64,000 nucleotides of DNA from Allacma fusca. Its lineage: Eukaryota > Arthropoda > Collembola > Symphypleona > Sminthuridae. The notes beneath the pieces were generated by a model that was given only the letters and a program-made list of their open reading frames with translations, was not told where the DNA came from and searched no databases. Position 1 is the first letter of the stretch. Every line of letters begins with the position of its first letter. Position numbers and translations under genes: made by a program. The DNA lies in assembly GCA_947179485.1 (NCBI GenBank), contig OX359245.1:4879001-4943000 (forward strand). Direction: 5' to 3'. This document shows, one piece after another, positions 1 through 64,000 of the stretch.

Positions 1-653
1 GAGGTGTATATTCTAATGCATCTGCGAAATTTAGTGCCAATAATCATTTCCACGAGTATTCAACAAAGCTATATGAATTTTAAGTTGGGTAAAAGTAAAG
101 TACATACAGCGTTTGCTTAATTACCAGCACCTGCCACATAACCCTTTACACTTTTACGTATCAAGCACAAGCACACAAACATTCTTTGACATCCTCGCTA
201 TTCTAAAGGTGAGCCCTGAAAAACCACACAAAAGCTTCTTATGACATGTGTAACTTGTACACAATATTTTTGCATTTTTTACGACCTCCTTACATTTTAC
301 CCTTCCCTAAGAAGCTTCATTCTTAAAACAGAGTTACATAACATTAATATTTATAGAGCTCCACTATCCACTATACATGTAATTACTTATTAGAGCCTCG
401 TATCATTCCTGACATCAATCGTTCATGGAAATTGTAACAATTATTACGGATGCAAAAACAAAATAAGATCGCCATAAAATAAAATTGCACAAAATAAAAA
501 CACTTCTCAGGTTTCTGTAAAAGTGCTATATCTACATATAGTCTCTGGGTTTCTTTACTCACCAGTTTAAAAAAATCAGCTCTCATTACCCCTCCTTCCA
601 TATGGACAATTACAAAAATATTCGAATGAATAATAATTGTTAACACGCTTAAA
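1..653. other. 3' flank, no gene recognised
   Basis: This AT-rich stretch lies downstream of the minus-strand HSD17B12-like gene and probably includes its 3' UTR. The longest frame (about 87 codons, minus strand, 383-646) has no recognisable domain and looks like chance. Confidence 0.4.
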
Positions 654-3600
654 TTACGCAGATGTCAACGGTTGATGTTGATTCATATTTTCAGCCTCTC
701 GCCGTTGCTTGCTTATTTTCCGCATTGTGACATAACGCTGGTAAAAAATGTTGCAGATGATAAAAGGGAAAAATTTAAAGGACCACTCGAAACCCTTCAA
801 CTGAAATATATTTAAAAGGGAAATTTCAGAAGTTACAAATCCCATTTAAAAACACCATCATCATCAGTTCATTGTACTTATGATAATAATTTTTTATTTA
901 CCACCATACGATGAGGAATGTAAACCGCCGTTCGACTCTCAATCCCCACAGTCTTCAAAGCCTGTTGGACATATTTTGTAGGGGAGGGCGTCATAAGGGA
1001 AGGATTAGAAACCCGGCTCATTTTTGTGGCCACGTATCCGGGTAACACTACTTGGATGATCACTCCATGTCTTTTATACTCCATTGATAAACTTTCACTG
1101 AATCTTTCCACAAATGCCTGGAAACATCAGATTTTTTTAGATTATTCCATTTTAAACCAGTATCAATACAATCCCCGAATTTTTGATCCCTCAGGAAAGT
1201 CCCAACTAAACTTCAACACACATACCTTCGTGGCGGTGTACATGCTAAGAAAAGCCACGGGGAGAGCACTTTGCAAAGTCCCGACATTAATGATGACCCC
1301 TCGTTTCCGTTCCACCATCCCAGGGAGAATCATATGCGTGAGGAATGTGACCGGGAGTACATTGCAAAATATCATGTCTTGACTGTGCTTCCGGGCGTCC
1401 GGCAGATCCGTCAAATAGTCCACATAGGGGTACCAAATCCCAACATTATTGACGAGCGTCCCGATCTCCAGCCCTTCCAACCCCCTCTCAATGGCAGGGT
1501 ACACTGAGGGTCCTTCCGTGAAATCAACAGCTATAATTTTGGTAGCTACTCCAAAAGTACTTCCTGGGACAGTTCAAAAATAAGCACCAAGCGTTAATGA
1601 AGGTAAATAAGGATAAAAATGACACTGGGGTATAATTCAACATGTGAGATTTTTTTTGTACCTTTTTGATTCCTAAAGAAAAACGCTTTCAGGGAGTCTC
1701 GTTCCCAGTGACAGGTGGGAATATACGCCATTAAATAATTTCATATTTACTGCAAGAAATTCAAATACAATGACTTACCAATTTCACTGGCCACAGCGTT
1801 CAGCTTCCCCAGATTTCTACTTATTAGAACAATATTTATCCCAAGTCTTGCTAGCTACATAGGATTATTTAATATAGTCTTTTAAAATCCAAAAGCCTAA
1901 TAATTTATTAAACATACATATTAGAAAAATAGTAAATTAATAATTTGTTTGGACCACGCACAATTTTGCACAATTACATTGGACAGGAAGAGAAGAACAT
2001 TTATTCTGGCGTTCTATATTCATAAATATAATTTAAATAACAGCGTCCAACTATAGGGAACGTTCTGTAGAAAAATGCGTTAAATTTCCTATTGTAAGCA
2101 ATTTGTTTCCGGCACAAACAAAAAAAGCTTTGATTTTTTATGTCAATGTTTTGAGTAATCTGATTGCTTGTGAGTATAAGGTCAAGGGAAAAGTCCTTAA
2201 TGTTGTTTAATTTTATTGATGGTTGATGTGAATACGGGGTCTCATCATAGCCCTAAAAGAAGCTATAAGAGCAGCCTGTATTCATTCATATAAATAAATA
2301 TAAACGGTGGCATTTCCGATCAAAACATTTTAATCGGCAGCTGAGGGAATTATTAAAGTCAAGGGAACTGTGCAATTAGGCTTGATTATGCATTTAGCTA
2401 GATACATATTACATACTATTATTTTTACTACCAATAATCTCACGAGTTTTTATACACAGGGTTCTTTCTCTCCTGGGTTGGGAACAATAACAATAAAATT
2501 ATTTAAGGGAATGGAGCTCTATATTTTTAGAAATTACTGTGGGATAATAATAATATTGTATTACTTCATTATAAACACATTACCTCTTCCGCGTACGCTT
2601 TTCCAATCCCGTCCGTAGCACCGGTCACAACTAGGTATCACATAATGACACATATGTATGTACATAGAGAGTAAATAAATTGTTACTCATCTTTCATAAC
2701 ATGCCAACATTGTACACAGCAATTTCATGTATTTCCCTACAATTATTATACTTTTTTTTCATTATTCATACACTTACAAGTCCAGCACTCACATGTACAA
2801 GGTGATCCTAATCACCAGCCCCCCTCCCTTGTAGCTCACATACATAAAAGAGTGAGACTCACAAAATATTTAATTCACAAATTTGGTATCCATATTTATT
2901 TCCTAACACTTTTGTTTTGCTGGCAAAGGTCAGTCCCTACTTGAGGTCATAACTGTGAAGCCAATACATTTATTTGAGAACTAATTTTTCCCCTAAAAAA
3001 TTCAGACTTTGATTCATTTTTTGAAAAAGCTGCCATAAGTCATCAGGAACAATATTTTTGTTGGATTTTAACCTGGCGTGACAATTTTGGCTAAATCACA
3101 ATTGTTGATCTGTGCTGAAGATATAAAATGAATTGAATCTCAATGAAATTTCCTACCAGCCCTTTGCTTCTGAAATATTTTTATTCCGTGTGTATATTTT
3201 TGTCATCCGTGGCTGGCAAAATTTACTACAAAAATTTCCCTTTCTGGACATTGAATTCTAGGATATTATTTATTACCATGTTTGATCATAATTAATATCT
3301 CACCTGCCCATTTTCCCATCTTCGGGAGGTTTACGCCCCTTTTTAAAGCCGGAGCTATCCAAACTACGTAAATGTCATAGAGAAACCTTGGAACTTCATA
3401 GCCAATCACAACCAGAGTCACAAGAAGTCCAACCCATTCCAAATAAAATAATCCCAAAACTGTGATCCCCCTCAGGAGGGACGCAATCCGGAGGAGGAAA
3501 TTACTCTAGATTTTCAATTATTCATAAAATGTAAATAATTAGAATAAAATCAGTTTCAATCCCACAAATATGCAGAAATGTATGTACCACACATCAAAAT

Positions 3601-3807
3601 CCACATGGACAGAGTTAGGTGTGAATATATTTTGTGTAATGCTAATTACCATATTTCCGTTAAGACGCTACTTGTAAATCCTTAGCTGTGTCACAATAAT
3701 AATTACTTATTAATAAATTAAATTATAAATTGTAACTCGGAACTCTCCAGGTCTCTAATCCTCACACGACTAAACTTCAATTTACGGATTACACTGACAC
3801 AAATCAT
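654..3807 (-). CDS. HSD17B12-like very-long-chain 3-oxoacyl-CoA reductase / 17-beta-hydroxysteroid dehydrogenase
   Basis: Short-chain dehydrogenase of the HSD17B12/let-767 type. Family members are ER membrane enzymes that use NADPH to reduce 3-oxoacyl-CoA in fatty-acid elongation. Exons read on the minus strand: 3304-3505, 2584-2630, 1779-1854, 1226-1563, 902-1117 and 654-800, all with GT/AG borders and continuous phase. Visible are a hydrophobic N-terminus, the cofactor motif TGATDGIG at the second of these exons, NNVG, and the catalytic YTATK (Y-x3-K) at the end of the 1226-1563 exon. The C-terminus is basic. The 3304-3505 exon opens at an acceptor without an ATG. A 14-codon first exon at 3766-3807, starting with ATG and ending at a GTGAGG donor, joins in phase but is tentative. 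The predicted length is about 355 aa with that exon, somewhat longer than the usual ~310. HSD17B12 could be replaced by a close paralogue name. Confidence 0.8.
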
Positions 3808-6000
3808 ACGAACTACATTTAATCCAATGTACAACGAGTAATTATTATATTACAGAAGGTGAGTAATGAAGGATTTTCCGGGAAAATACACACTTTTGAG
3901 GCAATCAAGCTATTAATGATTCACAATTTTTTCTAACATTTTTTATTAGGTAATATTCCTACTTTATATCCTACTCCTAGTATGTCAAAATACTATCTTT
4001 CTCTACCACCCAAAGGATGAGCGACTTGGAATTTTCCCTGGAGCACATTAAATGCACGTATGCTCATATGTATAAGTAAAGAACGTTAGGGGTTTTAAAA
4101 GATTCCAACTTTGTAGGAGACCTCCAGACAGGGCCGACTTGGAAAGTAATTTTTGTAGGGGTTTAAAAGGGCAAGACACTTGTGTAAGCCTTTTGTTTTG
4201 TTATGGTTCACGCTTAACTGTTAAAACCACAATAATTCTTCCCTGAAAATTACGGCATTTGTTCTATTAAAACTCATCCCACTGACTTCATTAGCTAATA
4301 ATGAGTTCACGCGTAATCAAGTCTATTGGAGCTTCCACTAATTAATCAAAGGGGAAAGAGCAGGTAGGAACATAACAGTTTTATTCTTATGACGGCTATA
4401 CACTATAATTATTATCATTTCAGTTATGTAGCCGAATGAGGGTGCTAATGTCCACTATGCAGTTTTTTATTACCCTTTTTGAAACCAGGCTATGACAGAA
4501 CTGATTGTTTCAACAGGTAATTATTGCAGTTTTATCATGTAAACACATTTATAATACCTATATGTATGTATGTATGTGTGTGCGTAAGTATGTATATGTA
4601 GGTACTCTTATTCATAATTGGGAGGAAGTCATCCCGCTCATTGTCAGCAAGACTAGACATACATGTGGCAGACATTAAAAGGAAGTATTTTAATTGTGCC
4701 AGGGATTGTGTGAATTCTGGGATTGTTTATGACTGTGGGAAACCCCATGGGCCTTGTATGTACATAAAAGTACATATCGTCGTTGAAGAGGCAAAATGAT
4801 CTACATGCTGTACAAAATACATAGCATGTAGATCATTTTGCCTCTTCAACGACGATATGTACGTCCCAGTTTGGAGAGCAATAAAAAATGATAAAATCTT
4901 ACATGTATATATATATATTTATATGATAGTTTAAAACTTAAGTGAAGTGGTAGCACTTGTAGTTAAAGATGTTTTTACTTAGGGAGGTATTGCAAGAGAG
5001 AAATACCTTGATCCCCTCATAACTATCTTTGTATGATTGAATTATTTCGAAATCCAAAATAATTACGACGACCCTGAGAATCTTCAGTCTAATCAGAAAA
5101 TAATCTTTCACTATAGAGTCCTGATTTTTGCCGTCCTTAATTCAAATCCCTTGGGATTATTACAAGGAATGGTAATGTACATACATATATCCAGTTCTAC
5201 ATTATTAATGAGCAGGAGCTTCCATTCCCAGCAAGGGAAAACTCAATGTAGCAGTTGTAAGTACTTGTCATCACTGTGAATCTACCATCAAATTAGCATC
5301 AATCCAATGCGCGAATTCCGATAATTTTTCTGGAAGTATACGATATATATATATCGTCCTAGAGAATCGCTGATTGATTTTGAAGTGATTGTAATGAAAT
5401 TTGCCCCAGTTACTCTGTTCTCACTGACAGCCGCACCAGATGACCTTATGTGTGACCTGATCAGGTTTGGGGAAAATTCTAATGCCAAGTTATATATTTA
5501 TCTAAACCTTCAATACTATAGCGAAGGGATCAGTCATCAGTGCTGTAAGTTCTTCATTCCAAGTAACATGCATTCCTAGGTGTGACATCAGCTACCCACA
5601 AAATAAATAATTGTACTCATTCTTGTATACATCGAATAAATTGCAGAGCAAATGCCATCAAAATAAATAGTATGGAAAGGTAGCGAATGCTTGCAATCCC
5701 TGGAATGCAGAACTTTCTCACGAAAAAATTTAATGTACTATAACTAGATATACATGAGCCCATATTTTGTACTGTAGTAATATATGTTTCAACTCAGGTA
5801 TTCTTTAAAATTTCAAAATACATCTAATAAATATATGTAAATATGTGTTCACTAATGTATCTATCTATATGAACCAAATGTTCTTAATGTCATGTATAGA
5901 AATGCGTACGAAACCTTGTCTCATAAGCCTCATCATTTACATGAGTAAAAATGAATGTGTTAATATCATTGTGGCTTACAAACTATCATTATCTGAAATG
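3808..6000. other. Intergenic region with microsatellite and one perfect hairpin
   Basis: No coding exon is recognised. The stretch holds the presumed promoter side of the HSD17B12-like gene, a GTAT-rich microsatellite near 4560-4605, a perfect long inverted repeat at 4770-4862 (listed separately) and short TA runs near 4905 and 5340. Frames of 60-80 codons at 5037-5579 resemble nothing I know. Confidence 0.4.
4770..4862. repeat. Perfect 40-bp inverted repeat (hairpin) with 13-nt loop
   Basis: Positions 4770-4809 and 4823-4862 are exact reverse complements over 40 bp, separated by 13 nt. No target-site duplication or terminal motif is evident at the edges. The absence of any mismatch implies recent origin or active constraint. 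It could be a foldback insertion, a small-RNA precursor or a template-switch product. Confidence 0.95.
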
Positions 6001-6580
6001 GCACAGTACGGGTCTGGAAAAAGTTCCCTAACCTGCGAACCCAGTTAGTCGGGGAAGAGACCCGTTATAGTCGGGGATTTTAGATACCAGGGAAGTCGGA
6101 AAATTTTTGGAATTTTCCCTGGCGGGGTCGTCGGGAAAACTCGACGAATTCGGAAATTTTTAGAAATTTGGCTGGCGGGGTCGTCGGGAAAACTCGACGA
6201 ATTCGGGAATTTTTTGGAAATTTGGCTGGCGGGGTCGTCGGGAAAACTCGACGAATTCGGGAATTTTTTGGAAATTTGGCTGGCGGGGTCGTCGGGAAAA
6301 CTCGACGAATTCGGGAATTTTTTGGAAATTTGGCTGGCGGGGTCGTCGGGAAAACTCGACGAATTCGGGAATTTTTTGGAAATTTGGCTGGCGGGGTCGT
6401 CGGGAAAACTCGACGAATTCGGGAATTTTTTGGAAATTTGGCTGGCGGGGTCGTCGGGAAAACTCGACGATTTCGGAAAGTTTTTGGAAAATGGTAGTCG
6501 GGAAATTTCGTGTTTGAGTCGGGGAATTCCCAATTTAGGTTAGTCTGGTGGTTGGAACTTATTCCAGACCCGGCACAGTA
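6001..6580. mobile_element. Non-autonomous DNA transposon (8-bp TSD) with internal 54-bp tandem repeats
   Basis: The element spans 6009-6572 (564 bp). It is flanked by a perfect 8-bp duplication GCACAGTA at 6001-6008 and 6573-6580. The termini are inverted: CGGGTCTGGAA, then one mismatch, then AAGTTCC. An 8-bp duplication fits the hAT superfamily, although the terminal sequence is not the common CAG type. No transposase is encoded. The centre is the minisatellite described separately. Confidence 0.85.
6121..6495. repeat. 54-bp minisatellite, about seven copies
   Basis: Units begin at about 6121, 6174, 6228, 6282, 6336, 6390 and 6444, with a period of 54 bp (53 for the first). The middle five are essentially identical and the outer ones diverged. 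Each unit contains the self-complementary stretch TCGTCG..CGACGA. Because 54 is divisible by three, several frames stay open and give spurious repetitive proteins of 109-184 residues on both strands. Confidence 0.95.
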
Positions 6581-7353
6581 TAATTCACAATGAGTTGTTT
6601 CTCCAACTATTTTGGAAGCTATGATATTTGTCAAAACAGCGTTAACATTACATTGCCGTCAACGTGTTCATGGTAAATCTTGTATAACTACGATGGTAAT
6701 CATGAATATTTGTAAGGTATAGGTATAGTATCAATGCATTTGAATATTTGTCTATCTAGGAATTCCAGGTAATTTACCTCTCTATCGAACGTCACAACTT
6801 TGAAGAAAATATATTTTTTGAATTAAACACTTATTTCACTAAAATGTCGAAATATTTTGAAATACTTTAAAAATTGGCTCCATTCCACAGAAACAAAATT
6901 GTTCACTTTATTTAAACCTGCCCTGGACGCCTCAGGCGAAATTTTTGGTATGGCCTGACATTAGAAATAAGTTTCTACAATTTAACTCAAGTGTCAAATC
7001 GAAACAATATTTGATACTGGATTGTATGAAATTTCATTAGATTTTAAAAATCTATTAAACTGGTCGCAACAGTGAGGACTGTGTTCCCGAAAAAGTTAAG
7101 CCAGATTGGGGAATCCCTCTTTGGGGGCAAAGATGCGGAAAAGTGACAGAAGACGGAAGCAAGACGGGTCCACAAAATTGTAAACAAACTCCACAAAATG
7201 AATGGTAGAAATTAAATTAAACCGTGCTTCAATAATTGATTCAGTTTAAGATACCTGCTGGACCTCGCTAAAAGTTCGTCAAAGAACCCCACACGTAGTC
7301 GCTGTCGGCGAGTATGCATCCAAATTCCATTGGAGGAAAAATGCTGACGTATC
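6581..7353. other. Intergenic stretch, nothing recognised
   Basis: AT-rich sequence between two transposons. I see no coding frame of note, terminal repeat or tandem array here. Confidence 0.4.
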
Positions 7354-8593
7354 ATTAAAGGCAGAGCTGCATTCAAGTCAAGTAAAACCCAAACTTGACC
7401 CTGAACTTGACTTGACCCTGACAGTCAAGTAGGTTTTTCAGACTGTCTTGAACTTGACGGTTCATGGTCAGACAATTACTTGAAAATTCAGGGTCAAGTA
7501 TTCAAGTACTTTTCGCGTAACTTGAACCTGCTCAAGTATAGCCGGGACAACTCTTGACTTGACAATGACTTGACCATGACCCGAACTTGAACTTGACTTG
7601 AATTGTCAAGTTTTTAAAAATAGAAATATAAAAATAGTATTCACACTTAAAATATAGCAACAACACTAATTCTAAATAATCTGATCAAATACTCTTGATT
7701 TTTCTTACTGCATTCAATTAATCGACTAAAACAGCAAATGAAAATATTATTCACAATTCACAAGCTTCACCAAAAATATTTTGATTGACTAAATCTCGAT
7801 GATTAATTAATGCCTTAAATTGGTGCAAGTAAATCATTTCCCATTGAATTTTACTATTAATAATAATTACTTTGTGCTAATATACAAGTTTAGGTTGCTT
7901 CACTCGAAATATTCACAATTCAGCGTCCGCCCTATGCAACAATGCAACAAACTGGCTTATATATGTATTACACTTGTTAACGTTGTACAAATGTTACATT
8001 ATTTAGAACGAAAAGAGTACTTGAATTTAAGTAACTTGATTCATGAACAATGCATTTATTTTATACAATAATACAGTAAAACAATTGAACTTTGTCGCTT
8101 TCAGAGGTGGTGCTCCGAACCTTTTATATTCTTATTCTTTAGTTCACTAGTGCAACCGTGGCTTTCCAAGCGGATCTGGAGATATTGAATCGTAACGCGT
8201 GAATATGTTTTTTTGACGAACTTGCATGGGTACGGAGTCTCGGAGTAACGACAACGACACTTAGAAAGAAAGCCTATTGAAATATATGGCGCCACAACTT
8301 TGAAATGGGTAACGTTTCGTTACTTGAATAAGTACTTGAAATACTCATGGTTCATGGTCAAGGATTTATACATCTTTACTTGACCATGAACATGACTTGA
8401 CTCTCAAGTAGAATTTTTAATCTTGACCATGATAACTACTTGATTTCAAATCTCAGGGTCAAGTATATACATAACTTGACCATGACTTGAATGTTCAAGT
8501 ATCCATTATATTCTACTTGACCATGACTCGAACTTGACCATGACTTGAAATACTCATGGTCTACCTGAACTTGAGCGCAGCTCTGATTAAAGG
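7354..8593. mobile_element. hAT-like non-autonomous element rich in CTTGAC motifs
   Basis: The element 7362-8585 (1,224 bp) is flanked by the perfect 8-bp duplication ATTAAAGG at 7354-7361 and 8586-8593. The termini are inverted: CAGAGCTGC-x2-TCAAGT on the left, with the matching complement on the right. Both ends carry hundreds of bases of degenerate CTTGAC/CATGACTTGA repeats in both orientations, a pattern of subterminal transposase-binding repeats. The central 600 bp contain no transposase. The 8-bp duplication and CAG start fit hAT. Confidence 0.85.
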
Positions 8594-9723
8594 TAAATAC
8601 AACAAAATTTCCAAACGTTCCAGACAATTTCAGAAGTACGTTGGAAATTACCAGCAGAGCGCAAGAAACTCCAGAAGTTACTTCGGAAGTGATAAACTTT
8701 CCACAAGTTACTCAGGAATTAAAGAAAAATGTATGAGTCCGTCCTACTTACGTTCCGCTGTGTAAAACTATACTTCTGACAAACTTACCAATAGTTTAAT
8801 TTCTGTGTAGGGTAGAAATCTGTCCTACGATTATTCCAATTCGTCATGCAATAACTTTTAAATTTGGCGGGAAAAAAATGCTCATACAGTAAACTGATTC
8901 TGTCATGCATTTGCACCATTTATTTGTTGGGCGAAAATCTGTCGTGGGGTGATTTCATTATATCGTCCATTAAAATATGTCCATTTATTTTCATTAGCAG
9001 CCGTTGGTTGACTTCTCCCAGAGTTGAAAAGACGATAAACTCTCTGTGGAGGAGAAGGCATCAGCAAAATCTTGAGTCTTGATACTCTTGATTAAAAATA
9101 TTTTCTGAAGATGAAAGGGGGGTGGTAAGATGATTTGATTTACTCTGTAAAGATGGCATATATGCTGTGGATGTGCGGTGTATGTAGTGTAACCTTATAG
9201 CAAAACTTAATACCAAATATAGATTCCATGGAAACCATAAGTCTACCTCAAAGATTCAGTAATTAATAAAATTCAAGATTTTCTAATTCCTGTTAACCAT
9301 ATTAAAAAGTTTTAATTTATAATACAGTCACATTCACTGGTTACTTAAGTTAACACTATTACATTTACATGCAAGAAATAAAGTAAAGATTATTTGCAAT
9401 TGTGGTCTACACACACACATATATATATGTGTATATATATGTATATTGTGCATATATATATATATGTATATTGTGCATATATATATATACATATATGTAA
9501 TTACGTGTAACATTTTCTAAACTAAGTCGGAAATAAGAAGAGTACATTAAGAGAATCGATTTCTACGTCCATACGTAATTCAATCTATGCTTAACTCGAT
9601 CAAACGGTAAAAATAGAACGTGGGTTGTAAATTTCTGGCGGATATGAACGGTGGCAGACTTCCTGTACTGCATAATTTAGGGCGGAGTGTCATTTTAGGG
9701 CAATGCAATGGTGTCCACCTGTC
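8594..9723. other. Intergenic stretch with TA/CA microsatellite
   Basis: A glutamine/serine-rich open frame at 8556-8765 runs across the transposon edge and is not recognised. A compound CA/TA microsatellite with TGTATATTGTGCATATA sub-repeats occupies about 9411-9500. Nothing else is recognised. Confidence 0.4.
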
Positions 9724-10304
9724 CTACAGTTCAGTGCTCGGAACGGATACAAATAATCCGTACCCGTACCCGTATCCGTACCCGAAGTTCGGGTATTGCA
9801 ATATCTGGTATCTGTACCCGTACCCACACCCTAGTATGCGGGTACAAATTTTTCATACCCGTCCCAGCAATGTAGTCTCAAACCATGTACCTGTACCCGC
9901 ATTGTACCCGTACCCGTAAAGTACTCGAAAATTGTACCCATACTCGGGTATCTCTGTTTCGTACCCACACTCGTACGTTATGTACATTTGTTTAAACGCA
10001 ATAGTACTATACAAGTAAATAATAATGTATGGCACCTTAGTGTGTAATTTTAACTAGCTAGAGCGGTATTTGATATTGCATACTTTCATTGACGAGTCGA
10101 AAAAACTAGAAACGCTTTCGATTAGAAATAAAATTAACTTGCATACTTACAGTTCCAGCAAAACATTACCCACAGAAGTCCATTAAATATCAAAGGTACA
10201 ATGAACTAGGTGAAGATCTTTACAGTCAATTGAATTACTTATTCAATCAGGCCAAACAAGGGCCAATTTATTGCATTCTCGGGCCTTACCCATAATGCAT
10301 TTCA

Positions 10305-13300
10305 TTAGATACATACAATTTTGTTGATACAAGCTATTAAATAGAACATTAGAGGTTTTAACGTATCCACATTACAATTACTTACACAACGCAGCATTTG
10401 AATCATATCTCTGTTAATTCCATAGGGGAAGTACTTATTCCTAATCTGTTCCGTTCCGGAACATACGTGTAGTATGTGATATATTTCGTAGGGTTGGGGA
10501 GGTCCACACAGCTTGCAGAACACTTCATTAAATATCATGCATTTATCTTTGTAGATGATTCTGTTACAATTAAGTCTTAACTGGGCAATCAATGCCTTCA
10601 GAGACATGTTCACCCGAAGATGTAGATAAGGTTTGCAGTTGTCATTTCGGTATATTAGTTTATATGTGGGGTGTGAGGTGGAGTTTAAGATTCTGACCAT
10701 ATCACTTTGCGAGCTTTGTTCACTTACAGCGCGCATTATTGCTTTTACTTCGGTGGACAGCAGCACAGGGCATTGCCGCAAAAAGACTTCCTTGAATCCC
10801 AGTTTGGTTAGTATTTCTTCAAGATTTCCTACCCAGTTGTAGGATTTACATAACATATTTTCAGTATGAAGATATAATAATCTTTTGTAGCATATTTTAA
10901 CTATTCTATTGCCTTCCATAATTAATATTTTAAACCAGAGTCTTAAAAGCTGAAGGATTATTAGATATTTTATCTTGCGCCTTCCAGTTTCGTACCTAAC
11001 AAGATGATGCCCTGTGGATTTGGGAAGTCTTAAGACTCTCTTAAAGTATTCCATTTGAACCTTCTCTATGTAATCAGTGTCAAGATAGTTCAACGACCAG
11101 ATTGGGCACGCATATAGTAACGTGTTAGTACATATACTATCAAATATCTTACATCTTCCCGACCAGGAGTACATACCTGAGCGTAGACCAATACGCAAGA
11201 CATGAGCTAGCGCATTCCTAGATTTGTTTATTCTGTCTGTCATGGCATCGAAGAAAAGCCCCGAAGATGAAAACACAATCCCTAAATATGTATAATTCTT
11301 CACAATTTCAATTGGTTTTCCATCTAAATTAAACTTGTGAGACTTACAGGGCTTACCCGCCTTTCTAAATACAATAATTTTAGTTTTCGATAAATTAATA
11401 TCCAGCTCGTTTATTTTACAAAAGTGACTTAAACAATTAATTTTTGCTTGTAAAGCCTGCTTGGACTCGGCTAAAGTAATATTGTCATCAGCTAGCATAA
11501 GTACATGAATAGAGTTCTTACCTCCTAAACCAACAGGTTGACAGTGATTGTGAATCAGAAAGTCATCCAGATCGCTAATGTAAAGCGCAAATAACAGAGG
11601 GCTTAATATTTCACCCTGTAACACACCACATGTTATATCAAAATACCTGCTACAACCCTCCGGAGTCTTAACTCTCATTTTAGCGTTAGAGTATATTGCT
11701 CTAATAATTGTTATTATTCTAGACGAGACACCAATCTTGCTCAACTTCTGCCAAAGCTTACTATGAGAGACGCTATCAAATGCACGCAGGAGGTCAACAA
11801 ATAAAGCAAAAAGTTTACCCCCCTTGTTTTTTAGTTTCATTTGAATAATTGCCATCAGGGAGAATAGCTGGTAAGTACACCCTCTACCCTTTCTGAATCC
11901 CGCTTGCGTTTCAGGAAGTTTGTTATTGTTTTCGGCCCAGTTAGACAAGCGATTGTAAATAACAGAGGTAAAAAGTTTGGTGATAGTATTTACTAGTGCA
12001 ATACCCCTGTAGTTTGTGGGGACTGAGTTATCTCCTTTTTTAAACAACATAACTAGCTGCATTTCTGACCAGTTTTCTGGTGTTTTCCCGCTAATAAAAC
12101 ATTCGTTAAATATATGTAAAAGATTTTCTAGGGCCACATCCGGAAGATTTTGTAAGATTATATTTGGAATGTTATCGGGCCCAGGAGATTTTGCTGGGGG
12201 TAGACCCTTTACAATTTCTTTTAGTTCTGACATAGTGATGACGTCATCTAATTCTCGGATCTGTATACCAGCGATTGTCTCTAATTCTTGAGTGCCTCTT
12301 CCAGGCAAAATACTTTCGTAGAACGTTTCCCATTCAGCTAGACTTATTTCATTACTAGTATAGTTCCTATCTCTAAATTTTTTTACTGCGGCCCAGAAGG
12401 TGGAAGGGCGCTTACAATTAGCAAACATTTCTTGCAGCACTATAAATGATTGGCGCTTTTTTTCCTTTATTAAATTTTTGTATTCCTTTTTTCTTTCCAG
12501 TTGTTTACCCTTTTGTTTCCTAAAAGCTAGAGTCTTTGCACGGAGCTGGTTGGCAGCTACCTTACATTCACTGTCATACCATGGCTTAACATTGCCAGCT
12601 TTTTGCTTATTATTTATCCTATGATACATATTGTGTTTCTTGGCTGCTACAAAAATACATTCTCTAAAAGAGTTAGTCTGTTACGTTAGTTTGCATATTT
12701 GCTATTTCTAATGAGAATAAGTTTATTTTATCCCTGTCATTGCAGACAAATTTATACACAGGCAGGGACTTAGTAGTTTTCTGATACTTTGACAAGTTTA
12801 ATTCTACCGAACATGGGAAATGATCACTTAACGTAATGTTAGCTACACAAAAGTCCTTAATTATTGCTAACCCTTTATCATTACACCAACATTGATCTAT
12901 ACAACTGGATCCATTATTACTGCAAAATGTGTAAGCTCCATCATAATCAGATTCAGTCCTACCGTTTAGTACAAAGAGTCCTAGAGATTCACAAGTATCA
13001 ACAAAATATTTTCCTCTGGAATTACAAAAGGTGTCTCTACTACTCCTAATAGTTTTAATATTTCTTGGGTAGCCTGAGCCGTTGTCCAATTGGTTCAAAG
13101 ATCCAATTCTAAGGTTAAAGTCCCCAAACACTAAAAGCAAGTCATCGATATAAGTGTAAATGTCTTCAAAGAAAGTATCAATAATACCCATGGGGCATGT
13201 TGGTGGGAAATAGCAGAACACAAAAGTTGAAGTGATTGAAGTTTGTAGGTGCGTTATTTTCAGTATGACGTAATATTGGTTCTTCTTGACCAACTGCGAC

Positions 13301-13560
13301 GAGAACGTATCTTTGAGGATCCCCATAACTAGTCCCCCACTTGGTCTACCTTTGTTACACGCCCTGGTCGCAGCAGACACGTATACGTCATATTTTGTAA
13401 ATACATTAGGAAATTGAAAGCCTTCCCCTATATACGTTTCATTAAAGCAAATGATTTCATGTGAGAATATGTAATCAAAATCAGTTCGAATTAAATTTAT
13501 GATATTTGAAAAACCGTGACAGTTCCAGAAGAGTAGTTTTGAGTTTTTGGTGCCCCTTTC
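10305..13560 (-). pseudogene. LINE ORF2: endonuclease plus reverse transcriptase, one frameshift
   Basis: The endonuclease part (13560-12673) begins with LLFWNCHGFSN and includes NETYI, GDFN and SDHFP, the expected metal and catalytic motifs. The reverse transcriptase part (about 12670-10305, roughly 780 codons) includes the fingers region KSPGPDNIPN, the AGFRKGRGC motif, FVDLLRAFDSVSH, GVLQGEILSPLLF and the catalytic MLADDN (A-DD rather than YADD). The two parts lie in different frames: the endonuclease frame stops at 12673 while the RT frame is open across the junction. This implies a single-base indel near 12670. Otherwise the domains look complete, so the copy is young. Confidence 0.88.
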
Positions 13561-14499
13561 TCATTTTTCTGTGTGCGAAGGTTGAGAAGATAGCTCAGTA
13601 GAGGCCCCTGGTTTCTTTTGCGGCAACCATTCCGGGCATATCCTTACTACTTGTCTTCCGTCAGATTCGTAGAACACTGTGTCCCCACTATTGGGGTCGC
13701 TGATTCCAAGATATCTCCATGACCTGAAGCGCATTGTCTTGTCCGACGAACCTACTGTCTTGGAGCCCCATTCATACAAGTGCTGTTTTATCCGTCGTTG
13801 CTCAAAGGAAAGGTCCGGTTTAATGGCTATCTTCGACTTCTTAAGTTTAGAAACATTTTTCCAGATTAAACCGCAATCATATTTGGAATAAAACTTACAT
13901 ACGATGGAACAACTTCCATCCCGCCATGGAATAGGGAATACTTTCTCGACCCGAGCATTTACGCATGTTACACGTAGAAGTTCGGATATGACTTTGTCAA
14001 CGTCTTCCTTCTTTGGTCGCACGGGAAGATTAGTTCCTGTTATGACAATTCCTCTTGCATTTTCGGGGTTCTTCATTTTCAGCATATCATTTTTCAAGTG
14101 GATAAGCTCGGTGTTTAAGCTGGCGGAGTTATCAGCAACAGTCCATTCAAGATTTTCCATCCTTACATTCTGGTTGTCCAGTGAATTTGTTAGGGATTGG
14201 ATGTTTTCCTTTACAGTTGCGGAGTCTTTGATTAACGTAGCCAGGGAGGTGTTGGTTTTCTTCGAGCTCTCCAGTAGGTCCTTCTGTAGGTCCTTCAATG
14301 TTTTTAGGATCTTTCCAGGGTCGTCCGCTTCCCCTTTTGATTTGATTGTTTCTTCTGTAGCGTCTCTTCTCAGTACTCTTCCTTCACGGGCTGTTTGGGA
14401 TGAGGATGAACTCTCGTCCGTGTCCACGACGACCGGATCACCTTTTAAATTAGGGGGTTTGGTAGTATTCTGAGGCTTTTTATTGTTTATATCTGCCAT
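13561..14499 (-). CDS. LINE ORF1 nucleic-acid-binding protein
   Basis: A 312-aa frame starting at the ATG at 14499 (MADINNKKP); an upstream ATG would add 12 residues. The N-terminal third is acidic and serine-rich, followed by a coiled-coil-like stretch (about residues 85-150) and a C-terminal domain with the pattern seen in LINE ORF1 RNA-binding domains (VITGTNLPVRPKKEDVDKVI onward). No CCHC zinc knuckle is visible. ORF2 continues in the same frame directly after the TGA stop at 13561-13563. Confidence 0.75.
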   Translation of the reverse strand: MADINNKKPQNTTKPPNLKGDPVVVDTDESSSSSQTAREGRVLRRDATEETIKSKGEADDPGKILKTLKDLQKDLLESSKKTNTSLATLIKDSATVKENIQSLTNSLDNQNVRMENLEWTVADNSASLNTELIHLKNDMLKMKNPENARGIVITGTNLPVRPKKEDVDKVISELLRVTCVNARVEKVFPIPWRDGSCSIVCKFYSKYDCGLIWKNVSKLKKSKIAIKPDLSFEQRRIKQHLYEWGSKTVGSSDKTMRFRSWRYLGISDPNSGDTVFYESDGRQVVRICPEWLPQKKPGASTELSSQPSHTEK

Positions 14500-15525
14500 G
14501 ATTTTGTGTGAGATGAGATTGTATGAAAAACACAACTTGCCTTAGTCTTAGCCCGGATTACACCTCAAACATTTGCACTTTTTGCCAAGAATATTTGGTA
14601 TAAGTACCCTGGTGTAACCGGGCAGTTACGGGTCCAGATTGCAGCGGCCGAGGTGGAAGAATTACTCTTGCAAAAAAATTCTTGAATATTGCCACACCCT
14701 AACTATGTACATGATTGTCAATTGAATTACTTACTACATAGTATCATATTTTTTAGTACGCCACACATGCAATATTTACACGTTGTAGAATATTTCCCTC
14801 AGCATAGGAGTAGAGGTAAAATAAATATTGCAATTTCCAAGGTTGAATTTTTTGACATTTCATAAGTAAAGTACTCTCCGTTATATTTGTAAAATTTTAC
14901 GGCCTTTCAGCGAGCTACCAATCAGGTCCCTAAGCTAATAACGGTATAAATACTAAGACATGAGGAATTCAAAAGCTTTCCAAATTTAAATTATTTTTCT
15001 TATTCTGTAAATCAAAAGCAGCAAATCCGTATGCAATATAATACAGCAAAGTTTTTGTTTTACTTTCTTGACCGCTGCAAGGTTTTGAGCTGCGAATATG
15101 TAACTAGTTTTGAAAAATCTGGTAAAACTGCTAAAAAGTATGGAATCCAAATATTTCTCCCCTTTGATTGTTGATGTACATTCAAAAACAATAAAAAATC
15201 CACGTAAGTTTCCAACGTACGAGCATGTTCGTATGCAATTCATCAAAACGTCTGAATTCTCATCGTATATAATCTAAATATTCAAGTACACTAGTTAAGG
15301 GTACGAGTAAATAACCCCATTATACCCGTACCCGGCGGGTATACACCCATTCTCAAATCCCTGTACCCGTACCCATACCCGTATCCGTACCCGAAATTAT
15401 GAGCCAACCGAAGTGTACTCGGGTAGTACCCGAAATTGTTCGGGCACACTTAACCGGTAACCGGGTAGTACCCATACCCGTTTACTAGAGTATTACCCAT
15501 ACCCGTGCCGAGCACTGCTACAGTT

Positions 15526-16630
15526 AGACCAATTTGTAGGTTATTTATAGGGTGGAAGGAATTTTTTGAAGAGGTTTGTAGGCAAAATAGGGTTCAGGAA
15601 TATACGCTAAATCCTAGCCAACAAAATAGGTATGCTCAGCCGTCGTAGGATTATAGACATCAGTGTAGGCTACTGAAGCATGTGATGTTCATTTAATGGC
15701 ATTTAGGAAGAGCAAAACTAAAACTAAAGAACAATCTTCGCTGGTAATTCCAGATCGTTTGTATTATGGTGCACATACATAAGGCGTCAAAAGTTCGTGC
15801 GGTTTCGCATCGATTTGGCTGGATACCTCAACATCCAGAATTCTAAATATTTCGTAATGTGGACAATGTATAAATTCGATCATTTGAGGGGAAATTCGAA
15901 TTTGAGCAGAATTCAAATTTAAAACGAGATTTGCTGAGATGTGCTGTCAGCCAGTTATTACATTCACGATTCACAATTGTCTTGTTTAGCTGTCCATGAA
16001 AAAATTATCTTATGGTATTTTTGTTTGTTATGGGTGAAAATCTTCGAGATCAAAGTAAATAAAATACAAATACGACAATGAAATGTGACAGTTGACGTAT
16101 GCATTTACGATTATAATATTAATGTCATTGCTACCTTCATGCTAGCTACCTAATTATCACATCATTTGTAAAGGTGCTAGTTGTGCGTATGCTGTTATTG
16201 ACAAAAATAAATCATTGGCATCATCACATTGATAAATTACATCACAAGTATTATCATACATTCAGCTTATTAGTAATAGTGGATAATAAAATTTGTCGTC
16301 GAGGAAAAATGAAGTCATAGTTGGACAGGAGTCAGATAAAGTTCCAGCAACGAATAAGGTTTCAGCAACGACGAAAATAGCACTATTGCCGGAGGCTACG
16401 AACCAAGTTACAAGTAACGTCCGAAGTTATACCTGAATTTCCATCGTTACCTAAACTGACTCAGGAATTTGGAGTCAGGGCGACCGAGCCAGCTGGGAAA
16501 TGTCAGCACGATCGAGACTTTAGTGTGAAGATGGCTGACGAAGTGAAGCAAGAACGTCAAGCAAAGGAGCAGCCAATCCCAGAGCAGGTAGCCGAAAGGG
16601 AAGAAAATGGCCAAACAATGAGAGACAAGG
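15526..16630. other. Intergenic stretch, possible decayed retroelement
   Basis: Mostly featureless AT-rich DNA. From about 16290 to the next transposon the plus strand carries lysine/glutamate-rich, gag-like coding resemblance (for example KMADEVKQERQAKEQ). This frame resumes after the 16639-17437 insertion. No domain is identified. Confidence 0.3.
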
Positions 16631-17445
16631 AGCCTGGAATAGTGGTCCCGATCTTTCAATTCTGAATCAAAAAAACTTGATTCGATTCAATTCAATTCAT
16701 TTCTGATTCATCATTTTTTGATTCAATTCAAAACATGAATTGAATCATTTCATTCAATTCATTTCATGAATGAAATCACGCGAAATGCCTTGAATCGCGA
16801 TTCAAATGATTCACGTGCAACGAATTTGTTTGCATATCCCGTTAAAAAATGCAGCTAGTAAAGCATCACATTAAAATTCACACATCAATTATTTTGTGAA
16901 TAATAATTTGTATGCATTAAATACATCAATTATTATTAATTGTTATTAGAGCATTTACTAACCGTCCAATTTAGGTCATAATTGGACAATTAATTAGCAG
17001 GATGTGCAACTCGAATTTGCTAATGTTACAGTCAACTTTCGTTATAAGGGATGCTCATGGGACCAGCCAAATTTGTCCCTTATAAACATTATCCCTTATA
17101 AGTCTAGTGTTACACACTGCGTAAATGGGAATCAGAATTGTAAATCCCAATCATTTATAAGGGTTTCCCTTATAGCGAGAGCTTATTGACAATTTTAGTG
17201 ATAGTGAAACTGTTGGACCTATATTCTTATGTTTTATGTAGCCATTATAAAATCCTTAAATAAAATGTTTATGTTTACCACATTTTACTGTCTGAATGAT
17301 TTGAAACATCATTTGATTCAATTCAAGACGCAAAAAGGAATCAAATTGAATCCTGTGAATCGTGAATTGAATCATTCATAAGTTGAATTGAATCAAAACG
17401 AATTTTTTGAATTGAATTGAAAGATTGGGACCACTATAGCCTGGA
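16631..17445. mobile_element. Non-autonomous DNA transposon with ATAGTGGTCCC termini
   Basis: The element 16639-17437 (799 bp) is flanked by the perfect 8-bp duplication AGCCTGGA at 16631-16638 and 17438-17445. The inverted termini are ATAGTGGTCCC, then one mismatch, then ATCTTTCAATTC. Subterminal TTGAATTGAATC repeats fill both ends. At 17025-17200 there is an inner segment with GTTATAAGGG / CCCTTATAGC inverted ends that resembles a degenerate pogo/Tigger-type element. No transposase is present. Confidence 0.85.
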
Positions 17446-18283
17446 ATTGACTCAAGGAGACGCGAACGATTTCAGAAAAAAGACAGTTGAAACGAGACCT
17501 GAAGAAGAACAGACGTGCCCGATACTTGCTCGGAAGCCGAACGAAATTATTAAAGTCAAATCAGAGACATTATTGTATTTAGTTATAAGTTTATTTTGTA
17601 AAATCATTTATAATTATTACTGTCCCGATCAGTTGCTAAAGTAGCCGCAAAATTAAATAATATTATTAAATATTATGTTTTAAACAAATGAGTTACGATA
17701 TTTCAGAAATAAACCTTAAGTAATAAAGTGACTTACAATTAGTGAATAACTATTGCATCCGTCAAAGATTCTATCATATTAAAATATCATCCTACAATAC
17801 CAGCAAATTCTAATGTTAAGGTTGGTTCTCCACTATCAAGAGATAGCAGAGGTGGGATCGTGTCGGATTCTATTAAATCAACGGCAAAATTGTATAATTT
17901 TTATTGTCATTTTTAATTTAATTGAGTTTTAAATAGAGTAAATTAAAAGTCTATACTTAATTATTACGTCTTTGTTAAACTTGTGTAGAAAGCATGTTTT
18001 AATATTTTTCAAGAAAAATGAGACTTCTCAGTGTGGGTACTGTTATAAAACCCACCAAATTACTAAGTTGAAATACCAAGTCATAAAGTGAGGACTTTAT
18101 TTTTGAAGAATTTTTGTTCTTAAATTAAATCAGAATTAGAAAGATTTATTTTATTTACTCCATATATTAAGCGTATTGACATATTTCATTACATATTTAA
18201 GATAAATATTTGTGCAGGCTCAGACACACAAGGTATACATGAAGGTAATCTACATGACATTGATGTAATGTGGGGAGTTCATG
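17446..18283. other. Intergenic stretch downstream of the split terpene synthase-like gene
   Basis: AT-rich. A short glutamate-rich frame (17446-17640) continues the coding-like sequence interrupted by the preceding transposon. Nothing else is recognised. Confidence 0.3.
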
Positions 18284-18708
18284 TTATTCCACATTAACGA
18301 ATTCGTAATTAACTTTATTCTTGTAACGAGACATTTTCAAATGAGTCTGAATAATACAGGAAATGATAATACCCATATATTCTACACGATCCCTAAAGAT
18401 TGTCTTCTCTTCATCGTCCAGATCAATCAGAAACCCGTCATCGGAGAGCAACCCAATCCGCAACTGTTCATTGGCCCGGCATTGGCTCATATATTTGGCC
18501 CAACTAATATACTTGGCCGCCGGCGCAACGTAGGCCCAAACTATTATCCCAACCTGATACCAATTGTGGCCCAACACTGGGCCGATGCAATACAGTATCA
18601 TACCCATCGCTTAACCCTCCAAGGTGGTAAAGTGTAGATGGCGCTCGAATGCTAATTGAAATTCTTGTGTTTGGTCTATAAAAAGTTTTTAAATCTCGTG
18701 TTTATTCT

Positions 18709-20679
18709 TCAATAACATGTAAAAGTGGAACACAAAAACCCATCATGGAATGGAAGCAACAGACATTTTCTAACAAGTACAGCTTTTTGTATTCGTTTAT
18801 ACGACGATAAGTTTTTAACAACAAAAATTTCCAGCAAACTACTATCAACAGGATAATCATCAAACTTGCATTTACATATAAAGTTTCTACCGCAGCATTC
18901 CGATGATTCACCTTGCAAGTCTTCTGTTAAATATATAATTCCCTCGGTAGACATAAAACAATTATTCGATTTAGACGTTGACAATTGTATCCTCTGTGAC
19001 TGAACTTTAGCACGTACATTGTAATTGCTAAGATGCAGATTTCCTGCCAACACATTTTCGCGTTCGGTTATCCTATTTACAATTTGATTCAAGTAGAGAT
19101 TTTCACCCCTTAACAATCTTTTCAGTGTTTGAAGAAAAGTTTCAAAGTTGAAAGCACTGCAAGATTCAATGGAGCTAAATGTTAAAGCGTCATCCGCTAG
19201 ATGACTAAGGCTGTGGATGTTGTACACCATAAAATCTGTACCATACAATTTAGGAACTAATTTGACAAAATCAAGCAGTAGTTTTCTTGCCATTCTTATC
19301 CAATCACTATTCAGGTTACCTTTCAGTAGAATATACATACTTACACTAAGCAATAAAAAATGACGATACTTTGATTTTGGAAGCACGGATGTGAGAGCAA
19401 GTGGCCCAACGTATATTAAGAACATTCGCAGTTCAGTGGCATTCCACCGGTCAATTTCTTTGAGACTTTGACATTTTCTGGCAAAATCTCTAGGCAAATA
19501 CTTATTGAAGCCTACTATTTTTTCAGAAATATGATTAACTAAACCTGTGGACAACTTATGTGGTATACCACCCTTGACCCACGTATGAAGAAGCTTCCCC
19601 ATTACGCCTAAGCAACAAAGATGCATATAGTCCAGAGGGACTTGAGTTACCAATCCTAATTTAAAAACTGACAACGGGCTTCGTATTGGTTGATGTTTTT
19701 TATATTCCATATATAAATACTTGTCGTCAGTTCTAAGTGGGTCGTCAACCGATAAAAATGTCATTCTCCTTTGCCATGTGCCCTTAATTTCACATCTTTC
19801 ACAGCCATCATAGGAACTAAAAATAGAGCATCCTTTAATAAAACTTCTGGCTGGCGCATCTGCAACAATGCATCGAATTCTAAATTCATACAATTTGCCA
19901 TTAAGTTGTATACCTTCCTGCTCTAAAAGTAAGCATTAATTCGTCAAATCGTTGAGAAATGCCTGAATAGAAGGCTTATCATCACCATAATATATGGCAA
20001 TTACAAATGGAGATTGGTCGAAAGCTTGATCTAAAACACCAAGAATAGGAATAAATTGTTTGCGAGAGCTTTTTGTCAAAGGTACACCATCAATTCCTAC
20101 AGTGACGGTCAATGTGGATTCTTTTGTCAAAATTTCAAAATTAACATTTTTGGGCAAAATGTGGAACTTTAATCCTGATTGTGATCTTGCGATTATATGA
20201 TTTTTTAAGCCAAAGTAGCAGAATTGACCCCCGTCCATAATTTCGATGTGTGATTTGTTAATATTGGTACATAGTAGCGAGCGTACATCGACTGGTAGAT
20301 TTTCTGCAGGAAGCTTTAGTCTTAAAATTTTAAGAAGGTGTTTGGCTGTTATATGGGGAACATTGTGTAATAAGCACCGTGAAGCCAGCTCAAATTTAAA
20401 GGGCATCTGTGGAAATTCTGATTCAGAATCAGACTCACAAATATTGTCACTACTTTGATATTCAAACTCATGAGTCATGCTCAGCGAATCAAGGAAACCT
20501 CCAGTTTCATGACTATCATGAGAACCTAATTCAAACGGATTATCTTTTGTTTGACTTGAACGGGTATCTATACAGGTTGCCTTCACTTGCTCATAACGAT
20601 CCGATTGAATGTGTCTTAAATGATTAGATACGTAATTACTTCTATGCCTCCTCTTTGTTCTAACAGATGTGTTTTCCAT
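18709..20679 (-). pseudogene. EnSpm-like transposase with in-frame stop
   Basis: An intronless frame of about 656 codons from the ATG at 20679, interrupted by a TAA at 19936-19938 in the same frame. It resembles the widespread animal transposase type with SPFVIAIYYGDDKP, then a CDAPARAF-like block (here VADAPARSFIKG), a CxxC (CERCEIKG), DYMHLCCLGVMGKL, and a DUF4218-like region (NIHSLSHLADDALTF). The C-terminus also seems shifted. The current frame ends FLCSTFTCY, while the neighbouring frame gives CVPLLH, close to the PLLH ending usual in the family; this suggests a one-base change at the T run near 18745. The protein is probably inactive unless the stop is an error. Confidence 0.8.
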
Positions 20680-20815
20680 AATTACGAGGACAAAACTACT
20701 TTATACAATAAAAGTAATAACTATTACTTAAATAAATTATACAATTAAACGGAAACTACTTATATTTAACTAACACACTACGCTTTGCTCTTCCTCCGTT
20801 CCGGTCCTTCGAATA

Positions 20816-23462
20816 TCAAAACCATTTTTGACACACGGGCTCCACTTGAGATTCGGAACATTCAAATTCTTCGACTCCACAAACTCCAGCTGAAATTATG
20901 TAAGTAAGCTAAATATGCTAAAGCAATGCTGCTGGCCCAAGTAAAATCAATAAAACGCAATCAAGAATTTAATAATACAAATAAAATAAAAAAATTTCAT
21001 ACCTACAACCGACGAACAAATGTTGAGATTCTTAAAGCAGATTTTGTCACCTTTACCAGTGTAACTAATGCCAAGGGCCAGTTCGTGAGAAAAAATGCGT
21101 GTAAGAATACGGCGAGTTTGAACTTTAAAATCAGCACCACCAATACCACAGCACCATTGTACCTACAAAAAAATAATTGTCGTGAAAGCTTTTTTGTCAA
21201 CAAGCTTTTGTTATATGCTTGAAATATTTTTGTAGTATGCTAATATTTTGTGGTACCCTTATAACGGCTTATGCTTATACGGGTTATTCTACTCCCTGGA
21301 GCATCCCGTTTATCGAGTCGTTTATTTAATTAATAGTAACCCGCAAATATTGAATGGAAAATCCAAAAGGAAAGTCAGGATAAAAAACCTAAAATGTTGG
21401 AAACAAATCTCACTGAAAAATAATCGCGTCCTCATTGCTGTACGAATTTGAAAATCCTGTTAAAAATTCCCTACATTACTTTCAGATTTTCAAAATTGTG
21501 TGGGTAAAAAATGCACTCATTTGACAGCATCGTTGACAGAAACAATTACCTACACAATATGGCCACAATTCAAAAATTCACACGCCACAATTCCACAATT
21601 TTAGCCGCAAACGGTAACAAACAAATATTAAAATATTCCCTGTGGATATTTTTATAAGATACGTCAGGCCTAAATTATTACCAGCTTCTGCCGTGCTAAT
21701 TTTGACTTCAGTTTTTCCTCCGCGACCTGAAGTGACCGTTTGTTTTCAATTGGAATTTCTATTGGGCAAACTTCACGTCGAGATGTCTGTTTCGAAATAT
21801 TTGCACGAAGAATTTCCACGTCGGCCTTGATATCGTGAATTTCACTCAGTATCGTCTTTTCAAATCCTGCGATGAGAGCAATTAAATACACGATAGCGTT
21901 ACTACATTGATTCCGCGCTTGCTGAACATTTCAAATCGTTTTAGTTCGGAGATAAAAAACTACACTTACTTCTGAACTCCGCAAGAAATGTCTGAGAATA
22001 GTCCTCTGCAAATTTTAATGGTTTTTGCCGAATTCCACCCGGTAAATTATCTGCACCTTTATTCTGATCTATTGATTTGATAAAAATCACTGAATAAAAA
22101 TGAATGTGTTTTTTTTGTAAAACTAGTTTCTATGGAGTTCCCTATTTGCTTTGTCCCCTCATTGTCTTGTATACTACCTGTGTACAAAGTTTTTTCTTGA
22201 TAGTAAATTTTAAAAACTATTTTCATAAAAACATCCCTTAAAGATTTGAAAATTATAGAGCCCTTAAAGTATCTCTATTGACAAACACATGTTGCTTAAA
22301 ATACATCAAATCTATTGAAAAAATAATAAACCCATTTATCTTTCATACGAAAGTGTTTTTACTGTCAAGATGTTTCCTATCTTTCCGAACCAGCCATTAA
22401 CTCATCAAATGTACATAATAATATATCCCCTGTGCATTACATACGCGTTAAGGGTAGCCCATCGCTGACTTTTATTTCAGTCTGAGATGTTGAGCCAGTT
22501 GACAGTGGCGTAAAAGCCAAATCTTCGTCTACATTTACTCGGGTTTCCGGTAGCAATGGGGATTTTTCACAATCCTCAGAAACGTCACTGCTGTTATCTG
22601 TGGTAGTAGATTCCACCGGATATTTTGCTGAATTTCTTGAAATGTTTTCACACAATAAATCATTCGAATTGCCCGGATCTGCAACCACCACACAAGCTTT
22701 AACGTCCTGGGCTAAAAGTAGTACAACAAATATTTATAATTGCGCAATAATTACACACGGTTAAATAATTGCATATTATTTCACACAGAATTTGTAGATG
22801 AAATTATAATTACGGCGGTATCATCTGTTACAAAATTTTGAAATTAAGTTTTACTTCAGAATAAAGGTACCAATGCCGTGCATGAATATTCATCAACCCC
22901 AATAGCTTCTGACTCGCTCTCGCTAGAAATGGTCACACGTGTTACCCGTCGGGATTTCGGTGTCTTGATAGGTGGACTATAAATTATTCGTCGCTTCCGA
23001 TTTTTTCGGAGTTTTACAATGTGATCCGCTGCATCATTATCGGTTCCCGTCTCAACAGTAGAGCTATACTGCAGCTTTATAGAAGCTTGTCTGGCCTGCA
23101 GAAAATCGTCTGCAAATAATTTTTTATGGCATTTTATTTCATACTTTTTTCGTTTCTTTATTTCTTTTGAGAAAAGCTTCAAGCTTAAAAACAATATCAG
23201 TATTATCATAATAACGAGTGTTCAAATAATCCTTACCACTTGTATACTTAACGCTGATCTCATAAGAAGGCCAAGAATCTTTATTTGGTTTTGATTTTGG
23301 ATTCGACCGCAATGCAAGAATTTTGTTCCGAGTGTCATCAGGAAAATAACAAATGTTGGATTTCTTCGTATCAATCCATCCTGTTGGAATAACTTCCAGT
23401 GATTCATCCAGTACGAATTTCACCACACAAAAGTTTTTGAGATCTTTAATTTTTACAGCCAT
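20816..23462 (-). CDS. DUF4806-domain protein encoded within the EnSpm-like transposon
   Basis: Six exons on the minus strand: 23237-23462, 22871-23109, 22445-22706, 21682-21866, 21003-21162 and 20816-20889. All have GT/AG borders and unbroken phase, giving 381 aa. The N-terminus (VVKFVLDESLEVIPTGW, CYFP) matches the SVEVVPSSW-type module that precedes DUF4806 in insect proteins. The middle is acidic and low complexity. A short helical segment precedes IEIPIENKRSLQVAEEKL, and the C-terminal DUF4806 core includes the stretch from DFKVQTRRIL to IFSHELALG. The function of the domain is not known to me. It lies 136 bp upstream of the transposase start in the same orientation, so it is likely the second gene of the transposon. 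Unlike the transposase, it has no visible defect. Confidence 0.78.
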
Positions 23463-24797
23463 TGGTTGTCACTGTAGTTCTCCTTGACTTCCTTAATTAA
23501 ATCTACAAGTCTACTACAAGTCTATAGTATAACAATGAGGTACTGTTGCAAAAAATGTCTGATGCCATGCTTTTCACTCTGCACTCTGCACATGCGCCAC
23601 GTCTTTGAGCTTGGTAGTGTTGGCGTACTGGTTCATAGCCGATATGAAACCAACACAGTTCTACACATTGTAGAAATGAGGGTTTCATATCATCAACCAT
23701 TTTCCATCTTTAAACCGATTCCGCAATCCGCAAACCATCTCTGCGTTGGCCCATCAACTCGCCAAAACTTCGTTGCGGATTGGGAAGTGCTCAACTTCAC
23801 TTCGAAATTCCAGGGCTCTCATGTTATGCTCTTTGAGGGTTCTTTTCAGCGCTTGTTCAAACGTTAATTTGTCAACTTCCATAATTATCAATATATAGTT
23901 GTCAATGCGTTTCCCGGTTTCCCGGGTTTCTTGTAGTTCTTTAAGGACACTAAAGGTGTCGTTAATTAAGTACCCCAGTGTTTCCGCAGATCGATAGAAC
24001 CTTCTGAAGTAGAAATTTTCACGAATATTTGGTGTTGGTTGGATCCCATCCATCACTAACACAAACTCAAGTAGAGGGTCGAACCCCACAGTTCGAGATC
24101 TCACGTCATTCCTTAATTCCAAATCCAGAAAGTGAGAGTTATCCTTGCTCTCAAACCATGTTTGCAATTCAAATCCTTGTCGAAGAGATCCGGCCAAGAC
24201 AGTCAAATTAGCGGGAGTGACAGCAAATTCCGATTTCATGTCTTCTACCACATCGAAAAAGAGGACGATTATTCCAACTTTGAAATGTGAAACTTTCTGT
24301 AAGGTCGCAAGTAGTGGATCCTGTCCGATGTCATCGACTGACTGGTACTTTAACAAGAAAATTTTTTGAAGTAGCCGACCAACGCATCTGACGAATTCCG
24401 AGTGTCTCGGGTCCCCCACAAGCTTCTCGCATGCATCGTCTATTACGAACAAAGTGTAAAAGAATACGTTGTAGAGCAATAATTTCCGATAAACTCGTGA
24501 ATTAGTTTGTGCTCCTTCCGCCCATTTCGAACAAAATGTTGCCATCCAGACGGAATCATTAATTAACGGGATATGATCAAATTTATCTGGCCACTTCAAA
24601 CGGCGGGTGGTGTATTTCAGGATATCGTCTGTTAGCTGGTCAATCAGTGATTGGTACTCCTCCAGATCTGGTATCCATTGGTATGGCCAACAAAATACCA
24701 ACTCCCCAGAATATTCAGAAGCATCGGACTCAGCCAAATGTATTCTATTGTTACTGTTTTTGAATCTCCATTTTCGAATTTCTCCTGAAATGTCCAT

Positions 24798-25583
24798 TTT
24801 GACGTGCCACAATGTTCTTGAAATTTTGTTGGCTAGCAAAGAAACTAATTAAAGCACAAATAGTTGCATGTGTAAATAGCCCACGAAACTCTAAATGCAA
24901 CTTATTAATAAAATTCAAAATCTTCGAATCAAGTCCTGCTGTTGTCGGAAAGAATCTAAAATTAAGACAGCTACCCATGTGTATCTCTCTACATGTATAG
25001 ATACCTACTCCTAATTTTATCGCGTCTCCATTAAAAAGTCCAATTAAAATTAAAAGGCATTGTTGACTTGATGATTGATGTTTGATAACGATAATTCTAG
25101 GAAGTAGTATAATTTTCCTTGGCTGTACATGCAACCTGTCTGTATCTTTACAACTGAAATCAAGCTCCTAGCCTTTTGTGCGAATTTTTTACAGCTATTT
25201 TCTGCGTAATTTGCAAGGTGGCTCAAAGCTTTTATCCGTTTTTAGCCCACAAATAATAAATAAAATATTTAATTTCCAGCAGGTAATGTTTTAGATTTAT
25301 AAATAGAAAATTATTTTTAACCACGAGTTATTTAAAAATATTATTTCACTCTTATTGGAAGTAATGTTTATTGTATGAAGCGGTAATCTTAGTTGGCAAG
25401 ATTGTGATAAATTCTATCTCAATAATGTTAATGAAGGAAACTTGAATAACGATCATTTATCGGTGCTTTTCAGAAGTTGCTTTTAAAGGAGATGTGCCCA
25501 GATATGTTTACGTGCCCAGGTTTGTCCCCTATATGCTATACCTATATGCTTTTACCCATACCTCAAAAAGTGATTCTCTCAGA
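24798..25583. promoter_or_regulatory. 5' flank of terpene synthase-like copy 1, partly conserved with copy 2
   Basis: Blocks just upstream of the ATG recur upstream of copy 2 at 34838-35030: GTTGGCTA near 24826, a CGAATC..GTCxTGCTG block near 24925, and GACAGCTAC near 24967. In both copies a TA-rich box (near 25000 here, TATATATA at 35001-35010 in copy 2) lies about 25 bp before a TCATT/TTAATT start-like site. This suggests a shared TATA-type core promoter duplicated with the gene. No other feature is seen out to 25583. Confidence 0.35.
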
Positions 25584-26011
25584 TAAGGGAGCGTTCACAA
25601 ATGACGTCATCAAATTAGTGGGTGGGTGCTAACGGGAGATGGTGATGTTGATGACGCAGTGGTAGGGTGGATTTGACCGAATGATGATGTCATCAACCGA
25701 CGAATGTTACCAACGATTTTTTTGCTTAACCGTTAACAGTTTTGGTAGTTTGATTCAACCTGCTTCGACTTGCTTACTTGCCGAAAATGCCCAAAATGCC
25801 AGGCATTTTCAAATTAAGACATTTTCAGGGCATTTTTAGGTAGGCAGGCATAAAACCCGGTGCATTTTCAATTGTGCAACCCTGGTGATGATGACGTCAT
25901 TACATGGGGTGGGTGCGTCGTTTCATCACATGATGACGTCTGATGACAAGTGTGTGACTGGGTGCCTAAAATCCAGTATTTTGGATGACGTCATTTGTGA
26001 ACGCTCCCTAA
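25584..26011. mobile_element. PIF/Harbinger-like MITE (TAA target duplication)
   Basis: The element 25587-26008 (422 bp) is bounded by TAA at 25584-25586 and 26009-26011. It has inverted termini GGGAGCGTTCACAAATGACG (more than 22 bp, perfect). A 3-bp TWA duplication is the Harbinger hallmark. The interior holds several TGATGACGTCA motifs. Partial sister ends occur at 31876 and 36061. Confidence 0.75.
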
Positions 26012-26141
26012 TTCCTGAACCAATGGTCGTACTTGCCTTCCTCGTCGTAATGTCAAAGGATTAAAGTCAATGGGAATGCAAGGCGAATTTCCATACATTT
26101 TTACAATCGCATAGCCCTTAAGGTTTGGCATCCCTTATGTT

Positions 26142-26230
26142 ACTGTTATTTTTTAAAATATGAATTAGTTAAGCCATTTAAATTTTTTTTTAAAATGGCT
26201 TAACTAATTCATATTTTAAAAAATAACAGT
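26142..26230. repeat. Perfect 38-bp inverted repeat with 13-nt loop
   Basis: Positions 26142-26179 and 26193-26230 are exact reverse complements. The loop is 13 nt, mostly T. It resembles the 4770-4862 hairpin in arm length, loop length and lack of mismatches, but the sequences are unrelated. Confidence 0.93.
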
Positions 26231-26299
26231 AATGATTATTTTAAATAATTGAAAAATCAATATTTTCAATTTTTATTGATTGTAATATGCAATATATTG

Positions 26300-26385
26300 A
26301 ATGTTACTACTATTATATCATTTGCCTGACGAAGAGTAAAAGCTCGAAACGTTGCTGCGAATAAAATATAAGCCTTGTGTTAAAA
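26300..26385 (+). ncRNA. Candidate hammerhead-like motif of a Penelope-type retroelement
   Basis: At 26326-26332 the sequence CTGACGA is followed by a short stem-loop (GAG / CTC around 26334-26345) and GAAAC at 26346-26350, then GTTGCTGCGAATA. CUGANGA-stem-GAAA is the conserved hammerhead core, and such motifs with short stem III are known in Penelope-like elements. I could not confirm stem I, and stem II has an unpaired A. No reverse transcriptase is nearby. Confidence 0.3.
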
Positions 26386-26584
26386 AGTGAACCTCTACCC
26401 CTATTTAATATATTAGAGTTTTTGTATAATCTGTCATAGCGTCTATCAGATATACCAGAATTAGCTATGTATAAACCAGTTCTTTATTATCACAGCATCA
26501 GCTAGAGGGAACTATTGACCTTTGCCGGCTGTGACTATTAACCAGATAACAAATAACAACAATATTTCAGTAGGATAATATTGT

Positions 26585-26810
26585 GCACAGGCACAGTGTT
26601 GTTCAGGTACACCACATAGTCTGTGCTGCTCAGTTATAGCGCATAGTCTGAGCTCATCAGTTATACCACATAGTCTGAGCTGCTCAGGTATAAGCAAAGG
26701 ACCTTAGCTGCTCAGGTGGAAGCATAGGATCTGATCTGCTCAGGTTCAATCATAGAACCTGAGCTGTTCAGGCACACGCAAATGAACTGAGCTTCTGTAC
26801 CCAGAACTTG
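26585..26810. repeat. Degenerate ~27-30-bp tandem repeat
   Basis: Six to seven imperfect copies of a unit with core CTGAGCTGCTCAGGTATA and a following CATAG. Copies vary in length, and short frames across them give pseudo-repetitive peptides (RLCGITxEL) without biological meaning. Confidence 0.7.
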
Positions 26811-27269
26811 AATTGATTGTGTGCACGGACGAGTCGCTGGAGGAGAGGATAGTATTCTTATTAGTATTGTCTTTATTATTGCGCATGTAAAAGAAACCAA
26901 CATAAATGCTGGTTGCCACTACGGGCACAATGGGTACACATTCAGATCAAATTACATCGTACAATTGATCAAATATACGTTATAGTTTTTGGGACCACAT
27001 ATTTTTATGTCTGACAAGAAAATTCGTAAATAACGTTTTATCAAATACGCACTCTTGCTTAATCGCAAATCAATAACGAGGTCGTTCAACACTTTCATCT
27101 ACACGTACGGTATATTATCTTTCGAAATTGACCAGAGGGTGAAACATGAGAATACTGGATGAGGAACGCAGGCGGGATGACACAAACGTAACTAGAAGTG
27201 CACTATGTACATAATTTACGGAACGGTCACATTGAAGAAAAGAATTATCAAATTTACCACTATAGTATA

Positions 27270-29264
27270 GGGCTCCTTGCAGCTCAATTTCCTGCCTAAA
27301 TTGAAATGGAAATTGTAAATTAAATTGAATTTTCAATTCAATTTGTAGTGGTAAATTGTAATTGATCTTTGGTAAATCAAATACAATGCAAATAATCAAT
27401 TTCTAGTAATTAACTAACAGCGTCAATAGTTGAAATTGTCACTTACAACATTTAAAACTTGAGCAAATTAAAGTTGACTTGAAATTGAGATTCAATAGAA
27501 TTTAAATTGATTTTCTAGTTGAACTTCCAACGGGTGTGTACTAATAGGAAGGAATGTTTCGCATATATTCGGATTCGATATTTGTTAGTTATTATCATAG
27601 TTATTATCTACGTTGAGCTTGTAGTCATTTTATCAGTATTTAGGAAGTTGTTTATTCTCCACGATTTGTTTAACCTTCCTCTCTTTGTGCGCAAGCTTAC
27701 GTTAATAGTCACTAGTTGTCAATTGTTATCTTCAACTATCAATTCTTGACAACCGGTCTATTTGAAATTCGATTGGTAAAAGATATCAATTATAATACGT
27801 GAATTGAAATTGAATCAACAACTAAAATGCCGTTTTTATTTGAAATCGATTTTAAGTTACAACTTGCAAATTACCATCAATTGCAATTGAATTGAAATTA
27901 TATCTGTAATTGAGAGTTGCAATTACTACTTGAAATTGTGAGGAGCCTTAATGTACTTTACATATATAGTTCTGGTAGACATAGAAGAGATATTAATTGG
28001 GGTTTAGCCTGGACTTAGGTTAGTGCAAATCACATTAGATTAGGGCTCCTCACAATTTCAAGTAGTAATTGCAACTGTCAATTTCAAATACAATTTCAAG
28101 TCAATTTCAATTGATGGTAATCTGCAACTTGTAAATTGAAATCAATTTCGAATTATAATGGCATTTTAGTTGTTGATTCAATTTCAATTACAAATAAACT
28201 ATCAATTCACGCATTGTAATTGAGAACTTCCACCAACTCAATTTCAACTAGCTGAGTTGTCAAAAATTGATAGTTGAGGTTGATAGTTGACAACTAGTGA
28301 ATGTTAAAGTAATCATGCGCGAAAAGGCACTAATGTGCTATCATAGAGCGGAAATATTCAAAACTTCCTACAGCAAGTGCTACCTCGCCTTGCTGCATGG
28401 AAAGAAAAGCAATTGAAACCTATTTACAAGCATTGTAATAATAATCGAAAAAGATTTTTTCCAGGGATCATTTGTAAAAACATAAATTGAGTAACGACAG
28501 TGACAATTGCGTCAAGATAACTGTAAGTCCTGGCTCAAACGAAAGTGAAACAAATCAGGGGTGGATTTACGGGGTGGCCCAGCCTGGCCCGGCAAGGGTA
28601 AACAATTTAGGGCCAGGGTAAAAAAATGTTGACTAAGGCCCTCAGATTGCAGATCTCACGTGTAAAGGCCCAAAAATCTATTTTGAGGGTTAGAGCCAGG
28701 GTAAAAATTATTTAATTAATCCACCCCTGAAACAAATCAAACGCAAAGTAGCAGAAAAATCTCATCGGATGTGAACAAGCTTGCTGCTGTGACTATTAAA
28801 ATTTGTATTTGCCTTAAATGTTGGCTAGAGTTTGAAAATCACTTATAATTTGTAAAGTAAAAAGCTTATGCTATCAACAAAATGCTTCTTGAGGTTTCGT
28901 AAAATTATTAACTATAATTTTATAACCTAATTGGTTTTGGCTTAATTTCACAGCAAATAGATTTGCCAGTTGTAGTCGAAACTATTGTCATCGAGTTTAT
29001 TTTCATAACTATTTTTTCTTTATATTATACGGCGATAGGTGAAACGAAAAAATCAATTTCAAGCCAACTTCAATTTGCGAAAGTTTTAACAGTTGTAATT
29101 GACAACTTCAACTATTAACGCTGCTGCTTGATTCTTGCAAATTGATTATTTGTCTAGTATTTGATTTACAAATAAGCAATTACAAGTCACCACTACAAGT
29201 TGAATTGAAAATTCAATTTCAATTTCAATTTTAACTAACACAAAAAGTTGAGTTGTGAGGACCC
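27270..29264. repeat. AATTGAAATTG-rich repeat region, probably two degenerate transposons of one family
   Basis: Related termini GGCTCCTxxCA point inward at 27271 and 28044, with complements ending at 27947 and 29264. This suggests elements 27271-27947 and 28044-29264. Both are filled with AATTGAAATTGA-type subterminal repeats. No duplication flanks them exactly. A small hAT MITE (28556-28729) sits within the second. No coding capacity is seen. Confidence 0.5.
28548..28737. mobile_element. Short hAT-like MITE (174 bp)
   Basis: The element 28556-28729 is flanked by the perfect 8-bp duplication AAACAAAT at 28548-28555 and 28730-28737. The inverted termini are CAGGGGTGGATT, a classical hAT end. 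The interior is GGGCCA-rich and too short to code. Confidence 0.88.
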
Positions 29265-29589
29265 GTATTGCAGATACTTCTTTATACGAGAATAGAATAC
29301 TCAATTTGTAAGAAATAATTGACAACTTGTATTACTGATTTATCACAGCCTTGTTAGTGCCCTCGAGATATCTCCCAATTTTTTTGAGATGTTTCTATAC
29401 ACACAGTTAGAACGGTCATGTACGTTGAGATTATCTTTGCGTACTCCGAGATACGTAAATCTTCGTACAATATACGTTGAATGCCATCGAAAACTATCTA
29501 GGTATATGTAAATAAAAGTGATGTACTCTGTTTGAGTTATAGATAAGTTATTGCGTCTCAAGGAATATGTCTGAGACGCCTATGCACGG

Positions 29590-30160
29590 CAGGGTTGGTT
29601 TTTTTGGCTTTTTTCAAAAAAAATACAAAAACAACCAGGTGTTTTTGGTTTAAACCGGTTTTTTTGGTTTAAACCAGGTGTTTTGGTTTAAACAAATTTT
29701 CAATCTAAACCATTCATTAATATTTAAAAACATGTGAATTTGAACAAATTTACTTATTTCCCAAACTCAGTAAGTATCACAAAGCATTAAATATTTAATA
29801 ATTTAGATATAATTTTAACGATAATTTTGCAGCATAAGTTTGGCGTTTTTAATTTTACAAACGATTCCGAATTTCTAAATGTACAAGACTAAAAGCTAAT
29901 AGTATTATTTACTTCACTAAAGTTTAACTACACAATAGCACAGTAACTGCACAAGTTTTGTGCACGACGAAATATAAGCATTTTGGATTGAAAATATTAA
30001 AATTTTAGGTGTTTGGTTTAAATCATTGGTTTTTATTAAAAAAACCGTTTGGTTTAAAAAATTGGTTTTTATAAAAAAACCGTTTGGTTTAAAAAATTGG
30101 TTTTTATAAAAAAACCGTTTGGTTTAAACCATAGTTTAAATCATTTGGTTAGAATCCTGG
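29590..30160. repeat. GGTTTAAACC-rich repeat, probable decayed hAT-like element
   Basis: The left end CAGGGTTGGTTTTTTTGG (29589-29606) and right end near 30155 (CCAAATG..ATCCTGG, inverted) are similar but diverged. The subterminal sequence consists of TTTGGTTTAAACC repeats in both orientations. No flanking duplication was found. The interior is AT-rich without coding. Confidence 0.4.
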
Positions 30161-30763
30161 TTAGAACGGATAACACCGGCAGTGAGAATTTAACACAGGA
30201 AACCAACACGCAAGTGCTTTATAAAATGTATTAACGTTCATAGTTATATCATGTTAATTGTCAAATAGTCAAGATTATTTGAAAGTCATAGGAATAGTCG
30301 AAAGGGAAAGAGTCATGGGTACGGGTCACGAGGAAGGAGAGAATCAACCTGAATTTAATCAAGCCATCGTACAATAAATATAACAACTAATATTACTCAC
30401 TTATGTATTGCTTTTATTGCATTTCTTTTTCTTTCTATCTAGATATGAATTATTACGGAATTTCTGAAACAGCATATTCTGGAAAAAACAATCTCTATCT
30501 TTCCTTAATTGCTGGTAATTACTAGCAGTCGCCTGTAATAAGTGAACTATGAATTTTAAGTTGTTTATATCAGAGAATCACAAAACAACAGTGATTATCA
30601 CAAAAGTAAAATCTAAGAACCTGGGTGAGAATAGAGTATAATCAATCGAAGAGCGATAGCTAAGAATACATTTTAATAAAACTCAGAGACTACATTCAAC
30701 TCTTTCACATTCTACACTTTTCCATCCATCACTATCTTTGTTATTTTATATTTGTGTTCACAA
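30161..30763. other. Intergenic stretch, nothing recognised
   Basis: AT-rich unique sequence between two repeats; no coding frame or structured repeat seen. Confidence 0.35.
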
Positions 30764-30973
30764 TACAGTAAAACCCGAAGATGCACATCCATCCTCGAAG
30801 GATAGGGTTTATAGGCATATAAATAGGATATGCATTAAAATCAAGCCTCTTGTGTAGGTGGGAAAGGATAGTAACCGAAGTCTTCAACGTGAAAAAATAG
30901 GAATAGGATAGGCAGCCTTTTGTACTGCAAGTATAAAGGAATTTGGTCAGGACTGGGCTTCATATAAATGTTG

Positions 30974-31833
30974 CCTAAAATCAGGGCTGGTCATTCGAAT
31001 CGGAATCAGAATTGGAATCGGCATTTCATTCCTATTTTGTGGTATTTTTATCGGAATTGGTATTCTTAAATATATTTTTTGAAGTATTTAAATCTATATT
31101 GAGTCGAAAAAAATAACTGTATTCGAATAAGTATTCAAAATATATTTGAATGCTGTATCCAATGCTTAGATTTCCGAAAATTCCGTGAAATATTGAAGTG
31201 TGTCTCGCAAATTCAAAAAATAAAGAAGTTCTTTCTCAGCCATTACATAATTGTTTTTAAACTACTCGATGGAATACAAAATTTGGGAATACGCTTGACT
31301 CTAATAAATTTCGCAAAGCAACGACACTATTTTTTTACGGAAATGAATTCGCTGCAATGTATAGGCAATTAGTTTATTTGTCAGTCATTTTCTGATTTGG
31401 GAAAGGGGTCTATTTCAGGGGAAAGAGTATGCATCTCACTTATTTTGACTACTAGGGTATCCCTGAAAAACAAGGTGAATCAACACGTCATTTACGGTTA
31501 TGCTACTTGTGTGGATTAAGCAGTAATGCCTTTATAAAATGGAATGGCATATCCCTTGGCTTCTTTGAATTCATAACTGCCGAATTTAGACACTTTCTGG
31601 CTTTTTAGTTGTCAAGTTACGATATATTTTGGGACTCTAGCACCTTCGGGTATTAATATTTAATAACTTAAGTATTTGAATTATATTGAATTCGTAGAAA
31701 ATATTTGAATAAATTGAATTGGAATTTTCATTTTATGAAAAAAAAACATTTGAGTCGGGATTGGGATCCGTTAAGATTAATTTTAATCAGAATTGTATCA
31801 GTATTTTTCAAATACTCCAGCCCTGCCTAAAAT
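30974..31833. mobile_element. hAT-like MITE (844 bp)
   Basis: The element 30982-31825 is flanked by the perfect 8-bp duplication CCTAAAAT at 30974-30981 and 31826-31833. The termini CAGGGCTGG are inverted. GAATTGGAATC-type repeats are subterminal. No coding capacity. Confidence 0.88.
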
Positions 31834-31872
31834 AAAGGAAGGAATCCTCGGATTTAGTGTATATCTATGTCG

Positions 31873-32000
31873 AATAAGGGAGCGTCCATAAATAATGTCA
31901 TCAAAATTTTGTGTTTTAGCACCCCCTCATACTTCCATCATCTCCTGTCATCAAATAGTTTAGTGACGGACCCACCCATGATGATGACGTCAGCAAGACT
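31873..32000. mobile_element. Solo or decayed end of the TAA/GGGAGCG Harbinger-like MITE family
   Basis: TAA followed by GGGAGCGTCCATAAATAATG at 31873-31895 matches the terminus of the complete copy at 25587. TGATGACGTCA follows about 100 bp later, as in the complete copy. A matching right end is not found. Confidence 0.5.
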
Positions 32001-32770
32001 GAACGCACTCCAGAATCGCCCAAAAATTGCGATACGATTTTCGCGCAGATGTAGGAGGAGACAATTTTTGGCTGGAGGAGGCGTGAGCAGTAAATAATTT
32101 ATTAACAAAACATGCAAAACTTTTTTCCGATTCTGGAGTATTTTCAGGCTCTTTGAACGTTGTAAATTCAGTGTGGTTTTTGCGCTTTCGGAATGAGCAT
32201 TTACTCGTATCGTTCATTCTTTCAACAGCTTTAAAATATTAAATTTTTTTCTGATTCTTGCTTAGTTTTTTCATTTTGAAATGTTTCAGCAACATTTAAT
32301 TTTCCAGACATCCTATTATGTTGAGTCGGAAGTGATTATGTAAAAGATGAATGAACAAATTAATTAATAAACTTATTGCTTGGGCATGCATTTAATAATT
32401 TTGCTTAAAATGCGGAAATTATCAATTATTAATCTGTTGCTTACACTTTAACACATTGTAATTACCTTACTGAGATAGTTGGATTTTTATACTGACTTAA
32501 GGAGTATACATAAGTAATGTGCGGACGCAAAAGGAACGCTGTTCGTTCACAATGAAAGTTATAGGAAAGGAATAGGGATGTATGCTGCTTTTGTATCCTT
32601 TACAGGAAATAGGTAAGTAGCTTGAGTAGGCTTGACAATCCTATATCTATATATAGAGGGATCGAATTTTCGATTACTTTAAATAGGATATGTAGGATGT
32701 ATTCTTAGTTCCCATTTGTAGGAAGGTTATAGGAATGCGGACACATATGTGCATCTTTGGTAAAATATCT

Positions 32771-33616
32771 TTATAGTCACATCGCAGGGGACCGTATATA
32801 AAAGCTGACTATAGAGAACGTTGACTACTGACTAGCCAACTAGTAAACTACTCGGAATATGTATAATTAGTTGCTGAATACGCTATTAAGGAACTGGGTT
32901 TTGCAAAAATTTAAAAACTGCTGCATTCAGCCAATGCTACATAGAATTTGTCTGAATTTCACTGAAGTTATTAACGTGGTGGTGATGTCCAAGTCCTTGG
33001 TTTGTCCCCAAAAATTCGTGTATTTAGTCTCGACATAAGTTCAGGTCCCTTGAGCCTATGAGTTCTTGAGTTCAGTCAAGAATTTTAATAATTCGGAACC
33101 ACGAATATCGTTACAAATTGGCCAGAATGCCAACATGCATATCATCTGCATCACACAGCGGGGTAATTCAAAATTCATCCAACGAATGAACTCTCCGATG
33201 AAGGTACGCTATAATTATAACGTTTGATGAAATTATGATTGGCGCTAGTGCTATGCTATTTGCGCTGGAGGGCAGGAACGCTCCGGATAAAGAACGGAAA
33301 TTTAAGCCCGTAGGGTACGAATACTTATATTCACCAGAACACACATGGAATAATGGAGTAACTGCATTCCATAGCATATTTTCTGTTGGTGAGAGCCGAG
33401 GAGACAACAATTATTATGTGTTAAAAAGTCTTTTTTTTTCAGGGATGCATTATTTTTTAATAGTATTATTTTCAAAAGTTCAATGTCACACTACTTTACA
33501 TAAACTATTAAATCAAATGCTTTAATACCCAATGGATTCTACACTCATTCATTGACCATAGATGATAGCTGATTTCTCTTTAGCAGCTGACTCATTTTCT
33601 GCTACACCCCAGTGAG
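32771..33616. other. Intergenic stretch downstream of terpene synthase-like copy 2
   Basis: A plus-strand frame at 33235-33417 (ALEGRNAPDKERKFKPVGYEY) looks somewhat protein-like and ends at a GT site. It has no partner exon or recognisable domain. Nothing else is seen. Confidence 0.3.
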
Positions 33617-34837
33617 CTATTGCGAATCGAGGTTATCTCCAACGGGTCTCTCAGTGACAGTATTCACATTGACGAATTCGTGATTAACTTTAATTTTATA
33701 TCGAGACATTTTTAAGTGAGTCCGAATAAGACAGGAAATCATGGTACCAGCATATGCTACAGTTTTCCAAAAGGTTTTCTTCTCCTCATCATCCAAGTCA
33801 ATCAGATATCGCTCATCGGCAAGCAAGTACTCGACTTCGCCGCGAAATTCAAGAACTTTCTTGTTATGTCGTTTTAAAATTAACTCCAGGGCTTGTCCAA
33901 ACGTCAGATTTTGTACTTCCATAGTTAGCAATATAGAGTTATCAAAGCGTTTCCCGGTCTTTCTGGCCTCTTCCAGTTCTTTAAGCACACTCAATGAGTC
34001 GTTAAGCAAGTAGCCAAGAGTTCGGGCATATTGATACAGCCTCTGGAAGTAGTAGTTTGCACGTATGTTCTGTGTCGGATGTATTCCATCCAATACTAAA
34101 ACAAACTCAAGTGTAGGTTCCATCCCGACAGCTCGAGATCTCAGTTCGTTCCTTAATTCCAAATCAAGAAAGTGAGAGTTACCCTTGCTCCCGAACCATG
34201 TTTGCAATTCGTATGACTCTCTGAAAGTTCGAGCGAAACATGTCATTATTTCCGGAGTCACATCGAATTCCGATTTCATGTCTTCTATAACATCAAAATA
34301 CACGGCAAATGGTCCTACTTGAAGATGCGTGATTTCTTTTAAGGTCAGAAATAGTTGGTCCTGTTCGATATCCTCGATTGACTTAAACTTTAATAAGAAA
34401 ATTTTCTGGAGTAATCGACCGAGGGATTGGACAAAGTCTGAGTGCCTGGAGTGCCCTTCAATTCTCTCGCACAAATCGCCCAGTATGAAGGCGGTAACAA
34501 AGTAAACATTGTATATCAACATCTTACGGTAAGCTCGTGAGTTTATTCGTTCGTCTTCCGCCCATTTTGTGGTAAATGTTGCCATCCAGATACAGTCATT
34601 AATTAAAGGAGCAGGATCAACTTTATCTGGCCATTTGAAGCGCCTTGATATATATTTTGATACGTCCGCTGCTTGCTGATCAACCAGTGGTTGAAATTTG
34701 TCCAAATCTGATATCCATCGGTATGGCCAACAAAATGTGAAGTCTCCAGAATATTCAGATGCCTCGGGCTGAGTCAAATGTTTCTGATTGTTGCTGCTTT
34801 TAAATCTCCATTTACGAATCTGTCCTGAAAATTCCAT
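33617..34837 (-). CDS. Terpene synthase-like protein, copy 2 (uninterrupted)
   Basis: A single open frame of 406 aa from the ATG at 34837 (MEFSGQIRKWRF; an earlier non-ATG extension is disfavoured because copy 1 also aligns from this Met). It is a clear paralogue of copy 1 throughout. Class I terpene cyclase landmarks: aspartate motif region FILGDLCE (residues 117-124), sensor arginine R234 in RSRAVG, second metal motif NDSLSVLKE (N279, S283, E287), and C-terminal SRY. The first aspartate of the DDxxE motif is Gly120 here. In this family the aspartates bind catalytic Mg2+, so activity may be reduced or changed. The C-terminus is ~14 residues longer than copy 1. There are no introns, which would fit horizontal acquisition from a microbe or retroposition. 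The substrate is unknown. Confidence 0.78.
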   Translation of the reverse strand: MEFSGQIRKWRFKSSNNQKHLTQPEASEYSGDFTFCWPYRWISDLDKFQPLVDQQAADVSKYISRRFKWPDKVDPAPLINDCIWMATFTTKWAEDERINSRAYRKMLIYNVYFVTAFILGDLCERIEGHSRHSDFVQSLGRLLQKIFLLKFKSIEDIEQDQLFLTLKEITHLQVGPFAVYFDVIEDMKSEFDVTPEIMTCFARTFRESYELQTWFGSKGNSHFLDLELRNELRSRAVGMEPTLEFVLVLDGIHPTQNIRANYYFQRLYQYARTLGYLLNDSLSVLKELEEARKTGKRFDNSILLTMEVQNLTFGQALELILKRHNKKVLEFRGEVEYLLADERYLIDLDDEEKKTFWKTVAYAGTMISCLIRTHLKMSRYKIKVNHEFVNVNTVTERPVGDNLDSQ

Positions 34838-36445
34838 TTTCGATTGATCAAAAAACTCTGGTTGGCTAAACAAGGAATTGATCCCAGAGGATATTTGAGT
34901 GATTTTCTAATAAACAGTAAATTAAAATTAATAAAATGTTAACGCCCCGAATCCTGTCTTGCTGGTATAAGAAATAATTTCTTAATGAGACAGCTACAAC
35001 TATATATATACCAATATCATGTCAGAGTGATTCTCTGAAAATCACTACTTAAAATAGGAAGGACGTCCACTTGAATGGTGCTTGTGGTCAGCCACTTAAA
35101 TCCAGGAAATAATTTATTCTTCAATCGTTGTTCATTTAGATATCTTGTTTATGGCTTTGAAACTGGAATCAGAATCCGAATGCGTGAGAAATTTTGGATT
35201 GATAATTTCTGAGTAGTTTTCCTGTACACGGTGATTAATCACCGTGTATTTGATTTCTTCAGGTGTTGTTTTACTGATTACTTATATTTAGTCAACGACA
35301 AGTTCTGCCAACTCATAATGTTTTGAAGAATATGATTACTCAACTATTTTTAAGGGCTTTCGTGGAAGCCCTTTTATAGGTCCCTCTATATTAAGAATTA
35401 TGGGCATGAGTGTGGCGGGTAATTAGGCTGGGTTACAATAATTAAACACAAGAGCGAAGAAAGTGAAGAAAGCTTGAAGATAGAAGAATTTCTCATGGTG
35501 CCATATTTTCAGAGTCGATCTGGCGAGTGTAAAAAGTATTCCCAGACGCACGGCTTGTATCCAATATCAATTGGATTCATTCAAGTATAATATGCTTCTA
35601 AAAAAATATTGTGGCAATAGTACTCAAAAATGAAAAACCAGGGTCACAAGGCCAGAAAACACTTCAGTGTTCATGAAAATCAATTAAATTATAAACGCTT
35701 CCCTCCGAATTCCTGCCTCAAATTGTGGCTGGTACTGGTCGCATTAACCCAAAATTACGCCAAAAATGTTCTACAACTGCAGATGTGCTTTCAAATAATG
35801 ATCTGATCAGCTAATCATTACTTAAAAAGATGTTAAATTTCGTAAATAATTTTTGGCCAAGACGCATTTTTATTTTTACTCTAACTTTTGTTGCACCTGG
35901 GGCTGGGAATATTGACGTGAGTCAGTGAAACAAAGTTTAGGAAACCTATACAAACACTTTGTACCATGCAACTGGGAAAATCATTTATATATTGAGTGAC
36001 TGCCTTATATGGGCGGACGGGAGGACGGTTTTGAATCCCCCTGTATGGAATTCTAATAAGGGAGCGTTCATAAATTACGTCATTCAAATTTTGAAGATTT
36101 TTGACCCCCCCTCCCTCTAAATCACATACAAATCAAATTGCGCATAGCCCCCCCTCCATCATAACGTCATTTATTGTTGAAGCCGTCTTAGGTGTATATG
36201 GTGGTAAGGCAGGTGAGGTAGCAGTTGTCCTTGATTAAAGATTTCTGCGCGATATTTATATAGCTTCATGCTGTACTCTACATTCGTACTAGTAATTTAT
36301 TGCGAATCAAAGGGAATTATCTGAATAATAAGAAAACTACTCAGGTTTCCAAAATTTTGACGAAACTTAGAAAAAACGCGATCACGAGACGTCGTTGTCA
36401 GTGGGGAGTAAAAGAGCTTTTCTGGAATTGAACAAAATCTGCAAC
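34838..36445. other. Upstream region of copy 2, a palindrome and a Harbinger-like end
   Basis: A TATATATA box at 35001-35010 lies upstream of copy 2 on its strand, and sequence near 34840-35000 is shared with copy 1. A perfect 24-bp palindrome is at 35225-35248. TAA plus GGGAGCGTTCATAAATTACG at 36058-36080 is another end of the Harbinger-like family, with a weak partner near 36165. No coding exon is recognised before the REXO4-like gene. Confidence 0.45.
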
Positions 36446-37514
36446 ATGGACAATGCTGAGGAGGTAAGTAAAAAAGAGTATCATGTAATGTATTAGATTT
36501 AATATTTAAGAATATAAAGGCTGCACCAATTGGGCGTATGCACTTTAATATTCTGTACTCATAACTTAACTAATGAAATGTTTTGCTGCTTTACAGGAAG
36601 TTATCAATTGGGCAGCAGTAAAAACATTCGACGAAAAAAAGGTTTTCCTGAAGGCCTACTTCGATGCACTGTCTCCTGAGGAAATGAAATGGGCTCGAAA
36701 CATAGCGCAGCGTTACAAAAGAGGACATGACAAGAGAAAGAAGGAAAATAAGACAGGTGTCAAGACGACTGTCCAGGAAGTCAAGAAGAGCAACGTGCAA
36801 ACGCCTGAAAATTCATCAGTGCAGCCGTTGCTCTATACGTCTCCTTCCGGAGAGACAGTTGAAGGATGGTGGTCAAAATTTGAAAAATCTGAAGTTGTAA
36901 GTCTGGATTGTGAAATGGTGGCTGTAAAGAAAAGCGGAAAGTATGTGCAGGAAGCAGCTTTGGTCTCTGTGTGCAACTATAATGGAAAGGAGATCTACAA
37001 AGCTACAGTTAAGCACGCCAAGGATTCCTTCAAAGTAGATAAATACACTCTTGCAATCAATGGGATTAAATCAGACTCTTTGATTGACGGAAGGGAACTG
37101 GAAGATGTGCGAACCGACCTTGAAGAACTATTTGACCAGAAATTAATTTTAGGGTGCGCAGTTGCCGGTGATTTTAAATGCCTTGGGATGGAGAGTGGAG
37201 ACTATGACATATTTGACGTTCAGTGGGAATGGTACTGGCTTGATAATGACGGATCCAGAAAGCCATTTAAGCTTAAAGCTCTTTACAAGCATTTTTTCCC
37301 CACAGAGGCTTTCCAAGACGGAATTCACGACCCCTTTGTAGACGCTAAAGCGGTTATGAAAATATTCCGCTTTAAATATTTGATGGGCGAGAAAAAGGAT
37401 GCTTTTGCGTCCCGACTCAACCCTCAGGCGGTTCCAGACGGTGATATAGATAGGTTGCTTGTGCCCAAAGTTCAAAAAAATGTTCTTTCAAAGAATTCGT
37501 TTCGAATCGGTTAG
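36446..37514 (+). CDS. REXO4/ISG20-like DEDDh 3'-5' RNA exonuclease
   Basis: Two exons, 36446-36463 (MDNAEE) and 36597-37514, joined in phase 0 across a GTAAGT/TTACAG intron, give 311 aa. The first ~90 residues are basic and low complexity. The exonuclease domain follows: SLDCEM (Asp and Glu of motif I), VAGDFKCLG (motif II Asp) and IHDPFVDAKAVM (motif III His and Asp). All five DEDDh residues are present. Family members act in the nucleus or nucleolus on rRNA or other RNA ends. The motif I spacing and the short C-terminus fit REXO4 better than REXO1. The 3' end is duplicated at 41340-41436. Confidence 0.8.
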
Positions 37515-39050
37515 GTTTGTTGGAATGATGTATCATTAGTTAACTTTAATAAAATAACGAACAATTGTAAGCTGTGCACGTTGAATTAAACTGACAGGAA
37601 TTGAATTACTGAAGTTTCCCTATAAATAAAGTGCAATAGTTATTTCGTTTCGTGTGACTCTGTATTAGTTTTAGGATTGATTGCATAATTAATGTTAAAT
37701 GTTTGCAGTAACATTTTATAAAAGTCAAGTGCATTTGTTCTTTTGATCCGACTGAATTTTGGGCCATATCGTTGAAAAGCATTAAAGTTGAAGCGAAAAT
37801 TACAATATTTGCTAATTTTAAAATACTGACTGAAATTGTAATAACTTTATTTTAGATCGATTTTATCATAATATTGAAGGTGAAGTTGAAGTTAAAATAT
37901 TGTCATGCCGTAATATACGGAGTGAAATGGTAATGACAATGATTTTTTAGGTCGTAGTTGACCAATGTATTGAAGGTGAAGTTAAATTTGGAGTTGTCTC
38001 GTTACCCGAAAATGAGGGCGTTTAATAATTTAGCCAAAAAATTAGTGGCAGCTGATTTCTCCAGATTCTATTGCAAAGGTTCAGGACCAGGAGGAAAAAA
38101 GATGACAAAAAGGTCATTGGAGGTAACCACAAGCGCACATAAAAGAAGATTCAATTTCAATGCTTTGAAAAACTTGGTATTAACGATGGACAGCAAAAAA
38201 GCGCAAATTCCGGCCACGAAAGTATCCATGAGGGACAAATTGAAACAATGAACTCAACTTGAAATAACTGATCGCAACCTTCGAACTACAAGTTTATGGA
38301 CAAAAATTCTTCCAGATTCACAATACACTCAACAAATAGTGCATCTGTAATCTGTTCCCATTTTTATCAAAATCCGTATGGGGCTATTAAAGTATAGGTA
38401 CATACTTGTTCCGCAGCTTGGATCAAATGATTTGATCCATTGAATGATGACTGAAGGTTTGGAAAGTGTATTATGTCTTGACTTTAGGTATATTTGCAAT
38501 TATGGAGAAGGGTCGCAGAGGTTACCACATGAACACAAGCTGAAATTGGGAAGATTGGAGAATAGTTTTGTAACCTCGAAACAATGGGATAAGATAGGGG
38601 CTACCTGGAATGGCTCTGACGATCCAGGACATCGGCTCACTGGTGTTGACGTTACATGGACCTCCAGGCTGTGTGAGTAAACATATCAATTACAATTTAA
38701 TGATTGAATATTTCCTTATGTGAGAGCATTTTTAGTTAACATAGTTAAGTGGCGATTTCCTGTCAAGGAATTTTACGCAGTGACATATGTTAATTGCTAC
38801 CAGCCGATTTATTATCTTGAAGAATCATCACATAAGAGCCGCTGACTGTTTGAAAAACCAGTTTTATGAAGACCATGTTATGAAGATTGAGTATGTTCCA
38901 CTCTATCCCAACTGATTCTATAGTAATGAATCTCCTGAAAATGGAAACAGTGATGGGGGTAGTATTGAGTTGGATCCAGAGGAGCTCAATATTGATTATT
39001 ACAACCGGAGATTTTTCATTCATTGTTGAAATTCTTGTCGTGTCCAATTC
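37515..39050 (+). other. Region between REXO4-like gene and APEH remnant, with protein-like fragments
   Basis: Plus-strand fragments look coding but are broken. At 37960-38251 a 97-codon frame contains YCKGSGPGGKKM. At 38440-38680 a tryptophan-rich frame ends at a GTGAGT donor. At 38840-39010 acidic stretches such as ENGNSDGGSIELDPEELN occur with a stop between them. I recognise none. They may be earlier exons of the same decayed gene as the APEH remnant, or separate debris. Confidence 0.3.
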
Positions 39051-40774
39051 ACAGCAAACTTACTGCCTACTCGCAGTCTGGTCGAAGGAAAGCCGTCCTA
39101 GTTGAAGTCGGAAGTGGTAGCGATGCTTATGACATTTTACAGATTTGGTATCAAAATTCCATGGAGAAAACGTATGACTTGAAGGAACTTGGTGCTCATA
39201 AAGCCATTTATAGCTCCGGTGGGGCATGTCTCCTCATTTTCATTTTACTGCTTGTCGGTTTAATATTTTACTATTTGAGGTTTTTAAGTACAATGATGAT
39301 GATAACTCTCAGGCTCATGGGGTTCCACGATGGTTTGGAATCCAGAAGAAAAGAAAATATTGTACTTGGCTGAAAAAAAGTCCGCAAATCTGATCCATTT
39401 TTTACGTCGTACTCACGAAGAAAACTAGATGATCCGGACCCTGATGATAAAGAAAATATGGCTAGAGTAAGATTAGCCGAGCGGAATAATTCATAAATAT
39501 GGTGTAAAGTTTTCATGTACATTTCCTGATGTTGCAGGGTCATGAGTATGATTTTCGTCAAACCTGGAAAACAGTACAACACGATTGCAGTTGTTCTTGA
39601 TATTGACACAGACGGCTTTCGATATTTCACGCTTCCTAACAACGATTTTGCATGCGATCTTCAATGGGTTAGAAATAATTCCTTCTTTGGCCTTTCCTTA
39701 ACTGATTCTGTCTGGCGATTGGGCTTGATTTATTGTGCTAATCGTGAAAGCAGAATTTTTCAATGTGATGAACATGGACATCGTAAGTTGTATTTTTGGT
39801 TTCTCGTTTAATCAATCAGCTCTAGTCATTTAATTGCAGCAATTATTATTACTACATATTGTTTCTTTCAGGTTATTTAAGCGATTCTAAACGTGTTGCT
39901 CCCTGTCCTCGAGTTGCTCCGACCCAGGATTACGTAATTTGGCAGGATAGAGACGTTAAGCCCTCACGATTCGTCACGGAATATACTATCTCTGAAAATT
40001 TTCCCAACCTCTACTGATGCAAGATATGTGAGGGACATTTAATTTTATTTTTACAACTTTCTGTAGGGTGCTAATTAAGCTCTGATTTTGATAATTCGAT
40101 TGTTTGGTTTTGTTGTTTTATTATTTAGGAAGATAATAAACCGACTTTTAATCGGGCAGAGAAACACAGCATGGAGTACCCGCTGTTTATGATGGTTTTC
40201 CCAAATCTTGCTTTTCTAATGATGGGAATCACGCGTACTTCTTAACATCGTACAATGCAAGAAATTATCTATTACATATTCAACGACAGGCTGATAACTT
40301 AAGTAATATATTTGTTAATTATTCTTTAATAGTTCAATTGTTCAAGTCGCTCATTGGTGTAATCGTATACTTGATTTTTAATATACAGCAATCTCTGTGT
40401 CTGACAAGTTCCCAACCGATGTTCAAGCAATTTTGTCAGTGGGTAACGATTTCCTTCTTGTATCGTGCAACACTTCAACAAGAATCCCGTCTTTACAACT
40501 GATAGACATAAAAACAGGAGATTTTGGAAAAATCGAGCTGACAGAATCAGCTCCAATACACGAACCTGAACCTAAAGTTGTGATTATACCTGCTGAACTA
40601 CCACCAGATGAATTGATGCCACCTTCAATCTACATTGAACATGTTAGAGAAGAAACAATTCCTTTGATTGTGATACCTCACGGAGGGCCGCATGGAGTTC
40701 TTCCAAATAACTTTGATCACGATACTGTATACTTCACTAAACTCGGTAAAACTGTATTTTGTGTCGGGAATTAG
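39051..40774 (+). pseudogene. Acylaminoacyl-peptidase (APEH) remnant, N-terminal propeller only
   Basis: Successive plus-strand exons match the beta-propeller part of acylamino-acid-releasing enzyme: RRKAVLVEVGSGSD (about 39082), ILYLAEKK (39360-39382), TIAVVLDIDTDG and WRLGLIYCANRESRIF (39580-39770), CPRVAPTQDYVIW (39905-39945), and finally PLIVIPHGGPHG (40662-40697), the start of the hydrolase domain. Single-base frameshifts are needed within the A-rich runs near 39380 and 39570. The frame ends at a TAG at 40772-40774. The Ser-Asp-His catalytic domain that should follow is absent. APEH removes N-acylated residues from peptides; this copy cannot. Confidence 0.75.
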
Positions 40775-41487
40775 AATAAGAAATTGAAGTCTCTATTACG
40801 TATAATAGAGACTTGTGAATCTAATACGGGCAAATTTTTGGATTAAAATCGATAATCAGATAAGATCGTTTTAGATTCTAGATACCAAGAGTGGATGCAG
40901 AAATTCGGACCAAAAACAAAAAGATATGTTGCCCAACTCGGCTATTGCAAAAAAGTGTACATTTAGTATTTCCCTGATATGAAGAACCAGGTCGGGCTGT
41001 AAATGATTCCGTCAAAGGAAATAAACTCCTAGATTTTGGGTTCGGATTGTTGAAGTAGCTACCTAGATGCAAGTCTTACATAGGATCATATATTAGCAGA
41101 AGTGACCAACATCCCCTGCAAATTACCTTTGACAAAACTGCCACAATCAGGGGTTGAAGTCCTCTGAAACACATGGAACTGCTCCACTTTGATACCACAA
41201 CGACGAATTGACCTTAAAGTTTGACGAACTATCTATATCTATGGAAATAGTTTTGCCTCCAGCTGAATGATTTCCTTTAGACAAGAGATGTGTGATCAAC
41301 TGACTCAAGTGTGCATTTATTTACAAAATTGCATGTTATTCCAAGAATTCGTTACGAATCGGTTAGGTTCGTTGCACTGAATTTGTAAGATTAGTTAACT
41401 GTAAAACCGTAACGAAAAAATGTAAGTTGCTAAATATATTATCACGTTCTTTAAACTACATAATGATAATACAAATTGATGGCTGCA
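40775..41487. repeat. Duplicate of REXO4 3' end plus unassigned sequence
   Basis: Positions 41340-41436 resemble 37487-37580 (the last ~27 bases of the REXO4-like frame, its stop and 3' UTR): CAAGAATTCGT, CGAATCGGTTAGGTT and TTAGTTAACT recur in order. The rest of a second REXO4 copy is missing. An 11-bp-arm hairpin (AGTCTCTATTA / TAATAGAGACT) is at about 40785-40810. Confidence 0.6.
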
Positions 41488-42724
41488 CTACAAAGTAGGC
41501 GTATGCACATCATCATTTAGCCAATCTGTTTCAAATATAGGAGCATTCCAACTTTCCAGACAATCAATAATTGGAAAACTTTCGTCGTCTAAGACAACGG
41601 TCTCGTACATAACCTCGGTTACTTCAACCACCGTTGGCGTAGGTCTCGTTTTATGTACAATCATGTGTGCTTTTAAAGCAGTTTGAGAAGCGCAATAATA
41701 ATAACATGACTTGCATGTCCGAGAATTTAGTTTAGTGGTTACAGATGGACAGTATTGATCAAATGGTAGAATAGGTTTGGACTCGGACACAGGTTCCATC
41801 TTCTTAAGAGCCAGTCTGTGACACAGGTTTCCAAAAAAAGACTTTGAATCCTCCTCTTCTGTCAATTCACAAAGTTCCAGCCCAAAATCCCCCCGAGAAA
41901 ATAAAAGTGGAGCTGGTAGAAATCTGTCAGGAAGGAGATCAAAAATATTGCTCCGGAGAGGCGAACAACAGCTCTTGTCAAAACATTTCACGATCTGAAG
42001 TAAATACTGGGATTGTTTTACATGCTTCCAAATCCACTCTTGAGAAGGCTGTGTTGGATCTTCCTGACCTAAAAGCAAAGTGCAAACGCCGGTAGTACGT
42101 GCAGCCTTTGTTTTTAATCACTATTGACTTCAAATGTTCTAATTACCTTCACAAACTCGAGGGATAAACTCTGAAATTACTTCAAATCCATCAATTACGT
42201 TTTCATTCCAAACAGATGCCAATAACCTACCAGCATTCTCAAAATTCTGTTTTTCCAGCTCGCTATTCATTGTCCTTCCACTGCTGTCTAGATGTGATCC
42301 GAGTGAATCATGAGGAATAATTATTCCAGACAGATCTCGTGATAATGGAGCCATCCTTCGCTCAACAGGATTGAAAGCAGACAGACCAGGGGCGTAACAA
42401 CCCACAAAGAAAGCATCTAAATCATACCTGAAAAAGTGTTTGTAAGCCTCCAGAAGGGTTTTCGGATAACGTGGGTTCTCATCCGGCCCACCATCAGAAA
42501 GTATGATAACAATTGGTTTGACGGTCAAATATAGCTAAATAATATGTATATAAAACAAGTCTTCCTTCACTGTTGACATAAGCAAAGTAATATATTTTTG
42601 CTCCATCGTATTCACCGTACTTTAAATCAGATTGTTGGATATATTTTTTAGCTTTATAAAATGATCTGGGAATTTTCAGCGTAGTTTTTGAATGAGCCAA
42701 CGAAAAGTTTTTCGTATCTCCTCA
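41488..42724 (-). pseudogene. Partial transposon-derived gene (DGGPDENPR family), 5' part missing
   Basis: Minus-strand exons 42578-42724 (5' edge uncertain), 42147-42534 and 41488-42068 join in phase, with a short 43-nt intron between the first two. The second contains IILSDGGPDENPR and FNPVERRMAPLSRDLSG, then SHLDSSGRT and NFENAGRLL. The third contains WIWKHVKQSQYLLQIVKC, CCSPLRS, RFLPAPLL and a C2H2-like finger (CKSCYYYCASQTALKAHMIVH). I know this block order from uncharacterised, transposase-like proteins repeated in many invertebrate genomes; the acidic residues of DGGPDEN would suit a DDE-type catalytic site. The N-terminal region usual for such proteins is not found, so this is probably a fragment. 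Confidence 0.6.
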
Positions 42725-43277
42725 CTATAATTTCATGGCAATAAAACTGTAACTGCTTACTCACTACTCATAATATTAAATATTTGCACACACCTAATAA
42801 TCTAATCATACTCTTAATCTAACTTGCAATGCCGAGATTTTCGATCCAATTGAAAATATGAGTGAATTTTTATTAGAGAGATTTTCTTGCCCCAGTCTTT
42901 AATCCTGGTCAAATAAATGTTGCACAAAATGTTTTCAACCATCAAAAATTTTCTACCCCCTGAGGGTTTTCATTAACCAATAATTACACAGGAAATTAGT
43001 TTTACTAAGGTTAAAGGCCTGCTTAAAGGCGGGCTGCACCTCTTAGATCTCTATTAATTTGTTAAAACACATCGAGTTAAAATTAGGCCTCTTGCTTCGG
43101 GACTTCCTTGTAATATGACAGATGTCTCTTTTAAAGAATATGGTATCATTTACATTAAAAACACCCGTATATTGAAGTACTTAATTGTCAGTTACGGGTA
43201 CATCAAAACCTTGAACCTGTTTCTGTCAGGTACAACCCAGGCATCCTCAAATACGTACATACCTGAACACAACACCC
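42725..43277. other. Intergenic stretch, nothing recognised
   Basis: No coding exon, terminal repeat or array recognised, apart from a GGGTACA motif near 43196. That motif may be the left remnant of the GTACCC hAT-like family whose right end lies at 44690-44815. Confidence 0.3.
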
Positions 43278-44668
43278 TACCCAGTAAACAACAGTTGGTT
43301 TGCCTAACGTTAAAACGTGACGTTCCGCTTTTGACATCAAAAGCTAGGGTTGTATTAATGCTTGACCAATAACGTTATGGTGCTAACGCTTTGCTATCAT
43401 TTGCAACCCGCTTTCAAGAAACGGTTAAAAAGTCCCTTTCGAATAGCATTAGTGAAACGCTATAAAAAAGTAGTGCACAAACGTTCTCGTTCAACACTTC
43501 CATAACGCTAATTAAGCGCTAGAGTGAACGGACATGCGCGTGAACAAGGATGTATCAAATGAAACAGAGGGAAATCCAGACTGTCCGTTGAATTCAATTT
43601 CATCATGCCGTGTATGTGGAGTACTTACGTACAATTATTAGTTAATAAATGTTGGCACTAATTGTAAGAGTTTATTTTGACTGAAATTTTTCTAAAATTA
43701 AGTTATTCTAACATCATTTTCCCATACAAGACCTGGCAGTTGAAGCGGTCTCATCCAGGAATCACATTCAGCCTTGAGTGAAATGTAAGTACGTAGTCCG
43801 AAATTCTAATACATAATTGTTCTGGCATATATTTGTACCTACACTTATAATTAGATTGCTTGAAATTGTAGATTGTCGTTCTCATTTATATATTTATTAA
43901 CAGTTGGATAATATGTGAACATATATTTTTTTTCATAATTTCAGGGGACAGATTAGCAGAGGTACATACTGCTGATTCTATGTTGCTGATTGTGAGACTG
44001 GCCCTTAAATGGAACTGGAATTCCCGTGTATAATCATAAAGTAAGTATTTGTTATTATTGCAAGTTAGCTTGCCGAAATTGCTGTATTATGCATTTTATT
44101 CTCAGATTTCAGTAACATTGGAAAGACAATCCAAAATGAGAATTTAATGATGTAATTTTTCTATTTAATTTTTTGTTTTCAGAGCTCATCCCTTGACTGT
44201 CTTCCCTACAGATTCACAAGAAAATCAGTTCGAGAATACCAAATGGACTCTTTCTGGCTTCCTTGCGGACGGAGATTTACTTCCACGATTTTGTGTTATT
44301 ACTTTATTTTAATCTTGGTATGCATGTCTTTTAAAATATGGCTTTAATATTAAAAATAAAGACATGCGATAATGTAATAATTATGCTCACGTTTTGAAGT
44401 TATTTTAACTAAGAGTAGTATAAGCAGTAAAGAAGCAGTAATATTTTAATTGAATGTTATACAACCATTAAACGATTCACGTTTCATTAGTTAGTTGAAC
44501 GTTAGAATCTGACGTTGCAATAATCATAACCACCAGCGCTTGCAGAGCGCTACGCAAGCGGACATTTGAGCGTTTGTAAAACGCTAAGTTTAACGTTACG
44601 CCAACCATGCTAACGTTAGAATTGTGCATTGGTACAATTGTTCTGCAACGTTCGTGGTTTACTGGGTA
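43278..44668. mobile_element. TA-inserting non-autonomous DNA transposon (CCCAGTAAAC ends)
   Basis: The element 43280-44666 (1,387 bp) is flanked by TA at 43278-43279 and 44667-44668. It has 10-bp perfect inverted termini CCCAGTAAAC extended by a partly matching AACG-rich stretch. AACGTTA/TAACGCT motifs are subterminal at both ends. A GT/AG-bordered segment structure inside (around 43940-44310) has no long frame. No transposase is seen. Confidence 0.65.
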
Positions 44669-44689
44669 ATTTGTATTAAAATTTTGGGT

Positions 44690-44815
44690 AAATTTAACGT
44701 GTACCCAAAAAGTACCCATACAGTTTGGGTACATAATTATTGTACCCATTTTGGACCTGGACCTGTACCCAAATGCTCATAGATACTACCCGTACCTGTG
44801 CAAAACACTGTGTGG
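44690..44815. mobile_element. Right-end fragment of the GTACCC hAT-like family
   Basis: GTACCC/ACCCGTACC repeats ending in a CACTG terminus resemble the right end of the element at 9732-15517. The left end is not clearly present, and the TA-inserting element next to it may have landed in this copy. Confidence 0.45.
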
Positions 44816-46243
44816 AATATTATAAACCAGTTTCCAAGGTTGGAAACAGAGGCTGGAGTTGTCCCAGGACTGACAAGCGAGGTAGCCCTGGTGGAAAGTG
44901 GCTGTTCAAGCACGAACTGGAAAAGCTACCTTTTTTACATACATATGTCCTCTGGAAGGTTTGGAAATCAATACGTGTACATAAGGGAAGGGTTTTGCAT
45001 TATTTCCAAGTATAAACAATTAGAATAATGAAGCGAAAGGATTAAGAAGGGAATAATGAGCTTATTGTAAATATGTTTTTCATTTAAGAACCAAACTGAA
45101 ATATATGTACTTTATTAGTCAGCGTCACAACATTTATACTCATCTTTAGCATCTCCCTCCTCATCCCTTAATTAAAAATAATGACAGTGTTGCTGATACA
45201 ATGTCAGTTTGTATGTATTAAAAATTTCAAAAACCTATCGACTGGGGCTAAAAATTTCGGATAAACTGGTTTCGTGCGCCATTGTAAAATCAGACAAGCT
45301 GAAATGATTGCCTTGGATATCGCATCTCGGCCAATAATATTTTCTGTAAATATTGTGCCTTACAAACACCATTACCTGAATAATTCAGAATCAGAATCCG
45401 TTGTTTGTGGAACTACCTTCGAAATGATTGTTTTCCCAAAGACTTTTAACCTTTTAACATCATGAGTTCCCTGTTAGCAAGTCAACATGTTATTGCAGAA
45501 CCACGCACAACAAGAACGTCGTAATAGTCGTAATTTCGTAATAAAAGCCATAAGTATAGTCACGTGTGTTTGGGTACGCCTTTCCAGTGTGTAACAGTCA
45601 CTGACAATTGATTGATGCCAATCAGGTAAACGTGCTGGGTTGGATATATTTATTATAAATTATTTGTATAGAAATTTGGTGAAATATTTACTTATTCGAA
45701 TATTCTGAACTCTAAATGTTTTCGGCATCATGAAATACTAGGTACTTGAGCATTCTGGTATCATTACATGTCTACTATATTGAATTTCAGAAAACAGTGT
45801 TTAGCAAATAAAAATGAAGCCAATTTTTAAATTCAGTTCAAATACCACTTCAATTATTACAAATTTCCTTAAGCATCTGCATAACTATGTAAATATTAAC
45901 GGATCCCTGGTTTTCTTCTAGTTCCTAGTCAAACGCAATGAAGCCTCGTCTATTTCCCTTCCTTGGGCAAGAAATCTGACAAAACGTTGTAACACTTGCA
46001 TCTTGTAAAATAATTTATTCTAATATTGTAATAATTATTACATCACGTGTTTTCCGTTAAAATTCATGGGTTAACACACTAAAAGAACCAACTAAAAGAA
46101 TTTAAAAAGAACTCCCTGCACTCGTTCAATACCTAATAATTGGATTTGAAAAATAATTGGGATCGGAATTAGCGTACGAAAAAACTCCCAAAAGAATTGA
46201 AACTTTATCTCGGGATTACCCGCACAGTTTATTGTAATACAAT
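44816..46243. other. Intergenic stretch upstream of the chemoreceptor-like gene
   Basis: Overlapping 76-91 codon frames at 44740-45028 are not recognised. The rest is AT-rich with no repeat or exon I can support. Confidence 0.35.
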
Positions 46244-47878
46244 ATGGGATTAAGAAAGGAAGCTTTTGTCCCTGAGCCCAAAATAGTTGTTATTTTCAGA
46301 AAATTTAAATTCTTATCCTTTATTTCCACAACCTTCGAAAATTTTGTTGGATCCGGGAAGACAAAAACTGATGACATTACGGATGACAAGGATGAGTCAG
46401 TCCAGCTTGAAACAGAACTATTTCATATGAAAAACCACTCCCAATTAACAATACTGAACAGGAAAGACTTGCACTATAATTTCCTGCTCGTGAATCTCCT
46501 TTCCAAGCTATGTCTCATTCCAGTTGAGATTGATTCTCACTCAAGAATCGTTCAAAGGCAGAGGATTTGGTGGAAACGGGGGGTAAATAATTTTTATCAA
46601 ACTGTCTGGGTCCTTCATTTGCTTCACTGTTTTGTGAAATTGACGGAGTTCTTCTGGCACAATTTGCACACAAATGGCTTCATCGACCAATTACCATGTC
46701 CAATTTTATGTGTCCTGGCATCCGGGACATGCTTGTACGTGAATTACAAAGTTTTTTGGTCGGGATGTCAGACCACCTGCCTGTGGGCCGTCAATGAAGT
46801 GAGGAACTACATACCAGGTAACATTCTTAGCGTTTTAGCGCTAAACAAGCAAAAAAATCAGTAGTGGATTTTGTAAATTAAATGTTTCTTTTTTACCCCT
46901 TTTTTCCCTTTTTTTTTTGATTATTGGACAATAATGGTTAATTGAACCTCTCTGAACTAGAGGGACAGAGAAAGCACGGGTGGAGTGACATCTCTCGTCA
47001 GGAGGTCTTACTAAAGGCCGTGATCCCAATAGGGGTTCTGGTACCCCCGCTCTTTCACTTATCCCTCTTTCTAATGTCACCGGATGGATTTACTTTCATT
47101 TATAATTACTTTTCGGGAGAGACCAAAGGGGATTGCACAATTTCCTTCTTTACATCTGCCCTCATTGAGTACCTCCTCGTTCTGATTTGGTTCAGCGCCG
47201 GGGCTTATGGTCAAATGATTGAACTGATGTATTTTGGATTTTTCGATGCCTACCTCAGATGTGGCATCTACATTATAGAGTGAGTTTTGTTGTAGTAATA
47301 ATTTATTAAAATGACTGTATGGCGAATTTACAGACAATTTGAATATAGAAAAACCACTCAAGTTCAAATATGGGTTTGTATATAGAAATGGAGAACTGGC
47401 GCATACAACAATCGAAGAGCGAGTATATCGAGGTTTCCGAAGACTACGAGAAGTCCAGATTTATATTCAAACCTTCAATATGACAGTGAAGGGACCACTG
47501 GCGATTTCTAAGTTTTTTTGTTTGTCTGCCTCAATATCACTGGGATTTTATGGATTTAAATATTTCAAATCCAATTGGATTCTGGCTCTCATATTCCTCA
47601 GTGTTTTTACAATTGGAGTCTGTCTATATCCTATTGTTAACGAGCGGGCCTTTGCCATCCCAGGAATGATAACTGAATATAAGAGAACTATATGTTTGGT
47701 CGCCCTCAAGCTCCCACCACATCAACGAAAGGTCATTGTCAAAAGCGTCCATTCAGTCAAGAGTCTAGGAATTAAAGTTGGGAATTTCATGGAGCTTGAT
47801 CGACTGTCTGCTCCGGAATTTCTTCATTTTGTTGCCATGAAAATTGTAGATTTGCTTGTTGGTTTTGGCAAATATTAA
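46244..47878 (+). CDS. Seven-transmembrane chemoreceptor-like protein (gustatory receptor-like)
   Basis: Three exons, 46244-46817, 46961-47279 and 47386-47878, join with consistent phase and GT/AG borders to a 461-aa protein. About seven hydrophobic segments are visible (for example YNFLLVNLLSKLCLIPVEI; LLKAVIPIGVLVPPLFHLSL; WILALIFLSVFTIGVCLYPI). After the sixth, a stretch with AYRxL-like residues (EERVYRGFRRLREVQIYIQ) precedes TFN. The C-terminus VKSLGIKVGNFMELDRLSAP, then a final hydrophobic helix, resembles the arthropod gustatory receptor tail, although the TYhhhhhQF signature is not met. Such receptors are ligand-gated cation channels in sensory neurons. The third-exon acceptor was chosen because it alone keeps the frame. 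An upstream exon cannot be excluded. Confidence 0.6.
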
Positions 47879-49237
47879 TTTCTTGCTAGATATTGGTTCA
47901 GAGACGTGTACAATAAAAAAAAATGAAGGCCCCTTTGTATGTATATGTTCTCGCGCAACATCCTCAAAAGCTTCTAGATCCATTTCACCTGAAATAATAT
48001 TTATTCAAGTACTGGAAGAAATAAAAATTGACACCGGTGGATTTGGGAAGCTCCTGCGGTCATATCTACGAAGATTGGGCCAAGTTTAGATTGCTGAAAG
48101 AGTCAGGTCTTACTCAATCGATTTTGTTCTAGTTGTAACTCCTCTAATTAATATTGTTTCGAATCATTTTTCTTTGAATCCGTGATAAAATTATGTGTTA
48201 AATGTACCTTCTACAATCAGGCCCCACGGGAAGATCTTAGACGACATGCAGCTCCAAAAACTGTTGATCTTGTTGACCCTGTACATGAACTTTCCTGCGC
48301 TTGAAATGGGATTAAATGCTTGTTTCCTAAATAAAACTGTTCCTCAAAGCCAGAAGCTAGAAACTGCTTTAAAACGGTTACTCGAATTATTTTGCTCTTG
48401 AAGCACATAGGCATCAAAGGACAGTGTATCTATAACCTAAGTGAAATACTGCTCTACTATGTTGTATGCATCTTCCGAGTTTTCCCTTTGCCTTTGATGA
48501 TACTATTGCTTACCAGTAATCGGGGCATTGTAAGAAAATTGAATGCCACCAGAAAGTGATCGAAAGAAATAATTTTCTGTAAGTATTTGTAAGGTATCGT
48601 ATATCGTAGTAATGTACCACATGGGACTTTTGAACTACAGTATTTACCCTCAACAGAGCTGTCTTGTAACATCTTGCATTTATTTCATTGCTAATTATAA
48701 TAAGTTAGTTATTTCTAAAATAATAATTATTACTAAATTAGTATAAGTATTAGTACAAAATTATAAAGTAAATGTCATTTGTACTCATTCTTCTATCTCA
48801 TTGTCAGCCTTATCACGCAGACTTACATCCATTCTCCCATTTATTTCTAAAATATTCGAATCAATAATTGCCACCCGTGTGGTATCCGAGCATATCTCTG
48901 CAAATCCCAATTCGGATTTGGGCTAAAAAATCTACTTTGCATATACATACTATATGTAATTGAGCTCACTCACATCCCAACTCATACGATACAAATAACT
49001 AGTTCCCTCGAATATGTACGGCAATGTTTTTAAATCCCCTATCTTCTCCCAAAATAATTACGGACTTCCTATCTGAGGAGCAGTACCGAATAGTTAACCA
49101 AGTAAGTAAATGCGTCAAAATACTATTGATCACTCATGGAAGTGCTGAAATTAAAACAAATCTTTCAAAGAGAAAGGCGAAAAAGACTGACATTATTTGT
49201 CCTTTTATAGTATTTTGTCTGTCGATGGAAATCAGTG
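47879..49237. other. 3' flank of the chemoreceptor-like gene, unassigned frames
   Basis: Plus-strand frames at 47856-48089 and 48195-48401 are open but lack recognisable domains or partners; they may be decayed exons. The rest is AT-rich. Confidence 0.3.
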
Positions 49238-50108
49238 CTCTGCACCAATGATGGGCAACTGGTTTTCCTCGCCTGAAACCTTACCTCTACAATGTAATCT
49301 CGATTGTCCTTCCTAATACCCTTCCTAAACGAAACTTTTGCTGATTTCCTTTTTCCTAAAAATGGGCATATAATTGCCCTTCCTATTTCCTTGCCAGATT
49401 ATTAAATTGCCTAGTAGGGCCTAAAATGCCTAGTTCAACCTGAATTGCCTTTGTTCAGCCTTAAAGTTGGTTGGGTCAAAATTGTATATTTCTTTACGCA
49501 TAGCGTTGAGGAACAATATGTATTGTATTAACATAAGTGGGTAAATATGATAATTGTCATCATTTAAAATGTATATTGTTAGACGAACACATGATAAGTT
49601 CCAAGTTTGGATTGATTTTCTGTAAGATATATTTTAACGTTAGCAACATTCAGAATATTAATGTACTAAAAATATACCCTGTTCACAGCACAACATGAAA
49701 TCTACGGAAACACCGAATCTAGTCTTCTAACTATTAGTGGGGTCCATATGGGTGGAATTTCTTCACAGTTTGTGTTTGACTATCTCGTTTATTCAACGTT
49801 ATACGGTCCAATACAAATAACTAGCAGTAATCATACAAACCAGTTTCATCTCTTGCCGCTGGTTGGCATCAAATATATGTGTTCCCGGTAGTCCTTCCTA
49901 GGATCCTTCCAATTCCCTCACCCTTCCTATGAACTTGCCTATTATTTTACATATTCTCAGCCTTCCTATTCTATTTCCTAGTTTTGACATAAATTCTACA
50001 ACCTTCCTAGTTCCTTTCCTAAACACCTATCCGTTTTGCTTTCCTTCCTTCCTAGTTGCCTATTTACAAGGCCTTGTTTCAGGCGAGGTGCCCATCTTTG
50101 CTCTGCAC
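49238..50108. mobile_element. hAT-like MITE with CTTCCTA repeats
   Basis: The element 49246-50100 (855 bp) is flanked by the perfect 8-bp duplication CTCTGCAC at 49238-49245 and 50101-50108. The inverted termini are CAATGATGGGCA and CAAAGATGGGCA, with CTCGCCTGAAAC repeated inverted just inside. CCTTCCTATT-type repeats are subterminal at both ends. No coding capacity. Confidence 0.88.
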
Positions 50109-51491
50109 TGTGTGTTGATTTGACGTAATAAAGCTGTTACATTATACAACATTAGAGTGCTCGTCTTTTCTTGCGCAATGTATTTGTTTGAACGTAGATC
50201 TCATATCTCTGCTTCAACAATGGAAATAAAATACAATTGAGAAAACGCACTGAATCTGCAGTAAGAAACTGCCTATAAAGGCACGTTTATCAAACATGCG
50301 AATCCCACAGAACTGGGAATCAAAGCTGAATGTGAGAAGTCAGTAGATAGGAAATTGCCTTTCAAAACACGTTTAGGGTAGAGTTGTAGAGTATGTATAC
50401 GGAGAATACTAAGCATAGTGTGTATAAAACACAGTATACTGTAGGTTAAGTTTTAATAAATGGGAAACTGCGATAAAACCTGGTCTCAAAATAGTGGAAA
50501 TTGTTGCTTGGAGCTTCTGTGAATGTACCTAGGTATGTGTGTATAACTGGATAAATTCATATAAAATATATAAAAACAAAAGTGGGAAAGGAAGGAAAGT
50601 ATAGAAGATTTTGTAAGCCTTGTATCATTTCTATGTATTTAAAGTGGTTAATAATCAGTATATACTTAACCTCCCCAGAAAGTTGTAAGTTTATTTTGAA
50701 AGGAGATCATACGACACAAAAAGAGTGAGTCCCTCACCTTGCCCCTGTTGTTAAATGGGTTAACATGATTGTAAATTGTAAAGTACTTTCTTGAAAGGTT
50801 GAGGCGAAGTAGCTCGCGATGCTTCCAGTAGAGACAAGTGCGAAAACCAGTGTTTTCCCTTATGTACTCCCATGTTTCACATAGCCGAGCATCAAATTGT
50901 GGCGATGTCTCTCTACAACTTTGGCAAGGATTCTGTACGAAGCAAAAAGGTTCCTTTACTCCTTCACCTTGGGCATTGGGTGGGCAAATAAAATCAATGG
51001 TACGTTGCTGTAGTGTTGGCGTATATAAACCCAACAATTTTGTACAAATGATATATTTACATATAAGTACTTATGTACAATTAACAATGCAGGACGCAAA
51101 ATGTTGAAGGTGTGTCAGGTAAATTACACTGTATTTTTAAATACATTTATACCAACATTCGTCTTTACTGTACTCATTATCTCCGCCTTCGTTTACAGGT
51201 GTCCGTACACGGTACACGCATATGTCATATGTTATCAAATCATACCAAATAAAACAGCATTTGATGAATGTTTAAGGCTACTCCAGATGGACCAAATTCA
51301 AAATTGTATCGAATTCCCTCAAAAGCAGATACGGATACTGAGATGCGCCAGAGCCAGAAGTAATAACTTGGCAATGAACACGCCGAAAATTATTTTCATA
51401 ACGCTTCCCGTGTCCAGAAAGTTATATTTTATTAACTTGGACTCACAAAATAGATGACCATACAAAACCACTACGAATAACTACAACATAA
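50109..51491. other. 3' flank of NDUFAF1 with an unassigned cysteine-rich frame
   Basis: On the minus strand, 50666-51037 is open for 123 codons with nine or more cysteines (for example QNPCQSCRETSPQFDARLC) but has no ATG at its upstream end. The plus strand is also open at 50838-51107 and 51101-51457. None is recognised. The minus-strand frame could be one exon of a secreted or membrane protein, but no partner exon was found. Confidence 0.3.
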
Positions 51492-53169
51492 CTAAGAATT
51501 AGGGATTCCTTTCGGCATTTCATACTGTTCATAAGCATGCTCTTCAGTGTGCATAGCATCCACCTCCAAACCGATGTAATCAATTTCAAGGCAAAATGGC
51601 CCCTCAATATTGCCAACAGAAATTCCTACAGATGCAATTTCATGAAGAGGAACTTCTTCCTGGATATCCTGAACTCGACCTTTGCTGGCGAATACAAATT
51701 TACTAAACGGTATCTAAATGTAAGAGACAAAATTAGACATTTCAGGATGGATTAATATTAAAAGCCATTTAAACTACAAAAAATAAAATTCCGAACCTAC
51801 CTTAACAAACTGCCAGTAAGGTCCACCTCTCGTGAACAACACATAGTGGTAGATATCATTCCAAGTAATGTCAAAGTATCCCGCTACTGATAAATTAAGG
51901 ATATAACTCCGGCCGTCTCCTCTTACCCGCATCACCAGGTGAGTGTACGCACTCCAGTCATAGTAACTTTCACGGTAAAATGATTTCTACAAGTGGAAAC
52001 ATTAAACTTGTACTTCGTGTACGTTTTATTCTTACAAAACAAAAATTTGTATAGCCGCATTTTAAGATAAATTACCATTTTTCGATCACACTTCATATTA
52101 GCATACCCGGCTTTCTTAACCCGTCCATCTTTCGGAACAGTAGTACTTATAAAACCCTGGAACAAGGCTTTACCTGTAGAGCACAGTGTATTGCAAAAAT
52201 CCAAATGTCAACAAATTAAAAACAAAAAGTACATTCCTCCAAGCACGCAGTATGTTGGTATATTTAAAATACAAATTCACCTGCAGGACTCGTAGTTAAC
52301 TGGCATTTACTGAAACCCTGCTCATGGTCACTATCAGCAAGGGTCGTCCACTGTTCCAACGATTCTTTATTCTTGAAATTAAACACTAAATCTCTGTCTC
52401 CTACAGCCCACGAACAAGTAAAAAAAATACACATATGAGCACACTAAACTCCACCCAACTTTCCCACAAAAACAATTTGACAAAAAAAATCCTTTGTCAA
52501 CTCCCATTAAACTATAACAGAAATTCCATATCCTATTATCAAGCCACATTTCAAAAATAAATTCAACTTCAGTAACCCCATCATACCATGCACCAAATGT
52601 AATTGACTGTCATCCGTCAGTTTCTCCTTCCACTCATTCTTCCATTTGCCAATTTCCTGTCTCAAGTCCTTAAATCCCGTTTTAATCCCATACAGGTCAT
52701 CCAAACCTTTACCCTGCAAACAACAAATCGCCACAACATTTAATTTCTCAATACAAATAAAACCCAAATAAAAACATTTGGATTCAAAGTATCTACTACA
52801 CAAAAATGAGTGGTATACTACCATCAACCAGATTCGAACCTCTACAAAAAATTCCAAAGATTTAAATAATATTCCGTCAAAGTTACAACACTAATAACTT
52901 TTACATTAACCCACTCACTAAATTATTACTACTGCTTTTTGAGTTCTTAAACAATAATTTCTTACAACCAGAAACTCCCTCTTCTTCCGGGCTCGACCCT
53001 CCTCATCCCTCCACTCTCCTTTCGGGTCTATTTCATGGAACCTCTCACAAGGACAGGATTTATGAAAATGTCTAGACGCATTCCAACTGCTCCCATAAAT
53101 CCCTACTCCCCAATTATTTCCCAGCAAGAGGGATTTCGGAAATTTCTTCAACACAATTTGACCCAACAT
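51492..53169 (-). CDS. NDUFAF1: Complex I intermediate-associated protein 30 (CIA30)
   Basis: Six exons, 52966-53169, 52587-52713, 52281-52400, 52076-52173, 51801-51986 and 51492-51713, with consistent GT/AG borders and phase, give 318 aa (human protein 327 aa). The first exon has an arginine-containing, non-acidic N-terminus suitable for mitochondrial import. The CIA30 domain follows: WTTLADSDHEQGFS, FQGFISTTVPKDGR, GYANM, MRVRGDGRSYIL, FTRGGPYWQF, IPFSKFVF, EGPFCLEIDYIG and EEHAYEQY. NDUFAF1 is a mitochondrial chaperone in the MCIA complex for membrane-arm assembly of respiratory complex I. It lies head-to-head with NCAPD2, 942 bp apart. Confidence 0.9.
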
Positions 53170-54111
53170 ATTAAATCAAAATTAAACTATTCCCTCACTT
53201 TCCAATCCCACTAAATTCCCCGTAAAAACCACCGATACCACGTCAATATCACAATCTAACAGAAATATTTATATCATAGTATAATATTCCGAATCCCGAT
53301 ATTAACACTTTAATTAATATATGTAAACCTCCGCATATTTTTCTGAATATAATTTTTATTTCCTTCACATTTTATTGTACTCGTGGAGTTATCACTATTA
53401 AAATTAGTAGTAGCTAATTAATTCATTTATTAACGTTGGATGCTTATAATTCTGTAAATTACGTGTATTTTTTTAATTATTTACATGCACGATTTACGAC
53501 AAGACGACGAGCACTTTACTCTTTAGTTACTTTAGTAATTTATTAGCTTTTTTTAAATTGGTGGAATTTAAACCACGCGCTCCTCTGCTCTGCACTCAAT
53601 GGCCTCACTCAATGCTTTAAAGCGGGAATAAAGTCCCGCTGTTGTGTTGTTTCTGTTTCTTCTCTGGGGTTTATGTTCGGGTTCCAATAAATTAAACCGC
53701 CAAACCTCAGTCCGTCCGTTAACATTTAGAAGAGTCAGTGTCGTGTTGTGTAGCTTTGAGTGCTCTTCAGTTTCATTGACAGTAATAAATAAGTAAACTA
53801 TGTCAGTGCCTTGGTTGGGAGTTGACCTGTGAATAACTTTGACCTTTAGACGGAGGAAATAAATTCCTCAGCTTGAGCATCATTTAGTTCAAAACCATTT
53901 AATTTAAAGTTTGGAAGTTTTGAGTAAGTAAATTATAGAAAGACCTTATTTTTGTAAAACTTGTCGAAAGCTTACCACTCATTATGCAGAGGTTGCAGAT
54001 CATTTGGGAAAGTGATGTCATGTCGTTGTAATGTTAGTTACTTCATTATTATTCCTTTTGTTTAATTCATAGATTTTGGATTTAATTATATTCCGGTTGC
54101 CGTAAGGGACC
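53170..54111. promoter_or_regulatory. Divergent intergenic region between NDUFAF1 and NCAPD2
   Basis: The 942 bp separating two housekeeping genes transcribed outward must contain both promoters and 5' UTRs. A GTAAGT-type site near 53925 and an AG before the NCAPD2 ATG suggest a 5' UTR intron. I see no confident TATA box on either side. Confidence 0.45.
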
Positions 54112-57100
54112 ATGGACGAGAATGAGCTGGAGGTGGTGCTGGAGAAAGAAGACGTGATTTATGAAGACTCGGAGGAGGACTTGAATGGGAATGAGTATGG
54201 GATTTTGAGAGGTATGTATGGACAGTGTACAAAAAATTATTTACTAATTAGTAGTGGGGCTGGATTAATAAAATAATTTTACCTATGGCTATAACTAGTT
54301 GTAAGCTAGTTGTAGGGTGACCTTTGTGCATTGCTTAGTAGTCAAATATTAAGTATGGGTGTAAATTTGAGGTTAATTGATATCATGGAGTGAGATTCAA
54401 ATGCGTATGATATGGTTTTAGGTCTGTTGGAGGATTTTGCTACTCATGAGGGCACCGGCCGCCTGGTTAGCAACTTCAGAGTGGTCTTGCGAGTTGTTGA
54501 AGATCCAGGGAAGGTGGATGCGAAAACTTTGAAATCGGCTTTGGATGTTATTTGCAAAGGTGGGTTAACAAATCATTTTTGAAATGTGTCTACTTTTAGT
54601 ATTCGTGAATCGTTTGGAGAAGTTTCATAAAAATCGGATAGGATTACTGAGAATGGGAATTGATAGTAAGTTTGATGTGGGAGGAAGATGTTAATTTTTG
54701 GTGTTTTGTATTTCTGAATAATTCTTAGGTTTGGAAGTAGCTCAAGGAGAAGCAAGTGCTGCAGGGCCGGATGTGACAAAATTGTCTCGGGAGCAGTGGA
54801 GGACTGCTAGAAAATCTACCATTACACTCTTGTTTCTGTTTTTTAAAGCAGTGACCAATATTGAGAGTAAATATTATGCGGAGCAGCATAACCTGTCCGT
54901 TGTGGCAGCGGTTCAGCCGAATCGGGTAAAACTTTTTATTGATTTTGGTGTGAACGTCTTCGAGTTAAAAGAGGATGGTTTTTTCATTTGATGATGTTCC
55001 AATGTTACTAGAAACGAGGAAATAAGAAAGCATCAGCGGAGAAAACTAATTATCCTTACTGGGAGGAGTATAGGCAGTCCCTTTTAATTCATATGAATGC
55101 TTTGCTCAAATGCTCCGTGGAAAAACTTTGGCCTGCTGCTGCGAATTTTTTCCGGTAATTTTAATAAGAAAATGGGATTTTGAATGAAAATGGGAAAATG
55201 GGAAAATGCTCTTGATTCTACCCTTCTTGAGGATTTATATCGAGTTTTTCATATCTTATTCAAATCATATATGTAGTAGTACGGAAAATAGATATCAGTT
55301 TTGTCGGTTGGAAAACATTTTGCTGTTGTAATAATATTTGATATTTAAGGATATTTTATTAATTAAAAAAATCAAGCGTCAGTCTATAACTACGAGTCTC
55401 TCACTGCAATTTGTTTTTAGAGGAGTGACCTTAGCAGTTTGTCAAGTTATAGCCAACCCAGCTGCAAAACTAGCTCGGAACGACGAGCTTGTTGATAACC
55501 TCTTTGATGTCTTGGGTCAGCTGTGCTCTCGTTATGACGAGGAGAGCGGTGTTATCAACCGACTTGTGCCTGTAAGACATGATTTCAGTAGATTGGACCC
55601 ATTAATTTTATTGGAAACATGCTAACTTTTTGGAAAAGCTGAAATAAAAAGTTTAAAATTATTTCAACCTTTCGGAAACTCATTTGTTGTGTATTGTATT
55701 ATCAATTTCAAAGCATTGTGTTGGATTTTAGCTCGGAATTTGTAATGTATTCATTCTTATTTGTTCTCAGTTAATTAAAAATTCCGAAGATACTGCTAGG
55801 GTTATAGCCCAAGGCATCAATCGACTGTCAGCTAACTTTGAGAGAGACCGCATTATTTTCAGCTCAGTGAAAGAGGTTCTGCAAATGTACAATAATCAGC
55901 TGGAGCGAGAAACACCAGCTGAAAGATCCGTCGCTACTTTCATGCAAGAAATATCTGTTCTCAATCCTCAAGGAACCATCATGGCGTTGCCTTTCGTTGT
56001 ACAATTTCTCGAATCTGAAGTAAATTTATTTGTATTTTTGTTAGATTGTGTGGGGGATAATTGCAATCATGCGTCTAGTGATCATTTGATTTGTAAAATT
56101 CAATTCGTATAAATTATGGTTGTCGCTTCTTCTGCCTCCAGTCTAGTACAATCCGCGGAGCAGTCCTGTGTGTTGCAGCAGAGTTGTTGACGTGGTCCAA
56201 AAGCCCTGACGCAACTGTGGAGGCTCCCAAAGCTGATGAGAATCAAGCTAACTATGAGACGTTGAGAGATGATGTTCTTCATCATTTATTAGAACATATA
56301 AGGGACACCAATGCCCTAGTTAGAAATAAGGTTATTAAAATCCCTCGATGTTTTTTAACATCTAAATTTATTTTGTGCATCAATTCAAGTATTTTTGTAA
56401 ATATATCTCTATTCACAACTACGAAATGTTTGAAAAGTATATATATATTTATGTATGATATTTTGCTCCGCGGTCACAAGCTCACTATTGCATTTTTGAT
56501 AGGCCCTGCAACTCTGTACTAAGCTAATTACCGAGAGCTTGCTCTATCTTCCCGAGATAGTTCTATGTGCCGAGCAAGGGAAACGCCGTCTCATGGATAA
56601 AGCTGTAACAACTCGAAAATGTGCTATTAGTCTTTTGTCTGCTGCTGTTTATGCTGATCCAATTGTTATCAAGGTTATTAGTTTTATCTAATTATGCGCA
56701 AAGAATATTATGTCAAATATAAAAGTCATTCTTGCGCACATTTTCATTGAAAAATTAGCAGCTTTAAAACGCCTTAATCCTGAAAAATATATTTTTCCTC
56801 TGTATTCTAGTTCTCGTCTGCCGAATTCCGTAAGCAAATTCGGGTACTCAGGGAAGAACTGATTGCGTTTGTTAGCAAAGACTTACCACTTGACAAGAAG
56901 ATCAGGGCCGTTGTGAAGGATTTCATTGCTTTAATTGCCGTTGACAAACTGGAAGATATTAAACTCCCCGAAAATATTAACGTACGAATTTGTCTATTCG
57001 TTTACATGTTACATTAAAAATTATACATAATAAGTTTTTAAATACAATGTTTAAAGGATCCTCAACAAGCTATAGACTACATCCAGGGCTTACTCAAAGA

Positions 57101-60100
57101 TGGTGAAATCTACGATGCCTGCAAGTTTTTATTTGTGGCCATGAAGGATTTTATGCAACATGCAGATTTTAAGTAAATATTTACACATCCAATTGAACAT
57201 GGCCCACTTATTAGAATGTGTAAAGCTATAACTACGCGTTCTAAATACAATGTTTATTCAATTTTCAGGCCTTTTGAAAAGCAAATGAACTCAAAAAAAA
57301 TGTATTTGACATTCTTTAAAAAGCTACTGGACATCAATTTAGATGAGTCAATGGAAGGACCTGATGCAGACCCTGTCATTGAAGATGCAGCTGTAATTGA
57401 GTCCGATCAGTGCAAAGCCAAGAGACATTACATTAAGTACATGGAGGTAATAAGTAATAATATATAGGTATTTTTATGCTACTTCCTCATTCTAATGATC
57501 AAATGATCATGCAAATTTTAGAGGGTATTTACATATTGCTATTGTAGTTATGTTTTCTATATTGTTTATTTTCTGTATTGGCAGAGTTGTCATTCTCTAA
57601 GCACTGTAATGGAATCTGCCCTCCCGAGCATGACAATCTTGCTGGAGCTAGGAACAGCAGCGGACAAAGCAGAGGTTATAGAGTGTTTCGCAGTATTGAC
57701 AGAGTCTGGGTATTCTCTTAGTGAAAGGGTAACTGGGGGAATAATTGAAGCTGTGGCTCAAATGGATGCTGGCAGCAGAAAAGATTTAATGGATTCTGTC
57801 TGGAGGATTTTTCTCAAAGGCTGTACTACGTAATGTTTCTGTTTTTTTTTAAATTGCATATAAAGTAACAATTATTTTTGCAGTAACTCAAAAAAGCGGA
57901 AAATATTTCAATTAACTAAAAATTGGTCCTTTTTTTGTTTTTAGTGAGAATGAAACGATTGGACGAATCTTTGAGATTCTTGAAAATCTGTCCACATCAC
58001 AGCGCGAGCACATGGGCACCCTTGTCCATGAAATGGTTCGGAGCAAAACAATCGGCCAAGAGCATTTCCAGGTTTAAAATGTTTTATTTTAGTTTTAAAA
58101 TTTTAAATCCAAAGAACTAACCTTTGGTATTCTTTGATCACTTTAATCACTTGAAAATCTTGATCACAAAATAACTTAATCTTAATTTAATTTACAGTAG
58201 TTAACAAAACAATAATTAGTTTGATTTATTGTAATGTAGATCCTGTGGGATGCTTACGGGCAAACGAACCCTGCTTGGACGTCGAAAGTAGCCAAGCATG
58301 CTGCATTTGTTTTAGGAATTGTTGGAAGGTTTTTAAGTTTTGTTTTGACCATACTTTTGGCTTTTGATAACCGAATAGTCAGCTGTTTTAATTTCAGTAG
58401 ATTGTCCATTAAACTTTCTGAAGTATCAACTCATTGTAGTTTAAATATATTGTAGGACACATCCGTCAGTTATAACTTCCAACATAACATACCTTATTGA
58501 TGTTGGTTTGGGACCCAAGGGTATGGAGGATTTTCATTTAGCTCAGAATACTTGCGAGGCTTTGATGTTACTATGTCCCAAACCCCCAAAGAACCCAGAT
58601 GATGATACTGACACTCCACCGTCAGTTCGGTAATAAGCGTAAATACATCTTAAAAAATAAGTTTGTAAACTGATTGCCATATAATCATATAAATATGCTT
58701 GGATTACATGTTCAGCAATGCAATTTCTTCGTTTGTAGCTTCCCTTCTAGTCATTCTTTTTACGAGAATTTGTCAGGGATTATCCTGTTTGGCCTTTCTA
58801 AGCAAGGGAATATTGCTACCGATACCGCCTTCCAGAAGACGAGTGAGCTCATAATGCATTTGATTTATCGAACATGTATGGATCCCAAGAAGATTGTTTT
58901 GGAGTTACTGGAAAGTATGCATAAAACCGTCTTTGGAAGTGAGAAAGACAATTCGGAAGTTAAAAACACTGAGCGAGTGCTTTGCAGGTGTGAAATATCA
59001 ATAAAGGTTTCCCAACTGTAGTTATAAGTTTGTACTTATCTATTAAAAAATTTAGTATACACTCTAATAATTTTATGACTACGCATAAGTTTTTGTCAGT
59101 GAAATCTAATTTATATGAAATTAAAAGTGTAATGTTAATTGTTATGGTGTTTCGCAATGACTATTTTCAATATTTTTAATCTTTTGCTAAAATAGCTTCT
59201 TTGAATACCAGGTATCTCAATTTCGTGACTGGTGTCCTAGCTGCACACGTTTTTTACTACGAGAACGTAGTGCTGTCAGAGGTCAAGCGTCGGAAAAAAC
59301 AATTAGGAAATAGGGGGCCCAAATCTAACACCAAGAAGAGTAAAGCTAATGTGTCAAAGGCTAACAAGTCAACTGTTAGTGCGCGATCTAGAAATGCTAC
59401 TCTGAACTCCACAGCAGCTTCCGTCTCGTCGCAATCTTCAGTTGCTTCAACGCCTAATAGTTCAGAGGTAAAGATTTTATCTACTACTACTTTTGCATGA
59501 CATTTCAACTGTTTGTGTTAATTTAGCTTCTTTTTACGTACCACTTTTAAATATTTGGGTTTGAACATTTGCATTTGCATATACATGTTTTTTGTTTGAA
59601 TAAATTAATATCATTTTATTTGTTTTAGATAAATGAAATGGATGTTATTATTGGAAACATTGGATACGATGCAGAGTTGGAAACTATTCGTTCATACTTG
59701 GAGAAAATTATTAATGAACCTGGAGCTTTTAGACAAATGAGGTATGCTTGTATTTTCTGTACTGAATGGATTATGAGATGTGAATTTGGAAGTTATGTGT
59801 ATATACAAAATGCTACACATTGATATAACGAATGTTTTGGATTGGATTTTACATGTAAATTACCTAATTTTAGGACCCATACCTTATTTGTGTGTTCGAG
59901 GCTGGAGAGTTTCAAGAGTTTGCAATTAAAAATTGCAGCGGTTCGTGCTTTGGCTAGGATAATGTCCATTAGTAGTATGTCTGTTGCAAGGAATGCTGAT
60001 GTAAGTATTTGTTTTAAATAATGTGCTACAAATAAAAGTTATATACAATAGTAGTTATGTACTGAAGAAACTTATTGTGAAAAACTGTAAATTAATTTTG

Positions 60101-62203
60101 GAATAATAATTAACTGTTTCTAATTCACTTATACGTAATCGTTCAAATGATGATGACATATGTTTACACATTTGGGGACTATGTTTTCAGGTCCTTTTAG
60201 GCCTTTGGACAATGGTTAAGAAGTCGGAAGTGCGCTGTGAACTGCTTCGAGCTGCCATTTTGCTGAATGTTCGCTATCCTAATCAGATGGAACGATGCAA
60301 TACTTGTTTGTTGGATGGGTACTTACAAGTTTAAGTTATTTCGTATTCTTTTCGTTTATTTACTAGCTTCAGGTTTCCTGACGTATTTTTATTGTTATTT
60401 AATATTACAATCTAAATATTTCATCATAATATGCAATTAGTTTGCAAGACCCTGATGACAATATCCGAATGGCCACGCTGGATTTCATTACATTTTTGGC
60501 TCTCAATGATTTGGTCAAGATTCGGGAGCAGCTCACTGATGTGGCGGCCTGCCTCACTGATCCTAATGTTGACGTTAGAGGTGAGGCCAAAATTATTGTG
60601 GTTGGCTACTATGAGATCATTGGTTTTAATGCACAAAAATAAGCCAACCATGAAAATTCATCCATTATCTATTGGTAATTTGTGGCAGGCTTTGAAGGAT
60701 TTTTTTAATTTTAGAAATGGCGAAGGATCTTTTGGAGCAGTGTGGGGAAAAGGACAACATGCTGAGTAACGCTCTTCCCGACATTCTCTCCAGGCTGTCC
60801 TGCAGGGAGGACATTAGCCAAGAATCCTTCCAACAGATTATGAAGTAAGTACAAATTGTTATTTCATTATTAATTAATGCTATTAAATATATGTTTATAA
60901 TATTCATTTGTAAATTATTAGTGTTTTAATTGTTTGATGCATTTTAATTATTATTAATTGATTTTCAAATTAAATGGCTGAATTTGATCTTGAAACCAAA
61001 ATACTTTAGTTATCGAAACTGACCTCTAAATAAAATTTTTAAATAATTTATAACTAGATGCAATAGATTATTAAATTAAATTTTATAATTGCCAGATTCT
61101 TATTGGAGCGTGTCAAAAAGGACAAATTACTACTGGGCTTTGTGGAAAAACTTATCCTGCGCTTCAGAGTGGCGACCAAAGGCAGACAATGTCAAGACGT
61201 GGCATTCTGTCTGAATCAGCTCTCCTTCAATGACAAGTCATTCAAAATCATAAAAGAAAATTTTATGGCCTATCAGGACAAGCTCGGTGATGAGTATGTT
61301 TTCGATGCCTTCAACACAATCATTGCTAACTTAAGGAAAACTGCCAAACCGGATTTTAAGGTTCGATACTTACAACCTTGACCCTAACAATACATACTTA
61401 ATACACATAACCTAGGTTAATGCGGCTTGATTTGCTGAAAATTATTGCTTTGATTTCATATTTCCGCTCCACAGCTCAAATTAGACGAGCTAGAAAAGGA
61501 CCTGGTTGTTGCCCGACACAAATGCCATGAAAAGGAGCGAATGGAAGAAGCAGCAGTACGTAAAGTAATAGCTGGAGCTCCTGCTGATAGTTCAGATTCT
61601 GACTTTGTTGAAGAAGAGATGGCGGAAGAAAATAATTCAGAAAAAGAAAACCAAGAATCAGCTGATGAAGAGGAAGCCTCTGAGAAAGAAGAAGAACTAA
61701 ATGAAGTTTCGGGAGAACGGATACCACAGCCACACCAGGAAAGTTCCAATGAAGAAGCTGCTCCAGTGGCTAAAAGTATAAATCGCTCCAAAAAATCGAA
61801 TACAGCCAAAAAGTCACCACGAAAAAATTTGCGTACATATAAAGCCGAGCCGGCATCGGATGATGCAGAGGAAGCCTGTGAGAAAGAACAAGAAGAAGAG
61901 GATTCAGAAGATTCAGAAACAATGTCACAGCCAGACCAAGAAAGTTCCGAAGAGGAAGCAGCATCAAAGGCTAAAAGTAAAGCTCATTCAAAAAAATCGA
62001 AACCAGCCAAAAAGTCTCCGCGGAAAAATGTACGTAGATATAAACCAGAGCCGGCATCGGATGATGACGAGGGTAAAGAAAGAAAGAAACCTGAGCCAAA
62101 GAAGAAGCAAACCCGCAGAAAAGCCCCTCCAAAAGGGAAACCTCAAGTTGAAAGTGACAACGAGGACCCTGAGGAACATGTATTCAGCAGTTCAGATGAG
62201 TAA
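54112..62203 (+). CDS. NCAPD2: Condensin complex subunit 1 (CAP-D2)
   Basis: HEAT-repeat subunit of condensin I, which compacts mitotic chromosomes. I trace 24 exons: 54112-54211, 54422-54559, 54729-54925, 55012-55154, 55421-55571, 55771-56019, 56142-56330, 56503-56673, 56811-56981, 57057-57172, 57269-57446, 57585-57829, 57946-58071, 58240-58328, 58456-58629, 58739-58987, 59212-59467, 59629-59741, 59874-60000, 60191-60318, 60441-60580, 60715-60844, 61096-61360 and 61475-62203. All keep phase except the 13th, which is one base short. With that base the product is 1,524 aa. Diagnostic C-terminal HEAT segments are LPDILSRLSCREDISQESF, FVEKLILRFR and FDAFNTIIANLRKTAKP. The last ~220 residues are acidic, with two near-repeats carrying KKSPRKN, a likely nuclear-localisation and regulatory tail. 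Confidence 0.88.
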
Positions 62204-62353
62204 CTTTATCAAATGAGCGTTATACTAACACATTTTTTGTTTGTATGTATTTTTGCACAATTAGTTCGACTATATTTAGGCGTGCCATTGTACGTGTGAG
62301 TAAAGTGTAAATAGAATGTTGTATGAAGTTTAATTTCAAGATTATTAATTAAT

Positions 62354-63615
62354 TTAGACATTGTGTACATTCTGGCTTATTTTGTACTCAACTCTGAAGT
62401 CAAGTCTGTCATCCTGTTTGATTTGACTCATTGTAATTTCCCGGAGTTGATTTTCATCTAGCCGGTAGTGCAAAGGATAATTTTCGATTAGTTGGATTTT
62501 CGTAGTCCTAACTGGAAACACGGGGGACATTAGGATCTGAGATTCGTTTTCCTACAATAGTTGTAGATATTGTTCATAATCAAAATAGTAATATTAACTT
62601 ATACTCTGACCTTAAGTAATGAAAATTTTAGCATCTAGGATTAATAATTGATTTCATGTAATTAATTGTATTTTGTACACATGGATTCTTCCACTTAATA
62701 TTGACAATGAAATCATCTACAACAAAACGCTACTTGTTTATTGCACTGATTGTATGTATTAATTACCTCGCCTTGAACTCCTTGAACTTTAATTTGAACT
62801 TGGTACTGCCTCGCAACATTTGCCCCTGCGAAGATCATCAGGAATAAGTACAAGTTTCCCTGTAGCATGAATGATCGCGTGTAGAACTCCTGATTTTCCA
62901 TTTTAATTAACATCCCTTTCCAAGTGTATTCTACGAAAAGAAGAAAATATAAATTATTTTTTATTACATTTATAATTTTAATCTACAATCGGATAAGCGT
63001 TTAAAATTCAAGTAGTCCATGATTTTCCATAAAGGTACCTCTGTCTTTGCCCACGTTCCGGAAAGAATGCCCAACATAGAACGCTTCACGCTGGATCCGG
63101 CAGTCCTCAATAAAATGTCGCTCTCTCATGTGTTCAGGATAGCTGTCAAAGCTTAAGGTTGAGAAGCATCCTCTTAACTGACAGCGGATTTCCCTATAAT
63201 TTGAATTAAAAGTAATTAATTAGTATTAAGCCATGAATTATAAATTGGGGTTGTAAACCTAAATTAGGAAGGTTTGTGAAAATATTTAAAATAAGTCAAC
63301 ATACCGAAATTCACACTGCAACACGTGTGACTGAAAAATTTGCCCCGGAACCAGTGTTTGACAACCCTGACTTCGGTACTCACACGGAAAATTGACTCTA
63401 GCAATAAGTTGCTCATGCAACCGATCCCTCAGCATTCGAAAAGGCTCCAGGCAAACCCAGCAAGTTTCCAATTGAATGCCACGCTGGTGCAAGCAAATCC
63501 CACAGATTGTCAAGTGACCTTTGGCACAGTTATAAATTGGTGGACTTGGAGTCTGGAAGCAAACACTACAAATGAACTTGTTTAGTATCCGCAGCATTTC
63601 GGCAGTTGCTTCCAT
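62354..63615 (-). CDS. SIAH-like RING E3 ubiquitin-protein ligase
   Basis: Four exons, 63305-63615, 63039-63193, 62767-62930 and 62354-62551, are consistent in phase and splice borders and give 275 aa from the ATG at 63615. An N-terminal RING is visible: CSVCF, CAKGH, CGIC and CWVC (about residues 16-53). It is followed by a SIAH-type zinc finger, FPCEYRSQGCQ...SHVLQCEFREIRC, and a C-terminal substrate-binding-like domain (EYTWKGMLIKMENQEFYTR, GNLYLFLMIF). SIAH proteins bind E2 enzymes via RING and mark targets for the proteasome. Length fits the family (~280 aa). It is more diverged than canonical SIAH1, like the lineage-expanded relatives seen in arthropods. It is tail-to-tail with NCAPD2, 150 bp apart. 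Confidence 0.78.
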
Positions 63616-64000
63616 CACCAGTACTCCAAAATGCAGACTACGAACAAATTTTAAGACGATAATACTAAAATATGAAAATGTATTTTCAGAAGTGAAAGGC
63701 TTATGACGCGTCATGCATGTAGACAACAATAATAAACTTCTGGGAAGGCTTTCCTATTTTTATTACATTTTTAAAATTCATCATTTCAAAGAGGTAAATG
63801 TAAATAGTAAAATAAAACTGCATTGTACATTTGATTGATATTTACTTGCTTACAAACTGAAAACTCCACAGAATTTTTTGTGTATATAGGTCAGAAATAT
63901 GTGATTGCTATTGAACGATAGAGAACCGGCTTGAAAACAGTAACAGTACTGCGGAGCTCATTCAAATGCGTGCAGGTTCATGTGAATCATTACTAGTTAC
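63616..64000. other. Upstream flank of the SIAH-like gene
   Basis: Presumed promoter and 5' UTR of the SIAH-like gene. The reading frame stays open 38 codons upstream of the chosen ATG, but the added residues do not resemble the family. Nothing else is seen. Confidence 0.35.

Follow-up and report, generated by a model that had tools for sequence, protein, structure and literature searches.

A predicted TRC-type CACTA transposon interrupts a terpene synthase gene of the springtail Allacma fusca

A terpene synthase gene of the springtail Allacma fusca, here called TPS1, carries a real, base-exact transposon insertion. The element is 5,333 bp long and lies, like the gene that it interrupts, on the minus strand, at positions 18452-23784 of the window (the whole stretch of 64,000 nucleotides of contig OX359245.1 that we analysed, C1:4879001-4943000 of the assembly). 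With high confidence, we read the locus as a cut-and-paste insertion of a TRC-type element of the CACTA superfamily, which truncated the enzyme and probably left it inactive, a loss that the animal would have tolerated. The features are as follows.

18452-23784, minus strand: DNA transposon assigned to the TRC type (CACTA superfamily); its transposase gene and the host gene are both on the minus strand
18452-18464, plus strand: terminal inverted repeat, low-coordinate arm, 13 bp, perfect match to the other arm
23772-23784, minus strand: terminal inverted repeat, high-coordinate arm, 13 bp, perfect match to the other arm
18450-18451, no strand: target-site duplication AA, copy 1
23785-23786, no strand: target-site duplication AA, copy 2
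23787-24797, minus strand: 5′ piece of TPS1, 337 codons with DDACE, the pyrophosphate-sensor Arg and NDTFSVLKE
23757-23786, minus strand: new C-terminus of ten codons, in frame, made of the duplicated target bases and the transposon end, with its stop at 23754-23756
18284-18451, minus strand: 3′ piece of TPS1, separated by the element; 55 codons, which include the RY pair, and the stop
18709-20679, minus strand: transposase gene of the window copy, broken by an in-frame stop (codon 248) and, close to its end, by a 2-bp deletion
20950-21162, minus strand: weak match to DUF4806 (E 0.06; 14.1 bits, cut-off 25), a fragment that may belong to a second element gene
23142-23468, minus strand: open frame of 109 codons without a convincing Pfam match, possibly the first exon of a second element gene
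33620-34837, minus strand: TPS2, an uninterrupted paralogue of 406 codons with GDLCE in place of DDxxE

Read in the direction of TPS1, the junction is GAGCAC-TT-element-TT-GCTCTCC, and the insertion point is codon 338. The perfect 13-bp inverted ends and the AA duplication described in the original prediction were both recovered at base resolution, and its range of 18444-23795 corresponds to the element plus a few flanking bases. The restored frame that it reported also holds: once the element and one AA (TT in the direction of the gene) are taken out, the flanks form a single open frame of 392 codons across the junction. Both peptides quoted at the time, EVEHLLSDD and EVEYLLADE, were found, and the alignment of the joined TPS1 with TPS2, the copy at 33.6-34.8 kb, has no gap at the junction (62.2% identity over 392 residues). 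A chance inverted repeat was ruled out, since the same two ends bound five further copies at other places in the genome. To call the event 'fossil-quality' was an overstatement; the insertion is clean yet of a common kind.

By searching the genome assembly (392,743,791 bases) with the element, we found six copies with both ends. Four of them, the window copy included, are full-length over 5,333 bases, and indels break up the other two (5,545 and 4,808 bp); weaker relatives were also found. The 13-bp terminal repeats are identical across the six copies and begin with CCC (CCCAAT). Target duplications of 2 bp flank five of the six, each with a different dinucleotide (AA/AA, TG/TG, AC/AC, TT/TT and CT/CT), and only at L004, one of the six copies, did we find no duplication (GA versus CG). 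Divergence between copies ranges from 0.77 to 6.67%, and the family must have moved recently, because the sister copies L002 and L003 are only 0.77% apart. For a second, related element group (L010-L013), right ends were not found with the end pattern used. We also observed a 1,169-bp element (L015:7095-8263), flanked by a 2-bp duplication (AC), whose ends are of the same kind in diverged form; it is likely a non-autonomous derivative. The transposase is broken in the window copy and in three others, whereas two of the six (L004 and the copy at C1:57.46 Mb) hold a stop-free transposase of 659 codons from the ATG. Most likely, the window element was moved in trans by transposase from an intact sister copy. 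More broadly, 67 transposase-like stretches were scored out of 1,509 genome candidates, 52 of them without an internal stop, and equal-scoring pairs or trios among these relatives suggest recent activity.

Two further features of the window were noted. Three adjacent minus-strand open frames of 791, 295 and 326 codons (10305-14541) look, by eye, like those of a non-LTR retrotransposon, with a reverse transcriptase and an endonuclease, and a tandem repeat of a 54-bp unit (6092-6490; 7.4 copies, 96% matches) is open in several frames on both strands.

Pfam gave no acceptable match that names the transposase directly, and we used its relatives and the fold of one of them instead. Transposase_21 (PF02992) was not matched in Pfam by the transposase of the intact sister copy, nor in Pfam scans of the relatives P0005, P0010 and P0018; a 35%-identical relative, P0104, reaches it at E 2e-6 with 27.6 bits, just below the cut-off of 28.6. 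The protein collection holds 493 relatives at E≤0.001, and the best 120 of these include named Folsomia, Penaeus, Eriocheir and fish proteins. Across 41 relatives, D194, D272, C291/C294, H483/H487 and E507 (P0005 numbering) are invariant, as are their equivalents in a 16-row alignment that includes the sister copy. Two aspartates, a CxxC, an HxxxH and a glutamate make up a pattern that PMC12730594 gives for EnSpm, Mirage, Chapaev, Transib and RAG1, members of the CMC/CMCT clade, and judging from the motif these invariant residues would be the catalytic ones. The fold was judged from a model of P0005 (pLDDT 85.3), a 39%-identical relative and not the window's own protein. At E≤0.001 this model has eight matches in the PDB, every one a chain of RAG recombinase or HzTransib, with TM-scores of 0.29-0.55.

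The encoded transposase further contains LDYMHLCCLG, an instance of the [LVI]-D-x-[LM]-H-x3-L-G motif defined for TRC elements by DeMarco et al. 2006 (PMC1636069), who described SmTRC1 of Schistosoma as well as elements of Tribolium and Aedes. According to the relevant parts of PMC1636069 and PMC4298943, CCC ends and 2-bp duplications mark animal TRC elements. Because of its CCC ends, the 2-bp duplication, the DDE residues with C2C and H3H, and the RAG/Transib-like fold, we class the springtail element, as far as its sequence allows, as a TRC element within the CACTA superfamily. It shares with the elements of PMC1636069 the CCC ends, the 2-bp duplication, the LDxMH-type motif, the CxxC and the occurrence of degenerate copies, and with the Tribolium one also a size of ~5 kb. 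Its inverted ends measure 13 bp, compared to 54, 27 and 10 bp in three TRC elements described there. Further differences from TRC elements are that the springtail transposase itself has no Pfam match to Transposase_21 and that the second gene is here only putative. The Hydra element Spongebob_HMa / EnSpm-4N1_HM (5.8 kb), as far as it is covered in passages of PMC4298943, likewise has CCC ends and a 2-bp duplication but an unlike terminal sequence; its exact transposase could not be defined in that study. EnSpm elements have CAC ends and 3-bp duplications in the account of PMC12730594, both absent from the springtail element. With plant CACTA / En-Spm elements it shares a CMC-type DDE transposase architecture, as judged by motifs. 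A canonical CACTA element was ruled out by the CCCAAT ends and the 2-bp duplication; the ends of plant CACTA elements begin with CACTA or CACTG.

What the insertion did to TPS1 can be read from the two pieces. Before the event, TPS1 would have been an intronless class I terpene synthase gene, into whose codon 338 the transposon would have been inserted by cut-and-paste at a 2-bp staggered joint. The predicted protein now ends after 337 native residues and ten from the transposon end (FPIRNEVLAS, then stop). The 5′ piece matches Pfam PF19086 at 47.4 bits (cut-off 23.7), and the gene has the aspartate-rich DDACE, the NSE motif NDTFSVLKE and an Arg at −46 from the NSE, which agrees with the spacing rule given for the sensor Arg in part of PMC8450962. 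The C-terminal RY pair is outside the encoded protein and survives in the separated 3′ piece. A closely related protein, P0001, an uninterrupted metagenome protein of 394 residues that is 71.7% identical to TPS1 and 61.7% to TPS2, served as a structural proxy. Its model is of moderate confidence (mean pLDDT 67.6, pTM 0.69, five-row alignment; residues 381-394 below pLDDT 50), and in it the insertion point falls near the end of helix 315-342, while the lost part corresponds to helix 352-383 with RY at the helix end. The label 'terpene synthase-like gene' was borne out both by the Pfam score above cut-off and by the terpene-synthase fold of this ∼72%-identical relative.

The P0001 model has 137 structural matches at E≤0.001, and the best 50 of these are, by their titles, bacterial or fungal terpene synthases or variants or reconstructed forms; the top ones are microbial class I enzymes (1-epi-cubenol, T-muurolol, 10-epi-cubebol and pentalenene synthases). 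The springtail relatives resemble these in fold, aspartate-rich motif, Arg at −46, NSE and C-terminal RY, although identity is only 12-17% in the 50 structural alignments listed, and a sequence search of the PDB with the terpene synthases gave no match up to E 0.1. TPS1 as it stands differs from the microbial enzymes in lacking the RY helix. Since this last helix with its diphosphate-contacting RY pair is gone while both metal-binding motifs remain, the truncated product is probably inactive.

TPS1 belongs to a large family. Matches to P0001 were found in 63 genomic stretches, and 30 loci were fetched, with TPS1 as L024 and TPS2 as L026. Because most of these top 30 are single open frames (∼390-450 codons), the A. 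fusca family is apparently intronless. Counting the 5′ piece of TPS1, 27 of the 30 match without a stop, most over nearly their whole length. Stops occur in the other three (L029, L030 and L035), so that gene loss is not rare in the family. Sixteen of the 30 have the NSE pattern; the remaining 14 were left unscored (13 without the strict NSE pattern, one without a frame of >250 codons). In all 16 an Arg is exactly 46 residues upstream, and RY follows the NSE by 100 residues in 14 and by 99 in one, with TPS1 as the sole exception. One member, L031, is nearly identical to a public A. fusca protein, P0002 (tree branches 0.009 and 0.006). At C1:951724-966021, four terpene-synthase genes (L039, L041, L042 and L043) start exactly 4,407 bp apart and three of them encode identical proteins; this array is either a very recent tandem amplification or an assembly repeat. 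Work by Chen et al. in 2024 reportedly concerns arthropod terpene synthases, and terpene synthases of Folsomia candida are cited in a part of PMC6275457. Our text searches on springtail and arthropod terpene synthases, mostly at the level of titles, found no account of the TPS1 locus.

The closest paralogues of TPS1 that we found in the genome are three tandem terpene synthases (L021-L023) at C1:4787460-4810192, 87-109 kb away, whose frames are open across the TPS1 insertion site. L022 may be incomplete at its start, because its frame lacks an ATG over the first 114 codons. In the tree, which leaves out the three stop-bearing loci and represents L024 and L026 by the window's TPS1 5′ piece and TPS2, TPS1 groups with P0001 and this trio (support 99/99), whereas TPS2 pairs with L028 on chromosome 4. 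The 33.6-kb copy chosen for comparison in the original prediction was therefore not the closest one. TPS2 itself matches PF19086 at 39.3 bits (cut-off 23.7), and its activity may be changed or lost despite the open frame, given GDLCE. TPS1 and TPS2 differ by a dN of 0.216 and a dS of 0.926, from which we conclude that TPS1 was constrained in the past; the 5′ piece has a dN of 0.20 and a dS of 0.36 to L021, a higher ratio than that between TPS1 and TPS2. With dozens of related genes in the genome, three of them close tandem paralogues, the loss of TPS1 would have been tolerated and the paralogues may compensate for it.

The insertion is probably fixed. The window copy carries 71 private changes in 5,289 comparable sites (1.34%). 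In its transposase frame, 22 of these are replacing and seven silent (76% replacing), which fits the ∼75-79% expected without selection (p 0.65 to 1). The private changes of L004, in comparison, are 20 replacing and 25 silent (p 4e-7 to 1e-5), which is what a lineage that was kept active should show. Since the counts of the window copy look unselected, most of its private changes probably post-date the insertion, although they could instead have accumulated in a dead parent copy moved in trans. For one A. fusca male, a section of PMC9630974 counts 227,570 heterozygous sites on the autosomes within 92.7 Mb, which by rough division, unadjusted for callable length, corresponds to a heterozygosity of ∼0.25%; that of the reference male is, in the same section, far lower. 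A neutral insertion at 1.3% would, by our estimate, have ∼5 times the expected gene-tree depth. Because neutral-looking divergence is thus well above heterozygosity, fixation is likelier than a young polymorphism. The original suggestion that the insertion could be polymorphic is weakened accordingly: empty alleles may still segregate in the species, and the intact remainder of TPS1, the perfect inverted ends and duplication, and the recent family movement seen between L002 and L003 would all suit a young insertion. Nevertheless, the private changes, unless inherited from a dead parent, are several times what heterozygosity would predict and put the event well past the typical age of a segregating variant, and we regard a young insertion as unlikely.

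The state of the coding sequence bears on whether the remnant was kept. We saw no further lesions in the 1176 TPS1 coding bases. Had TPS1 been neutral since the insertion, ∼0.8 stops and ∼1.1 frameshifts (∼1.9 lesions in total) would be expected, the latter figure being scaled from five private frame-shifting indels in 5,333 bp, and the probability of seeing none is ∼0.15. The count hints, if weakly, at an insertion more recent than thought or at retention of the remnant; as proof of either recency or retention, gene intactness was dropped, the expected lesions being too few to discriminate. The shortened protein, including the ten residues added by the insertion, could have been retained for an altered function, which would account for a frame that is stop-free until the new stop and a 5′ piece without decay. 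Yet the count of zero is compatible with neutrality, and every locus with a recognised NSE motif apart from TPS1 (15 of 16) has the RY pair, which makes such retention highly improbable.

We give very little credence to the idea that the element is spliced out of the RNA as an intron and that TPS1 still yields a working enzyme. In the direction of TPS1, the element does offer a GT (GAA|GTTTTG) 16 bases in from one end and an AG (AACAG|TTGCGG) 12 bases in from the opposite end; splicing there would, as worked out by hand, lengthen the product by ten residues (30 bases) without a change of frame. There is also a precedent in part of PMC4219821, where a 13-kb CACTA element within a soybean intron was removed along with that intron, and the absence of further lesions in TPS1 would fit a gene that is still in use. 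However, by eye and unscored, the donor is weak past the GT and no pyrimidine tract accompanies the acceptor. The ten added residues would sit at a helix end in the P0001 model, and the family gives no indication of introns, with 26 of the 30 fetched loci besides TPS1 free of internal stops. If splicing did occur, TPS1 would be a conditional, transposon-controlled enzyme with ten extra residues before the RY helix and an animal parallel to Spm-suppressible alleles.

Finally, we compared the origins of the two pieces. At the DNA level both rank the paralogue groups alike: identity to L021-L023 is 79-82% for the 5′ piece and 83% for the 3′ piece, to TPS2 and L028 73-74% and 77-79% (TPS2 itself 73% and 79%), and to L025 and L027 ∼69% and 68-70%. 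The distance to TPS2 is somewhat smaller for the 3′ piece (dS 0.60 versus 0.99 for the 5′ piece). The 55 residues of the 3′ piece resolve poorly at the protein level, with 67-73% identity to eight relatives; the best match is L025 (40/55), with L021-L023 one residue behind (39/54). The 3′ flank showed no similarity other than short stretches. That the flanks come from different paralogues joined by rearrangement, with a coincidental fit, could draw on this poor resolution and on the greater DNA similarity of the 3′ piece to TPS2, but it is almost certainly wrong, as the like ranking stands against it and the kept frame, the gap-free alignment and the 2-bp duplication, which also occurs at four of the five other element copies, would all have to be accidents. 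Neither outcome named beforehand as fatal to the insertion was found: the flanks are adjacent in a relative, P0001 being uninterrupted across the site, and the 3′ piece has the same nearest DNA paralogues as the 5′ piece, which points to both belonging to the same gene.

A transposon insertion into TPS1 thus remains our reading, and as such the event is an ordinary kind of gene loss by a known element type. It is the same as in ordinary insertional pseudogenes of multigene families, where one copy is broken and the paralogues stay open, and differs from them in nothing essential. For the elements, it provides a base-exact insertion of a putative TRC/CACTA transposon into a springtail gene, in a genome in which the TRC type appears to be abundant, and it places the TRC features of CCC ends and 2-bp duplications in a springtail. 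The predicted fold of P0005 would further tie animal TRC transposases to RAG1 and Transib. For the host, the locus illustrates birth and death among the terpene-synthase genes of an arthropod, in a family that is large and apparently intronless.
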